Below, piece by piece: positions 1 through 49,481 of a DNA stretch of 49,481 bases (the first letter of the stretch is position 1; each line of letters starts with the position of its first letter). Under the pieces are notes generated by a model. That model saw only the letters and a program-made list of their open reading frames with translations, was not told the origin of the DNA and ran no database searches. The stretch is from IMG/VR virus record IMGVR_UViG_3300018080_000243, positions 1 through 49,481 of that record. One strand, 5' to 3'. The DNA is from a virus. A program made the position numbers and the translations under genes.

Positions 1-103
1 CGGTTGCATGGGAGGGCAGGCGTGTAATATTGCCGACGAACTACTCGCCGCGGAAGAGCGGCGGTTTGCCCAACCGCGCGGTCCGGCGAGTGACGAGGGG
101 TAG
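1..103 (+). CDS. 3' end of an open frame entering from the window edge
   Basis: A frame open from base 2 ends at the TAG of 101-103 and has no convincing start here; an ATG at 8 lacks a ribosome site. It is in phase with the frame leaving the right edge at 49481, so if the molecule is circular this is the C-terminus of that gene, together about 172 residues. The peptide carries an ELLAAEE motif that resembles the LLAAEE motif just before the right edge, so the whole protein would hold an internal repeat. Function unknown. Confidence 0.55.
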   Translation, partial: GCMGGQACNIADELLAAEERRFAQPRGPASDEG

Positions 104-106
104 GCG
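81..106 (+). repeat. 26-bp direct repeat, copy 1 (copy 2 at 290-315)
   Basis: Identical 26-base segments end two successive reading frames. Each encodes the C-terminus PASDEG, the TAG stop and the following GCG. The second copy also supplies the purine-rich GAGGGG just before the ATG at 316. This looks like duplication of a gene-junction cassette carrying stop and ribosome-binding signals. Confidence 0.85.
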
Positions 107-138
107 GAATCAGGGGTAGGTTGCATTGGAGGTAGGTG

Positions 139-312
139 ATGGCGGAAGACTGGCAATGTGGTGATTGTGCCTTGTGTGGGGTGAACCCGAACTTCGGTCC
201 GTGCGAAGCGGCCGAAAACGATCCAACGTTCTTTTGTCCGGCTCGTGAGCTGTACGGTTGGCCAGGCCCTAAAGAGCAAGAGGAGGCTAGTCCGGCGAGT
301 GACGAGGGGTAG
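139..312 (+). CDS. Small cysteine-rich protein (57 aa)
   Basis: The ATG at 139 follows a strong ribosome site (GGAGGTAGGTG). The product has a cysteine series C7, C10, C13, C22 and C34 with CxxCxxC spacing, suggesting a small metal-binding fold. Its last six residues (PASDEG) match the end of the preceding frame. The gene ends three bases before the ParB-domain gene and is probably in the same transcript. No family recognised. Confidence 0.6.
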   Translation: MAEDWQCGDCALCGVNPNFGPCEAAENDPTFFCPARELYGWPGPKEQEEASPASDEG

Positions 313-315
313 GCG

Positions 316-1188
316 ATGGAGTTGGAATATCATCCGCTGGCTGATGCCCTGCCGCTGATGGATGGCGACGAGTTCGAGGAGTTCGTCGCCGACATCCGGG
401 AGAACGGGCTGCGCGAACCGATCGTCGTGGCCCTCCACGAGGGTCAGGCGAAGATCGTAGACGGGCGCAACCGGCACCGGGCGTGCAAGCTGCTGGGAAT
501 CGAGCCGCGGCTGGTCAAACTCCCGGAAGCCCAGAACATCGCCGCCTACATCGTCTCGCAGAACATCATGCGGCGGCACCTTACGTCTTATCAGCGGGCC
601 ACGCTCGTCGCCAAGTTTCTCGGCGGGCGGCCCAACGTCCGTCTCCGCGAGCTGGCCGAGGCGGCGCAGGTCCACACGTCGACGGTCAGCCGCGCCCGCG
701 CCTTGGCTCAGGAGGACCCTGAGGCGGCGGAGCAGATACTCGAAGGGGAGACCCGGTACGAAACCGAGCGCAAGCGGCTGGACGCTGCGGAAAAAGCGGC
801 CCAAAAGACGGCGACGCCGCGCCGCCCGCCGGGGGTGTACGACGGTACGGGCGAACGCATCGCGCGCAAGGATGCGATCACCGACTTCACCCTCGGCGTC
901 CAGCGTCTCAATGATCTCGCCACGGCAATCATTGCGATCCGGACGAAAATCCAGCAGGGGGTGCGTGAGGGTTGGTCGGAGTTCGCGTTCCTCGACACAC
1001 AGCGTACGCTGAGCGACTTGGCCAACGCGAAAAGCGCTCTGAACTTCGCCCGCCCTTACGCCTTGTGCCCGTATTGCCGGCAGAAGGCGGAGCCCTGCAC
1101 CCATTGCCGACGCCGCGGCTGGCTGCCGGCGGACGTTTACGGCCGGCTGCCGCATGAGGATCAGCGGCCGAAGAAAGGAGGCGGATGA
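316..1188 (+). CDS. ParB/Srx-domain DNA-binding protein with C-terminal zinc motif
   Basis: The 290-residue product starts with a ParB/sulfiredoxin-like domain (about residues 1-85) carrying the signature GRNRHRA at 50-56, the nucleotide-binding loop of ParB-family CTPases and nucleases. A helix-turn-helix follows at about 110-130 (LRELAEAAQVHTSTVSRARA), as in ParB/KorB. The C-terminus has two CxxC pairs (C251, C254, C261, C264), a zinc-ribbon-like tail not typical of chromosomal ParB. Such proteins in phages act in partition, transcriptional control or as nucleases; which applies is not visible. The stop overlaps the next gene by four bases (ATGA), implying coupled translation with the helicase. 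A perfect bacterial parS site lies far away at 17524, but binding to it is only an inference. Confidence 0.8.
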   Translation: MELEYHPLADALPLMDGDEFEEFVADIRENGLREPIVVALHEGQAKIVDGRNRHRACKLLGIEPRLVKLPEAQNIAAYIVSQNIMRRHLTSYQRATLVAKFLGGRPNVRLRELAEAAQVHTSTVSRARALAQEDPEAAEQILEGETRYETERKRLDAAEKAAQKTATPRRPPGVYDGTGERIARKDAITDFTLGVQRLNDLATAIIAIRTKIQQGVREGWSEFAFLDTQRTLSDLANAKSALNFARPYALCPYCRQKAEPCTHCRRRGWLPADVYGRLPHEDQRPKKGGG

Positions 1189-2846
1189 TGAAACTGCGTG
1201 ACTATCAACAGACGGCGCTTGATGCGATCCACAACGAATTCGGCAACCACCGGCGGACGCTGCTCGTACTGCCGACGGGAACGGGCAAGACCGTGGTCTT
1301 CGCCAAGCTGCTCGAGGAGCTGGTCACCGACGATCAGCGCGGGCTGGTGGTGGCCCATCGCGAAGAGCTGATCGACCAGGCGGCGGACAAGATTCGCCGC
1401 GTAGCCCAGCTCAGCGTGGAAGTTGAAATGGCGGAGCGTTATGCGACCCGCGATCTGGGGGGGCTGCTGACGCCCGCGCAGGTCATCGTCTCGTCGATCC
1501 AGACGCAGTGCGCCGGCTGCCGTGGCCGGGGGCGTATGTCGCAGTTTTCGCCCCAGGATTTCGGCATCATGGTGATCGACGAAGCTCACCACAGCCCGGC
1601 CCGCACCTATCAGCGGACGATCGACTACTACACGCAGCATGAGCGCTTGCGCCTGCTGGGTGTCACCGCCACTCCGGACCGGGCGGACGAGCAGGCCCTC
1701 GGCCGGGTATTTGAGAGCGTCGCGATGGTCTACGAGATCGACGACGCGATCGGCGACGGCTGGCTGGTGCCCGTTCGCCAGCACACGATCGAAGTCCAGG
1801 ACCTGGACTTCTCCGGCATCCGGACCGTGGCCGGGGACCTGAACGCCGGGCAGCTCGCAAGCGTCATGGAATATGAAGCCACCCTGCACGGCGTTGCCCG
1901 CCCCACTTTCGAGATCAGTGACGGGCGCAAGACGCTGTTATTCGCCGCGTCCGTCGCGCACGCCGAGCGATTGTGCGAGATTTTCAACCGCGAGGTGCAC
2001 GACTGCGCCCGGTGGGTGTGCGGGAATACTCCGAAGGACGAACGCCGAAAGCTCTTCCGCGATTACCGGGACGGGAAGTTTTCGATTCTTTGTAACGTCG
2101 GGGTCGCGACCGAGGGGTTCGACGAGCCGGGGATCGAGGTCGTGGCCGTCGCCCGACCGACCAAGAGCCGGGCGCTTTACGCGCAGATGATCGGCCGGGG
2201 CACTCGCCCGCTGCCGGGAATAGTGGACGAGATCGAGGGCGATCGCAAGGACCGCATGGCGGCGATCGCCGCGAGTTCCAAGCAGCACTTGACGGTGCTG
2301 GACTTCGTCGGCAACTCCGGCCAGCATCAGCTTATAACGTCCGCGGACATCCTGGGCGGCAAGTTCGATGACGACGTTATCGCCCGCGCGACCAAAGCGA
2401 TCAAGAAGGCGGGGGCCGACGTGGACGTTTCGGAGGAGCTTCGCAAGGCGGCCCGCGAGCTGGCGGCGGAGGAGGAACAGGAGAGTCGCCGGCACATCCT
2501 GCCGAAGGTCAAGTACCGGTCCGAGGAGGTCGATCCGTTCAAGCTCTTTCAGGTCCGGCCCCGGCGCGTGCGTGGCTGGGACAAGGGGCGGGCGATCACC
2601 GACCGCCAGCGGGCATTCCTCGAGAAACGCGGGATCGACTGTGCGAAGCTGGACTTCACCAAGGCGTCGAGCTTGATCGGGGACCTGATCCGGCGAATGG
2701 ACGAGGGGCTCTGCACGTACAAGCAGGCCAGGCGGTTGCGCATGAACGGGGTCGACCCGCGGCGGTTGACGTTCCAAGAGGCGTCCGCCGAGATCACGAA
2801 GATCGCCGAGCGGCAGGGTTGGAATAAGAGCAGGAAGACCGGATGA
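1185..2846 (+). CDS. Superfamily 2 DEAH-box helicase
   Basis: The 553-residue product has the SF2 motifs in order: Walker A PTGTGKT (30-36), DEAH box (132-135), TAT (161-163), motif V region GVATEGFD (about 306-313) and motif VI QMIGRGTRP (334-342). It resembles the ResIII/RadD type of ATP-dependent DNA translocase or helicase used in recombination and repair. A CxxC pair (109-112, CAGC) precedes the DEAH box. The C-terminal 150 residues, rich in charged helices, are not recognised. It overlaps the ParB-domain gene by ATGA and the next gene by ATGA, so the three form a tight operon. It is not a DnaB-type replicative helicase. Confidence 0.92.
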   Translation: MMKLRDYQQTALDAIHNEFGNHRRTLLVLPTGTGKTVVFAKLLEELVTDDQRGLVVAHREELIDQAADKIRRVAQLSVEVEMAERYATRDLGGLLTPAQVIVSSIQTQCAGCRGRGRMSQFSPQDFGIMVIDEAHHSPARTYQRTIDYYTQHERLRLLGVTATPDRADEQALGRVFESVAMVYEIDDAIGDGWLVPVRQHTIEVQDLDFSGIRTVAGDLNAGQLASVMEYEATLHGVARPTFEISDGRKTLLFAASVAHAERLCEIFNREVHDCARWVCGNTPKDERRKLFRDYRDGKFSILCNVGVATEGFDEPGIEVVAVARPTKSRALYAQMIGRGTRPLPGIVDEIEGDRKDRMAAIAASSKQHLTVLDFVGNSGQHQLITSADILGGKFDDDVIARATKAIKKAGADVDVSEELRKAARELAAEEEQESRRHILPKVKYRSEEVDPFKLFQVRPRRVRGWDKGRAITDRQRAFLEKRGIDCAKLDFTKASSLIGDLIRRMDEGLCTYKQARRLRMNGVDPRRLTFQEASAEITKIAERQGWNKSRKTG

Positions 2847-3442
2847 GCTGGAAAGACGACCAATTAGGTCAGGATTTCGGCGAATACGCGACCTTGCACT
2901 TCGCCCTCGTGGCGGAGTACGAACAGGCGATGTTGTCCTACTTGTGGGACGATGCGACCCGCGGCGAGGCGCAGGAAGCGTGCCGAGTGCATCGCATCGG
3001 GCCCCAGACGTACGTCTACAAGCACAACCGCTGGCTGGCGGAGCGGGCGATGCGGGGGAGCTTCCCGGACGCGACGAGCTTGGCGCGAGCGAGCTGCGCG
3101 GCCGGCGACCCGATCTTCCCCATCCGGCCGTACAAGGAACCGTGGACAATTGAAGATATAGTCGAGAACCTGGCTCGCGACATCTACAACCATCTTGACC
3201 CCGACCGCCGGGCGTGCGTCTGCCGCTACTGCCCCGAGGACGTGGCCTGGGCGATCCAGGAGCTGGCCACACGCCGCAAGACGAGCCGGCGGTACCTGAA
3301 GATGGCAGAGCGGCTGATGAGCCGCGGAATCTGGCCGGACGACCCGGAACTGCGGCCAGACGAGAACTGGTGGACGGAGAAGATGAACCCCGGACGGTGG
3401 ACGGACCGGCTGATGGGAGAAAATTCTTCAGAAAGCCCTTGA
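2843..3442 (+). CDS. Unknown protein (199 aa), helicase operon
   Basis: Starts at an ATGA overlap with the helicase stop. The product is soluble and rich in tryptophan and charged residues, with a CVCRYC cluster (C125, C127, C130) that could bind metal. No family was recognised. It is the last gene before a 1.1-kb non-coding stretch; the stop codon lies inside the -35 element proposed for the structured RNA. Confidence 0.75.
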   Translation: MSWKDDQLGQDFGEYATLHFALVAEYEQAMLSYLWDDATRGEAQEACRVHRIGPQTYVYKHNRWLAERAMRGSFPDATSLARASCAAGDPIFPIRPYKEPWTIEDIVENLARDIYNHLDPDRRACVCRYCPEDVAWAIQELATRRKTSRRYLKMAERLMSRGIWPDDPELRPDENWWTEKMNPGRWTDRLMGENSSESP

Positions 3443-3467
3443 CCGCCGGGCGATCGTGTGGTAGGTT
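3439..3467 (+). promoter_or_regulatory. Candidate promoter of the structured RNA
   Basis: TTGACC (3439-3444, five of six consensus bases) is separated by 17 bp from TAGGTT (3462-3467, three of six). The predicted start, about seven bases downstream, falls at 3474, exactly the first paired base of the first long helix. This agreement supports it despite the weak -10. Confidence 0.5.
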
Positions 3468-3473
3468 GTAAGC

Positions 3474-4097
3474 AGCATGACAGAGAAGCATACCAATCAA
3501 AGCCTTCGCTCTCCGGCACCGTTAGGCTCTTGCCGTTCGCGCGGTATGCTGTCTGTCATGCTCCGGTGTCGGGGACCGAGGGCTTTGAATCTCTCCCGTG
3601 CTGCGTTTTGCTCGCAGGCTGGAGTCGATCACACTCTCTCCCGTCGATGCCCGCAATCGCCCCCGGAACCCTTCGCTCGTGGTTCGTTCAGGCTCCTAGG
3701 CGTGAACCGGGCATCGACGGGGGAGACCTCTTTGAACTCTTTTCGCGAGCCCCCCCGGTGGTTAGTCTTTGCCGGCCATCGAGGGGGCGCTGGCCTTTAC
3801 TCCCCGCCCGGGCCCAGCCCTCGCGGCGTCGTAATGGCGCCGTGTGCGCCCGGGCGGTGCTTGACTTTTAAGCCCCGTTCGGGAAGCAGATCGACCAGAC
3901 CAGATCTGACTTCGACACCCTTCCCGGTCAACCGTGCGGGGCTCGCGCGTCTTTCACCCTCCTACCCGCCCCTGGGAACCCAGACATGCCCAGGGGCGGG
4001 GCCTGAGTTTTCCGAGGCCGCATCATCCGCAATGAGAACCGTAGTTAAGAAGAGTGACGCCGGTTCGCCCGGACGATCGTGTGATGCGGCCTTTTTT
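3474..4097 (+). ncRNA. Candidate large structured non-coding RNA (~620 nt)
   Basis: This non-coding stretch is packed with long inverted repeats. Helix A: 3474-3494 with 3543-3562 (19 pairs, one small internal loop). Helix B: 3495-3520 with 3565-3590 (24 of 26 positions pair, three as G-U). Helix C: 3635-3653 with 3708-3726 (19 pairs, one G-U). Helix E: 3804-3813 with 3848-3857 (10). Nested arm F/G/H: 3871-3877 with 3937-3943, 3880-3886 with 3920-3926, and 3887-3892 with 3903-3908. Helix I: 3965-3976 with 3989-4000 (12). Closing terminator helix 4015-4025 with 4082-4092, then six Ts. Wobble pairs among the differences fit selection on RNA rather than DNA. A and B interlock and cannot both form fully. 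Size and complexity recall ROOL/GOLLD-type ornate phage RNAs, but no family identity is claimed. A frame open across it has an implausible composition. Confidence 0.65.
4015..4097 (+). terminator. Intrinsic terminator with a long-loop stem
   Basis: An 11-bp perfect stem (4015-4025 with 4082-4092, GGCCGCATCA against TGATGCGGCC plus an A-T pair) encloses 56 bases and is followed directly by six Ts (4092-4097). It would end the structured RNA. The large enclosed segment is unusual; the terminator at 47763 has almost the same layout. Confidence 0.6.
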
Positions 4098-4588
4098 AGA
4101 CGACAATGCGGTTTTGTAGCGACAGCGGTTCCGCAACGTTTTATCAAAAACCACGGCAAGAACGGCGCAAGACGACAGAATGCCAACCGCGGTTACGCCG
4201 CTGCGGGCGCCATGCTCCCAGCAGTTCCTCGCACTACACTACTAAATCCGGGCACTGCCACCCAGCAACCCGGTGGGCGACCAGGTGCGAGTCTTACAGG
4301 GAGAGCCAAGACTGACGACCTGAGGCACACCCCTGGTTCAATTTTCGTGGCCAACCTCGGAAATTGGCGAATGCCGCACGCAAATATAGGGCGTTTGCGT
4401 GTGGAAAATCGCACAGAACGTACAGCCTGTACACGACGGCCGTTACGGCTGTAACGTGTGGCACTGTACGGACTGGAGCAAGGGGGAGGAATCGAAGACG
4501 AATCGCCCCAGGTCGCCCAGAATGGGGGGCGGTCTGTGCCTGTCACCAGCACGGCGGACAAATTACAGATGCACTTTGACGAGGTAAC
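4098..4588 (+). other. Non-coding stretch with further inverted repeats
   Basis: No credible gene is seen. The stretch holds hairpin-forming repeats: AGTCTT/AAGACT with flanking CAGGT/ACCTG (about 4284-4322), a perfect 8-bp CACGCAAA/TTTGCGTG dyad (4377-4401) around TATAGG, and a cluster at 4419-4470 with outer CGTACA/TGTACG and interlocked inner stems (4421-4427 with 4447-4453; 4431-4435 with 4455-4459). It may be the leader of the RusA-led operon or a second structured RNA. Confidence 0.4.
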
Positions 4589-5050
4589 GTGATAGAGGCA
4601 AAAGTAAGGCGGGAGATGGATGTTTGGTTGCCGGGACGTGCAATTCCAAAGGGGTCGTGGCGGCACATTGGGGGGGGGCGTTTGATACCGGATTCGCTTG
4701 GGCTACGCGAGTGGGAAACGCGGGTTCGGGCTGCTTTGGCCGCTTGGTCTCCGGCGATAGAGCCCAGTACGAGGGCGTTTATTCTCACGGCAGAGTTTTA
4801 TTTTCGTCGGCCGAAGGCCCATTTCAACGCACGTGGGGAGCTGCGGGCGAAATACGCCGAACACCACGACTTCCGCCCAGTGGGCCCGGATGTCGACAAG
4901 CTTCTACGGGCCATCTGTGACGCCGCCTCGGGCGTGGTCTACGTCGACGATCGGCAGGTGGTACAAGTGACGGCAACAAAATACTGGCGGAGAACCCGCG
5001 AAGGAGTGGAGGGTATGCTCCTACGGATTGAGGAGTTGGAGGGGCCGTGA
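4589..5050 (+). CDS. rusA: RusA-family Holliday junction resolvase
   Basis: The 153-residue product has the RusA signature: GPDVDK (99-104) and VVYVDDRQV (116-124) hold the acidic residues (D101, D103, D120/D121) that correspond to the metal-binding catalytic aspartates of RusA. The enzyme cuts four-way junctions as a dimer, resolving recombination or replication intermediates before packaging. GTG at 4589 is taken as start because GAGG lies seven bases upstream; an ATG at 4616 is the alternative. It sits behind the structured RNA region and ahead of the primase group, fitting a role in replication. Confidence 0.88.
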   Translation: MIEAKVRREMDVWLPGRAIPKGSWRHIGGGRLIPDSLGLREWETRVRAALAAWSPAIEPSTRAFILTAEFYFRRPKAHFNARGELRAKYAEHHDFRPVGPDVDKLLRAICDAASGVVYVDDRQVVQVTATKYWRRTREGVEGMLLRIEELEGP

Positions 5051-5079
5051 GCGCCCAAAATGTACACCTTTAACCACCT

Positions 5080-6075
5080 ATGACCACCAATATCCACCCC
5101 GACGACGGATGTGCGATGCTCAACGTGTCGAAGCCTTTGCCCGATCGAGAGTTCATCCGCCGGTTGCGGGCGATCATGCCGACCGACGGTCCGCGGCTGC
5201 CGATCGTAGCCGGCGGCGGGAACTGGGGGCCGGGTTGGGAAATCTCGAACCAGGCCCATTGGACTTATGCCCGGCGGGTGTTCGGGCTGGTGATTGACCA
5301 GTTGGACGTCTCGTCCACAACGCACGCGGCGTTCAAGCTGGCGATCGAAGCGGGGGCGAAGCCTTTCGTGCGGCTAACCTTCGGGGGGATGGATCGCGTC
5401 TTGAGCATCTCGGACTTGACTGGGGGCCCAATCTTCGCTCGCGAGCTGGCGGGCGACGCAGCGTTCCTCGCGGATTGCGCAACAGTTGCCGAGTGCTGCG
5501 GCGGGTCGATCTACGCGGTGATTCTGGACGGTACGCGAATATCTCGGCGCGTGAACACCAAGGACAATGAGGTGCTCTGGCTGGCCGGACGCAGGCTCCA
5601 GATGATGATCCGAGCGGTGCTGGGCGACGACGTGCTTATCATCGGGTACCCGCACCATCCGCATCGAGCACATTGGGCGTTCAGCGATCGCCCGGGGGCG
5701 CGGGGGGCGCTGTTCGGGTACGCGACCGACAGTTACTATCCCTCGGTGCCGGCCGACGACGCCGAGCCCCATCGCACGCTGCGCAATCTGCTCTGGTTTT
5801 GCCGCGGGCGGGGGCTGTCCGGGTCGCTGCTGTTCACGCGCTTCGGGCAGGGCTGGGGCAACGGGCCCGGGGGGTGGAGTGCCGATCTGCGTTACCCACT
5901 GCACGAGACGCGGGACTTCGCCAAGCTGCTATTGTGTGACGACGAGTTCCGCGATGTGGAGCTTCTGGTCGATCAGTCGGCGTTCAGCCCGGCGGCGATG
6001 ACGTGGTCGCGTCATTTCCTCGCTTACGCCGCGGAGTGGGCGCGGATTCACGGGGTTTCGGATGCGGGACTTTGA
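5080..6075 (+). CDS. Unknown protein, TIM-barrel-like (331 aa)
   Basis: No family recognised with confidence. The sequence alternates predicted hydrophobic strands and helices with acidic residues at strand ends (AVILDGTR, DVLIIGY, GYATDSYYP, GSLLFTRFGQGW, VELLVDQ), a pattern seen in TIM barrels including glycoside hydrolases. There is no signal peptide. It lies between the resolvase and the primase and overlaps the primase start by 14 bases, so it is expressed with replication genes. It could be an enzyme on nucleotides, sugars or nucleic acid; nothing decides this. Confidence 0.75.
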   Translation: MTTNIHPDDGCAMLNVSKPLPDREFIRRLRAIMPTDGPRLPIVAGGGNWGPGWEISNQAHWTYARRVFGLVIDQLDVSSTTHAAFKLAIEAGAKPFVRLTFGGMDRVLSISDLTGGPIFARELAGDAAFLADCATVAECCGGSIYAVILDGTRISRRVNTKDNEVLWLAGRRLQMMIRAVLGDDVLIIGYPHHPHRAHWAFSDRPGARGALFGYATDSYYPSVPADDAEPHRTLRNLLWFCRGRGLSGSLLFTRFGQGWGNGPGGWSADLRYPLHETRDFAKLLLCDDEFRDVELLVDQSAFSPAAMTWSRHFLAYAAEWARIHGVSDAGL

Positions 6076-7384
6076 ACTCAAGAAAAGGCAGATCGTCGAG
6101 CGCGTCGATCTCGTGGCCCTCGCATCGGAAGACGTGCGGATGAAGCGAAGCGGGCGGCGCTGGGTAGGGCTTTGCCCGTTTCACGCGGAGAAGACGCCGT
6201 CGTTCGTCGTCAGTCAGGACGTGGGACTGTTCAAATGTTTCGGCTGCGGGAAGGGCGGGGACGTGTTCTCCTACGTCCAGGCCCGCGAGAACGTCAGCTT
6301 CATGGAAGCGATGCGAATACTGGCCGATCGGGCCGGCGTGAAGCTCGACGAGGCCCCCTCCGGCAGTTCCGGGGAGCCTGACCGAGTGGAGCTGGCGAAG
6401 GTCAACGCCTGGGCCCTGACGTTTTTCCGCTCCAACCTGTTGAATGGCGCCGCCGGGCGTCACGCCCGCGCCTATCTTCAAAGTCGCGGAATATCCGAGG
6501 CGATCGCCGAACGGTTCAATCTCGGGCTGGCGACCGATGGGGGGCAGAGTCTGAGGGATGCCGCCGGGCGCGCGAGGATCACCTTCCCGCTGCTCCACGC
6601 CGCCGACCTGGTTCGCGCCGATGGCTCCAATCGAGTTTACCCCACGTTTCGCAATCGTCTGATGTTTCCGATCCGGGATGCTACCGGGCGGGTGGTGGGG
6701 TTCGGGGGCCGGACTCTGGTGGGCGATCAAGCCAAGTATCTGAACACCCGGCAGAATGCGCTCTTCGACAAAGGCCGCGGGCTGTACGGTATCGAGCTGG
6801 CGCGTCAGGCGATTGCGCAGTGCGGGCGGGCGGTGGTCGTTGAGGGCTATACCGATTGTATCGCTGCCCACCAAGCGGGCTGCAAGGAGACCGTGGCGTC
6901 GCTCGGGACGGCGATGACCGCAGCCCAAGTCGACCTGCTGCACCGTTACAGTGACCAGCTTATCCTGCTCTTCGATTCGGACAAGGCCGGTGAAGCGGCG
7001 GCGGAGCGGGCGATCGTAGTGGCCGTGCCTCGCGGCGTGCACGTCCGGTTGGCCCGCATCCCGTCGGGCAAGGACCCCGACGAATTCCTCAGGAGTGCCG
7101 GAGCGGCGGGGTTTTGTGGACTGTTGGACGCCGCGGTTGACGCCCTCGAATTCAAATGGGGCCGGCTTCAGGCACAGTTCGCGGCCCACGCTTCCGACGG
7201 TGCGCACCGGGCGGCGCATCTGGAGTTCCTTCGGCTGGTGGGCACGGCTCTCGCCGGGGGAGACGAGATTCAAACGGGACTGGTGGCCAACCGAGTAGCG
7301 CGACTGGTCGGGCTCGACGGCCGCGAGGTTTATCGCCTGATGACGCGATTGCGGCACAATACCCCGCGCTCCTCACCCCAATAA
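6062..7384 (+). CDS. dnaG: DnaG-type DNA primase
   Basis: The 440-residue protein has a CHC2 zinc-binding domain (C38, H41, C59, C62 in LCPFH and CFGCG), the RNA polymerase core (about 110-250) and a Toprim domain with VEGYTD (E261) and DSDKAG (D305, D307). It makes RNA primers for DNA synthesis. It is shorter than chromosomal DnaG (about 580-600 residues) and the C-terminal helicase-binding domain appears reduced. No DnaB-type helicase or DNA polymerase was recognised in the window, so it probably works with host replisome parts. It ends the rightward early arm, tail to tail with the leftward arm. Confidence 0.95.
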   Translation: MRDFELKKRQIVERVDLVALASEDVRMKRSGRRWVGLCPFHAEKTPSFVVSQDVGLFKCFGCGKGGDVFSYVQARENVSFMEAMRILADRAGVKLDEAPSGSSGEPDRVELAKVNAWALTFFRSNLLNGAAGRHARAYLQSRGISEAIAERFNLGLATDGGQSLRDAAGRARITFPLLHAADLVRADGSNRVYPTFRNRLMFPIRDATGRVVGFGGRTLVGDQAKYLNTRQNALFDKGRGLYGIELARQAIAQCGRAVVVEGYTDCIAAHQAGCKETVASLGTAMTAAQVDLLHRYSDQLILLFDSDKAGEAAAERAIVVAVPRGVHVRLARIPSGKDPDEFLRSAGAAGFCGLLDAAVDALEFKWGRLQAQFAAHASDGAHRAAHLEFLRLVGTALAGGDEIQTGLVANRVARLVGLDGREVYRLMTRLRHNTPRSSPQ

Positions 7385-7399
7385 CCCTGATTGTAGGAC

Positions 7400-8062
7400 C
7401 TAGTCTAGCCCCTGACGGTTTTCATGCTCCTTGTAGGATGCGAGCATTTGGTCCGCCCGGGCCACTGGGTCGTACCCATCCCGTGCATTGAGCATTGCAC
7501 AAACAAACAGTGCATGTATTATCCGGTCCGATGCTTTGGCGATCTCCGTCCTGATAGTTTCTCGTGTGTCTATCGCATCCTGCCTGACTAGTCCGTCAAA
7601 CGTACCCATCACCTTCTCCTCACCACAACAACTCTGATTCTGGGACCTTGACGCCGCCACTGTATCAACCTTCTCCCTTGCCATCTCTGTCCACTGCTTA
7701 CGAGCTTTTGCTAACTCTCCTTCAATCTCCGCAAGTTTCCCTTGCAACTGATCCCGCTCCCATTCGAGCCGTCCAACTTCGTGCCTCTCCCAGTGTTCTT
7801 CGAGGTATGCCACGAGCTTGGTCAGATCGTCCACTTTGCCGCAATACAAGCAGCTCTGGCTATACGCCAGGCATGTTTCTGCGGCCCGGTAGACGTTGCT
7901 CGTAACGTGCGCATACTCGGAGCCTTCTGGGATGCAGTAGTCTATACTGGGGAACGGAGCATCTGCCGGCAAGGTAAACCTGTAGTTAACCTGCCTCGCA
8001 TCCGGATGACAGAAATCATAACAGCCCATGTTTGTCTGTACTGTCGGGAATTCGTTCGGCAT
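7400..8062 (-). CDS. Unknown protein with coiled coil (220 aa)
   Basis: The start at 8062 (MPNEFPTVQ) is chosen because an AGGAGG lies upstream; a longer frame to 8269 has a low-complexity arginine-rich extension that is unlikely to be real. The N-terminal half has several cysteines, including CLYCGK. A helical, charged segment at about residues 95-135 looks like a coiled coil. An in-frame ATG at 7609 (residue 152) also has a good ribosome site (GAGGAG), so a separate 69-residue C-terminal product is possible. Last gene of the leftward arm. No family recognised. Confidence 0.7.
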   Translation of the reverse strand: MPNEFPTVQTNMGCYDFCHPDARQVNYRFTLPADAPFPSIDYCIPEGSEYAHVTSNVYRAAETCLAYSQSCLYCGKVDDLTKLVAYLEEHWERHEVGRLEWERDQLQGKLAEIEGELAKARKQWTEMAREKVDTVAASRSQNQSCCGEEKVMGTFDGLVRQDAIDTRETIRTEIAKASDRIIHALFVCAMLNARDGYDPVARADQMLASYKEHENRQGLD

Positions 8063-8109
8063 CACGTCCTCCTCATAAGCAACATCCGCTTCATACTTAT
8101 GCCTGTTCC

Positions 8110-8334
8110 TTACGTTGACGGATACTCGGCTTCGTAGTCGCGCATGGCGAGCGTGCCCACCACGGCGGCGCAGGCCAGTTGAAGCAGGACCACGTCGTGA
8201 GGGCCCTGCAAGTCGGCGCCGTCGCGGAGTTCGCGGAGCCGCTTTTGGCACGTGCGCAACATCGTCCACAGTTGATCGTCCGCCGCCTTGATCTTCAAGT
8301 ATCGGGCGCGTTCTTTTGTATCAGGTTTCGCCAT
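8110..8334 (-). CDS. Small unknown helical protein (74 aa)
   Basis: Start at 8334 (MAKPDTKERARY) with GGAG upstream; it overlaps the end of the preceding gene by 14 bases. The product is mostly helical and highly charged with a hydrophobic helix near the C-terminus (VVLLQLACAAVVGTLAM). No family recognised. Confidence 0.6.
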   Translation of the reverse strand: MAKPDTKERARYLKIKAADDQLWTMLRTCQKRLRELRDGADLQGPHDVVLLQLACAAVVGTLAMRDYEAEYPST

Positions 8335-8728
8335 CGGTTTTCTCCAACGGTAGACCGTCATAGACGTAGAGTCCGCGGTCGACCTTGCGTATACCAGGTA
8401 TTCCTCGCGACAGTTCGCTGCCAACCAGGTTGCCCAACGAGGTTCTGCCGCGCTTCGTAACTCCCCAATGGCCCAACAGTTGGCCTACCTCTCTCGGGGT
8501 GGTGGGCCGGTGGTATACCTTCAAGGCCATCCGAATCTGAGCCCGGAACGAGAGTTCGTGGAGATTCTCCGGCCTCTTGTGGGGCCTTAAGTGCCAGGGT
8601 AGATTGCCGGTCACCTCTCGGGAGATCAGTTGGTTAATTTGGTTCATCCGTTCGAGGGCTTGTTGCAGCTCTTTTTGCACGGCTGCGTTCAGATATTGCA
8701 GGCCCTTTTTGAACTCGGGAAATTCCAT
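8321..8728 (-). CDS. Winged-helix-like protein (135 aa)
   Basis: Start at 8728 (MEFPEFKKGL) with AGAGG upstream. Residues 1-35 look like a coiled coil; residues about 60-123 have the helix-helix-wing pattern of a winged-helix DNA-binding domain (PTTPREVGQLLGHWGVTKRG followed by KVDRGLYVYD). It may be a small DNA-binding regulator. Its start lies 95 bases inside the preceding membrane-protein gene. Confidence 0.7.
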   Translation of the reverse strand: MEFPEFKKGLQYLNAAVQKELQQALERMNQINQLISREVTGNLPWHLRPHKRPENLHELSFRAQIRMALKVYHRPTTPREVGQLLGHWGVTKRGRTSLGNLVGSELSRGIPGIRKVDRGLYVYDGLPLEKTDGET

Positions 8729-8897
8729 CGGCAACCTCTTTGTAGTTTTCGAGCCGGTATGGGCTCTGTTCTGCTCGTCCATCCGCGAGTCCGCGGTCAC
8801 GCCCCGCCAGCCAGCCGGCGTAGAAGCATATCACCGGGACGATACTCACCAGACTCAAAATCACCCATCTAATCCATGCGTCGGCTGCAGGTTCCAT
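8634..8897 (-). CDS. Small membrane protein (87 aa)
   Basis: The ATG at 8897 has GGAGAG upstream and lies five bases beyond the stop of the alanine-rich gene. One hydrophobic segment near the N-terminus (WVILSLVSIVPVICFYAGWL) should span the membrane; the rest is charged and soluble. It overlaps the next gene by 95 bases in another frame, which is long for phage genes, so one of the two may use another start. It could be holin-like or a membrane anchor; function unknown. Confidence 0.55.
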   Translation of the reverse strand: MEPAADAWIRWVILSLVSIVPVICFYAGWLAGRDRGLADGRAEQSPYRLENYKEVADGISRVQKGPAISERSRAKRAATSPRTDEPN

Positions 8898-8901
8898 GTT
8901 C

Positions 8902-9582
8902 TCACTCTCCAGGTTCGTCCGCGACCGCTTCTTGTGCCAGGCGGTCGAGGTCCAGTGTTCCCGATATTCGTGCCGTGTCCTCCACCGCTGTCGCCGCCCA
9001 CTCCGTCCCCGCCCAATCGCCCGCCTCCGCCGCCGCCCATGCCGCCCCCGCCGCCGCGCATGCCGCCGCCTCCGCTGGCCATACCGCCGCCTCCGCCGGC
9101 CATGCCGCCGCGGTTATCGCCGCCCCCGCCGCCGCGGTTATCGCCGCGTTCTCCGCCTCCGCCGCCGCCTGTCGGCTGCGGTTTTTGCCGGCAAGCCAAT
9201 CATTGGCCCAGTCCAGCCATGCGGGCTCGGAGTAAACTTCGCGTGCGCAATAGATTGCGAATCTCAGCCGTTGGGGAAGTGTTACGACCGGCATTGTTAT
9301 CCGGCGAATTGTCGTGCAGCTCCCGACCCCAAGCTTGAGCCCCGCGTCGTTTCGCGTAGGGCCGGCGATCTCGCACTCCCACAAGTGCGCTGATTCGCCG
9401 TAGTTGCCGTGGATCGGATCGAGCATCACGGGGAGCAGCGGGGTAGTCGTCTGGTACAGGTGAATCCAGCCGTCGGTGCACAGACCGCCTTCACCAGGCG
9501 CGGTGTGTCTAACTCCCGCGCCCCATTGAGTCTCGCGATCCAGCCCCGTCTTATCCTCGTCGTCCGTGAATTTTAGATACAT
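8902..9582 (-). CDS. DUF7666-like protein with alanine-rich tail
   Basis: Residues 1-135 resemble a phage family with conserved CTDGWIH and LDPIHGNYG motifs and a C-terminal CAREVYSEPAW segment, often seen in phages of GC-rich hosts (recalled as DUF7666). From about residue 138 the protein becomes low-complexity, alanine-dominated, with short repeats such as AAITAAAGAAITAAAWPAEA. Function unknown. The start has GGAGCG upstream. Confidence 0.75.
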   Translation of the reverse strand: MYLKFTDDEDKTGLDRETQWGAGVRHTAPGEGGLCTDGWIHLYQTTTPLLPVMLDPIHGNYGESAHLWECEIAGPTRNDAGLKLGVGSCTTIRRITMPVVTLPQRLRFAIYCAREVYSEPAWLDWANDWLAGKNRSRQAAAEAENAAITAAAGAAITAAAWPAEAAVWPAEAAACAAAGAAWAAAEAGDWAGTEWAATAVEDTARISGTLDLDRLAQEAVADEPGE

Positions 9583-9613
9583 TGTTCGCTCCTTCGCCGA
9601 ATTGAACTTTCCT

Positions 9614-10102
9614 TTATACGACGCTCCAGATTACCTCTTTCTCTCGGCGGTCATAGAGCGTAGCGTTGCCGTGGTCGTTAACCTCGAGGATGTAGTGCGC
9701 TTTGGTTTCCGGCCATTTGGTTCCGGCCTTGATCTTGAGGATCGGGTACTCGTCACCCTTGCTCGGGTCGGTAGTGCTCTCGGCGTCAACCACTTCCCAT
9801 TGCACCCAGAAGCCGAAATCGGCTCCGTCGCCGGGATGGGCCCCGAAATAGCAGTAAATCGGGGCATAGAGGTTGTCCAGAGCGTTGGCCAAGCACTCCA
9901 GGTCTTCGCTGAGAAGGAATCCAAGGGGGTCTTGCTTCCGTTCGAAGTAATCAGGCTGCTCGGTGTCGCGTATTAGGTCTTTCAGGGCCTGGTCGTCTTC
10001 AGGGATTCCCAAGCGCTTCAACTCGTTGACGATTGCGGGAATCAGGTCTTCCGGGCGCAGGGTGCTCGAGATAACGGTTCCGATCTTTGCTGGGGTAGTC
10101 AT
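9614..10102 (-). CDS. Unknown phage protein (162 aa)
   Basis: The ATG at 10102 follows TAGGAG. The product is acidic and soluble, with an N-terminal helical part and a C-terminal strand-rich part (HYILEVNDHGNATLYDRREK) where a small beta sheet is likely. No family recognised. It lies between the clamp-like gene and the alanine-rich gene in one leftward series with short gaps. Confidence 0.65.
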   Translation of the reverse strand: MTTPAKIGTVISSTLRPEDLIPAIVNELKRLGIPEDDQALKDLIRDTEQPDYFERKQDPLGFLLSEDLECLANALDNLYAPIYCYFGAHPGDGADFGFWVQWEVVDAESTTDPSKGDEYPILKIKAGTKWPETKAHYILEVNDHGNATLYDRREKEVIWSVV

Positions 10103-10111
10103 CGTTTGCTC

Positions 10112-10759
10112 CTAAACTCGGTTGCCTGCGGGCCAGCCCTCGGGCCGCCTGATCGGCATGAGCAGCGCCAGAGCACTAATCCCGTCGGCGTTCGCCTCGA
10201 ACACCAGCGGTCGCCGCGAATCCAAGGGCACGACGAGCCGAATCGATCGATTCTTTTCGTCCGTCGCTATCGCCCTTAAAACGTGGCAGACTTCAGCCAA
10301 GAGCTTCGGGTCGACGTATATCTCCGCCGCGTCCTGCCCGATGGCGTGCTCGGGAATAAGGCTCTCATACTTGGGGTAGGGGAGCTTTGAACACTCGCCT
10401 TCAATCTTGCGGGTCTGCGAGCGGTCCGCGGTCCCTATCGTATACTTTCCGTTGTTCGTCGTTTCATCGATCGCGCGGGCCCCATTCTTCGGGGAGAGCT
10501 TGCTTGCTTCATCCCAGTGGTTCACGGGGATGACGACCTCGAACCCGTTGACCGGCTCGCTATTGAGCGAGCTTTCCGCGTATTCAGGGCGCAGCTCCTT
10601 ATCCGACCACGTCACCTCGATAAGGCGCCGGCCGTCGGTGGCGGCTGCCACACACTTGTCATCCCAGACGCGCCGGACTTGCACGCCATCCGATGCGTAG
10701 CGTGTGGGCTCGGCGTTGGCCAACCTCGATACGTTCATTACCTTCTTGGGGATTAGCAT
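10112..10759 (-). CDS. Sliding-clamp-like protein (DnaN-related, 215 aa)
   Basis: The N-terminal half has the clamp-like pattern of a strand pair followed by AAATDGRRLIEVTW, and the C-terminus has PLVFEANADGISALALLMPIR, which resembles the last strand region of DNA polymerase III beta subunits. Sliding clamps encircle DNA and tether the polymerase. At 215 residues it is about two clamp domains, closer in size to PCNA or T4 gp45 than to the three-domain bacterial clamp, so it may form a trimer. AGGAGG precedes the start. Assignment rests on pattern recognition only. Confidence 0.6.
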   Translation of the reverse strand: MLIPKKVMNVSRLANAEPTRYASDGVQVRRVWDDKCVAAATDGRRLIEVTWSDKELRPEYAESSLNSEPVNGFEVVIPVNHWDEASKLSPKNGARAIDETTNNGKYTIGTADRSQTRKIEGECSKLPYPKYESLIPEHAIGQDAAEIYVDPKLLAEVCHVLRAIATDEKNRSIRLVVPLDSRRPLVFEANADGISALALLMPIRRPEGWPAGNRV

Positions 10760-11028
10760 TGTTCATTCCTCCTAGGATTACGCTGCCAGCAAGCTTGAGC
10801 GGCAATGTTGTTTGCCGTCGGGAAGCAGCTTGACGGTTTGACCATCTCCGACCACCCTTCATCCCGATTGTGGACGACGTAAGCGTAGCGGTGGGTTTCA
10901 ATCAGAAAGTGGCTTTGCGATCCCGTGTCCTGATCCACCAGCGTGATCTCGGTAAACGGTACTCCGTTCTCAACAAGCTGCTCCACGAGGGTTTTTGTGC
11001 GTAGGTCCTTGGCTAACATCGCCCCCAT
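10753..11028 (-). CDS. Small unknown protein (91 aa)
   Basis: Start chosen at 11028, where the ATG overlaps the upstream stop (TAATG) and GAGAGGGGG lies upstream; a GTG at 11037 and an ATG at 11019 are alternatives. The product has a strand-rich middle (HFLIETHRYAYVVHNRDEGW). Its stop overlaps the clamp-like gene start by seven bases. The segment TEITLVDQDTG suggests a small beta fold; no family recognised. Confidence 0.6.
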   Translation of the reverse strand: MGAMLAKDLRTKTLVEQLVENGVPFTEITLVDQDTGSQSHFLIETHRYAYVVHNRDEGWSEMVKPSSCFPTANNIAAQACWQRNPRRNEQC

Positions 11029-11231
11029 TAGAAGCACCCCCTCTCCAGCATGTCGGCCTCGGAGTTCTCCGCGCTCACAACCGGTTCAAGATGTACATCC
11101 CAGTCCAGGTGAGCGGCCGCAATCGCTTCGGCGCTCGTCAACTGCCCGTCCAGTACCGTCCCAAGCCCGTGCCAGTCCGGTACGCGCGACCCGTACATCG
11201 GGTTGTCCAGTTCCCAGATTTCGTGACTCAT
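11028..11231 (-). CDS. Miniature DUF932-like protein (67 aa)
   Basis: The sequence matches the N-terminal signature of the phage/plasmid DUF932 family: MSHEI, then a VPDWHGLGT motif, then a LDWDV motif. Family members normally exceed 250 residues; here only the first domain is present and a clean stop follows, so it is either a truncated remnant or a deliberate stand-alone form. Ribosome site is weak. The stop is coupled to the next start (TAATG). Confidence 0.6.
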   Translation of the reverse strand: MSHEIWELDNPMYGSRVPDWHGLGTVLDGQLTSAEAIAAAHLDWDVHLEPVVSAENSEADMLERGCF

Positions 11232-11248
11232 GGTCCTTTACTCCAATC

Positions 11249-11307
11249 GGCTCCCTCGTCAGCCACCGGTCGCCAGCCGGCAGGACGCCCCGCAGGGCGT
11301 TTCGGGG
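11249..11307 (-). repeat. 59-bp post-stop repeat, copy 1
   Basis: Begins directly after the stop codon of the leftward gene at 11308-11547 and contains the hairpin ACGCCC-TGCG-GGGCGT. A copy with three substitutions and one indel lies at 11574-11631, directly after the stop of the next gene upstream. It may be a transcript-processing or attenuation element. Confidence 0.75.
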
Positions 11308-11547
11308 TTAGACAGAGATTACCTTTGCGGTGTTGCCACATCGGCTGGCCACCCGCGCAGCAGCACGGTGTGAACGGAAACGGTAGGCGTGGTCTCGCGA
11401 GCCCCATTCCGGCCCACCTCGCAAGGACGCACCCTTGTCACGTACTATCTTACCTTGCTTTGTCGAGTAGTAGTAACCCGGCGGAGCAACTACGGTGCCG
11501 TACTTGGCGTTTTGCTCAGCATTGTCTGCGATGATCCACGCTTGCAT
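11308..11547 (-). CDS. Small unknown basic protein (79 aa)
   Basis: Start at 11547 with AAGGAG upstream. The N-terminus (MQAWIIADNAEQNAKYG) and a tyrosine-rich turn (PPGYYYSTKQGKIVRDKG) precede a basic C-terminus with many arginines. No family recognised. It lies between two copies of the post-stop repeat. Confidence 0.55.
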   Translation of the reverse strand: MQAWIIADNAEQNAKYGTVVAPPGYYYSTKQGKIVRDKGASLRGGPEWGSRDHAYRFRSHRAAARVASRCGNTAKVISV

Positions 11548-11573
11548 TGTCTTGCTCCTTACGTTGTCGCCTT

Positions 11574-11631
11574 GGCTCCCTCATCAGCCACCGGTTGCCA
11601 GCCGGCGGGACGCCCCGCAGGGCGTTTCGGG
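11574..11631 (-). repeat. 58-bp post-stop repeat, copy 2
   Basis: Starts next to the TAA of the leftward gene at 11632-11841 and is nearly identical to 11249-11307, including the GACGCCC/GGGCGT hairpin. Shorter hairpins of the same GACGCC type occur at 11932-11947 and 12180-12196. Confidence 0.75.
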
Positions 11632-11841
11632 TTACAGCAGCCAATCAAGCCGCTCATGCTCCCGGGCGCTAATCCGCGGGTCATCCGGCTGGATCGCCTC
11701 AAAAATCCCGGCACCGAGCCCGATGCCGCCGGGCCAGGTTTGGTCGTCGTCGCACAGCTCAAAGCCCCAGTGATTGTCTGCCGGGCGCTGGACGTAGATT
11801 TCGCCGTTGTTGTGGAGTACGTAGCCTTTGTAGGTTGTCAT
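11632..11841 (-). CDS. Small unknown protein (69 aa)
   Basis: The ATG at 11841 overlaps the stop of the 23-residue frame (TGATG) and AGGA lies seven bases upstream; a GTG at 11847 is the alternative. The product starts MTTYKGYVLHNNGEIYVQRP, a beta-hairpin-like pattern, and ends in a charged helix. No family recognised. Confidence 0.6.
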   Translation of the reverse strand: MTTYKGYVLHNNGEIYVQRPADNHWGFELCDDDQTWPGGIGLGAGIFEAIQPDDPRISAREHERLDWLL

Positions 11842-11912
11842 CAGCACTTCCTTTCAAGATAGTTGTCGAACCGATCCGCGGACCGACGGTTTCCGTAGTA
11901 GCGTCGATACAT
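11841..11912 (-). CDS. Very small ORF (23 aa)
   Basis: A 23-codon frame begins with an ATG behind TAGGAGTGAAGG and ends in TGATG overlap with the next gene. The peptide is rich in arginine and tyrosine (MYRRYYGNRRSADRF). Its good ribosome site and coupling suggest a leader peptide or a micro-protein that promotes translation of the next gene. Confidence 0.45.
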   Translation of the reverse strand: MYRRYYGNRRSADRFDNYLERKC

Positions 11913-11922
11913 GCCTTCACTC

Positions 11923-12159
11923 CTAATGCGAGACGCCCCGCGGCGCCTCAGTGCCAATGGCTTCATCCGGGGTATCACAAAAGCAGTAGGCCCCGATGCC
12001 CTTCAGGGCCGACGCAACGCGCCGTTCGGCCCAATCCCTGAATTCTTCCGGCGTACCAGTCCAATGCCGGCAAGCGTGGTCAAGGTCACGCTCGACGATC
12101 GCTATCTTCGTGGCCAGCGTTCTCCCGGTTACGCTCCGTACGTGATGGGGTATGCTCAT
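11923..12159 (-). CDS. Small unknown protein, first gene of leftward arm (78 aa)
   Basis: The ATG at 12159 lies behind AGGAGTGAAGG. It is the first gene after the leftward promoter at 12203-12231. The product has a helical N-terminus with a TGTPEEFRDWAERR segment and a CFC motif near the end. No family recognised. Confidence 0.6.
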   Translation of the reverse strand: MSIPHHVRSVTGRTLATKIAIVERDLDHACRHWTGTPEEFRDWAERRVASALKGIGAYCFCDTPDEAIGTEAPRGVSH

Positions 12160-12192
12160 GATCCTTCACTCCTACAAGTGACGCCCCAGTGC

Positions 12193-12231
12193 GTCTACAC
12201 TAAGTCTACACCATGATTGCCAGAGGTGCAA
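12193..12231 (-). promoter_or_regulatory. Leftward-arm promoter with direct-repeat operator
   Basis: Read on the minus strand: TTGCAC (12231-12226), 17 bp, TAGACT (12208-12203). A second overlapping candidate is TTGAAA (12241-12236), 17 bp, AATCAT. The -10 lies in the first of two direct repeats GTGTAGAC spaced 11 bp apart (12211-12204 and 12200-12193). The same repeat pair with the same spacing lies in the promoter at 44651. Confidence 0.6.
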
Positions 12232-12330
12232 GCATTTTCAAGTTTTTTTTGCAAGCGGTGGACGGGGAGGCCGTGAGCCCAACGTGAGCCCGATGTGATT
12301 CACGCTGAGCTTACGCCGGGCTCACGAGTC

Positions 12331-12392
12331 CCGTCGCTCCCTGTCGCTCCCCGCGGCTCCCCGTGGCTCCCCACGGCTCCCCACGGCTCCCC
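12331..12392. repeat. 10-bp tandem array, six units
   Basis: Six consecutive units of about CCRYSGCTCC follow one another in strict 10-bp phase with variation only in the middle bases. The phase is close to one DNA turn, so a bound protein would line up on one face. Confidence 0.85.
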
Positions 12393-12419
12393 CAGCGCAA
12401 CCGGCTAAGACGCCACGAG

Positions 12420-12475
12420 TGTCGCCTCGATGTGTCGCCTCAGGTGTCGCCCTGAGTGTCGCCTCACCTGTCGCT
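12420..12475. repeat. 12-13-bp array of TGTCGCC, five units
   Basis: TGTCGCC or TGTCGCT occurs at 12420, 12433, 12445, 12457 and 12469, at 12-13 bp spacing. Confidence 0.8.
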
Positions 12476-12485
12476 ATGGGGGATT

Positions 12486-12511
12486 ATTGGTGGGCAATAT
12501 TGGTAGGCAAT
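12486..12511. repeat. 13-bp tandem duplication
   Basis: ATTGGTGGGCAAT is followed directly by ATTGGTAGGCAAT (one substitution). It is more AT-rich than its surroundings and could be an unwinding element. Confidence 0.8.
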
Positions 12512-12828
12512 ATTTTCTGTCCCGTAGATAAGCGCCCCATTGCCGAGACACTGAAGTGCAACTTCAACAACAGACCCTCACATATCGGACGATTTTACCC
12601 CCATTTGCGCTACCGTGAGGCCGGTTCGCGTTAAGATGACACCTGCCTGACCGCTTACGTGCGCATAATTGTCTGCGCCCTGGGACATCTTTACCACACC
12701 CCCCCGTCCGATTTTGATACATACGCCCCGTATATTCCCACTCCCCCAACTCCCCCATTTCCACCCCAGTCCCCCCGAACTCGCAAGCCCATCTAAGGGC
12801 AGCGGGTTTACAGGTTTGCGCTCAGGTT

Positions 12829-12934
12829 TACTGCCCGAATACTGCCCACTGGTACCCCGTAGATCGGCCTTTTTGACCCCATAAGGGCCGATTACTGTTC
12901 TCGGTTACTGCCTGAATACTGCTCAGGTTACTGC
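12829..12934. repeat. Iteron-like TACTGC repeats
   Basis: TACTGC or TACTGT occurs at 12829, 12840, 12893, 12906, 12917 and 12929, with 11-12 bp spacing inside the two clusters and CAGGTT or CGGTT often just before. This resembles iterons of replication origins. Confidence 0.65.
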
Positions 12935-13371
12935 TCAGGTTGCTATCGATCGGCAGACTGGCGTCATTGATCCGAGGTGTTTCGGGGCCCGCCCCCGGAG
13001 CCGCACAGAAAACAAAGCCCTGGTTTAACCGCCCATAAGGCGTACCGCCTCATAGGCTGCGCCCCGGAGATTTCACGCTCCGGAACCGTCGGTGTTCCCT
13101 CTGCTTACGCCGCCAGCCCCCCAGAGTATGTCCGAGTGGCGTGCCTGTCAATGTAACAAGTTTGTAACAGGTGTGTGGCTTTAGCTTTTGGGGTGTATCG
13201 GGGATTCTGTGGTGCTGAGTGGGGATTTTCTCGGGCGGTTCCCGGTGGAAAATTTTCGTATCGGACTCGATGTGTCGTCACAGCGCGCGAGGTCGCGTGT
13301 CTCTGATCTGAACTTTCAGGGGTTCTGGAATCGGGGGCGTTTGCAGGCTCTCAGCGGGTATGCCAGGGGGT

Positions 13372-13406
13372 TGACACCTCGATTGAAGGTCAGAAACGAG
13401 GTGTCA
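13372..13406. promoter_or_regulatory. Perfect 10-bp dyad (operator candidate)
   Basis: TGACACCTCG and its exact complement CGAGGTGTCA are separated by 15 bases. A TTGACA overlaps the left arm but no good -10 follows at 17 bp. It may be a protein-binding site or a hairpin. Confidence 0.5.
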
Positions 13407-13470
13407 CGCTCGTGCCCAGGGTGTGTCGGGCGCGATAGTTTTCGTGTCGTTCAGTACTCGGTCTCGGGCC

Positions 13471-13544
13471 GGCCCGGGGGTTTGGTGTAAAGGTCGGTCA
13501 AACCACCGCCCCCCCGGGCCTGCGCGGGGTAGCGATCCCCGCTA
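13471..13544 (-). terminator. Hairpins after the leftward gene at 13542
   Basis: Two strong stems lie at the 3' end of the gene: GCGGGG/CCCCGC (13524-13542, loop 7) and GGCCCGGGGG/CCCCCGGGCC (13471-13480 with 13511-13520), the latter with an inner TTTG/CAAA pairing. There is no clear T-run, so termination is inferred from stem strength. Confidence 0.4.
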
Positions 13545-14006
13545 ACCCGACGGTGTTGGGTCCTTCGTCTCGCCTTGCTCCGGTTCGAGGGCGGGGGTCG
13601 CCAGTCGATGCTCCTCCACTTCCTCCAGCCAGGCGAAGAGCCTCCTGCTTTCGGCCATCGCCTCGATCATCGTGCGATCCGCCCGACCGACGATCATCGA
13701 CTCCCCGACGTCGTCCCCCGCGGGAACCACGTCGGCGTTCCACCATCTGTTGAAGTACCCGATGATGCACGTGTCTTTCGCGCTGTTCCAGCCGTACCAC
13801 CGGCGTCCGGCACGCTGGAGCTGCAACTTGATCTGCTGGCGTAGCGCCTCGCGCGCTTCTTCCGCGCTATGGCCCAGGGCGGCGTAGAAGTGCGGACCTT
13901 CCTCTGCTCGCCCTTGGGCTCTATAGCAGGCTTGGTATAAATTCCCGCCGTAAAGCCGCCGCACGGTGATCGGGAGCATCAGGTGTTGGGTGATTTCGTC
14001 GCTCAT
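13542..14006 (-). CDS. Unknown protein (154 aa), divergent gene
   Basis: The ATG at 14006 follows TTGGAGG and the promoter at 14024-14052. The product starts MSDEITQHLMLPITVRRLYG, has a YQACYRAQG strand segment and a helical middle, and ends in an acidic tail. No family recognised. Head to head with the winged-helix gene at 14144, it may be co-regulated with it. Confidence 0.65.
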   Translation of the reverse strand: MSDEITQHLMLPITVRRLYGGNLYQACYRAQGRAEEGPHFYAALGHSAEEAREALRQQIKLQLQRAGRRWYGWNSAKDTCIIGYFNRWWNADVVPAGDDVGESMIVGRADRTMIEAMAESRRLFAWLEEVEEHRLATPALEPEQGETKDPTPSG

Positions 14007-14023
14007 TGTTCGCCTCCAAGGAC

Positions 14024-14052
14024 AAAATACCCCCTTCGCGGGCGAGCATCAA
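14024..14052 (-). promoter_or_regulatory. Leftward promoter of the divergent pair
   Basis: Minus strand: TTGATG (14052-14047), 17 bp, TATTTT (14029-14024). The predicted start lies just before the GGAGG of the gene at 14006, giving a very short leader. Confidence 0.5.
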
Positions 14053-14071
14053 CAAAAAAGCGGTTTTTTTC

Positions 14072-14100
14072 TTGCACTCGTCGCCGTCGCCTGGTATTTT
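14072..14100 (+). promoter_or_regulatory. Rightward promoter of the divergent pair
   Basis: TTGCAC (14072-14077), 17 bp, TATTTT (14095-14100). The same TTGCAC -35 with 17-bp spacing is seen in the leftward-arm promoter at 12203-12231. An AAAAAA-GCGG-TTTTTT dyad separates the two divergent promoters. Confidence 0.5.
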
Positions 14101-14143
14101 TACGCCCTGCGATTTTCGTGCTTTTGAAAGGTAAAGGTGTTTT

Positions 14144-14935
14144 ATGCCATTGGATTCGGAATCGCCCCTTGGGTCGCTCGATCTACGAGCGATGATCGTG
14201 TTGGAAGTGCCACTGCATAAGCTCGAAGCGATACTCGCCCTTTGTCGTGGTGAACCGCTGAGCGATCTGGCAATTACGACCGGGACTTGCGAGACCTGTG
14301 CCCCGGACGACGTTTCGCCGGCGGAGCAGGCGGAGGAAAAGGAGCAGGCTGAGTCGCCTGATACCCCATACTACGACCTGAAGCTGCCGGACGCCATGCG
14401 CCGGGCGATCCTGCACCTTGCCCCCATGCGCCAGCCGGTACCGATCGAAGGGATCGCCGAAGAGCTGCTTGCCGGCGGGTTCGTCGCCAAGCGGGATTCG
14501 CTCGGCCGTCGCGTTCTGAACACCGTGAACCGGAAGTACGACACCTTCTTCCGCGAGCCGAAGACCGGGGCGATCGGGCTGGTCGAATGGGCGGACGATT
14601 CCGTGCCCGGACCACCTGCGGCGCCTGTACCGCCTGGCCCCCCCGATCTCCCCGAGCCCCCACTCCCGCCCCCCCTGCCCCCCAGCCCGCCCTCGGCTCC
14701 TCCGGAAGCGATGGCGATCCCCCAGCAGGTGGTCGTCCTGGCGGAATCTTTCCTGCTTGAGAGCACGACGCCCATGCTGCCCGAGGAGTTGCAGGCGAGA
14801 TGCAAGGACGAGGGCCTGGAGGCCCCGCAACTGACCGAATGGCTCAAGGCCCTTCCGGAACAGGCGCCGCAGACGTTCTGCCGCATACGCGGCAAGCATA
14901 TCGGGCTGCGTGCACGGGACGCGGCCTATGCCTGA
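14144..14935 (+). CDS. Winged-helix protein with proline-rich linker (263 aa)
   Basis: Residues about 81-150 have the pattern of a HARE-like winged-helix domain (a helix in DAMRRAILHLAP, then IEGIAEELLAGG, then GRRVLNTVNRKYDTF and a wing). A proline-rich linker follows (154-188), and residues 190-258 form a second helical domain of similar design (PEELQARCKDEG). A CETC pair lies near residue 49. It is likely a DNA-binding regulator. Start ATG at 14144 has AAAGG upstream. It is the first gene behind the rightward promoter at 14072. Confidence 0.7.
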   Translation: MPLDSESPLGSLDLRAMIVLEVPLHKLEAILALCRGEPLSDLAITTGTCETCAPDDVSPAEQAEEKEQAESPDTPYYDLKLPDAMRRAILHLAPMRQPVPIEGIAEELLAGGFVAKRDSLGRRVLNTVNRKYDTFFREPKTGAIGLVEWADDSVPGPPAAPVPPGPPDLPEPPLPPPLPPSPPSAPPEAMAIPQQVVVLAESFLLESTTPMLPEELQARCKDEGLEAPQLTEWLKALPEQAPQTFCRIRGKHIGLRARDAAYA

Positions 14936-15329
14936 TCCCCTGACGTGCCCGAAGTGCGGTTCAGATAAGGTGATGACCCGGCGGATGGTGTCCGGCCCGC
15001 ACTACGCCGAAGCGCGCTGCGGGCGCTGCAGCCGGTTCCTGAAATGGTTGTCGAAGTCGCAATACGAGCAGCTCTGTGCCGCGGTGGAGGCCGAACTGAC
15101 GGAACCGACGGAACTGACCAAAGCCCCGTCCGAGTCGGAGAAAACAGAGTATTGGAAGGGGGCGTGCGAAGAGGCCAGACGAGGCCAACACGTCTGGTTC
15201 CGCCAAGCGATGATCTATCTGGCGGCCTTCGTCCTTGCCTGCCTCGTTTTAGCCTTGTGGCCGCCGAAGCCCGCCCCTTGTCCGCCCTGCATGTGCTTCC
15301 CCGAGGAGGCGATGACGACAGAATTTTGA
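14928..15329 (+). CDS. Zinc-ribbon protein with C-terminal membrane helix (133 aa)
   Basis: The N-terminus carries CPKCGS and CGRC pairs, a zinc ribbon. The C-terminus has a hydrophobic helix (AMIYLAAFVLACLVLALW) followed by a short cysteine- and proline-rich tail. The ATG at 14928 overlaps the previous stop by eight bases; a GTG at 14910 is the alternative. No family recognised; it may anchor a zinc ribbon at the membrane. Confidence 0.7.
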   Translation: MPDPLTCPKCGSDKVMTRRMVSGPHYAEARCGRCSRFLKWLSKSQYEQLCAAVEAELTEPTELTKAPSESEKTEYWKGACEEARRGQHVWFRQAMIYLAAFVLACLVLALWPPKPAPCPPCMCFPEEAMTTEF

Positions 15330-15354
15330 CCCTTTTTTTGTTTTGGAGGACGTA

Positions 15355-15771
15355 ATGGCAATGCAGCCCCGAGACCCGAACTACGTTGAGACCTACTATT
15401 CGCTGATTCAGTTCTGCCCGGAGATCAACCGAGAGGAGCGGGTGAACATCGGAGTGGTGATGATCTGCCCCGTGACCCAATGGCTCGGGATACACATGAC
15501 GCCCGACAACTCGCGGATCATGCGCCTCGTCGGAAACGACAACGTGGACGATACGGTCGTGACCGCGGCAAAGGACGACTTTAAGCGGATGGTGGAGCGC
15601 GATGCGGAGCAGTACGTGACCCTCCACGGGCTCCTGATGCTCGTTAACCGCCAACGGGCGGACAACATCTGCGTCGGCGTCCCGAGGTCGCATCACGTGC
15701 TGTCCGATCAGCTCCAGCAAGAGGCGCAGGCGATGTACGATTGGCTGTGCGTCGACGGTGTCCCGAGATAG
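15355..15771 (+). CDS. DUF3037 family protein (138 aa)
   Basis: The motifs YYSLIQFCPE and REERVNIGVVMICP near the N-terminus are the signature of DUF3037, a small family of unknown role found in bacteria and phages. The ATG at 15355 has GGAGG upstream, which decides against a start at 15343. It is the third gene behind the divergent promoter. Confidence 0.8.
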   Translation: MAMQPRDPNYVETYYSLIQFCPEINREERVNIGVVMICPVTQWLGIHMTPDNSRIMRLVGNDNVDDTVVTAAKDDFKRMVERDAEQYVTLHGLLMLVNRQRADNICVGVPRSHHVLSDQLQQEAQAMYDWLCVDGVPR

Positions 15772-15774
15772 GAC

Positions 15775-15852
15775 GGGCGGATTGGGCGGATTCAGCCAAA
15801 TCGCGGTTTTTGGGGTGATAGAGGGGGGCGGATTCTCCGAAAAATCCGCCCC
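15775..15852. repeat. GGGCGGATT repeats and a 10-bp hairpin
   Basis: GGGCGGATT occurs at 15775, 15784 and 15826; the last copy pairs with an inverted copy at 15843-15852 as GGGGCGGATT/AATCCGCCCC, a perfect 10-bp stem with an 8-base loop. It may end the DUF3037 transcript, though no T-run follows. Confidence 0.6.
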
Positions 15853-15861
15853 ATCCGTCCC

Positions 15862-15980
15862 GCCGCGGGGTTTGCGCCGGGGTTTGCGCCGGGGTTTGCG
15901 CCGGGGTTTGCGCCGGGGTTTGCGCCGGGGTTCACACGGGGTTCACACGGTCCTTACACAGTCCCTACACGGTCCTTACC
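15862..15980. repeat. 12-bp then 11-bp tandem arrays
   Basis: About five units of GCGCCGGGGTTT in 12-bp phase run directly into five units of 10-11 bp (GGGGTTCACAC twice, then GGTCCTTACAC, AGTCCCTACAC, GGTCCTTACC). The array ends 11 bases before the gene at 15992. It is a likely protein-binding or partition array. Confidence 0.85.
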
Positions 15981-15991
15981 GCGGATAGACT

Positions 15992-16726
15992 ATGGACGAA
16001 CTGACGATTCCGACCCCCGCCCGCGTGCTAGAAGCGGCGCGCGAATACGGGGCCTATGCGGAAACCACCCAGAACGGGCGGATCATCCGGGCCCAAATCC
16101 AGCGACGACTCGAGTCCGAAGGCCGCTGGGGCACGGTCAAGACTTCCGGCGCACGGTGCTTCGCCGCGTACGTCAAGCAGGCGGAAGAGGAGCTGAGCGA
16201 ATCGGACCTGTGGGCCCTGGTCTTCATGGCCTATCCGCCGTTCCGGAACGATGAGGATGTCTGCCGCTGCGGTCGAACAGCAAGCGACCACCTCGTCTCC
16301 GGCTGCCAGCCGATCGAGCAAGAACGGCAGGATGGTAAGAGCCGGACGATCGTGCCGACGGTGAGGAATGCGGACGAGCCCGACCCGAGTATCGTGCCCG
16401 CCTATATCGCCGATGTCCCCGAAGTCACTGACGGCGCCCAGGGTGCCACGGTCGATATGTCGATGCGCGACACGATCGGGTGGGTGCTCGATAACCTGAA
16501 GGTGAAAGTCACGCCCCAGCAGGCCCCGACGCCCCGAGCCTGGAGCCTCCTGCTCTACGCCCGCGAGCATCCGAACGTCGTCTCGCAGTGGACGACACGC
16601 CTGATGTCGGCGGAAGAAGCGCACTACGACCCGATGGAGGACGACGGGCGCGAGACGATCGAGCTGCTTGAAAAGCTGAAAAAAGCCTACCCTTTGCCGG
16701 AGGATGAAAATGGGAACGGGACCTAA
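15992..16726 (+). CDS. Unknown protein (244 aa) at head of late module
   Basis: The ATG at 15992 follows the tandem array with no clear ribosome site. Residues 1-80 are helical with a basic face; a CRCGR...SGC cluster at about residues 92-107 could bind zinc. The C-terminus is helical and acidic. Its position upstream of the terminase would suit a small terminase subunit, but no motif supports that. The tandem array upstream could be its binding site. Confidence 0.65.
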   Translation: MDELTIPTPARVLEAAREYGAYAETTQNGRIIRAQIQRRLESEGRWGTVKTSGARCFAAYVKQAEEELSESDLWALVFMAYPPFRNDEDVCRCGRTASDHLVSGCQPIEQERQDGKSRTIVPTVRNADEPDPSIVPAYIADVPEVTDGAQGATVDMSMRDTIGWVLDNLKVKVTPQQAPTPRAWSLLLYAREHPNVVSQWTTRLMSAEEAHYDPMEDDGRETIELLEKLKKAYPLPEDENGNGT

Positions 16727-16994
16727 TGAGCCTCACGGGGCCTATTTCATGAGCGCCAAGCCCTTTCGAGACGACGGGCTTGATTTGCGTATCTATCGCT
16801 ACATTGGAGATTGCGACGGCTTCGGCTGCCCGCGTGTCCTTATCGCGCGCCCAGTCGCACTGGAATTCGGGCAAGTGTCTAAGGATTCTCCGCCGACGAT
16901 ACACCTTCCGGCCTGCACGCACCTCAATATTCTGCGTAACAAGCTGGAAGGGTTGCAAGAGGCGCAGCCGTTCACCTCGCAAGAAAGGGGATGA
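16710..16994 (+). CDS. Small unknown protein (94 aa)
   Basis: The ATG at 16710 is preferred over that at 16704 because GGAGG lies at the right distance. It overlaps the previous gene by 17 bases. The middle has strands (LDLRIYRYIG) and a DCDGFGCPR turn. No family recognised. Confidence 0.6.
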   Translation: MGTGPNEPHGAYFMSAKPFRDDGLDLRIYRYIGDCDGFGCPRVLIARPVALEFGQVSKDSPPTIHLPACTHLNILRNKLEGLQEAQPFTSQERG

Positions 16995-16996
16995 AA

Positions 16997-17551
16997 ATGC
17001 AGAAGACTGAGCCGGGCACGACGACCGTGACGCGCGTCCCTCCGTCCGCCTACTTGGAGGCGGCGATGGACATCAGGGATGCGCAGCCGCGCATCAAAAT
17101 CGTACGTTTTGGCGATGGGACCGTTCGCATAACGTTCGTTATGACGACGGAGGACGGGACGCAGTATCAATTCGAGCCGTGCGAGAGTGGGAGCGAGGGG
17201 AATTGGGTGAAGGTCGACAAGCGGATGCGCGAGCACGACTATAATTGTACCGCAATCTACTTCGAAAGCGTCGCCCGAGACCTCGTGTATGTTTCGGACG
17301 ATCGCGTCCCTGATCCGCCGCCGGAAGCGCCGCAGGCAAGCAATGCGGCGGACGAGAATGTCGACCACCTCCGTGATCTCATGCACGAAGCAATTGGCCA
17401 GGCTATGGGGGTGGCGGTTTGCGCGCAATCCGACGGCGATTTGCCTGCCCGCAGGGCGGCGCACGCGGTGATCGAAGATTTGGGCGGCTTGCTCCAGATT
17501 CTCGATCGCCTAGAATCCTCGAATGTTTCACGTGAAACAGGAGAAAAGTAA
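16997..17551 (+). CDS. Unknown protein (184 aa) carrying a parS site
   Basis: Starts at ATG 16997 behind AAAGGGG, or at 16991 in a four-base overlap with the previous stop. The N-terminal half is strand-rich (RIKIVRFGDGTVRITFVMTT), the C-terminal half helical. No family recognised. Its last codons (NVSRETGEK) are written by a perfect parS sequence, and the GGAG after it serves the next gene, which starts in TAATG overlap. Confidence 0.65.
   Translation: MQKTEPGTTTVTRVPPSAYLEAAMDIRDAQPRIKIVRFGDGTVRITFVMTTEDGTQYQFEPCESGSEGNWVKVDKRMREHDYNCTAIYFESVARDLVYVSDDRVPDPPPEAPQASNAADENVDHLRDLMHEAIGQAMGVAVCAQSDGDLPARRAAHAVIEDLGGLLQILDRLESSNVSRETGEK
17524..17539. promoter_or_regulatory. Perfect chromosomal-type parS site
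   Basis: TGTTTCACGTGAAACA is a full 16-bp palindrome identical to the consensus site bound by bacterial chromosomal ParB (Spo0J). Chance occurrence in a genome of this size is very unlikely. No second copy was seen; a half-site TTTCACG at 41791 lacks the partner. Confidence 0.9.
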
Positions 17552-17751
17552 TGCAGAAAGAAAATCCTAGCTGGTACGTTTGGATTATCCTGGCCATCGC
17601 CGGGTTCTTCCTGATTTTCAACACCGGGTGCTTGCCGGTCGACACCGTGCGGCAGATCGTCGAAGACGTGCTGGTCGACGACGAGAGCGACGCTCGCGAC
17701 CGGCTGATCGACGCGATCGCCGATGTCGTTCGGGAGGAACTCGACGACTGA
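17551..17751 (+). CDS. Small membrane protein (66 aa)
   Basis: One N-terminal hydrophobic helix (WIILAIAGFFLIFNTGC) is followed by an acidic helical tail. The cysteine after FNTG looks like a degenerate lipobox, so a lipoprotein is possible. Start overlaps the previous stop (TAATG). The position before the terminase and the topology would suit a lysis accessory protein, but nothing proves it. Confidence 0.65.
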   Translation: MQKENPSWYVWIILAIAGFFLIFNTGCLPVDTVRQIVEDVLVDDESDARDRLIDAIADVVREELDD

Positions 17752-17766
17752 GCCTGATGGCGACTT

Positions 17767-19656
17767 ATGTGGGATGCGCTCAGCGAGTTCCCCTATTACC
17801 GAAGGGTTCCGAAGGGTCTGCCGCAGAACCTGCGGTACCGATCATGGGTGATGGAGCGGACGGCGGAATCTCGCCAGGCCCGCGAAGATGCCTGGGTGAT
17901 GGCCGCACGCGACCCCTACTGGTACTGGAATACGTTCGGCTTCATCCTCGAGCCGCGGAACACCGACAAACCGACTACGGTGCCGTTCGTTACCTGGGCG
18001 CGTCAGGATGAAATCCTGCTCGAAGTCCTGAACGCGGTTCAGGATGGGTACGACCTGCATATCAAGAAATCCCGCGGGGTGGGGGTCTCGTGGAACGTCC
18101 TGCTCGTCTTCGAATGGTTCTGGCATTTCCAGCCCCAGCAGCACCTGCTCGTCCATAGCCGTAAGGAAGAGCTGGTCGACAAAGAGGGCGATCCGGACAC
18201 GCTGTTCTACAAGCTCAGCTTCTGGCGCCAGCAGCTTCCCGCCTGGCTCCGGCCGCGGCTCGATCGCCGCAAGAACCATCTTGGAAACATCGATACGGGC
18301 GGTACGATCGACGGCGGGAGTACGACCGACGACATCGGGCGCGGCGGCCGACGCCGGGCGATCTTCTGCGATGAGTTTGCCGCGGTGCTCAACGCGCCGG
18401 CGATCGTCGCGGCAGTGAGCGACACGACGAACTGCACGATCTACGGTTCGACCTCGAAAGGTATCGGTACGGAGTTCCACCGGCTCGAAAGCGCCCCGAT
18501 CTGCCACGTCGAAACCCTCTGGCACGAATACCCGGTCCAGTCCAAGGGGCTCTATCGCGTCAAAGACGGGCAGGTGGAGGTTCTGGATAAGACGTGCAAG
18601 ACCGTAAGGGGGCTGGACGAAAAGGGCAAAATCCGGACTTTCCGGTTTCCGGAAGAATACCCGTTCGTCACCGAGGGGATGCACTTCACCGAGGGCGGGT
18701 ATCGTTCGCCCTACTACGACCAGAGATGCGCGCACTTCACCGATCCGGCCTTGCGTGCCCAAGAGCTTGATCTGGACGACATCGGGGCCGGCGACCCGTT
18801 CTTCTCGCGACCGCTGATCGAGCCGCTCAAGGCGCGTGCGACCGAACCGATCTGGACGGGCGACATCGAGCGTGACGAGGCGACGAACCTGCCGCGTAAG
18901 CCCTACGTGCTCAGCCATAAAGTCGGCGGCCCGCTCAAGCTCTGGTGGGCACCCGATTCGTCGGGCAAGATGCCCGAGGACCAGGATTATTGCTGGGGCG
19001 CGGACATCGCCCAGGGCAGCGGGGCGACGAACTCGGTCATAATCATCGTCAACCGGGCGACGGGCGAGCAAGTGGGCGAATACTGTGCCGCCGAGGTGAC
19101 CCCCACCGATCTGGCGTACTTTGCAAACGCCCTCGGCCGCATCTTCTGCGGAGAACGCCACGCTCAGGCGTACGGTGCGTGGGAAGCCAACGGGCCGGGC
19201 AACGCTTTCGGTAAGAAACTCTACGACGACCTGAAGTATCGGCGGATTTATTTCCGCGAGACGCGCGACGTGCGGCGGAAAACGACCTGGCAGCCGGGAT
19301 TTCATTCAACCTCGACGTTGAAGTATGAGTTGTTTTCCAGGTTCCGCGACGCCCTGAAAGAGGCGACATTCGTGATTCGCTCGCGTACGACGCTCCAGGA
19401 CTGCTACAACTATCGCCATGACGGCCGCGGCGGTATCGTCAACCAGCTCCGCCCGACCGGGCGCCTGGTCGGCGGGTCGTCACGTTACAGTCACGGTGAT
19501 TTTGCCGCCGCTGCTGCTTGCACTACACTGGGACTTGGGGATATACTACGCGCCCGGGACGAGAGTCGTCCGCGCAAGGTCAGCGTAAATTGCCTGGCTT
19601 CGCGCATCGAGGCCGCTCGCAAGATGACGACCGTCGCCTCGATAGATCGGCCGTAA
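17767..19656 (+). CDS. terL: Terminase large subunit
   Basis: The 629-residue protein is the DNA-packaging motor. The ATPase has a Walker A-like loop KKSRGVGVSW (100-109) and Walker B AIFCDEF with D202 and E203. The C-terminal RNase H-like nuclease has GADIAQGSGATNS with D413 as first catalytic aspartate, then E473 in WEANGPGN and an aspartate in YSHGDFAAA near the end. The motor loads DNA through the portal encoded next door and cuts concatemers. The start is weakly supported, with no strong ribosome site. Confidence 0.93.
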   Translation: MWDALSEFPYYRRVPKGLPQNLRYRSWVMERTAESRQAREDAWVMAARDPYWYWNTFGFILEPRNTDKPTTVPFVTWARQDEILLEVLNAVQDGYDLHIKKSRGVGVSWNVLLVFEWFWHFQPQQHLLVHSRKEELVDKEGDPDTLFYKLSFWRQQLPAWLRPRLDRRKNHLGNIDTGGTIDGGSTTDDIGRGGRRRAIFCDEFAAVLNAPAIVAAVSDTTNCTIYGSTSKGIGTEFHRLESAPICHVETLWHEYPVQSKGLYRVKDGQVEVLDKTCKTVRGLDEKGKIRTFRFPEEYPFVTEGMHFTEGGYRSPYYDQRCAHFTDPALRAQELDLDDIGAGDPFFSRPLIEPLKARATEPIWTGDIERDEATNLPRKPYVLSHKVGGPLKLWWAPDSSGKMPEDQDYCWGADIAQGSGATNSVIIIVNRATGEQVGEYCAAEVTPTDLAYFANALGRIFCGERHAQAYGAWEANGPGNAFGKKLYDDLKYRRIYFRETRDVRRKTTWQPGFHSTSTLKYELFSRFRDALKEATFVIRSRTTLQDCYNYRHDGRGGIVNQLRPTGRLVGGSSRYSHGDFAAAAACTTLGLGDILRARDESRPRKVSVNCLASRIEAARKMTTVASIDRP

Positions 19657-19667
19657 GGAAGCTCGAA

Positions 19668-21518
19668 ATGGTCCCGAGCGAAGTCCGCTGGAAACCGACA
19701 CCAAGTCGACGGTGGGATGCACCCACGAACGAAGACGTTCTCGATTCGAACCACCGCTACGTCAAGAACAACATGGACTTCGGCAGCTACGGCTTCGACC
19801 CGGAGAATCCGCAGCACATTGCCGGATTGCGCCGCTCGATGGAAGCCTGCTACCGGGGCATGTCGCAGTTCCGGAAGACGCGGATCGAGTTCGCGAAACA
19901 GGTTGCGGGCGCTCATTACGCCGAACGCGACGAGCAGACGCGGCGGGTGATCCAGCAGTATCTCGGGATGTTTATCGACATCTACACGCGCTTCATGGTC
20001 GCCCACGACCCGCGCGTGATCGTCACGCGACGGAGCGCCCCCGCACATCTCGCGGCAGACCTCGAAATCGCGATCAATAAGCGGATCGCTATGCTGGGGC
20101 TCGGGGAAATTCTGGCTGAAACCGTACGCGACTCGATGTACGGGATCGGGGTGCTCAAGATCGGGCGCGAACTCGGGGGTGACGGCATCGAACGGACGTT
20201 CGCGGCCAATGTCGACCTCGACAGCCTTTATCTGGACATCACCGCCCGCCGTTGGGAGCAAATGGACTTCATCGGCGACGAGATCATCGTACCGTTCGAG
20301 GCGATCTACTATTCCCCGACGATCGACCGCCGGGCCCGAGCGCAACTCAAGCCGGACGAATTGCGGGATGTCAGCTTCGACGGCAGTGAACGGGCGAGTG
20401 CCCTTACGGGCGATCCCGCGGCCCTCCAAGACCCGTTCATGCCGAAGACGGAAATCATGGACGTGTGGCTGCCCCGCTATCGGCAGGTGGTGACGATCGT
20501 CCGCAACGGGAATATCCCGATCAACGTCGTCGATTGGCAGGGCCCCGCAGAGGGGCCTTATCAGTCGCTTTATTTCGATACTATCCCGGCCCAGGTCTTC
20601 CCGCTGGCCCCCCTGCATCGCGTCTTCGAGCTGCACGACACCCAGAACATGGTCAGTCGAAAACTTCGCGAGCAGGCCCGCCGGCAGAAGGTCGTGCACG
20701 GTGTGGCTAAAACCGCGGAGGATGAAGGCCATCGCATCACCCAGGCCCAAGACGGGGAAGTGATCGCGATGGATCGCCCGACGGAGGTCCAGGACATTAA
20801 GTCCGGCGGAATCGACCAGCCGCTGCTGGCCTATTCGATGGTGCTCAAGGACCTGTTCTCCTGGCAAGGGGGCAACTTGAACGCCCTCGGCGGTCTGAGC
20901 CCCGGTGCCGAAACGCTCGGGCAAGACGAGATGCTCTATCGCAGTGCCGGGGCCAAGCCGGCGAGTATGCAGGAGACGGTGGTGAAGTTCACCCGCAACG
21001 TCGTGCGGCATCTCGCCCATTATGACGTGCGCGACCCCTACCTCTACGTGGAGGCCGAGAAGCCTACCGGACTGGCCGAAGATTTGCGACAGATTCCCGT
21101 CACCGTCCGGATGTACGACTACCTGGACATCCTGCTGCGCGTGGACCTTCAGATTGACCCCTATTCGCTCATGTCCCGCTCCCCGGGCGAGCGGATGGCG
21201 GTCCTCTGGCAGATTGTCACCCAAGTCGGGGGCAGTCCGTGGGCCCTTGCTCAGGGCACGGTACCGGACACCAAGAAGGTCCTGGAGATCATGGGTCGGT
21301 ACCAGAACATGCCGGAACTCCATGATGTCTTTACCTCGATCTCGCCTCAGGCTCTGGACATGGCGGGGATGAACAGCCCCAGCGCGAGCCAGACGCGCCA
21401 CGAATATGTACGCTACAATCGACCGGGGGGGACCGAAGAGGGCAAGAATCGCAACCTCGTCGGAAGCTTGATGGGTGCCCGCCAGAACCCTGACGAGGAG
21501 CAGAGGATGGTGGGTTGA
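19668..21518 (+). CDS. Portal protein (616 aa)
   Basis: The start at 19668 (MVPSEVRW) is set by AAGGAAG upstream and by the terminase stop at 19656; the frame is open further left only because it overlaps the terminase. The sequence is rich in helices with a middle strand region, and its place directly after the large terminase and before the scaffold fits the dodecameric portal through which DNA passes. Size fits podovirus portals. The C-terminus is hydrophilic and disordered. Confidence 0.85.
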   Translation: MVPSEVRWKPTPSRRWDAPTNEDVLDSNHRYVKNNMDFGSYGFDPENPQHIAGLRRSMEACYRGMSQFRKTRIEFAKQVAGAHYAERDEQTRRVIQQYLGMFIDIYTRFMVAHDPRVIVTRRSAPAHLAADLEIAINKRIAMLGLGEILAETVRDSMYGIGVLKIGRELGGDGIERTFAANVDLDSLYLDITARRWEQMDFIGDEIIVPFEAIYYSPTIDRRARAQLKPDELRDVSFDGSERASALTGDPAALQDPFMPKTEIMDVWLPRYRQVVTIVRNGNIPINVVDWQGPAEGPYQSLYFDTIPAQVFPLAPLHRVFELHDTQNMVSRKLREQARRQKVVHGVAKTAEDEGHRITQAQDGEVIAMDRPTEVQDIKSGGIDQPLLAYSMVLKDLFSWQGGNLNALGGLSPGAETLGQDEMLYRSAGAKPASMQETVVKFTRNVVRHLAHYDVRDPYLYVEAEKPTGLAEDLRQIPVTVRMYDYLDILLRVDLQIDPYSLMSRSPGERMAVLWQIVTQVGGSPWALAQGTVPDTKKVLEIMGRYQNMPELHDVFTSISPQALDMAGMNSPSASQTRHEYVRYNRPGGTEEGKNRNLVGSLMGARQNPDEEQRMVG

Positions 21519-21799
21519 TGTCTTTTGAGGCCATACTTACAATTGGAGTAGGTGTAATTGCCGCGATCGCCGGCTACCTCGGCGTAGAGATTCGCGGAGT
21601 GAAAGCCAATGCCAATTACTGTGCCCAAAGGGCAGACGATCGTTTCAGGGAGATTTACGGCCGGGTGTCCGCTGCCGAGGCGAACATCCATAACCATAGC
21701 CAGCAGAGCGATCGCCTTTTTGACGGCCTCAGCGACCGTCTCGATTCGATCGACAAGAAGCTGACGATGCTGACGGAGAAATTCCTGGCCACGAAGTGA
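21518..21799 (+). CDS. Small membrane protein with coiled coil (93 aa)
   Basis: TGATG overlap with the portal stop sets the start. An N-terminal hydrophobic helix (ILTIGVGVIAAIAGYLGV) precedes a long amphipathic helix with heptads (DRLFDGLSDRLDSIDKKLTM). It could be a holin-like or spanin-like lysis protein, or a virion component; no family recognised. Confidence 0.65.
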   Translation: MSFEAILTIGVGVIAAIAGYLGVEIRGVKANANYCAQRADDRFREIYGRVSAAEANIHNHSQQSDRLFDGLSDRLDSIDKKLTMLTEKFLATK

Positions 21800-21813
21800 T
21801 GAACCAACCAGGG

Positions 21814-21834
21814 GGCTGCCCCGTCGGGGCAGCC
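21814..21834 (+). other. Strong 9-bp hairpin
   Basis: GGCTGCCCC and GGGGCAGCC pair around a three-base loop, 15 bases after the stop of the membrane-protein gene. No T-run follows, so it may be a pause or mRNA-stabilising element. Confidence 0.6.
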
Positions 21835-21892
21835 ACTGAAGGCTGAAGGCGGGTTAGCTGCCGCCGAGATGGCCTATAACGTCGCTGCCATA

Positions 21893-21931
21893 TAGGGGGC
21901 TGCACGAACGGTGTGCGGCCCCCTACCTTTT
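21893..21931 (+). terminator. Intrinsic terminator before the FmdB-like gene
   Basis: A 13-bp stem (21893-21905 with 21913-21925, one G-U) with a 7-base loop is followed by CCTTTT. It would separate the portal transcript from the head genes, or attenuate between them. Confidence 0.6.
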
Positions 21932-21941
21932 GGAATCAACG

Positions 21942-22304
21942 ATGCCGACGTATTGCTATCGAACAGCCGAAGGTGAGATTGTCGAGCGATTCTTCCAGAT
22001 GGGGGAAGCGCCCCCCACGCTGCGGGTGAACGGCAAGAAGGCGGTGCGGGATTTCCGGGCCGAACAATGCGGTCCGCACGCGGCGCCCTCGACTTACGAC
22101 GACAGAATCTGGAGCAATACAATGGCCGTCCACCCTCGACAGGTGGGCGAATTGCGCAAGTTCTACAAGGATCGGCTCGGGTACGATGTCCCGGTTCACG
22201 CCGATGGCCGAGTCGAACTCCCCGCCCGAAGTTCACGCCGGCGCCGTGAAATCTGCCTCTGTCGCGGCTTCCATGATTTCGACGCCGGCTATAGCGACCC
22301 GTAG
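21942..22304 (+). CDS. FmdB-like small protein (120 aa)
   Basis: The MPTYCYRT start resembles FmdB-type zinc ribbons, and the C-terminus has the pattern seen in related podovirus proteins (HPRQVGEL, then GRVELPARSSRRR, then DFDAGYSDP). The usual CxxC pairs are mostly lost. Such genes commonly sit between portal and scaffold, role unknown. Ribosome site weak; the terminator just upstream may limit its expression. Confidence 0.6.
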   Translation: MPTYCYRTAEGEIVERFFQMGEAPPTLRVNGKKAVRDFRAEQCGPHAAPSTYDDRIWSNTMAVHPRQVGELRKFYKDRLGYDVPVHADGRVELPARSSRRRREICLCRGFHDFDAGYSDP

Positions 22305-22314
22305 GAGACCGAAA

Positions 22315-23373
22315 ATGCCTGCCGAGGACCAAGGATTTGAAGACGCCATCCTGGACGCGAAGATGGACAGCGCGGCCGAGCGTGGCGATGGGGCGGTGAA
22401 CGCCCTGCTTACCGGCCAAACGGAAGAAGACTCCCTGACGGCCGAAGATAATGCCGTACTTGACACTCTGCTTGAGTCGTCGGGTATGAAACCGGACGCC
22501 AATGTTTCTTCTGGTGCCGGCAAACCACCGACAGACGCCCAACAGTCGCCCGTCGAAGGCCAAGTCGACGAGCGGGACTTGCGCGGCGATGTCGAACCGG
22601 AGGCGCGCGAAGATCGCGTCGAGCCTGTCCCCCCTGAACTTATCGAAGAGGCGGCCCATTTCGGAATCAGCGCCGAGGACGCTGAAGCCCTGGGCCCCAA
22701 TCGTCTGTCTGGGATGCTCATGCGTCTCAGCCAGCGGATTCGCGAGCAGCTCCCGGCGGAAGAGCCGTTCGCCCCACCGGAACGAGTTCGGCCCTCGCCG
22801 GAATCGACGCCGACGAACGGGGCGAGTTACAAGCCGGGGGCCTTCAATCTGGACAAGATGACGGCCGAGGAACTCCAGTCGGAATTCCAGCGGCTGCACG
22901 AGTACCACGAGGGCCGGTATAAGGACCTGCACGGTCGGTTGGAGAATTACGAACGCATGGAGGTCGCCCGCGCGGCGGCTCGCGTCAAGGCTGACTTCAA
23001 CGCAGCGCTTTCCGAGCTTGAGGCCCCCGACCTTTTCGGTGACAAGCCGATCGAGGAGCTGGGTCAATACAGCGCCGAGGCCATTCGTCAAAACCAAGTG
23101 CTCAACTACGTCCAGGGGCTCGCGGCCAGTCGAATGCAGATGGGGCAGGACATCGACAGTGTTAAGTCGCTCACCAAGGTGGCGGCGCGGGGTCTGTTCC
23201 CCGACTACTTCGAGCGCCGGGCGGTTGAGCGGGCGCAGAAAGCTGCGGGCCAGAACGCCAAGCAGCGGATGCACCGGCCCAGCCGCCGGAACAGAACACC
23301 AGGAACCAATCCGCGAGCAGAGGCCGTCGCCGGCGTGCGCGACATGCTGCGCGAATGGGGATTGACGCCCTGA
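22315..23373 (+). CDS. Scaffold-like protein (352 aa)
   Basis: The ATG at 22315 has TAGGAG upstream. The product is strongly acidic, low in hydrophobic residues, proline-rich and disordered in the middle, with a long helical C-terminal half ending in a basic segment, as expected of a capsid scaffold. It directly precedes the capsid gene. The assignment rests on composition and place, not on a motif. Confidence 0.7.
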   Translation: MPAEDQGFEDAILDAKMDSAAERGDGAVNALLTGQTEEDSLTAEDNAVLDTLLESSGMKPDANVSSGAGKPPTDAQQSPVEGQVDERDLRGDVEPEAREDRVEPVPPELIEEAAHFGISAEDAEALGPNRLSGMLMRLSQRIREQLPAEEPFAPPERVRPSPESTPTNGASYKPGAFNLDKMTAEELQSEFQRLHEYHEGRYKDLHGRLENYERMEVARAAARVKADFNAALSELEAPDLFGDKPIEELGQYSAEAIRQNQVLNYVQGLAASRMQMGQDIDSVKSLTKVAARGLFPDYFERRAVERAQKAAGQNAKQRMHRPSRRNRTPGTNPRAEAVAGVRDMLREWGLTP

Positions 23374-23398
23374 TCGCGGCTGAGGGAGTTGACCCACA

Positions 23399-24457
23399 AT
23401 GGGAGTTAGTATCGACCAACTGGCGGACTTGATGCTCTTTACGCGCACCAAGTACCGCCGCAATGCCTGGACGGACTTGACCGGCGACCTTCAGAAGCAT
23501 TTTGCGATGCCGCAGATTCTGAAGCCCAAGAAGGTCAAGATGCGGGCCGGGCCGACGATTACGTTCAATGCCATCACTTCCGACTCGGGGAGCGCCCGCG
23601 AGGTGGACCTCTACGAGACGGATTCGATCAATGTGTCGGATGCCGGTATCCAGGGGTCCATCGGCTGGAAGAACATGACGGCCAACTACGCGATGGACCA
23701 GCGCGAAGTCGACGTGAACGACGCCGACGCGATTGTCGACATCGTGAACGTCAAGCGCTGGCGCTGCTTCACGAGCTATGCCCGGCTCTTCGAGCAGCGT
23801 TGGTGGGGCAAGCCGAACGACAGCGCGGACAGCAAAATCCCGTACGGCTTGTTCTACTGGCTGGTGAAAAGCGCCACGGAAGGCTTTTACGGCGGGGCGG
23901 CATCGGGCTTTCCCGACGGGCCGGGCAACATCAGCCCGACGACTTACGCCCGGTGGAAGAACTGGGGCGGCACCTACGGCGTGGTGTCGGACGACGATGC
24001 TCTGGCGAAGATGCGGAAGGCTTACTTCTGGACCTCGTTCGAGTCCCCGATCCCGCACCCCGACCAAGGGTACGGGCGGACGGACTGCGAAATCTTCACC
24101 GTCTGGGATGTGCTGGAGACCATGCGGCGGATGCTCAAGGCCCAGAACGAGAATCTGGGCCGCGACCTGTCGACGATGCACGGCAACGTCTTTTTCTACA
24201 GCAACCCGGTCCACTGGGTGCCGTACCTGGAGCCGACGAACACCGCCGACATCGAGACCCTGACGGGAGAGGACCCGATCATCGGGATTAACTGGAAGTG
24301 GTTCCGGCCGGTCTTCCAGCGTGGCTGGTTCATGAAGGAAGGCAGGCCGACGCCGGTTGCCAACATGCACAACGTCGTCGCCGTGCACATCGACACGATG
24401 ATGAACTTCGAGTGCACCAACCGGCGCGAAGCGGCCTGGATTCTCTACAAAGCGTAG
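23399..24457 (+). CDS. Major capsid protein (352 aa)
   Basis: Follows the scaffold. The sequence contains mixed alpha/beta segments with strands such as GPTITFNAITS and an acidic loop SAREVDLYETD, many aromatic residues and a C-terminal strand, consistent with an HK97-fold coat protein. Length fits. It is identified by order (portal, scaffold, capsid) rather than by a diagnostic motif. A strong ribosome site for the next gene follows its stop. Confidence 0.78.
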   Translation: MGVSIDQLADLMLFTRTKYRRNAWTDLTGDLQKHFAMPQILKPKKVKMRAGPTITFNAITSDSGSAREVDLYETDSINVSDAGIQGSIGWKNMTANYAMDQREVDVNDADAIVDIVNVKRWRCFTSYARLFEQRWWGKPNDSADSKIPYGLFYWLVKSATEGFYGGAASGFPDGPGNISPTTYARWKNWGGTYGVVSDDDALAKMRKAYFWTSFESPIPHPDQGYGRTDCEIFTVWDVLETMRRMLKAQNENLGRDLSTMHGNVFFYSNPVHWVPYLEPTNTADIETLTGEDPIIGINWKWFRPVFQRGWFMKEGRPTPVANMHNVVAVHIDTMMNFECTNRREAAWILYKA

Positions 24458-24472
24458 GAAAGGAGGTGGCGA

Positions 24473-25498
24473 ATGATAGGAGTTAGTCACCCAGACGGAT
24501 TGATCTTGAAGAAGAAGCGGGTGTTCTACACCGGCTCCGACGCCCTGGTGCAAGGCCAGGGGCTGTGCTACGACTTCGATCGCGGCACGGCCACCACCGC
24601 CGAACCCTCGCGGCGCCACTACGTGGAGAAGCCGAGTGCCACGAACAACCTGCATTTCGCGGGCGTCACGGCCAGCGATTATTCGGCGGTCACCGGCGGG
24701 CAGTGGATTGAAATCTACGAACCCGGAAGCACCTGTTACGTCGCCGCCGGCATCAACACGACGCTGGGAACGACGTACCTGACCTGTGTGGCCGGGGGCG
24801 CCGATCCCGGCCGGTGGCGCGATGCGGGCTTCATGGGCCGTGGCACGGCCCTCGCGTTGCAGACGAAAGCGGCGGTCCAGCTCGCGGGCGAGACTGACGG
24901 GACGGGAGTCCTGGACGCGGCGGGCACGACGCTCACGGGAACCGGTTTTGTGACCGGTGGCGTGGCGGCCGGCGACAAGGTCGTGATCTACGGCGGCGAG
25001 CACAGTGGCGACGGCGATGTGACTGACGGGATTTACACCGTCAGCTCCGTGACGAACGCCACGACTTTGGTCCTGACCTCGGCGGCGTGTAGTGCGGAGT
25101 TGAATTGCTCGTACTACATCTACACCGGCAACCCGCTGGTGCTGGCCCACCTGTTCGACGGCGAAGAGTCGGGCCTGGTGGAATTCCCTTATGCTGACAA
25201 CGGCGCTCTGACGATCACCGCCGGCGGTTGCACGTACTTCGATGGGTACATCAATCTGTCGGATCACGGGACGATCGCCCTGGCGGATGGCAAGTACGAT
25301 GGGATGAAGAAAAAGATTCGGACCTTGAACGCCTCCGTGGCCAACGACATTGTCGCAACATTGGCCACGACCGGCATTCAAGCCGACGGCAGTACGGCGC
25401 TGGATACACTCACGTTTGACGAAGCGGCTGACGTGGCGACCCTGCAATGGGACGGCTGTTGGCGCGAGCTGTACAGCACGGGAGTAGCGAAGGCGTAG
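24473..25498 (+). CDS. Structural protein, capsid decoration candidate (341 aa)
   Basis: AAGGAGGTGGCG precedes the ATG. The product is threonine-, alanine- and glycine-rich and almost wholly beta in character, with Ig-like or jelly-roll-like segments (TTLVLTSAACS, FVTGGVAAGDKVVIYGG). Immediately downstream of the capsid gene, it is likely a head decoration or stabilising protein. A strong hairpin after its stop ends the head group. Confidence 0.65.
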   Translation: MIGVSHPDGLILKKKRVFYTGSDALVQGQGLCYDFDRGTATTAEPSRRHYVEKPSATNNLHFAGVTASDYSAVTGGQWIEIYEPGSTCYVAAGINTTLGTTYLTCVAGGADPGRWRDAGFMGRGTALALQTKAAVQLAGETDGTGVLDAAGTTLTGTGFVTGGVAAGDKVVIYGGEHSGDGDVTDGIYTVSSVTNATTLVLTSAACSAELNCSYYIYTGNPLVLAHLFDGEESGLVEFPYADNGALTITAGGCTYFDGYINLSDHGTIALADGKYDGMKKKIRTLNASVANDIVATLATTGIQADGSTALDTLTFDEAADVATLQWDGCWRELYSTGVAKA

Positions 25499-25511
25499 GC
25501 GATGGAGTGCA

Positions 25512-25560
25512 GAACGGGTACGGGGGACTAACGGCTCGGCAGTTAGCCCCCGACCCGTTC
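25512..25560 (+). terminator. 19-bp hairpin with two single-A bulges
   Basis: GAACGGGT, CGGGGG and CTAAC pair with GTTAG, CCCCCG and ACCCGTTC around a nine-base loop; single A bulges (25520 and 25527) lie on the left strand only. It lies between the head group and the adaptor gene, eight bases before the next ATG. No T-run follows: it may be a partial terminator or an RNase III site. Confidence 0.55.
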
Positions 25561-25567
25561 CCCGAAA

Positions 25568-26620
25568 ATGAGCCAGACCGAATCAACCTTGTCGCTCGCC
25601 TACGTCGATCTGATGGAGGCCGTGGCCGCTTACCTCGGGTACGCGACGCCCGCCAGCCCGTACGACGGGATCGGTAGCTCGCCGTCGACTGACCCGGAAT
25701 GCGACGGCTATGTCCAGGCCGGGTACCGGCAGTTCCTCTACCCGCCGCCGGTCGACAAGGGCGAATCGCGCTACCCCTGGCGCTTCCTCAAACCGACGAC
25801 GACGCTCTACGCCTGGGCGACGGTCGACGTTGAAGAGGACGACGGCCTGACGGCCGAAAATGACACACCCGAATCCGGGCAATCGACGCTAACGGCCCAG
25901 ACGGCAACCTTCTATCCGTCGATGGTCGGCAGCAGCATTACGATCGACAGTACGGATTACGAGATTCTGACCTACACGTCGTCGACCGTGATCGTCGTCG
26001 ACGGCAATCCTTCCGCCGCGGAGGCGACGGCTTTTACGATCACCTCCGCGGGCAACTATCGGCTGCCCGGCGATTGCGGTTCCATCCAGGGGCCGCTGAC
26101 GCTCTACGACCCGGACGGCACCTGTTACCGCCCGATTACCTTCACGAGCGAACAGCGCATCCGGCAGAACCGAATGCAGGATTATGATTTGACCGGCTTC
26201 CCCTCCTGGGCCGCCGTGCGACCTCTTTCGACGGCCGGCACGACCGGCCAGCGTTTCGAGCTGATGGTCTGGCCGACGCCCGATCAGACCTACCAGCTTG
26301 AGTATCGATACATCATCCTGCCGCCGAAGCTGGACGCGACGAACAAGTACCCGCTGGGCGGGCTGGCGCACGGTGAAACGATCAAAGCGAGCTGCCTGTC
26401 CGTTGCCGAGCGCGAACGGAACGATCCGAAGCTCCGCGATTGGCAGAAGCGCTTCCTGGAGCTTCTCGCCCAGAGTATCGCCGTCGATCGAGCCGCGAAC
26501 GCGGCGGAGCATTATGGATTCATGCGCGGCTCCGAGCAGCTTGAGTATCGCTCGCCCGCCGCGCGACACGGCTACGCCGGGACCTTTACGATCAACGGCG
26601 TGCCGCTGGAGGACTACTGA
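25568..26620 (+). CDS. Head-tail adaptor protein (350 aa)
   Basis: The YPWRFLKPTTTL motif near residue 75 is typical of phage adaptor (tail tubular A-like) proteins that join portal to tail. The C-terminal part (LEYRYIILPP..., then a long helix with LRDWQKRFLELLAQSIAVDR) matches the same family, in which helices pack around the connector. An inserted beta domain (about 95-165) may be extra. Place after the capsid and decoration genes fits. Confidence 0.75.
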   Translation: MSQTESTLSLAYVDLMEAVAAYLGYATPASPYDGIGSSPSTDPECDGYVQAGYRQFLYPPPVDKGESRYPWRFLKPTTTLYAWATVDVEEDDGLTAENDTPESGQSTLTAQTATFYPSMVGSSITIDSTDYEILTYTSSTVIVVDGNPSAAEATAFTITSAGNYRLPGDCGSIQGPLTLYDPDGTCYRPITFTSEQRIRQNRMQDYDLTGFPSWAAVRPLSTAGTTGQRFELMVWPTPDQTYQLEYRYIILPPKLDATNKYPLGGLAHGETIKASCLSVAERERNDPKLRDWQKRFLELLAQSIAVDRAANAAEHYGFMRGSEQLEYRSPAARHGYAGTFTINGVPLEDY

Positions 26621-26928
26621 TGACGCAGAGCCCCGTGAGTCCCACACCGGACGCCGATGTTATCGTCAACCTGACGATGACCGGCAGCGAAGTAGAATGG
26701 ACGGTGCCCGACGGGACGGTCGCCTATCTGATCCATCCGCGTGACGGCGATGTCACCGAGCGGGTCGTGTCCGGGGCGGACGAATACTTCACCCACAAGA
26801 AGCACTGCACGACCGCCCGGTCGTCTTTGACTTCCGAGGGCAAAAAGAAGTATTTCACGGGCGCGTCCGGAGTAATACTGGAAATCCTGGTCATGTGTGG
26901 AACTGGTCAGGTGGAATTTCGCTATTAG
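26620..26928 (+). CDS. Small unknown structural protein (102 aa)
   Basis: One-base overlap with the adaptor stop (TGATG). The product is beta-rich (DVIVNLTMTGSEVEWTVPDG) and ends in VILEILVMCGTGQVEFRY. No family recognised; the context suggests a virion part. Confidence 0.6.
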   Translation: MTQSPVSPTPDADVIVNLTMTGSEVEWTVPDGTVAYLIHPRDGDVTERVVSGADEYFTHKKHCTTARSSLTSEGKKKYFTGASGVILEILVMCGTGQVEFRY

Positions 26929-26940
26929 GAGAATGGGGTT

Positions 26941-28467
26941 GTGTGCCGAGAAACAACCTTCCGATGGCTCTGTTGGAGCTTGTGCCTGACGATGCCGACT
27001 GTCGAGTTGACTGCTACTGCGGACACCTTTCTCAAGGAGAGCGGGACGACCCCTTGGGGGGGGGCTGCAGTCGTGTTGATTGGCAAAAGTTCAATCGAAG
27101 GGCTTCTTTACCGTACATTGCTCCGCTTCGATGCGTCCGCGATCCCGCCAAACTCGAACATCGTTAGCGCTACGTTGACCTTAACGGCAACTCGCACTAC
27201 CGGTGGCCCCCAAACGCGCGTAGTCGAATGCGGCAGGACGTACGCGGGGGGGGCGTGGGTGGAGTCGCAGGCCGATTGGTGGAAATATGACGACGTGCAC
27301 CCTTGGCCGGTGCCGGGTGCGTCAGCAACTGACATCGTTACGGCATTCCATGAACGCCTTACTCCGGAAGGGCCTGGCCCTTTGGAAGTCGACGTTACTA
27401 GCTTGGTTGTCAATGCCATTGAACTACACGATGGCGATGTTGATTTGTGGTTGCGATTCCAAGATGAGGACGCGTTTTTGGCCGCCGTGCTCTTCGCCTC
27501 GCGCACGCACGGGGCCGTTGATCCCCCGAAAATCACGGTCTACATCGAAGATGCGACTTACACCTTGACCGCGACCGATGACGGCAACGGCACGGTGGCG
27601 CTGGACCCCGAGACGCCCCAGGACACCTATCCCGAGAACACGACGGTCTACCTGACGGTTACGCCGGACGACTATTACGAGTTCGACGCATGGGCGGGCG
27701 CCGATGCGGCGGACGTGCAGGGGTCCGGCACGGAGGCCGACCCCTACTATATCGTCATGGATAGCGACAAGACTATCCAGGCGACTTTCACGCGCACGAC
27801 CTACACGTACACGACGAACGCCGGGGCCAATGGTGAGATCACGGTCAGTGGCACGGGGGTCACCGACCACGGCGACGGAACGTACACGGTGGAGGCCGGC
27901 CGGTCTCCGAGCGTCTCGGTCACTCCCGATGACGGGTACCAGCTTGACGAATACAGCTCGTCTACCGGGCTTTTCGATCGGCCGTCGACTACGCTGACTA
28001 CGGGCGTTTCCTACTCCAAGTATTGGTTCGTCAGTACACCTTCCGTCATGGATCGCGACGAAGAACTTACGGCCAGCTTCAAGGTGATGAACACGTTGAC
28101 CCTCACGGAGGTCAATGGCGACCACGGAAGCTTGAGCGTTCCCGCGCCCGGGGAGATCACCTGGACGGACAACGACGAGTACCCGCTCTTCATCGAAACG
28201 CTCGACTTCCCCGGGCCGGACATCACCGGCAAGTTCTACGTGGAGCCCGACCCCGGTTACCAGGTGACGGTCACCGGCGATACGGCGACGCCGACGAAGG
28301 TGCACGATTTCGGGGACGGTACGGTCTGGGAAGTAGTGAAGCCCGACGACGACCTGGAGATCACGGCGACGTTTACCGAAATCGCCGCCGGGCAGGAAAC
28401 GAGTCACGGCTGGTGGCAGTACCCGTATCGCACCGAAGCGTGGCGGCACGGCTGGAATCATCAATAG
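26941..28467 (+). CDS. Tail or receptor-binding protein with DNRLRE and InlB-like repeats
   Basis: Residues about 20-185 resemble the DNRLRE beta-jelly-roll domain (TADTFLKES, LLRFD, ATLTLTATR). Three repeats of divergent InlB B-repeat type follow, each with a GNG or NGD turn, a VTPDD-like segment and an end in IQATF, LTASF or ITATF. Such domains occur in surface adhesins, so this is a candidate for host binding. GTG at 26941 has AGGAG nine bases upstream; ATG 26995 is a possible later start. Codon choice in the first 500 bases is less GC-rich than the rest. Confidence 0.65.
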   Translation: MCRETTFRWLCWSLCLTMPTVELTATADTFLKESGTTPWGGAAVVLIGKSSIEGLLYRTLLRFDASAIPPNSNIVSATLTLTATRTTGGPQTRVVECGRTYAGGAWVESQADWWKYDDVHPWPVPGASATDIVTAFHERLTPEGPGPLEVDVTSLVVNAIELHDGDVDLWLRFQDEDAFLAAVLFASRTHGAVDPPKITVYIEDATYTLTATDDGNGTVALDPETPQDTYPENTTVYLTVTPDDYYEFDAWAGADAADVQGSGTEADPYYIVMDSDKTIQATFTRTTYTYTTNAGANGEITVSGTGVTDHGDGTYTVEAGRSPSVSVTPDDGYQLDEYSSSTGLFDRPSTTLTTGVSYSKYWFVSTPSVMDRDEELTASFKVMNTLTLTEVNGDHGSLSVPAPGEITWTDNDEYPLFIETLDFPGPDITGKFYVEPDPGYQVTVTGDTATPTKVHDFGDGTVWEVVKPDDDLEITATFTEIAAGQETSHGWWQYPYRTEAWRHGWNHQ

Positions 28468-28477
28468 GAGAGCCGGT

Positions 28478-28867
28478 ATGGGAATGAGTGGAAGTTCCGT
28501 TGGACCGCACCTTGAACTGCTGGATAGCGCAAACGATGATTATGACCTGGCGACCGGGGCAAACGTCTACCAGGGTACCCCTTCGACTACTGAAGCCCTG
28601 CGCTGCCAGATCGTCTTGTTGGTCGGCGACGGCACGAAAAACCTGGACGCCTCCGGCGGCGATTTCGAGCTGACCTTGACTTTGGGCAGCAACGTGGCCG
28701 AACCAGGGCCCCAGACGATCGCCTGCGGCACGAATGCCCGCTCGGCGTTTGAGACGGCGCAATTCACTTGCCCGGCCAACACCCAGGTGACCGCCAATTT
28801 GAAATCGCCCAACGGGGACGATGACGATGTGGATGTGACGGCATACCTCTACCGGTTGCCGAGTTAG
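28478..28867 (+). CDS. Small structural protein (129 aa)
   Basis: ATG behind TAGGAGAG. The product is beta-rich (EALRCQIVLLVGDGTKNL, TLTLGSNVAEPG) with two cysteines and an acidic loop. No family recognised; similar small proteins occur among fibre genes, where they may be a trimeric base or decoration. Confidence 0.6.
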   Translation: MGMSGSSVGPHLELLDSANDDYDLATGANVYQGTPSTTEALRCQIVLLVGDGTKNLDASGGDFELTLTLGSNVAEPGPQTIACGTNARSAFETAQFTCPANTQVTANLKSPNGDDDDVDVTAYLYRLPS

Positions 28868-28877
28868 GAGAGCTTCT

Positions 28878-30368
28878 ATGGGCGCGCATAAGTTGGCAAG
28901 CTGGCTGGAGCAAAGCAATCTGCCGGCCGACACGAACAAGATGTTCTATATCCCTGGGGCCAGCGGGTATTTCCTGGGCTACGGCACGACTGTGCCAAGC
29001 GACGGAACCGCCAACTGGTCGCCGGGAGCGCTGTTTCTCGATTACGATGCTTCCGCCGGCCAGCAATGGTGGGTCAATGAAGGTACGGCCACCAGCTCCG
29101 CTTTTAAGCGGCAGGAGGCCGTACCGTTCGATTTGGACGACGATGAGAACATCATCTTCGGCACGGGCGACGACTTCACACTGGGGTTCGACGGCACTCA
29201 GCTCGAATTCCTGCCCGCAACGGACGATACCGGGGCCGTACACTTCGGGGACGGGACGACCGACGCCGATGTCAAGGTCTTCCTCGGGGCATCGACCAAG
29301 TATGTCCTCTTCGACGTTGGCAACGTTCTGCTGACTTTGGAGGATGTCGACCTGCGGCTGGGGGATAACGACATCCTTCAGTTTGGGGACGGGGCGGATG
29401 TCGCGATCAAGTGGAACGCGAGCAACCTGGTCGTCACTCCCGCGACGGACGACACCGGGGCGATCCATTTCGGCGACGGCACGACGGACATGGACGTGAA
29501 GTTCTTCCTCGGCGACGCCGCGGATTTCGTCCTCTTCGACGTGGGCGAAAAGCACGTCCAGTTCGACGATGTGGACCTCCGCTTGGGCGACAACGACGTT
29601 CTTGAATTCGGGGACGGCCCGGACGTAAGCTTCAGCTTCAACGCGAGCAGTCTGGTCATGGACCCGCTGGGTAACTTCGTGCGAATCCACGACGGCCTTT
29701 CCGACCGGTTTGAGCTGAGTTGGGTCGCAGGCCAGCATGGACTGCCGGTGCTCAATGCCGACATCGCCTTGCTCTACGATCAGGACTTCGAGATTCTGGG
29801 CACCAATGCCACGGCGGATGACGTGACGTACAACGCCGAGGGGGGAATCACGTTTGAGACTGACGGCGCCGATGGTGACGAGGTGATTCTCCTGCCCCAT
29901 CTCGACGCGAATCAAACGCCCTGGACGCAGGTTACGTGGGGCACCGACCAGGAAGTGATCTGGTCGTGCCACATCAAGACCGACGCCTCGATCGGGAACT
30001 GTATCATCTGGGCCGGCTTGAAGCTGACCAACACCGAAGTGACTGGCACGGATGCCGACCAGGCATTCTTCCGTTACGAGAACGGAGTTAACAGCGGTAA
30101 GTGGCAGGCGGTCAGCTCGATCGGGGGGGCCGACGACGCCCACGACAGCGGCGTCACTGTGGCGATCAACACGGCCTACCACCTGGTCATCGCCATCGCG
30201 AGCGATCGGACGGCCAAGTTCTACATCAACGGCGCCCTGGTCGAAACCAGTGCGGCCTTGACTGACGCAACGGATTTGATCCCCTACATCGGGGTCGCGG
30301 CCGATGGTGCAGCGGAGGCGAAGAAGCTGCACGTTCGCGGCCAGAAGATTTCGAGAGCCTTCGCCTAA
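28878..30368 (+). CDS. Tail fibre-like protein with ~63-residue repeats (496 aa)
   Basis: Residues about 80-275 hold repeats with the elements FGDG.D, PATDDTGA(V/I)HFGDGTTD, DVK.FLG, VLFDVG and DVDLRLGDND, repeated two to three times, suggesting a beta-helical or beta-prism shaft. The C-terminal 150 residues look like a concanavalin-type jelly roll (AFFRYENGVNSGKWQAV, TAKFYINGALVETS), a common tip domain. It is probably a virion fibre or spike. TAGGAG precedes the start. Confidence 0.7.
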   Translation: MGAHKLASWLEQSNLPADTNKMFYIPGASGYFLGYGTTVPSDGTANWSPGALFLDYDASAGQQWWVNEGTATSSAFKRQEAVPFDLDDDENIIFGTGDDFTLGFDGTQLEFLPATDDTGAVHFGDGTTDADVKVFLGASTKYVLFDVGNVLLTLEDVDLRLGDNDILQFGDGADVAIKWNASNLVVTPATDDTGAIHFGDGTTDMDVKFFLGDAADFVLFDVGEKHVQFDDVDLRLGDNDVLEFGDGPDVSFSFNASSLVMDPLGNFVRIHDGLSDRFELSWVAGQHGLPVLNADIALLYDQDFEILGTNATADDVTYNAEGGITFETDGADGDEVILLPHLDANQTPWTQVTWGTDQEVIWSCHIKTDASIGNCIIWAGLKLTNTEVTGTDADQAFFRYENGVNSGKWQAVSSIGGADDAHDSGVTVAINTAYHLVIAIASDRTAKFYINGALVETSAALTDATDLIPYIGVAADGAAEAKKLHVRGQKISRAFA

Positions 30369-30380
30369 GCCGAGAACTTT

Positions 30381-30662
30381 ATGAGTTTGAACTTCGACCA
30401 CGTGTTTACCGACCTTGACGGCAGTGCGCTCCAGGAAAGCGGCGAGGACCTAACGATGCGCATGGTGTGCGTCAATGCTCTGACCCACGCTGCCGGCGGA
30501 GACGGTGACGAAAAAGTCAAACGCTGGCAGTTGGCCAAGCGGTTGTTCCCCGGCGGTACGCAGTCCATCACACCGGAGGAGGCCGTGCTGCTCAAGCAGC
30601 TCATCGGGGCACGTTTCCCCCCGGTCATCGTCGGGAATGCGTTCGAACTGCTAAATGGCTGA
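30381..30662 (+). CDS. Conserved small phage protein (93 aa)
   Basis: The pattern FTDLDG, VCVNALT, EKVKRWQLAKRLF, ITPEEAVLLKQLIG and VVGNAFELLN (or close to it) is shared by small phage proteins found in head-tail regions of many tailed phages, role unknown. It lies between the fibre and the nozzle-like gene. Confidence 0.7.
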   Translation: MSLNFDHVFTDLDGSALQESGEDLTMRMVCVNALTHAAGGDGDEKVKRWQLAKRLFPGGTQSITPEEAVLLKQLIGARFPPVIVGNAFELLNG

Positions 30663-30681
30663 GTGCTGGAGGTGATGCCTT

Positions 30682-33120
30682 GTGCCTGGAATCCCGCTTA
30701 TCTTCCCCTTCGGCGGATACCACCGGGGCTTCGCCTATCAGCAACAGCCGCCCTATACGAGTCCCGACTGCCGTAACGTCTGGCCGGTAGGCACGTTCGA
30801 GAATCGCCTGCGCGGCGGTTCCCGGCCGGGCCTGGAGAAGACGTACGCCCAGCAGCTCGGGGTCGCCGGCAACCGGAAAATACGGTTGGCGACGCGCGTG
30901 CGCATGGCCCGCACCGACGGCTTGACCTTCTGGTCCGACGATTTCGATTCACCCGCCGGCTGGGGGTCCGACTGGTCGGTCTACGCATACGACGACCCTG
31001 GGGACCCGCTCGACGACTGGATCGCTCTTCCGACCCGGACGGGCGCAAATCTCACGGATGCCTACAGCACGCCGAACAATCCGCGCGGCGCGATTCGTGC
31101 CGCGGTCGACGACTTCGACGCGAGTTCGACATATCAATGGTCCATGTACATCGCCCCGCAATTCGGGAATCACCAGGGGCTCTATTACTTGATGTTCCGA
31201 GCGGACGATACGACGCCGCAGTTCCATGACGACGGCGTGGTCGTCACCCTCGGCCTGCACGGCGATACCGGCGAATACTCGCTGGTGGTGAAGGAGTATG
31301 CGTCCGCGACACCGACGACGCATCACAGCTCCACGGGTGAAACGGGCGAGAGCCTGCCGGGCTGGTTGACCTGTACCATTACCGGCAACGTGCTCTACGT
31401 CTATTGGCTCGGCTCGCTGCTCGCTACGGTGAACCCCTTGGGGGCGGCGGCCGGCGAGCGGATGGGGCTCGGCATTCGGCACGCAGGCAACAGTTGGGGC
31501 GATGCGGATACCAGCTTGCTGCCGCTCATCGATTCGTGCCTGTTGCGTTACTACCGATCGACCTACGTCGAATCCACTCGCACGGTTTTCGTCGCCGCAG
31601 CCGGTGGCAAGCTCTATCGCGAGAGTGCGACGGGCACCCTGGCCGAGCCGGACACGACCCTCGCCCTGGTCGACGATCGCACGCTTCAGGCGGTGGAACG
31701 CAACCAAAAGCTCTTCATCGCCGACTACGACGAGCCGGCGGTCGAAAACACCGGTGGGCACGGCGAGGTTACGGGTACGTCGTTCGACGACACGACCAAT
31801 ATCCCGGACTGGACAGATACAGGCGACGCCGACATCCGTCGCACTATCGTCGCCAACAACGACGTGATCGTCATCAGCAATGGTACGGGTGACGTTACGG
31901 ATGCGACGTACCAGATCGACACGGTCGCCGCCGGCAGCCTGACCCTCGGATCGAGCCCCGGCACGAGTGGGACGTGCGACTACACCATTCGCCGCGGGCC
32001 CAAAGTATTCGATCCGGCCGACGATACGGTCGTGGTCTGGGAAGCTACGGCCGGCAGCGTTCCGAGCGGCTGTCCGCACGTGTGTCTCTATAACGACCGG
32101 CTGGTGCTGGCAAACGAGACCGCGTGGTTCATGTCCCGGCAGGGCGACCCCTACGACTGGGACTACAGTGCCACCATCGATGACGTTGGTCGTCCCATGT
32201 ACGGCGCGGCGGCGGACAGCGGGATGATCGCCGAGGAACTCACCGCGGTCTTCCCGGTCGGCCGGGACTACCTGATCTTCGCCTGCGCTGACCAGCTCTG
32301 GCGGATGCGCGGCGATCCTGCGATCGGCGGTCGCCTTGACGCGGTGGACCGCACGATTGGGATTGTCGGCGGGCAAGCGTGGTGCCACGGCATCGGCAAT
32401 GAGGTCTTCTTCCTCGGTCGTACGGGCTTCTATCGACTCGGCCCGGAAATGGACGCGATCCCCGAGCCGCTGTCGCAGGAGGTTTTGCCGGACGGACTGC
32501 GCAACGTCGACCCCGAAACGCACGAAGCCGTCTTGGAGTTCGACGCCTACCGCCAGGCGGTGCACATCTACGTCACGAAGCGCTCCGACCAGTCGGGGCT
32601 TCATTACTGGTGGCATCGTCCGACTGAAACATTCTGGCCGATGCTACTGAACGAAGACCACGAGCCGTTCACGGCCTGCCGCTACCCTCCGGCGGCGCGC
32701 AATGAAAGTGCCCTTATCATTGGTTCGCGGGACGGCTACATCCGAAACTACACGCGCGCCGCGGCGCTCGATGACGCGGAAAGCCTTTCGAGCCACGTCG
32801 TCTATGGCCCCATTCGCTTGGGTGGCAGCGACGACCGCGACGGGATTCTGGCGTCACTCGTCGGCGCCCTCGCCGAGGACAGCGGCCCGGTGGATTGGTC
32901 GCTCTACGTGGGCAAGAACCACGAAGCGGTGAACACCGCGGTTGCCGACGACGATGCCTTCGCTACCGCCGAGTGGACGGCCGGCTACAACCATACCGCT
33001 CGGCCGCGTGGTCGCGGGGGCAGTTTCGCAATCAAGCTCGCCAACGCAGAGGCCAACCAGGCTTGGGCGGTTGAGCAAATGACGGTCGTGCGCCAGCCGG
33101 CAGGGCGGGTGCGCGCATGA
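30682..33120 (+). CDS. Tail nozzle / stabilisation-like protein (812 aa)
   Basis: GTG start behind GGAGG. The N-terminus (FPFGGYHRGFAYQQQPP, then a DCRNVWPV segment and an arginine- and glycine-rich loop) is typical of podovirus tail tubular B / stabilisation proteins that start with the placement of genome-ordered points. The body has beta-propeller-like repeats (RDYLIFACADQLWRM; GNEVFFLGRTGFYRL) with an inserted jelly roll at about 85-285. It is expected to form the tail nozzle below the adaptor. It overlaps the next gene by ATGA. Confidence 0.72.
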   Translation: MPGIPLIFPFGGYHRGFAYQQQPPYTSPDCRNVWPVGTFENRLRGGSRPGLEKTYAQQLGVAGNRKIRLATRVRMARTDGLTFWSDDFDSPAGWGSDWSVYAYDDPGDPLDDWIALPTRTGANLTDAYSTPNNPRGAIRAAVDDFDASSTYQWSMYIAPQFGNHQGLYYLMFRADDTTPQFHDDGVVVTLGLHGDTGEYSLVVKEYASATPTTHHSSTGETGESLPGWLTCTITGNVLYVYWLGSLLATVNPLGAAAGERMGLGIRHAGNSWGDADTSLLPLIDSCLLRYYRSTYVESTRTVFVAAAGGKLYRESATGTLAEPDTTLALVDDRTLQAVERNQKLFIADYDEPAVENTGGHGEVTGTSFDDTTNIPDWTDTGDADIRRTIVANNDVIVISNGTGDVTDATYQIDTVAAGSLTLGSSPGTSGTCDYTIRRGPKVFDPADDTVVVWEATAGSVPSGCPHVCLYNDRLVLANETAWFMSRQGDPYDWDYSATIDDVGRPMYGAAADSGMIAEELTAVFPVGRDYLIFACADQLWRMRGDPAIGGRLDAVDRTIGIVGGQAWCHGIGNEVFFLGRTGFYRLGPEMDAIPEPLSQEVLPDGLRNVDPETHEAVLEFDAYRQAVHIYVTKRSDQSGLHYWWHRPTETFWPMLLNEDHEPFTACRYPPAARNESALIIGSRDGYIRNYTRAAALDDAESLSSHVVYGPIRLGGSDDRDGILASLVGALAEDSGPVDWSLYVGKNHEAVNTAVADDDAFATAEWTAGYNHTARPRGRGGSFAIKLANAEANQAWAVEQMTVVRQPAGRVRA

Positions 33121-35267
33121 CGACGGAAAACTGGAATTTCGGGCGCAGCATCATCCCGACCGGTGACGATTCCCCGGTCATCCGTCGCAACTGGCAGTAT
33201 CTGATTGTCACGCTCGACCTGTTGGAGGATGCGATTTCGCGCTTTCCCGAAGATTTGACGACGAACAATCTTCTGGTTAGCGAAGGAACGTCTCGCAAAT
33301 TTGACGCCCTGCCGATCTCCGAACAGAGATTCGTCGGCCGGATCACGGGCAACGACATTGCCGGGCTGACGGCGGCCGAGGCCAGGACCCTCATCGGATC
33401 GAGTTCCGCCTACTGGAATGCGAACAAGCTCCAGGGCAATCTGGTGGAATCCGCATCGCCAGACGACGGTGACGTGCTCACCTGGAACAATGGCGATAGT
33501 CGCTGGGAAGGGCAGCCGCCCGCGGCGGACGCGGCGGGAATCACTTACACCCCAGCCGACGAAAGCGATTGGAACGCCGGCGATCCCGGCGACGTGAATG
33601 ACGCCCTGGACGAGCTGGCGGACAACTTGTCCAACCTGCTCCCTCCAGCGGCTCCCGACCTGGACGATCTTGGCTGGGATTCAGCCACCGGGGTAACGGG
33701 CAAGATTACCTGGGACGTATCCAACCCCATCACGGGATACAACGTCTGGACCGGGCATAGCGTCGACGAGACCTTTACTGCGTCGGGCGACGTGAAGGGT
33801 ATCTACGACGCCGGTTCCGTCACGTTCGAGGGCAAGCTCAACGATGACGTGGCGGCCCACGACTATTCCTACGACCAGTACGCTTTCGGGCAAGCCACTT
33901 CCGGGACTCTTCAGCTTTTCATCAATGGCGTCAAGCTCGCGGCCGTCGATTGCGATCTGACCTCGACGGACGACGCGATTGACACCCGCAACGGCAACGG
34001 GACCGGGTTCGTCGTCTCCGCCCGCTCCTATTGCCAGTTCGCCGGGGGCGGCAATTTTACCCCGCGGACCTACCGGACGGGGACGTGGTACGTCAACGAA
34101 GCCGACCTGGACAACGGCTACAACACGATCCAGGTTAAGCATGACATCGGAGGCGAGGTCGGAGATCGCGAAACCAATACCTTCGAGCTGATCCGGGACG
34201 CTGATGACACGGCTACGTCATATTCCGGAGAGTCCTTCGACAATCTCGCCATGTCCGGTTCCAAACACATTTCCGGAGTGGAATATCACACCGGGGGAAC
34301 CATAGACTACAACGTCACGATCAGCAATCAGTACCGGAATACCTACTCGGCTTCGGCTTCGGCGATAAACTATCGGCCTTCCAGCGGGTTGCTGGACGAT
34401 CCCGCCAGTGAAGCTCTGGCGGCTTCCGAGGGGGACGAAGCGGCGCAGACGGTCATTGCTTCCAAGACGATGACTTTCTCTTCTCCGCAAAAGCGTATCC
34501 TGGATGGATCGGTGCTGATGGACATTCAATGCCTGCGTACGGTCCAGGGGACCAACGACAGTGCAGGAGCCAGCCAGTCCGGCATTCTTCTGGATAACGT
34601 GGCCGCGGCATCGACGGCGCTTTCCGAAGTATTCAAGGATGAAAACTACCGTATACAAAACGACGAAGACTTCGACGACGACAGCTTGGCCGCCACGTGG
34701 GACGAGACCGAGTCTCTTGTGGGAGCGGACGCCGGGCATAATACCGGCGCCCAATTCCACGGGGGGTACTTGAAGTACCCGACAAAGGACTTCAGTGCAA
34801 TAGCCAACGGACCCGCGGGCAACCCGGACTACTCCGGAGCGGCGGGAACTCGCTACTTCTTCCGCTCCTACTCCGACGCTTCCGGTGCGTCCAACTTCCG
34901 TTTGACGATTTCCGGCTCGGCTACGCTGGTGAACGAGGGGTCTTTATCCGCGGATACGGACGAAGTCAGTATCGCTATCCGCCTGCCCACCGGCGACGCG
35001 GAGGGTACGGGCTGGATGGACATTAACCAGGACTACGCTCCCGGCCAGTATGGCTCGGTGCTCGAAGGGGCGACGGCCGCGGCTACGGTCGGATGTTACG
35101 CTGAAACCTACGGCAACGACAAAACTATTTCAACGTCGAATCTTGGAATCACCGTGGGCGAGAAGACGACGGGAGACAGTAACGGTCGGATGTATGTGCG
35201 CGTCTCCGTGCCGGATGGTTGGACGGGGAATATCTATCGTCTGGACGTGGAGTGGGGAGTGTCGTAA
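33117..35267 (+). CDS. Tail protein with fibre-shaft motif (716 aa)
   Basis: Starts in ATGA overlap. The N-terminal 40 residues could attach to the tail. The motif ITYTPADESDWNAGDPGDVN followed by DALDELADNL (near residue 141) recurs in the next protein and in other phage tails as a trimer hinge. The rest is serine-, threonine- and glycine-rich beta structure. It is probably a fibre or tail appendage. No enzyme motif was seen. Confidence 0.65.
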   Translation: MTTENWNFGRSIIPTGDDSPVIRRNWQYLIVTLDLLEDAISRFPEDLTTNNLLVSEGTSRKFDALPISEQRFVGRITGNDIAGLTAAEARTLIGSSSAYWNANKLQGNLVESASPDDGDVLTWNNGDSRWEGQPPAADAAGITYTPADESDWNAGDPGDVNDALDELADNLSNLLPPAAPDLDDLGWDSATGVTGKITWDVSNPITGYNVWTGHSVDETFTASGDVKGIYDAGSVTFEGKLNDDVAAHDYSYDQYAFGQATSGTLQLFINGVKLAAVDCDLTSTDDAIDTRNGNGTGFVVSARSYCQFAGGGNFTPRTYRTGTWYVNEADLDNGYNTIQVKHDIGGEVGDRETNTFELIRDADDTATSYSGESFDNLAMSGSKHISGVEYHTGGTIDYNVTISNQYRNTYSASASAINYRPSSGLLDDPASEALAASEGDEAAQTVIASKTMTFSSPQKRILDGSVLMDIQCLRTVQGTNDSAGASQSGILLDNVAAASTALSEVFKDENYRIQNDEDFDDDSLAATWDETESLVGADAGHNTGAQFHGGYLKYPTKDFSAIANGPAGNPDYSGAAGTRYFFRSYSDASGASNFRLTISGSATLVNEGSLSADTDEVSIAIRLPTGDAEGTGWMDINQDYAPGQYGSVLEGATAAATVGCYAETYGNDKTISTSNLGITVGEKTTGDSNGRMYVRVSVPDGWTGNIYRLDVEWGVS

Positions 35268-36946
35268 TGGCTTGGGAAACACAATCATTTGCGAAATCGG
35301 CATTCAAGCGGCTGGCGGGCTTGGCTCACACAGCGAACGACCGCGATCCGCCGAACGAAGGCCGGGCTTCGCAGATTAGCATCGCGGCCAATCAGATCAT
35401 CGGGGAGCTGATCGACAGCGATCCGGACGTGGCTCGCCTGGTGAACGTCGAGTACGTCCTGGCCGACCTCGTGGCGGTCAGCGGAACGCCGCTCTCCTAC
35501 GAGGCGCAGTTCCCTTCGACCTACAACGGGCACTTTGGTACCGGGGCTCAGGACCAGCTCCTCAGGGATTACACCTTCTGCGTTCCCTTGTCCTACAACA
35601 ACAACTACGCGGAGTCGGACCATAGCGGCGGCTACGGCCCCAGCTTGTACAAGAATGCGGTGCGCAAGGCGTCTACTTCCGGAGAGGACTGGTGGTTCGA
35701 CCCGTTCGCCGGAGTCGTTACTTCCGAGGCGGCGCTGGACTTGGGTGCCACGGGCACCCTGGGCATCTACGTCTACACCGGAACGTCGGCCTCGATCCTG
35801 GTGCGCTCGACTTCCGCCCCGACGGTCAATGACGATACCGGCGACGGCTATCGCGTTGGCACGTTCTGGGTTAAGACCGACAGTGACGACGTTTACGTCT
35901 GCACCGACAACAGCTCGGGGGCCGCGAACTGGGAGCAGGTGAATGCCCCCCTCTCCTCTAAGGGCGACTTGCTCGTTCATACGGGCTCGGCCTTGACGGC
36001 TCTTTCCGTCGGCATCGACGGCAAATACCTGAAAGCGGACTCCGGTGAGGCGTCGGGCCTCAAATGGGACACTGCCGCTTCTGACGCCAGCGACTTGACC
36101 TACACGCCGGACGTTGCAACCGACTGGGACGGTGATGCCGATCCGGGTAACGTGAACGACGCCCTGGACCAGCTCGCCGAGCGGGTGGACGACAATGAGA
36201 TTCTGCTGGCCGACCATCACGATCGGCACGATCCGAACGATGGGGCGGACGCTCTGGACTGCGCCGCGCCCCCGGAACTCGTCGGAGTGCAGGCGTCTGG
36301 CGAGGGCTCCGCTCACTCGTTTGCCCGCTCCGACCACGCCCACCAGATTCAGCACAGCATAGCGGACGACCACCTGGTCACCGTCGATGATGCCGACGCT
36401 GCGGATAACGACTTCGCCAAGTTTACGGCCGATGGTCTCGAAGGCCGATCCTACGCCGAAACTCTTTCCGACCTTTCCGGCCAGGCCAGCTCCGCTTTCA
36501 ACTGGCCGACGGACGTAAAGATCACCTTCCGGGATTCGGACATCTTCATCCATTCAAACGCCGATGGCGAGATGACGATCGAGGCGGACACGCAGGTCAC
36601 TATCGGTGTGGCTGGCGAGATCAAGCTCGGGGACGCCACGCAGCGGGATATGTATCCCGCGACGAACAAGAAGATCGACCTGGGCACAAACACGAACAAG
36701 TTCAACGAGGGCTGGTTCGGGGACGTGTGCGACTTCTCGGAATCTGGTGGCCGGACGATTGTTTCCGAGGCGAACACATCAAACCCGCCGACCGACGCAA
36801 ACCTCGACGCGGCCTTTGGAACTCCGGCGAATGCGGGAAGTGGTTTTTTTGGGATTCTTGACGACAACGGGGCCGATGCAAACGTTTACCTTTGTTTCAC
36901 CAACGGCACGAGTTGGTGGTACGTGACAGCAACTAAGGCAGTCTAA
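35267..36946 (+). CDS. Tail fibre-like protein (559 aa)
   Basis: TAATG overlap with the previous stop sets the start. It shares the TYTPDVATDW...DALDQLAERV motif with the previous protein (near residue 280), followed by a histidine- and aspartate-rich DHHDRHDPNDGADAL segment and a phage-fibre-like SFARSDHAHQIQH motif that often binds iron or other metals in trimeric fibres. The C-terminus has a beta tip. It is likely a receptor-binding fibre. Confidence 0.65.
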   Translation: MAWETQSFAKSAFKRLAGLAHTANDRDPPNEGRASQISIAANQIIGELIDSDPDVARLVNVEYVLADLVAVSGTPLSYEAQFPSTYNGHFGTGAQDQLLRDYTFCVPLSYNNNYAESDHSGGYGPSLYKNAVRKASTSGEDWWFDPFAGVVTSEAALDLGATGTLGIYVYTGTSASILVRSTSAPTVNDDTGDGYRVGTFWVKTDSDDVYVCTDNSSGAANWEQVNAPLSSKGDLLVHTGSALTALSVGIDGKYLKADSGEASGLKWDTAASDASDLTYTPDVATDWDGDADPGNVNDALDQLAERVDDNEILLADHHDRHDPNDGADALDCAAPPELVGVQASGEGSAHSFARSDHAHQIQHSIADDHLVTVDDADAADNDFAKFTADGLEGRSYAETLSDLSGQASSAFNWPTDVKITFRDSDIFIHSNADGEMTIEADTQVTIGVAGEIKLGDATQRDMYPATNKKIDLGTNTNKFNEGWFGDVCDFSESGGRTIVSEANTSNPPTDANLDAAFGTPANAGSGFFGILDDNGADANVYLCFTNGTSWWYVTATKAV

Positions 36947-38133
36947 TGGCACTTGCTTGCGTAGCATTCGGCGGCTTCGAGATGGGCGACTCGAACGAGG
37001 CGTACTCCAAGTCCGGGGTCGTCCAAAGCGACTTCACGACCGCTTTTACCCCAGCCCACGGGACCGAGCGGTGGGTGATGAAGCTCGCCGAGAACTCGCC
37101 GGCCAAGACCTTCCAGACCGACTACTTCGCCCAGAGCGACTTCAGCATCTTCGGCGGCATTTTCCAGTTCAATTCGCTGGCGCCGAATGGGGCGGTCTAC
37201 TTCATGTCGGGCGTCACGGCGGGCACGGATTACGATATTCGCGTACGGCTCAATACAGACGGCACGCTCAGTATCATCAACGCGAATGGCAACGTCGTCC
37301 AAACCACGCTTGGGACGCCGCTGACGGTGGATACGTGGCATCGGATAGAGCTTTACTGGGAGCGGGTCAACTCGAATGGGACGGCCGAACTCTATATCGA
37401 CGGCACGCTACGCACGAGCACGAACAGTGGCGACTTCCTGAACGATGCCGGCGATTCCGATGTGGCCCTCGAACTGTCCGGCCAGGCGGGAGTCGCCTCG
37501 GTGAGCTGCCGGACGCTGGTCAACAGCTTCTACTACCTGACGGGCGCCACGGCCGCCAGCGAGCGGCTCGGTGATTACGAGGTCATCGGCCCGTACCAAA
37601 CTTGCCACGATACCGCGGTAGCCGATGCCAAGGTGGGGGGCGGGGCTCCGGACGACCTCGATCTCGGTACGTGGTTGGGAATGAGCGATTTGCCCCCGCA
37701 GCCTATCCCCTACGGGAAGTACAACAACACCCACCAAGGGCTGAAGACGACGGACGGCACGAAGCGAGCTGGCCCGAAGTACGACGGCCGGGTCATCCAG
37801 GATAACATTGTCGCCGCCTCGTGGGTCTACAAGGCGAACCGTGCGAGTGCCGTAGCTCAGTACGGCGCGTACGACACCAGCGGGTCGACGTACAATGTGG
37901 CGGAAGGTGCCGCGATTCCGGACAACGGGAACCTGTCGATCGTCGTGGATGCCGGCAGCAGCTACGTCCCGGATTACGACGACTACTTCATGCTGGGCTT
38001 TCGCAGCGACAATGCACGCGGCTCGATCGTGGAGGACGCCTGGGCGCATCTACTCCAGACGGTTACAGAAGGCGAGCGGGTACGCCTCCACGTAGAGGGA
38101 GCGGCGATCAAGGGCGCAGTGCTGTGCCCGTAG
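36946..38133 (+). CDS. LamG/ConA-like jelly-roll tail protein (395 aa)
   Basis: TAATG overlap with the previous gene. Residues about 25-210 form a concanavalin-like jelly roll (TWHRIELYWERVNSNGTAEL, YIDGTLRTS), a carbohydrate-binding type. The second half (from about 220) is another beta-rich domain with ASWVYKANRASAV and SYVPDYDDYFMLGF, common at phage tail tips. Expected to contribute to host binding. Confidence 0.65.
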   Translation: MALACVAFGGFEMGDSNEAYSKSGVVQSDFTTAFTPAHGTERWVMKLAENSPAKTFQTDYFAQSDFSIFGGIFQFNSLAPNGAVYFMSGVTAGTDYDIRVRLNTDGTLSIINANGNVVQTTLGTPLTVDTWHRIELYWERVNSNGTAELYIDGTLRTSTNSGDFLNDAGDSDVALELSGQAGVASVSCRTLVNSFYYLTGATAASERLGDYEVIGPYQTCHDTAVADAKVGGGAPDDLDLGTWLGMSDLPPQPIPYGKYNNTHQGLKTTDGTKRAGPKYDGRVIQDNIVAASWVYKANRASAVAQYGAYDTSGSTYNVAEGAAIPDNGNLSIVVDAGSSYVPDYDDYFMLGFRSDNARGSIVEDAWAHLLQTVTEGERVRLHVEGAAIKGAVLCP

Positions 38134-38143
38134 GAGAATGACA

Positions 38144-39172
38144 ATGGGACTCGGCGACTATCTCTATAACCCCTTGGTCAATCTCGCGATGACCATGATC
38201 GGCGGCAAACAAGAGCAGCGTGCTTACGAAGAGGCGCGAGAGGCGAATATCGCTCAATGGCAGCGTGGCATGGATGCCCTCGGGCGATTGCGGGACCGTA
38301 CGGTGCCGGCGATTGACCGGCTGACCCGCCAGCTTCGCGCTCAGTATCGAGCCATGCCGCGGCGCGAGGCGCAGCGGTGGGAGAATCTCTCCCGCGACAT
38401 CACCGGTCGCTACGACCGACGCACGGCTGAAGCGATGGGAATGCTTGAAGGTGCCGGCGAACAGGAACGGGCGAACATCGAAGAGGGATATGATGCCCTG
38501 GCGGCGGCGCAGCGGCAGGAAATCATGCAGCGCGGACTCGGCTATTCCAGCGCCCTGACTGGCGAAATGCGGGGCGTCGAGCGCGGCCGGCGGCGGGCTC
38601 TCGGTGAGCTTGGGGAGAGTCTCCGCCGGGAACGGCTGGGCACCTTCGCGCAATTGTCGGGCGAGTCGTTGGCGGCCCGCGAACAGCTCGGGACGACGGG
38701 CTTCGCGAACCGGCAGGCCCTCCTTCAGAGCAACCTGGCCGCTCGCGAGCGACTCGGTATGCTGGGTCCGGAGTGGCAACGGGCTTTGACCAGCGGAGAG
38801 GTCGACTGGATCAGCCAGCTCCAGCACGCCTATCCGACCTCCCCCAGTATGTGGTCGGTTCTGGCACAACGATTCCAGCCGGCAAACGAACCGCCGCCAG
38901 AGCCGAAAACGGATTGGATCGGGCCGCAGTTCGAGGCCCTCGGCTCTATGATGGGGGGCGTCGGCCAGGCGGGTGGCTTCAAGAACTTCTTCGGCGGCGG
39001 GTCGGGCGGCGGTAGTAGTGCTGGTGGTGGCGGTAGCAGTGGTATCGGTGGTGTCGGCGGTGCCAGCGGCGGTGGTAGCGGTGGCGGTGGTGTCGGCGGT
39101 GCCGGCGGCGCTGCTGCGGGCAAGACGGCCTACGGCTACCGTCCGCCATACAAGTGGCCGTACGGGAAATAG
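38144..39172 (+). CDS. Internal virion protein, small (342 aa)
   Basis: ATG 38144 is preferred to 38138 for its distance from TAGGAG. A short hydrophobic N-terminus (YNPLVNLAMTMIGG) precedes long coiled helices rich in arginine, glutamate and alanine, and a C-terminal glycine-serine-rich tail (GGGSGGGSSAGGG). Its place as first of three helix-rich proteins after the tail genes matches the gp14-gp15-gp16 ejection series of T7-like phages. Confidence 0.6.
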   Translation: MGLGDYLYNPLVNLAMTMIGGKQEQRAYEEAREANIAQWQRGMDALGRLRDRTVPAIDRLTRQLRAQYRAMPRREAQRWENLSRDITGRYDRRTAEAMGMLEGAGEQERANIEEGYDALAAAQRQEIMQRGLGYSSALTGEMRGVERGRRRALGELGESLRRERLGTFAQLSGESLAAREQLGTTGFANRQALLQSNLAARERLGMLGPEWQRALTSGEVDWISQLQHAYPTSPSMWSVLAQRFQPANEPPPEPKTDWIGPQFEALGSMMGGVGQAGGFKNFFGGGSGGGSSAGGGGSSGIGGVGGASGGGSGGGGVGGAGGAAAGKTAYGYRPPYKWPYGK

Positions 39173-39175
39173 CAG

Positions 39176-40618
39176 ATGGCATTCATTGTTCGACACGAAC
39201 CAGACCGCATGTGGAGCGCCCTGGGCGAATGGGCGATCCGCAAGCGCACGGGCGAAGAAGTTCAGGACATGTACGACACCAGCGGGCCGTTCCTCGCTGG
39301 CGGCGAAGCTCTGGCCGGCGGTGGCGAGGGCTTCGCCAAGGGCATGATCCAAACGCGCAACATCTGGGCGGCGCTTGGTATGGCGGTCGCCGGGGCCTTG
39401 AACAGGGGCTACAACGCGCCTGGGGGCCAGGGCGGGCGGATGCAAGCCTATCAAGATTGGTACTATGGCCGACGATCCGGCGGAGGCGGTGGTCGCGGGA
39501 CGGCGCCCCCCGGTGATTGGTTCGCACAGCGGGGCGAGATGCTGGCCAGCCGGCAGGAAGAAGAACGGAAGCGCCTTGCCGCCCTGGACGACTACTACGC
39601 ACGGGCGCTTATCGATTCCCGAATGGGCGAGCAGGATGCCATCCGGGAAGAGTTGCGACTTCGCGATCGATATATTTGGGAGCAACAGCAAGATGCGGCG
39701 TTCGCAGACCTGCGTGCGCCAGTCACTCGCGAACAGGAATTGCAGCGGGCGCGGGCGATGGCCGAATTGCAGCTTGAATTCGGCGAAGTGAGTGCCGAGC
39801 GCAACTTCGCTCGTGAACGGCAGCGTTGGCTTTTCCAGCAGAAGTACGCTGCCGCCGATCGCCGCGAGCAGCTTGAGGCCCAACGTCGGTACGAGGAGAT
39901 GCAGGCGGATCTGGCCGCCAATACCGAAATCAAGCTCACCGAGCAAGACTACCGGCGACTCAGTCAGCTTGACGACTATGATGCGATGATCGCGTCAAAC
40001 CCGATGCTGAGTCCCGAGCACAAGGCACAGATGTACGCCAACATCGAAGCCCAACGCCAACAGGCCATGCGTGGTCATCGGGTGCCCAAGAGTCAGGAGC
40101 GTTTGGCGGCCGAAGCCCGCGCCCGCGGCGAGGGCAACGTCGACGACCTGATCGTCAAAGGCTACATGAAGGAGCTGGCCGAGGGCGTGTGGGCCTCCGT
40201 GCAGCCGGACGGCAAGATGAAGATTGACGACATCCGCCAGAAGCCGGCCGAATGGCAGCCGGGGGTGGGCGCGGGACTGCCACCCTACGATGCCTTGTCT
40301 GATGAGATCACGAAAATCAACAAGGAGCGAGCGGCCGTCGGATTGCCCCCAATGGAACCGGGCGAGGCTCAGGCTGCGGCGATGTCGCGGTTCCGGTCGT
40401 ATGAGATATTGCAGGCTCAAGACATCCTTCAGAAGTATGCCAAGCGTGCGGCTGTTGATCCCAACACCCAGCCTACGGCACAAGAAGCGCAGGCGGCAAG
40501 TATGGTCCTCGAAGAGATACTTCGGGCGATCAACGCCCGGCCCGAGGGCCAGAACACCGCCACGCCACAAGAGGCCGATGAGATTGTGCGCTTGATGAGG
40601 ATCGCCAATGCCGCTTGA
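39176..40618 (+). CDS. Internal virion protein, middle (480 aa)
   Basis: The product is mostly helical with long charged coiled coils (about 120-280) and small glycine-rich parts near the N-terminus. By order it corresponds to the middle ejection protein of short-tailed phages that lines the path for DNA. It overlaps the next gene by 11 bases. No motif gives an enzyme activity. Confidence 0.6.
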   Translation: MAFIVRHEPDRMWSALGEWAIRKRTGEEVQDMYDTSGPFLAGGEALAGGGEGFAKGMIQTRNIWAALGMAVAGALNRGYNAPGGQGGRMQAYQDWYYGRRSGGGGGRGTAPPGDWFAQRGEMLASRQEEERKRLAALDDYYARALIDSRMGEQDAIREELRLRDRYIWEQQQDAAFADLRAPVTREQELQRARAMAELQLEFGEVSAERNFARERQRWLFQQKYAAADRREQLEAQRRYEEMQADLAANTEIKLTEQDYRRLSQLDDYDAMIASNPMLSPEHKAQMYANIEAQRQQAMRGHRVPKSQERLAAEARARGEGNVDDLIVKGYMKELAEGVWASVQPDGKMKIDDIRQKPAEWQPGVGAGLPPYDALSDEITKINKERAAVGLPPMEPGEAQAAAMSRFRSYEILQAQDILQKYAKRAAVDPNTQPTAQEAQAASMVLEEILRAINARPEGQNTATPQEADEIVRLMRIANAA

Positions 40619-43600
40619 TCCGACGTTGGATGCCCAGCTCCAGGAGCTGCTCGCCCGCAGCGCGGGCGGTGTGGCCGCCGCGGAACGTACGCCGGAACAA
40701 GTGCTGGAATCTGTCCTACCGCTCCGCGACGAACGCCTGATTGGAGTAATGCAGCGCGAGCTGGGGGTGTCCGCGGAAGAGGCGCCGCCTGTCGAACAAC
40801 CGGCGATGCCTGCCGAGCGTCTGACGCCTGAACAGGAGATCGCGAACCGTTTATTGGTCGAACAGCAGGTACGCGAGGCGCCCGCCGCAGAGCCCCAACG
40901 GCGAGAACCGGCCTTGCGTTTACCTGGTCGCGGCACGATTGCTCGCGCGTTGGCACGTCAGGCTACGGAACTCGTTGGTGGTCCCGAGGCTCCAACGGTC
41001 GCTGAGCGTGTCAGCCACGCAGGTCAGGCCGCAGCACGGGGCCTGACCCGCGGCGCCGCTGGCGTGGGACACGGTATCGCCCTCGGCGCCTTCGTCGCCG
41101 AACAGAAGCTCGCCCCGCATTTCTTGGGGTCATTCGCCAAGTACCTGACGAACCCGGACAAGGGACTCAAGGACTACACAACTTGGCAGTATGGTGAGGC
41201 TCTGGTCAAGTTCGCCGACGAGCATTTCGCGGGCGATCCGCGACTCCGGGATTCCTTCCTTACGAACACGGTGCCCGAGGCGCTCGGGACGATGGTGGCA
41301 TTCTTCTTCGGAGGTGGCCTGGGCCGTATGAGCCGGGCAGCCAGACTCGGATTTGCTGGCGAGCGAGGAGCCGTCATGGGGCTCGGCGCCGGCGTCGGGG
41401 CTGGGGCAGGGTACGAACGCGCCGTAGCTCAAGGCGCTACAGAAGAAGAGGCTGAATCCGTCGCGATGTGGAACGCCGCCTTCGGTACGACCGAATGGCT
41501 GGGTGTTCCCTTGCCGGCCTTCAAGTTGCTCAACCGGCTAGACAAGTCTTCCGGCGGCAAGCTCCGGCAGTGGGTGACCCGTCTCGGCATCCAGGGACTC
41601 GTCGGTGGCACCCAGGAGGCGGCACAAGAGTCGCTCCAGCAGTTCCTGGAGAACGCCACCATCCGCCAGATTGTGGACGAGAACCAGCCGCTTTTCGAGG
41701 CGATGATTACAGCCGGCGGGGCGGGCGGTATCGTTGGACTCATTACCAACACGATCGCGGCGGCAGTCGGGTTGGGGCGTAGGCGGAAGGTTTCACGTCG
41801 TTTCTTTCGTGAAGCGTTTGGAGTCACCGATGAGAAGGTTCCGAATGCCGAGCAGCGCGCGGAGATCGTGGCTCGGCGCCAGCGGGAGGAGACTGCCCGT
41901 CAAGCTAACGCTTCCGCCAAGGCAGTGCAAGAAGACCTGCGATTGATGGCTCAGCGGTACAGCGAAGCTACCGGTCGCCCGGTTCCGAACATTACCGTAG
42001 TACCACAAGAGGTGTCTGATGCCGGCACAATACGAAGCGATCAAGCAGCGGTTCCTGAAGCTGGGGTACACCCTCAGAGAGGCGAAGCGACGGGCGGCGA
42101 AGATATACAACGCCAACCACCCGGCCCGCCCGGTCCACCCGGGGTACCACCGCAAGCGGGGCAAGTAGGGGAGCCTTTCGGTCGGCCGGAGCTGGCGAGC
42201 CTCGGAACGGACGAGGCGACTCGGCACATTGTCGATGTCGTCGACGAGATTCGTAAGGCGGCCGGCGTTCCGACCCGGGTCGCTCGGGCAGAGATGGCGG
42301 CTGAGGCTAATACTCGACTGGCAGCCGATCCCACTGGCGAGCGGGCACGGCTCGCCGATGCGGCGTCTCAAGGCCGGGCGTTCCATCTGGGAGACACGGT
42401 CGAAGCCAAGACCATCATCCGGCAGGACGCGGAGGCGGCGATCGAGGCGGGCGACATCGACGGCATTTTGAACGTGATGGACTTGTCCTGGGCCGTCCGG
42501 GACTTTCGCAGCGACGTGGCTCGCGAACTCGGTACGCCCGACACGTCGAAAACGCCCGAAGAACGACGCAAGGCGGCGTTGGCCGAATCGATGCTGACCC
42601 CGCCCGAAGCCGAGCGCCTTAAACTCAAGCGCGCGTACGACGAGGGCGACATGAAAACCGCCGAGGAGCTGCGTCGCAAATGGGCGCAGCAGGTGCTTGA
42701 CCTGCGAGATCAGCTCGCCCTCAACGGCGTCGATCTGGCGGTCGCCAGCCAAGACGAGATCGCCACCTTTCGGGCGATGAAGGCCCTGGCCGCGATGAAA
42801 GCTCCGGCTTGGGACAAGGTGTACGAATACTGGCGGAATTCGATCCTGTCCGCGCCGGCCACCCAGGTCGCGAACTTCACCGGCAACCTGGCTAATGCGG
42901 CGTGGTATATGTCTATCGAGCGGCTGGCGGCCACCGCGATCAATACCATCGTCCGCGACCCCAAGGGCCCACAGTGGGGCGAGTTCAAACATCTGGCTCG
43001 CGGGCTGGTGCTTGATACCAAGGCCGCCCGAGCGGCCTGGCTCCAGGGCGACGTGCACGCCTTCTTCCAAGGCGTTTCGCCCGGCCTACATCGCGGTATC
43101 CGCAATTTCTGGAAGAGCTACGTGGCGGAAGTTCCGATTCTTGAGGCGGAAGCCGGACGCCGGGCAGCTCAGAAGGTGGAGGAGCCGACGATCGCGATAG
43201 GCGGGCGGTTGGGGGGCGGTATACGCACGCCCCAGCGGACGCTGCTGGCGGTCGACGAGCTTCAGAAGGCGGTGATCGCCGAGATGGAGGTCGGGGCGCG
43301 GGCCTTCCGGCGCGGCAAGGCGGCGGGGCTCGAGGGGGACGCTCTCCAGATGTTCATCGCCGAAGAGACGGCGGACATTCAATCTGCTTCATGGGCGGAC
43401 GCGATCGACGTGGCTCAGAAGCTGGCCTTTCAAGAGGAGCTGGGGCGAGTCGGGAAGGGCATCCTGTTCTTGCGGCGCACGATCCCCGGCCTGCGGTATG
43501 TGATCCCATTCGTCACAACCTTGGTCAATATCGTGGCGCGGGGAATCAACGAACTCACTCCGGTCGGTTCGATCGGTGCCCTGCACAAGCTCCAGCGGGC

Positions 43601-44636
43601 GATCCGCACGGGCGACACGACGGGTCTGAGTGAGAAGCTCGGCCAGCAGCTCCTGGCGTGGTCGATCCTCGCCCTTTTCTGGGACAACGACGAGAACGAT
43701 CCGTGGATTACGGGGGCGGTCCCCGAAACCCGGCCGGGCCCGCGACGCCTGTCGCGCGAGACATATCCCACCCAATCGGTGAAGATTAGCGGCCGGTGGT
43801 GGGAATATTCCCGGCTCCCGGAGCCGTTCTCGACGGCGATCTCGCTCTGTGTCGACGCCGTCAACGCCGTGAAATCCGGCCAGCCGGCCCGCCTGTTGAA
43901 CGATCCGATCGACGCCCTGCTCGGGCAGATCAAGAACAAGACGTTCATGGCGGGCATCGCGGACATCCTGAACGCCATCGATTCAGACAAGCCGATCGAT
44001 TCGACTGCCCGCTGGGCGAGCGGTTTCGGGGCGAGCTGGGTACCGAACATCATCCGGGCCAGCGGGCGAGCGACGAAGGACTACATCCCTGAACGTCGCG
44101 TCTGGGGCCGCGGCAAGGACTGGTGGGAGCGACTGGGCCGCAGGACGCTTGAGCGAGCCTTCGAGCTGCCCTGGCCGGAAAACCAGCCGGCGTACGACAA
44201 CTGGGGTCGTGAGGTCGAACGTCCGGGTTCTCCCTATTGGTCCGGGCCACTTACTGATTGGCTGTGGCGGATGATGATCCCCGTCGAGGTCCGCGATCGC
44301 GAGCCGCTTCTAGGCCCGCGGGTCATCGCTGCCTGGAACCGCGAGCACCCCGAGGACCCGAGGTACATCTACGAACCACGCCGCCGCGTGACGCTTCTGA
44401 AGAAGGAATACGATCTCACCGACGCGGAGTACGCCGAGTACCACCGGCTCTCCGGCGAGATCGCCCGGCGGATGGTCGACTATGCGGCGCCCTATCTTGA
44501 TCCAGATAACGTCACCGAGTGGCAGGTGGACGTGGTCAAGAAATGGATCAACAAAGGGCGCGCTATGGCCCGGAAGCGCCTGGCTCGCCAGTGGATGGAG
44601 GCCCGCGGCCTGATTCGCCCGCGCGTCGCAAAATAA
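40608..44636 (+). CDS. Large internal virion protein (1342 aa, LPD38-like region)
   Basis: Longest gene of the window. Hydrophobic helical stretches near residues 230 (VAFFFGGGLGRM) and 370-390 (GGAGGIVGLITNTIAAAVGL) could insert in the host membrane. The segment NSILSAPATQVANFTGNLAN near residue 745 is typical of large polyvalent proteins of the LPD38 type and of phage ejection proteins. It probably leaves the head first and forms a channel for DNA entry. No transglycosylase motif was recognised at the N-terminus. Last gene of the late module. Confidence 0.75.
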   Translation: MPLDPTLDAQLQELLARSAGGVAAAERTPEQVLESVLPLRDERLIGVMQRELGVSAEEAPPVEQPAMPAERLTPEQEIANRLLVEQQVREAPAAEPQRREPALRLPGRGTIARALARQATELVGGPEAPTVAERVSHAGQAAARGLTRGAAGVGHGIALGAFVAEQKLAPHFLGSFAKYLTNPDKGLKDYTTWQYGEALVKFADEHFAGDPRLRDSFLTNTVPEALGTMVAFFFGGGLGRMSRAARLGFAGERGAVMGLGAGVGAGAGYERAVAQGATEEEAESVAMWNAAFGTTEWLGVPLPAFKLLNRLDKSSGGKLRQWVTRLGIQGLVGGTQEAAQESLQQFLENATIRQIVDENQPLFEAMITAGGAGGIVGLITNTIAAAVGLGRRRKVSRRFFREAFGVTDEKVPNAEQRAEIVARRQREETARQANASAKAVQEDLRLMAQRYSEATGRPVPNITVVPQEVSDAGTIRSDQAAVPEAGVHPQRGEATGGEDIQRQPPGPPGPPGVPPQAGQVGEPFGRPELASLGTDEATRHIVDVVDEIRKAAGVPTRVARAEMAAEANTRLAADPTGERARLADAASQGRAFHLGDTVEAKTIIRQDAEAAIEAGDIDGILNVMDLSWAVRDFRSDVARELGTPDTSKTPEERRKAALAESMLTPPEAERLKLKRAYDEGDMKTAEELRRKWAQQVLDLRDQLALNGVDLAVASQDEIATFRAMKALAAMKAPAWDKVYEYWRNSILSAPATQVANFTGNLANAAWYMSIERLAATAINTIVRDPKGPQWGEFKHLARGLVLDTKAARAAWLQGDVHAFFQGVSPGLHRGIRNFWKSYVAEVPILEAEAGRRAAQKVEEPTIAIGGRLGGGIRTPQRTLLAVDELQKAVIAEMEVGARAFRRGKAAGLEGDALQMFIAEETADIQSASWADAIDVAQKLAFQEELGRVGKGILFLRRTIPGLRYVIPFVTTLVNIVARGINELTPVGSIGALHKLQRAIRTGDTTGLSEKLGQQLLAWSILALFWDNDENDPWITGAVPETRPGPRRLSRETYPTQSVKISGRWWEYSRLPEPFSTAISLCVDAVNAVKSGQPARLLNDPIDALLGQIKNKTFMAGIADILNAIDSDKPIDSTARWASGFGASWVPNIIRASGRATKDYIPERRVWGRGKDWWERLGRRTLERAFELPWPENQPAYDNWGREVERPGSPYWSGPLTDWLWRMMIPVEVRDREPLLGPRVIAAWNREHPEDPRYIYEPRRRVTLLKKEYDLTDAEYAEYHRLSGEIARRMVDYAAPYLDPDNVTEWQVDVVKKWINKGRAMARKRLARQWMEARGLIRPRVAK

Positions 44637-44650
44637 GCCACATTTCTCCC

Positions 44651-44678
44651 TTGCGTCGGTGTAGACACGGTGTATACT
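44651..44678 (+). promoter_or_regulatory. Early promoter with direct-repeat operator
   Basis: TTGCGT (44651-44656), 16 bp, TATACT (44673-44678). GTGTAGAC (44659-44666) lies in the spacer and GTGTATAC (44670-44677) covers the -10, 11 bp apart. The predicted start falls on or next to the ATG at 44686, so the mRNA would be leaderless. Confidence 0.7.
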
Positions 44679-44685
44679 TGTAGGG

Positions 44686-44901
44686 ATGGGAAGTATATAC
44701 GACGAGGGCACGACGATCCGCGTGACGGCCTTGACGCTTTCGCGCGTCAAGCGGATCGCGAAATGGATGGAAGAACATGCGCGCGATCGACCCCGACCGA
44801 CAAGCTGGCCAGAGGCGGTTGCCTACGCCGTGCGTACCACAGAGCGGGCGATTCACAACAAGAAGCGTCAGCCGTCTGGCCAGGATCAAGCGTGCGGTTG
44901 A
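44686..44901 (+). CDS. Ribbon-helix-helix-like regulator (71 aa)
   Basis: The N-terminal part TTIRVTALTLSRVKRIAKW fits the strand and first helix of a ribbon-helix-helix DNA-binding fold, and SWPEAVAYAVRTTERAI fits the second helix. The basic C-terminus may contact DNA. Such dimers bind short repeats about one turn apart, which suits the GTGTAKAC pair in its own promoter, so autoregulation is likely. The predicted transcript start almost coincides with the ATG. First gene of the early arm. Confidence 0.6.
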   Translation: MGSIYDEGTTIRVTALTLSRVKRIAKWMEEHARDRPRPTSWPEAVAYAVRTTERAIHNKKRQPSGQDQACG

Positions 44902-44956
44902 GGACGGGACTTATCTGGCGCTTTGGCCGACCTACGCTAAGGAGCTGGCTTGCGCT

Positions 44957-45160
44957 ATGACCCCGGGGTGGACTACCGAAGATCAAATGAGCAGCAAGCG
45001 CGAACTTGAACGGCGAGTCGAAGAGCTGGAGACCGCAAACGAGTGCTTGCGGACTCAACTCGCCGAAACCGAAGAGGTGCTGGCGGAATGCCGGGCGGAG
45101 AACGAGGCATTGGGCACGCGGCTGACTGAACTAGTAAGACGAGTGATTCCGTCAGGTTGA
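44957..45160 (+). CDS. Small leucine-zipper protein (67 aa)
   Basis: From about residue 14 the peptide is one long coiled coil with regular leucines (RELERRVEELETANECL...). ATG 44957 is chosen with AAGGAG 13 bases upstream; ATG 44988 is the alternative. The frame is open leftward only through overlap with the regulator gene. The stop overlaps the exonuclease start (TGATG). Confidence 0.5.
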   Translation: MTPGWTTEDQMSSKRELERRVEELETANECLRTQLAETEEVLAECRAENEALGTRLTELVRRVIPSG

Positions 45161-45795
45161 TGACGAGATTAGAAGAGCTACATTTCGACGAAGCGGAGCA
45201 TCGCTACTGGCTGGGCGATCGCGAACTTCCCAGTGTTCACCGGGTCATGCAGGACGCGGGCCTGTTCGACGATACATGGTGGACTGAGCAGGGGCGACGT
45301 AACGGCCAGTTCATCCATGCGGCTTGTGAACTCCATGACCGCGGCGAGTTGGATGAAAGCCGATTGCCCGCCGACAAGCGTCCTTATCTGGTGGCATGGA
45401 AGCGGTTCGTCGAGGACAACGCCTTTCGGATTATCGAGATCGAACGACCAGTCCATGATCCTTGCGGCTTCGGTTACGCCGGTACCCCTGACCGGGTGAT
45501 TCTACGCAACGAGGGGCATGAGCATTGGATCATCGAGATCAAGCGCGGCGCGAAAGTGCCCGCTTACGGCGTGCAGACCGCGGCTTACGCATGGGCGCAC
45601 AACGCCTGCCGGCCGCCGGAGATTGACCCGGTAGCGTTCTACCGTGCGGCAGTCTATCTCGGCGAAACGGGCACGTATCACCTGGAGGAACACACGCTGG
45701 CTCAAGACTACGAAGTCTGGTTTGCGGCGTTAAAGTTGTACTATTGGAGGTACAAGTATGTCAGGCGCGCACGCCATCACGGTCCCCTTTCCTGA
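45160..45795 (+). CDS. RecB/Cas4-type PD-(D/E)XK exonuclease (211 aa)
   Basis: The catalytic core reads H54, GTPDRV with D111, IIEIKRG with E126 and K128, and QTAAYAWA with Q139, the signature of RecB-family nucleases used by phages as recombination exonucleases. It would resect DNA ends to make single strands for the RecT-type protein encoded two genes on. TGATG overlap sets the start at 45160. No iron-sulphur cysteine cluster of the Cas4 type is evident. Confidence 0.85.
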   Translation: MTRLEELHFDEAEHRYWLGDRELPSVHRVMQDAGLFDDTWWTEQGRRNGQFIHAACELHDRGELDESRLPADKRPYLVAWKRFVEDNAFRIIEIERPVHDPCGFGYAGTPDRVILRNEGHEHWIIEIKRGAKVPAYGVQTAAYAWAHNACRPPEIDPVAFYRAAVYLGETGTYHLEEHTLAQDYEVWFAALKLYYWRYKYVRRARHHGPLS

Positions 45796-46438
45796 AACTG
45801 GCGAGCTTCGTTCGCGGTCGGATTTGATCCTCTCGCGTGCCCAGTCGCTGGTGATCGACAGCCCAGGCGCTTTCGAGCAGACTTCGCAAGACCTAAAGCT
45901 GCTCCGGGCTCACCGCCAACGAATCAAGGAGGCTTTCGAGGAGCCGAAGCGGGCGGCCCATGCCGCACACAAGGCGGTCGTGGACGCAATCAAGGAACAC
46001 GATTCGCCGCTGCTTCAGGCTGAAACGATCATTATGAAGAAGTTGCGGGGCTTCCGGGCGGAGCAGGAGCGCGTCCGCCGCGAGAAGGAACAGGCGATAC
46101 GGAAAGAGCGGGAAGCCCAGCAGCTCGCCGAACAAGAACGCCAAGCGGCGCTACTGAAGCAACAAGGCCGCGAAGAGGAGGCCAGGGCGGTCGAAGACGC
46201 GCCCATCGTCGTGGCTCCGCCGACCCTGCCGCCTGAAGTGCCTGAGGTCAAGGGCGTGCAATACCGGAAGATATGGAAGTGGCGGCTTCTGGACGCCGAG
46301 GCGGTGCCGCGCCAGTGGCTCATGCTGAATGAGAAGTTGATCAATGCCCATGTTCGGGCCACTAAAGGTGCCACGCGGATACCTGGAATCGAAGTCTACG
46401 AAGACGACACTGTTGCCGTCAGCGCAAAGGAGGCATAA
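45758..46438 (+). CDS. Recombination-associated coiled-coil protein (226 aa)
   Basis: GGAGG lies upstream of the ATG, inside the last codons of the exonuclease gene (38-base overlap). A long charged coiled coil (about 85-145) is followed by a conserved-looking C-terminal domain (KGVQYRKIWKWRLLDAEAVP and IPGIEVYEDD) seen in proteins encoded next to RecT in other phages, role unknown. It may help the exonuclease-annealing pair. Confidence 0.7.
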   Translation: MSGAHAITVPFPETGELRSRSDLILSRAQSLVIDSPGAFEQTSQDLKLLRAHRQRIKEAFEEPKRAAHAAHKAVVDAIKEHDSPLLQAETIIMKKLRGFRAEQERVRREKEQAIRKEREAQQLAEQERQAALLKQQGREEEARAVEDAPIVVAPPTLPPEVPEVKGVQYRKIWKWRLLDAEAVPRQWLMLNEKLINAHVRATKGATRIPGIEVYEDDTVAVSAKEA

Positions 46439-47556
46439 TGGCTGCTCAACCCCAATCACAAACCCCCGCGGCAGCTCGGGCGGCGACCGCACCTCGCAGG
46501 GCGGCGCCCCCGCGAAACCGCAAAGAGGCGTTCATGGAAATCCGCAAGATGCTGAACGACATGAAGCCGCATTTCCTGAAGGCGTGTCCGTCGATCGACC
46601 CGGAGCGGGTAGTAATCGTCACGGAAAGTGCCCTCCGGGCGACACCGAAGCTGCTCAACTGCAACCCCCGTTCGATTCTAACGGCGGTATTAACCTGTGT
46701 GCAGCTCGGGCTTGAGCCGGACGGGGTGGCGCAATATGCCCACCTCGTCCCCTTCAAGAATACGTGTAAGCCGATTTTCGGCTATCGCGGATTGATACGC
46801 TTGGCCCTCCAACACGAAGACGTGTTAAACTTCTTACCTCCGCAGATGGTCTACACCAAGGACGAGTTCGATCCGCATTTGGGCACCCAGCCGTACATTG
46901 TGCATAAGCCCCATTGGCAGGGTCCCCGCGGCGACATCGTTGCCGGCTACGCAGTGGCGCATCTCCGTAGCGGCGACCGTCCGTTCGTGCACATGTCTAT
47001 CGGTGATCTCGAGGAGGTGCGCGATCAGGCTCTGGCGAAGGCGTTCGACAAAGAAGACTCTCCTTGGACAAAACATCCCGTCGCGATGTACCATAAAACC
47101 CTGGCGCGTCGATTAGTCAAATGGTTGCCGTCTTCGGCGGCAGCACAGACGGCGGTCTCTCTCGATGAACTCGCCGAAGAGGGACTCAGCCAGGCCATGC
47201 ACGAGGAGAACATCGCACAAACGCTGGACACGATAGACCTGTCAGGCTATGCGGCGCCGACGGACGAATCTCCGGCAGCCCCGGCTCCGGCCGCCGACGC
47301 GCAATCCGCGGCGGAAATGCGAGACGCTCTCCGCAAGGCGCCCGCAGCTTCCCCGCCGGCGGCGGCCTCACCGGCAAGCCCCGCAGCAGAGGCGCCTGTC
47401 CCGGATATGCCGCCGTCCTCGATCATGGATGGCATCCCCGAGGTTCCCGCCCCGACGGTGCCGACGCAAGCTCCCCGGGCGGAACCGCGACTCGAACCAC
47501 CGCCGGGGCAATTGTTCGAGGACATACCGTTCGACACTACCGAGCCGCCAGATTGA
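46438..47556 (+). CDS. recT: RecT-family single-strand annealing protein (372 aa)
   Basis: TAATG overlap with the previous stop. The core (about 30-250) has RecT hallmarks: LLNCNPRSILTAVLTCVQLG, HLVPFKNTCKPIFGYRGLI and SPWTKHPVAMYHKTLARRL. RecT anneals complementary strands and works with the exonuclease. The last 110 residues are a disordered alanine- and proline-rich tail ending in an acidic tip (FEDIPFDTTEPPD), which may bind a host single-strand-binding protein or helicase. Confidence 0.92.
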   Translation: MAAQPQSQTPAAARAATAPRRAAPPRNRKEAFMEIRKMLNDMKPHFLKACPSIDPERVVIVTESALRATPKLLNCNPRSILTAVLTCVQLGLEPDGVAQYAHLVPFKNTCKPIFGYRGLIRLALQHEDVLNFLPPQMVYTKDEFDPHLGTQPYIVHKPHWQGPRGDIVAGYAVAHLRSGDRPFVHMSIGDLEEVRDQALAKAFDKEDSPWTKHPVAMYHKTLARRLVKWLPSSAAAQTAVSLDELAEEGLSQAMHEENIAQTLDTIDLSGYAAPTDESPAAPAPAADAQSAAEMRDALRKAPAASPPAAASPASPAAEAPVPDMPPSSIMDGIPEVPAPTVPTQAPRAEPRLEPPPGQLFEDIPFDTTEPPD

Positions 47557-47557
47557 T

Positions 47558-47710
47558 ATGGTCAGTTTCACAATATCGCAAGGAGGTGATGCGCCATGGA
47601 CAATTAGGTTTAGGTGCGGGGAAACTCTGGCACCTGTGCTCGTCGGGCCGTTCGTCACCACGGTAACGGCTCGACGAAGGGGCCGCAACCATCGGAAGGG
47701 GGCAATGTGA
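47558..47710 (+). CDS. Tiny basic protein (50 aa), uncertain
   Basis: Frame from an ATG one base after the recT stop to TGA at 47708. The peptide starts MVSFTISQGGDAPWTIRF and ends in a basic tail. Its last 31 bases overlap the tRNA-like element at 47680, so gene and RNA compete for this stretch. The ribosome site is weak, making a real gene doubtful. Confidence 0.35.
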   Translation: MVSFTISQGGDAPWTIRFRCGETLAPVLVGPFVTTVTARRRGRNHRKGAM

Positions 47711-47760
47711 TGTTGCCGGCAGTCTGACACCCTGCCGCCGGTTCGACTCCGGCGCGGCCC
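47680..47760 (+). tRNA. tRNA-Ser-like element (UGA anticodon), unusual
   Basis: A perfect 7-bp acceptor stem (GGGCCGC/GCGGCCC), a canonical T arm (GCCGG TTCGACT CCGGC), a 5-bp anticodon-like stem GGCAA/TTGCC with 7-base loop TGTGATG, and a long variable arm (GGCAG/CTGCC) give a class II layout. The anticodon would be UGA (serine). Deviations: the D arm is cut to about two pairs though it keeps GG, and loop position 33 is G instead of the invariant U. CCA is not encoded. It may be a degenerate, specialised or mimic tRNA. Confidence 0.5.
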
Positions 47761-47762
47761 GT

Positions 47763-47844
47763 GGGGGCACGCAAGTCACCAGTAGTTCTGGTACCCCTCC
47801 TCGAACTATTGGCCCGACCGTTTACCAACGTGCCCCCTTTTTTT
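47763..47844 (+). terminator. Intrinsic terminator after recT and tRNA-like element
   Basis: GGGGGCACG (47763-47771) pairs with CGTGCCCCC (47829-47837), followed by seven Ts (and TTTT after one G). The 57 enclosed bases contain an ACCAG/CTGGT hairpin. It would end the recombination transcript. Confidence 0.75.
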
Positions 47845-47871
47845 GTTTTCCTGGGGCATTGTAACTGGAAC

Positions 47872-48057
47872 ATGAGCAACAAGGCTAAGCTGCGTTGGAA
47901 TGCCGTCATCAGGTTCCGCAGGTCGCGCATTAAAGCCTGCCAGCACACGGACTACACCAGGATCAATGACGGGCAATTCGTGTGCAAGCAATGCGGGGCG
48001 CTCGGCGAAAGGCACAAACGTAGGGACGCAACGAGGATTAAGTGGGAATCGGAGTAA
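47872..48057 (+). CDS. Small zinc-finger-like basic protein (61 aa)
   Basis: ATG 47872 is chosen; upstream codons run through the terminator. The product is strongly basic (MSNKAKLRWNAVIRFRRSR) with a CQH...CKQC arrangement that could bind zinc, and a basic C-terminus. It probably binds nucleic acid. No family recognised. Confidence 0.55.
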   Translation: MSNKAKLRWNAVIRFRRSRIKACQHTDYTRINDGQFVCKQCGALGERHKRRDATRIKWESE

Positions 48058-48062
48058 CGAAG

Positions 48063-48317
48063 ATGCAACGGTTGATCGAAGGTGGGCAGGGCCGAACGGC
48101 GAAAGAGACGCGGTTCGCAGGATTGGTTGCCAGCGCGTGCTTGGGCTGTCTTTGTCTGGGGACTTGCCTGCTGGACAAGCCGCCGGACCAGATCGCTAAA
48201 CCTGCGTGGTGGGTAATCCAGGGCTGGGATGATCCAGTTGACCCGGACCAGCCGGTGGGCGTGGAGCCCGATACCAGCGATCCGCCGGCTGGCGGGCCGG
48301 AAGAAATTGGCGAGTAG
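48063..48317 (+). CDS. Small membrane protein with proline-rich tail (84 aa)
   Basis: ATG 48063 has GGAG upstream. A cysteine-rich hydrophobic helix (FAGLVASACLGCLCLGTCLL) precedes an acidic, proline-rich tail. The helix ends in LGTC, a possible lipobox, so an outer-membrane or cell-surface lipoprotein, for example a spanin part, is one option. Not recognised. Confidence 0.5.
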   Translation: MQRLIEGGQGRTAKETRFAGLVASACLGCLCLGTCLLDKPPDQIAKPAWWVIQGWDDPVDPDQPVGVEPDTSDPPAGGPEEIGE

Positions 48318-48331
48318 CGGATTGGTAACGA

Positions 48332-48420
48332 GGGGCACGGGCAGCGGAGCCCTGGCGGATGCATGATGGACCGTGCATAGCCTACCAGCAAGCGCCACCC
48401 GGTTCGTACCGGGGTGCCCC
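48332..48420 (+). ncRNA. tRNA-like element with abnormal central domain
   Basis: A perfect 7-bp acceptor stem (GGGGCAC/GTGCCCC), a T-like arm CCCGG TTCGTA CCGGG (loop six, not seven) and a D-like arm GGGC AGCGGA GCCC are clear. In place of an anticodon arm lies a 5-bp stem TGGCG/CGCCA enclosing an ATGCA/TGCAT hairpin with a 10-base loop. It may be a tRNA mimic, an aberrant or intron-bearing tRNA, or a decayed one. Confidence 0.4.
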
Positions 48421-48437
48421 AGTAAAGAAGACGCAAG

Positions 48438-48689
48438 ATGTACTGTACACGATGCCAGGGGACAGGGTTTCTAAATACCCACCAGCTCCCGCCCGACATG
48501 GCTGAGAGCGGAGTGGATGCAATCCGTGGCTGGATAGCGTCCCATGTAAATCATGATGTTCAGGTTTGCGATTGCTGCGGCAATGGAGAGGATTGGTATG
48601 GGACGCCAGGAGAGCATTATGGAGACGATGACCCTCAAGGCCCGGGCGGTCCTTACGAGTACAACGGCGGACTGGCGGAGTGTCACTGA
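48438..48689 (+). CDS. Small DnaJ-type zinc-motif protein (83 aa)
   Basis: The start MYCTRCQGTGFL carries the CxxCxGxG motif of DnaJ-type zinc fingers, and CDCCGNG follows near residue 44, making a pair that could bind one zinc. The C-terminus is glycine-, aspartate- and tyrosine-rich. The stop overlaps the next start (TGATG). Such mini-DnaJ-zinc proteins are common in phages, function unknown. Confidence 0.6.
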   Translation: MYCTRCQGTGFLNTHQLPPDMAESGVDAIRGWIASHVNHDVQVCDCCGNGEDWYGTPGEHYGDDDPQGPGGPYEYNGGLAECH

Positions 48690-48877
48690 TGGCGCACAGT
48701 GAAACGGGTTGGGCGATCATTTATGGTGACCGCTTCCTCGACCCCAGTCCTACAGGGGCTTTGCTGGGAGTGTTCAAGACGCAAGAGCTTGCCAGTACCT
48801 ATCTTGGCTGCGCAGAAGTGCCCGAGGATGTGGATGTCCGTCTTGTCCGCGTCCGGGTGGAGGTGATTGATGAGTGA
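48689..48877 (+). CDS. Small unknown protein ending VRVRVEVIDE (62 aa)
   Basis: Start set by TGATG overlap; GTG 48680 is an alternative. The product is beta/alpha in character, with GWAIIYGDRF near the start. Its last ten residues (VRVRVEVIDE) are identical to the end of the next protein and are written by a DNA repeat that also holds the next gene's ribosome site. Confidence 0.6.
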   Translation: MAHSETGWAIIYGDRFLDPSPTGALLGVFKTQELASTYLGCAEVPEDVDVRLVRVRVEVIDE

Positions 48878-48880
48878 GAA
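48845..48880 (+). repeat. 36-bp gene-junction repeat (copy 2 at 49041-49076)
   Basis: Two 36-base segments, different at two third-codon positions only, each encode the end of one gene (VRVRVEVIDE), the GGGTGGAGGT ribosome site of the next, and an ATGAGTGA stop/start overlap. The cassette has been copied with its surroundings. Confidence 0.85.
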
Positions 48881-49073
48881 GAAAGAAGAAGCCTGGGCAA
48901 TTTGGCGGGAGTTGCCAGAGGATCGCGAAGACGGATTCTACAGTAGTACGGGATTGCGGATATTCCGCAAGTATGCAGATGCGGTTGCGAATTATGACAA
49001 CCTTCAACGCAGCCGGCTTGCCGGCTGGGAATATACTATCGTCCGCGTCCGGGTGGAGGTAATCGATGAGTGA
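48870..49073 (+). CDS. Small unknown protein, paralogue of its neighbour (67 aa)
   Basis: Start in an eight-base ATGAGTGA overlap with the previous gene, ribosome site GGTGGAGGT inside it. It has the layout of the previous protein (EEAWAIWRELPED, a central FRKYADAVANYDNL helix, the VRVRVEVIDE end), so the two are likely tandem duplicates. No family recognised. Confidence 0.6.
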   Translation: MSEKKEEAWAIWRELPEDREDGFYSSTGLRIFRKYADAVANYDNLQRSRLAGWEYTIVRVRVEVIDE

Positions 49074-49481
49074 GAAACCTGAGGCGATGACTGCGACGGA
49101 GTTTGCCTGGTTGCAGGCGCATTGCCCGGAAAATTTCGACGCGATGAGCAAGGACGTAATCGAACAAATCATGGTAGCCCTGAACGAGCGGGAACAGGCC
49201 CTTGGCAAAGAGCAAGGCGACGCTCGCGACCAAAACGAACTCGTGGAGCGACTAACGCAGGGCATTAGGATCATGGTTGAGCGGGCCAACCGAGAACGCT
49301 GGGAGAAGGAACGGGACCGGGAGCATTTCTGCCGGTACTTGGCGGCGATTGCAGGTGGCGTTTCATCGGTTGTAGCCATACCGATTAACGAGGGGCAATG
49401 GCCTGAGTCTACGATGGAATGGATGACTGACCATGCCAAGCGGCTACTTGCTGCCGAGGAGGCGGTGTTTGAGGAGGAGGA
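49066..49481 (+). CDS. Helical protein running off the window edge (138 aa seen)
   Basis: Starts in the second ATGAGTGA overlap. The visible part is helical with a coiled-coil-like charged middle (NRERWEKERDREHFC) and an LLAAEEAVFEEE segment at the edge. It continues in phase into the left end of the window, where ELLAAEERRF recurs. No family recognised. Confidence 0.65.
   Translation, partial: MSEKPEAMTATEFAWLQAHCPENFDAMSKDVIEQIMVALNEREQALGKEQGDARDQNELVERLTQGIRIMVERANRERWEKERDREHFCRYLAAIAGGVSSVVAIPINEGQWPESTMEWMTDHAKRLLAAEEAVFEEE

Follow-up and report, generated by a model that had tools for sequence, protein, structure and literature searches.

A segment of roughly 620 bases among the DNA-replication genes of a phage, between a helicase operon and the RusA gene, is probably a stand-alone gene for a structured RNA, judging from its sequence. 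The stretch, here called RNA-A, occupies positions 3474-4097 on the + strand of virus record IMGVR_UViG_3300018080_000243 from IMG/VR; the window analyzed is this whole record of 49,481 bases. A sequence-only reading had proposed a self-contained RNA gene of the ROOL or GOLLD kind. The RNA-gene part of that proposal is supported by the fold, the strand bias, the lack of coding signal, and the placement of a promoter and a terminator, but the family part was not supported since no Rfam family matched at E ≤ 1. Being non-coding, structured beyond chance, and provided with a promoter and a terminator as sequence matches, RNA-A appears to belong to the general kind of large structured phage RNA genes.

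RNA-A is strongly folded and lacks coding signal

The MFE of RNA-A is −311 kcal/mol, compared with −252.6 ± 8.0 for 100 dinucleotide shuffles, the best of which reached −271.5. This corresponds to a z score of about −7.3. A z score of −16.5, obtained with only 20 shuffles, is an overestimate, and a value of about −7 to −8 is realistic. Among the stretches of 624 nt tested on both strands of the record, RNA-A has the lowest MFE after GC correction. Four perfect Watson-Crick stems of at least 11 bp were observed, compared with 0.25 expected, and the pairs of the MFE fold have a mean probability of 0.90.

Coding signal was absent in all six frames from about 3443 to 4588. The ORFs across the RNA-A region have scores between −0.26 and −0.42 bits per codon and their codon-position GC is flat; for most genes of the window, the scores lie between +0.19 and +0.40 bits per codon, with a GC3 of 0.7-0.88. 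RusA also has a low codon score (−0.05), and its gene is secured by homology. A 325-aa ORF at 3477-4454 was rejected as a gene since it scores as non-coding and matches no family, and the other ORFs were rejected likewise. Two motif candidates were dropped as well: the repeated linker motif TTTGAAYTCT, which has one exact copy only, and the motif CCAGAC in two large loops, which is common throughout the window.

Ends and helices of RNA-A

The promoter-like site TTGACC-N17-TAGGTT claimed in the sequence-only reading is present on the + strand at 3439-3467, with TTGACC at 3439-3444, a 17-nt spacer, TAGGTT at 3462-3467, and a predicted start at A3474. The site resembles a sigma-70 promoter, and its −35 element and the stop codon of the 199-aa gene upstream overlap. 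The −10 hexamer matches at only three of six positions and the site is missed by a standard 9-of-12 scan, yet it is one of only four such sites when both strands of the window are counted. The rule applied (−35 of at least 5/6, TANNNT, spacer of 16-18 nt) was chosen after the site had been seen and, therefore, this rarity is indicative only. At the other end, the terminator domain (4014-4097, + strand) consists of a 13-bp stem (4014-4026/4081-4093), inner helices, and the expected T6 at 4092-4097, which is one of six tracts of at least six Ts on the + strand of the window.

The 19-pair helix described at the predicted start was also recovered. This helix, S1 (3474-3562), has the predicted transcription start as its first base and contains 11 Watson-Crick pairs (3474-3484/3552-3562) and 8 more (3487-3494/3543-3550), separated by a 2x1 internal loop. 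A second helix, S2 (3497-3588), has 24 pairs, three of them G-U, and one C-C (3497-3521/3564-3588). S1 and S2 cross in the order a-b-a′-b′ with no common base, and both lie within the first 115 nt of RNA-A. Ordinary folding programs can display only one of two crossing helices. The MFE fold retains S2, and 3474-3563 folded alone gives S1 at −38.9. Because of the crossing order and the lack of base overlap, we infer that S1 and S2 may form an unusually large pseudoknot, or that S1 may form first and then be remodelled in a co-transcriptional switch. The connectors are 2 and 1 nt long, making a pseudoknot sterically demanding.

The further helices, described as having 6-24 pairs, are present in the predicted fold, all on the + strand. 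A long arm at 3621-3740 has an outer helix (3621-3628/3732-3740), a 19-bp helix (3635-3653/3708-3726) with an energy of −39.9 kcal/mol, and inner arms at 3655-3684 and 3686-3707. It is followed by a 20-pair hairpin at 3745-3794, to which a perfect long-range helix of 10 bp (3744-3753/3938-3947) is a competing alternative, and by a hairpin arm at 3804-3857 (3804-3813/3848-3857, inner helix 3822-3830/3836-3844). Next are the three-helix arm that had been noted at 3871-3943, in which 3871-3882/3932-3943 surrounds 3883-3892/3903-3913 and 3917-3919/3926-3928, and a perfect 12-bp hairpin with a 12-nt loop at 3965-4000.

Alternative or crossing helices in the 5′ domain would also suit a replication primer or copy-control RNA, as would the similar size and the position by replication genes. 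RNA-A would then follow the logic of RNA II of plasmid ColE1. Against such a role, RNA-A ends in a strong terminator and does not read through to an origin, no antisense promoter was found, and iteron-like repeats are located elsewhere, at 12.3-13.3 kb. We consider a primer or copy-control function quite improbable.

A 15-nt direct repeat, CCGG[G/A]CGATCGTGTG (14/15), lies in the promoter spacer (window positions 3446-3460) and again, 623 nt away, within the RNA-A terminator domain (4069-4083). Since this repeat flanks RNA-A and no relatives were found, the region could be imagined as a decayed gene or a small mobile element without function. However, the match between the repeats is only marginally unlikely by chance, structure so extreme would not last in decaying DNA, and there are neither terminal inverted repeats nor a codon signal. 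This makes decay or a mobile element very improbable indeed.

Strand bias of departures from pairing

The reverse strand of RNA-A also folds well (−299.8), as it would if the helices worked at the DNA level, forming cruciforms or single-strand hairpins at a replication or recombination site by the helicase, RusA, and primase genes. Other features agree with a DNA element: the region sits among replication genes, long near-perfect inverted repeats extrude readily, and RusA, which acts on four-way junctions, is encoded next door. In helices shared by the + and − strand folds, however, the isolated departures are six G-U and no A-C (three in RNA-A and three in RNA-B, a second element described below), compared with 48 to 50 in control windows. 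This agrees with the earlier remark that several differences between helix strands are G-U compatible, and it modestly favors selection on the + strand RNA (p about 0.016), since a DNA element has no reason for a one-strand G-U preference. In addition, the ends of RNA-A match promoter and terminator signals. The crossing of S1 and S2 is unlike a simple cruciform, and such an order would not be expected from a simple inverted DNA duplication. Action of the helices in DNA is, therefore, unlikely, and a stand-alone RNA gene is the preferred explanation.

A second structured element lies ahead of rusA

RNA-B is located between RNA-A and rusA, at about 4265-4530 on the + strand, and has an MFE of −122 to −123 (z −5.6 to −5.9). 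It has a closing helix at 4274-4290/4503-4519 and a four-way junction almost without linker bases (4330-4339/4476-4485, 4340-4365, 4367-4412, and 4414-4475), and its 3′ end is about 60 nt ahead of rusA. Between the two RNAs, 4098-4270 is unstructured (z +1.5). No Rfam family matched RNA-B at E ≤ 5. RNA-B is more likely a separate element from RNA-A and is perhaps a structured leader of the rusA-primase mRNA.

Both RNAs could also be cis-acting, with RNA-A as an attenuator or insulator and RNA-B as a structured leader that together control the rusA-primase operon; RusA might even bind the RNA-B junction and regulate itself. The RNA-A terminator would halt transcripts from the upstream operon, and the nearly gapless junction of RNA-B lies in a suitable place just before rusA. 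However, a structure of 624 nt that has a promoter to itself far exceeds the needs of an attenuator, and binding of RNA by RusA is putative. Cis action is plausible for RNA-B and less so for RNA-A, and we regard the scheme for the pair as improbable.

Comparison with known RNA families

The covariance-model check suggested for ROOL, GOLLD, HEARO, and group I and II introns came out negative: with Rfam 15, none of these families, nor OLE, nor any other was found at E ≤ 1 at window positions 3300-4300. The only Rfam match elsewhere in the window was Hammerhead_II. The ROOL model (RF03087) gave no match to the window, and this negative result carries weight because the model found a known ROOL, that of plasmid pMP118 (NC_007930), at 130.4 bits. 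The same model did not match Staphylococcus phage K. The GOLLD negative applies to the Rfam model, with its conserved 3′ domain, at E ≤ 1, the positive control having been run for the ROOL model only. By these comparisons, RNA-A is not a ROOL or GOLLD member, nor is it a member of any Rfam family.

ROOL and GOLLD are RNAs of phages and prophages that have no known function, often lie near tRNA islands, and form RNA-only nanocages (PMC12286853); in ROOL, the cage is a homo-octamer. RNA-A resembles ROOL in being phage-borne, non-coding, about 600 nt long, and a gene of its own, with many helices and pseudoknots (PMC12286853), the pseudoknot of RNA-A being a putative one; ROOL env-120 has 659 nt (PMC12286853). 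The build is different, since perfect stems of at least 9 bp are absent from the pMP118 ROOL, whose z score is about −1, whereas RNA-A has fewer, longer, nearly perfect helices and a z score of about −7. In contrast to the frequent location of ROOL near tRNA islands, RNA-A is about 5 kb from the sole tRNA even if the genome is circular. GOLLD is likewise a large phage RNA rich in helices (PMC12286853), but RNA-A has no Rfam match (E ≤ 1), has no tRNA within or adjoining it, and is shorter than a typical GOLLD. OLE is also about 600 nt long and highly structured, but it is a bacterial gene of Bacillota (PMC12054373), and RNA-A again has no Rfam match. Abundant long non-coding RNAs have been reported for phage K (PMC9241854). 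They too are phage-borne and without known function (PMC9241854), but they adjoin tRNA genes, unlike RNA-A, and the comparison with them is one of description. Overall, RNA-A is like ROOL and GOLLD in size, carrier, and self-contained gene, and unlike them in sequence, context, and helix style.

Genomic surroundings, phage, and host

The location given for RNA-A between a helicase operon and the resolvase was confirmed. Upstream, Pfam and PHROGs identified a ParB-like protein and a phage-type DEAD/DEAH helicase, and these are joined by the 199-aa orphan (2843-3442, + strand), which has no Pfam, PHROGs, or NCBIfam match. Downstream are the RusA Holliday-junction resolvase (4589-5050, + strand; Pfam PF05866, E 6.8e-14; PHROG 140), a 331-aa orphan, and a DnaG primase. 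A PD-(D/E)XK nuclease and RecT are encoded at the right end of the record, and the only tRNA of the window is a tRNA-Ser at 47680-47761.

The primase (window 6062-7384) shows 48-61% identity to primases of Planctomycetota assemblies and is closer to these than to any phage primase found. This suggests that the phage DnaG is of the Planctomycetota chromosomal type and that its gene was taken from the host. In L068 and L069, the primase is apparently at a chromosomal locus, as seen by ORF layout only. Given the identity to Planctomycetota and the chromosomal-looking loci, the host is likely a Planctomycetota bacterium. The phage is an outlier, and its relatives by structural genes are a 77-kb IMG/VR contig, G006 (L162-L165), and a region of a Planctomycetota genome, G388 (L156-L159), both of which have the terminase and several structural proteins in common with the window at about 25-45% identity. 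Since the structural proteins of the window have almost no matches in PHROGs or among named phages, the three seem to represent a phage group that is yet to be described. A sibling contig of 11 kb (L067, IMGVR_UViG_3300017960_000832) is nearly identical but ends short of RNA-A.

Several other features of the window were seen. At 10112-10759 on the − strand, the NCBIfam model dnaN for the DNA polymerase III beta clamp matches weakly (E 9.7e-8, under the curated cut-off), and a repetitive GC-rich stretch at 8988-9170, in a minus-strand frame, holds eight overlapping copies of a 66-nt reference. About 1.3 kb at 12200-13540 has no clear coding signal and contains 10- and 12-bp tandem repeats and other short direct repeats; this is possibly an origin or control region. 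Two Hammerhead_II ribozymes are found on the − strand at 11245-11307 and 11570-11632 (44 and 50 bits, Rfam). Each precedes a small minus-strand ORF, with 14-23 nt between the ribozyme and the ATG (11231 and 11547). Because of this placement, cleavage by either ribozyme would take the 5′ end off a short phage mRNA, just ahead of the ribosome-binding site.

Search for relatives of the RNAs

By blastn, the RNA-A region had no relative in phages and plasmids, and 4098-4588 had only short chance matches in DNA similarity to the same. Pattern scans with translations of the region, a method that finds close relatives only, confirmed nothing in viral contigs (three frames) or in genome contigs (one frame). 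No relative of RNA-A was found by blastn in Planctomycetota genomes either (two partly overlapping draws of 392 and 398); three marginal matches of 26-43 nt from the first draw were judged to be chance. Single-sequence covariance models of the RNA-B core (R1) and of part of RNA-A (R2) found the window itself and otherwise chance-level scores. One 26-bit covariance match, among 294 genomes, was judged to be chance since a 156-position model was squeezed into 85 nt. None of the viral contigs with helicase or primase neighbors (at most 36% identity) carries the RNA by blastn. Likewise, no comparably structured element was seen in the long gaps of G006 and G388, the nearest related phages. These searches apply to sequence that has not drifted far, and more distant relatives would be missed.

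Discussion

A stand-alone RNA gene, transcribed and folded as outlined below, is the best explanation overall, and we put it somewhat above an even chance. Transcription would start at the first base of S1 from the promoter-like site and end at the terminator stem with U6, and the + strand would be transcribed together with the replication and recombination genes (ParB-like, helicase, RusA, and primase). Folding would presumably be co-transcriptional, beginning with the 5′ pseudoknot domain, continuing with a row of rigid helical arms, and closing with the terminator stem. RNA-A could then conceivably be a long-lived, trans-acting scaffold or decoy to which its own copies or a phage or host protein are drawn, an action modelled on proposals for ROOL and GOLLD. 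If RNA-A is a stand-alone RNA gene, we put such a role forward tentatively, as a possibility short of probable. We know of no proven function for ROOL, GOLLD, or OLE.

Several points count against this explanation. The −10 hexamer is weak (3/6), and no relative of RNA-A was found. ROOL and GOLLD, which would be the only functional analogy, are built differently and have an unproven function. The two nearest related phages lack a comparable element in their long gaps.

To our knowledge, large structured phage RNAs are few. RNA-A may found a new class of large ornate RNA in viruses of Planctomycetota, distinguished by long, rigid helices and by a 5′ pseudoknot of giant size (19 and 24 bp), and expressed with replication genes and RNA-B; we rate this as a serious possibility that is a little less than evenly likely. 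If true, RNA-A would be a sequence-unrelated candidate from phages of a phylum with little-studied viruses, located among replication rather than tRNA genes. Such RNAs would then have evolved in phages more than once, and RNA-A would offer a second angle on their purpose.
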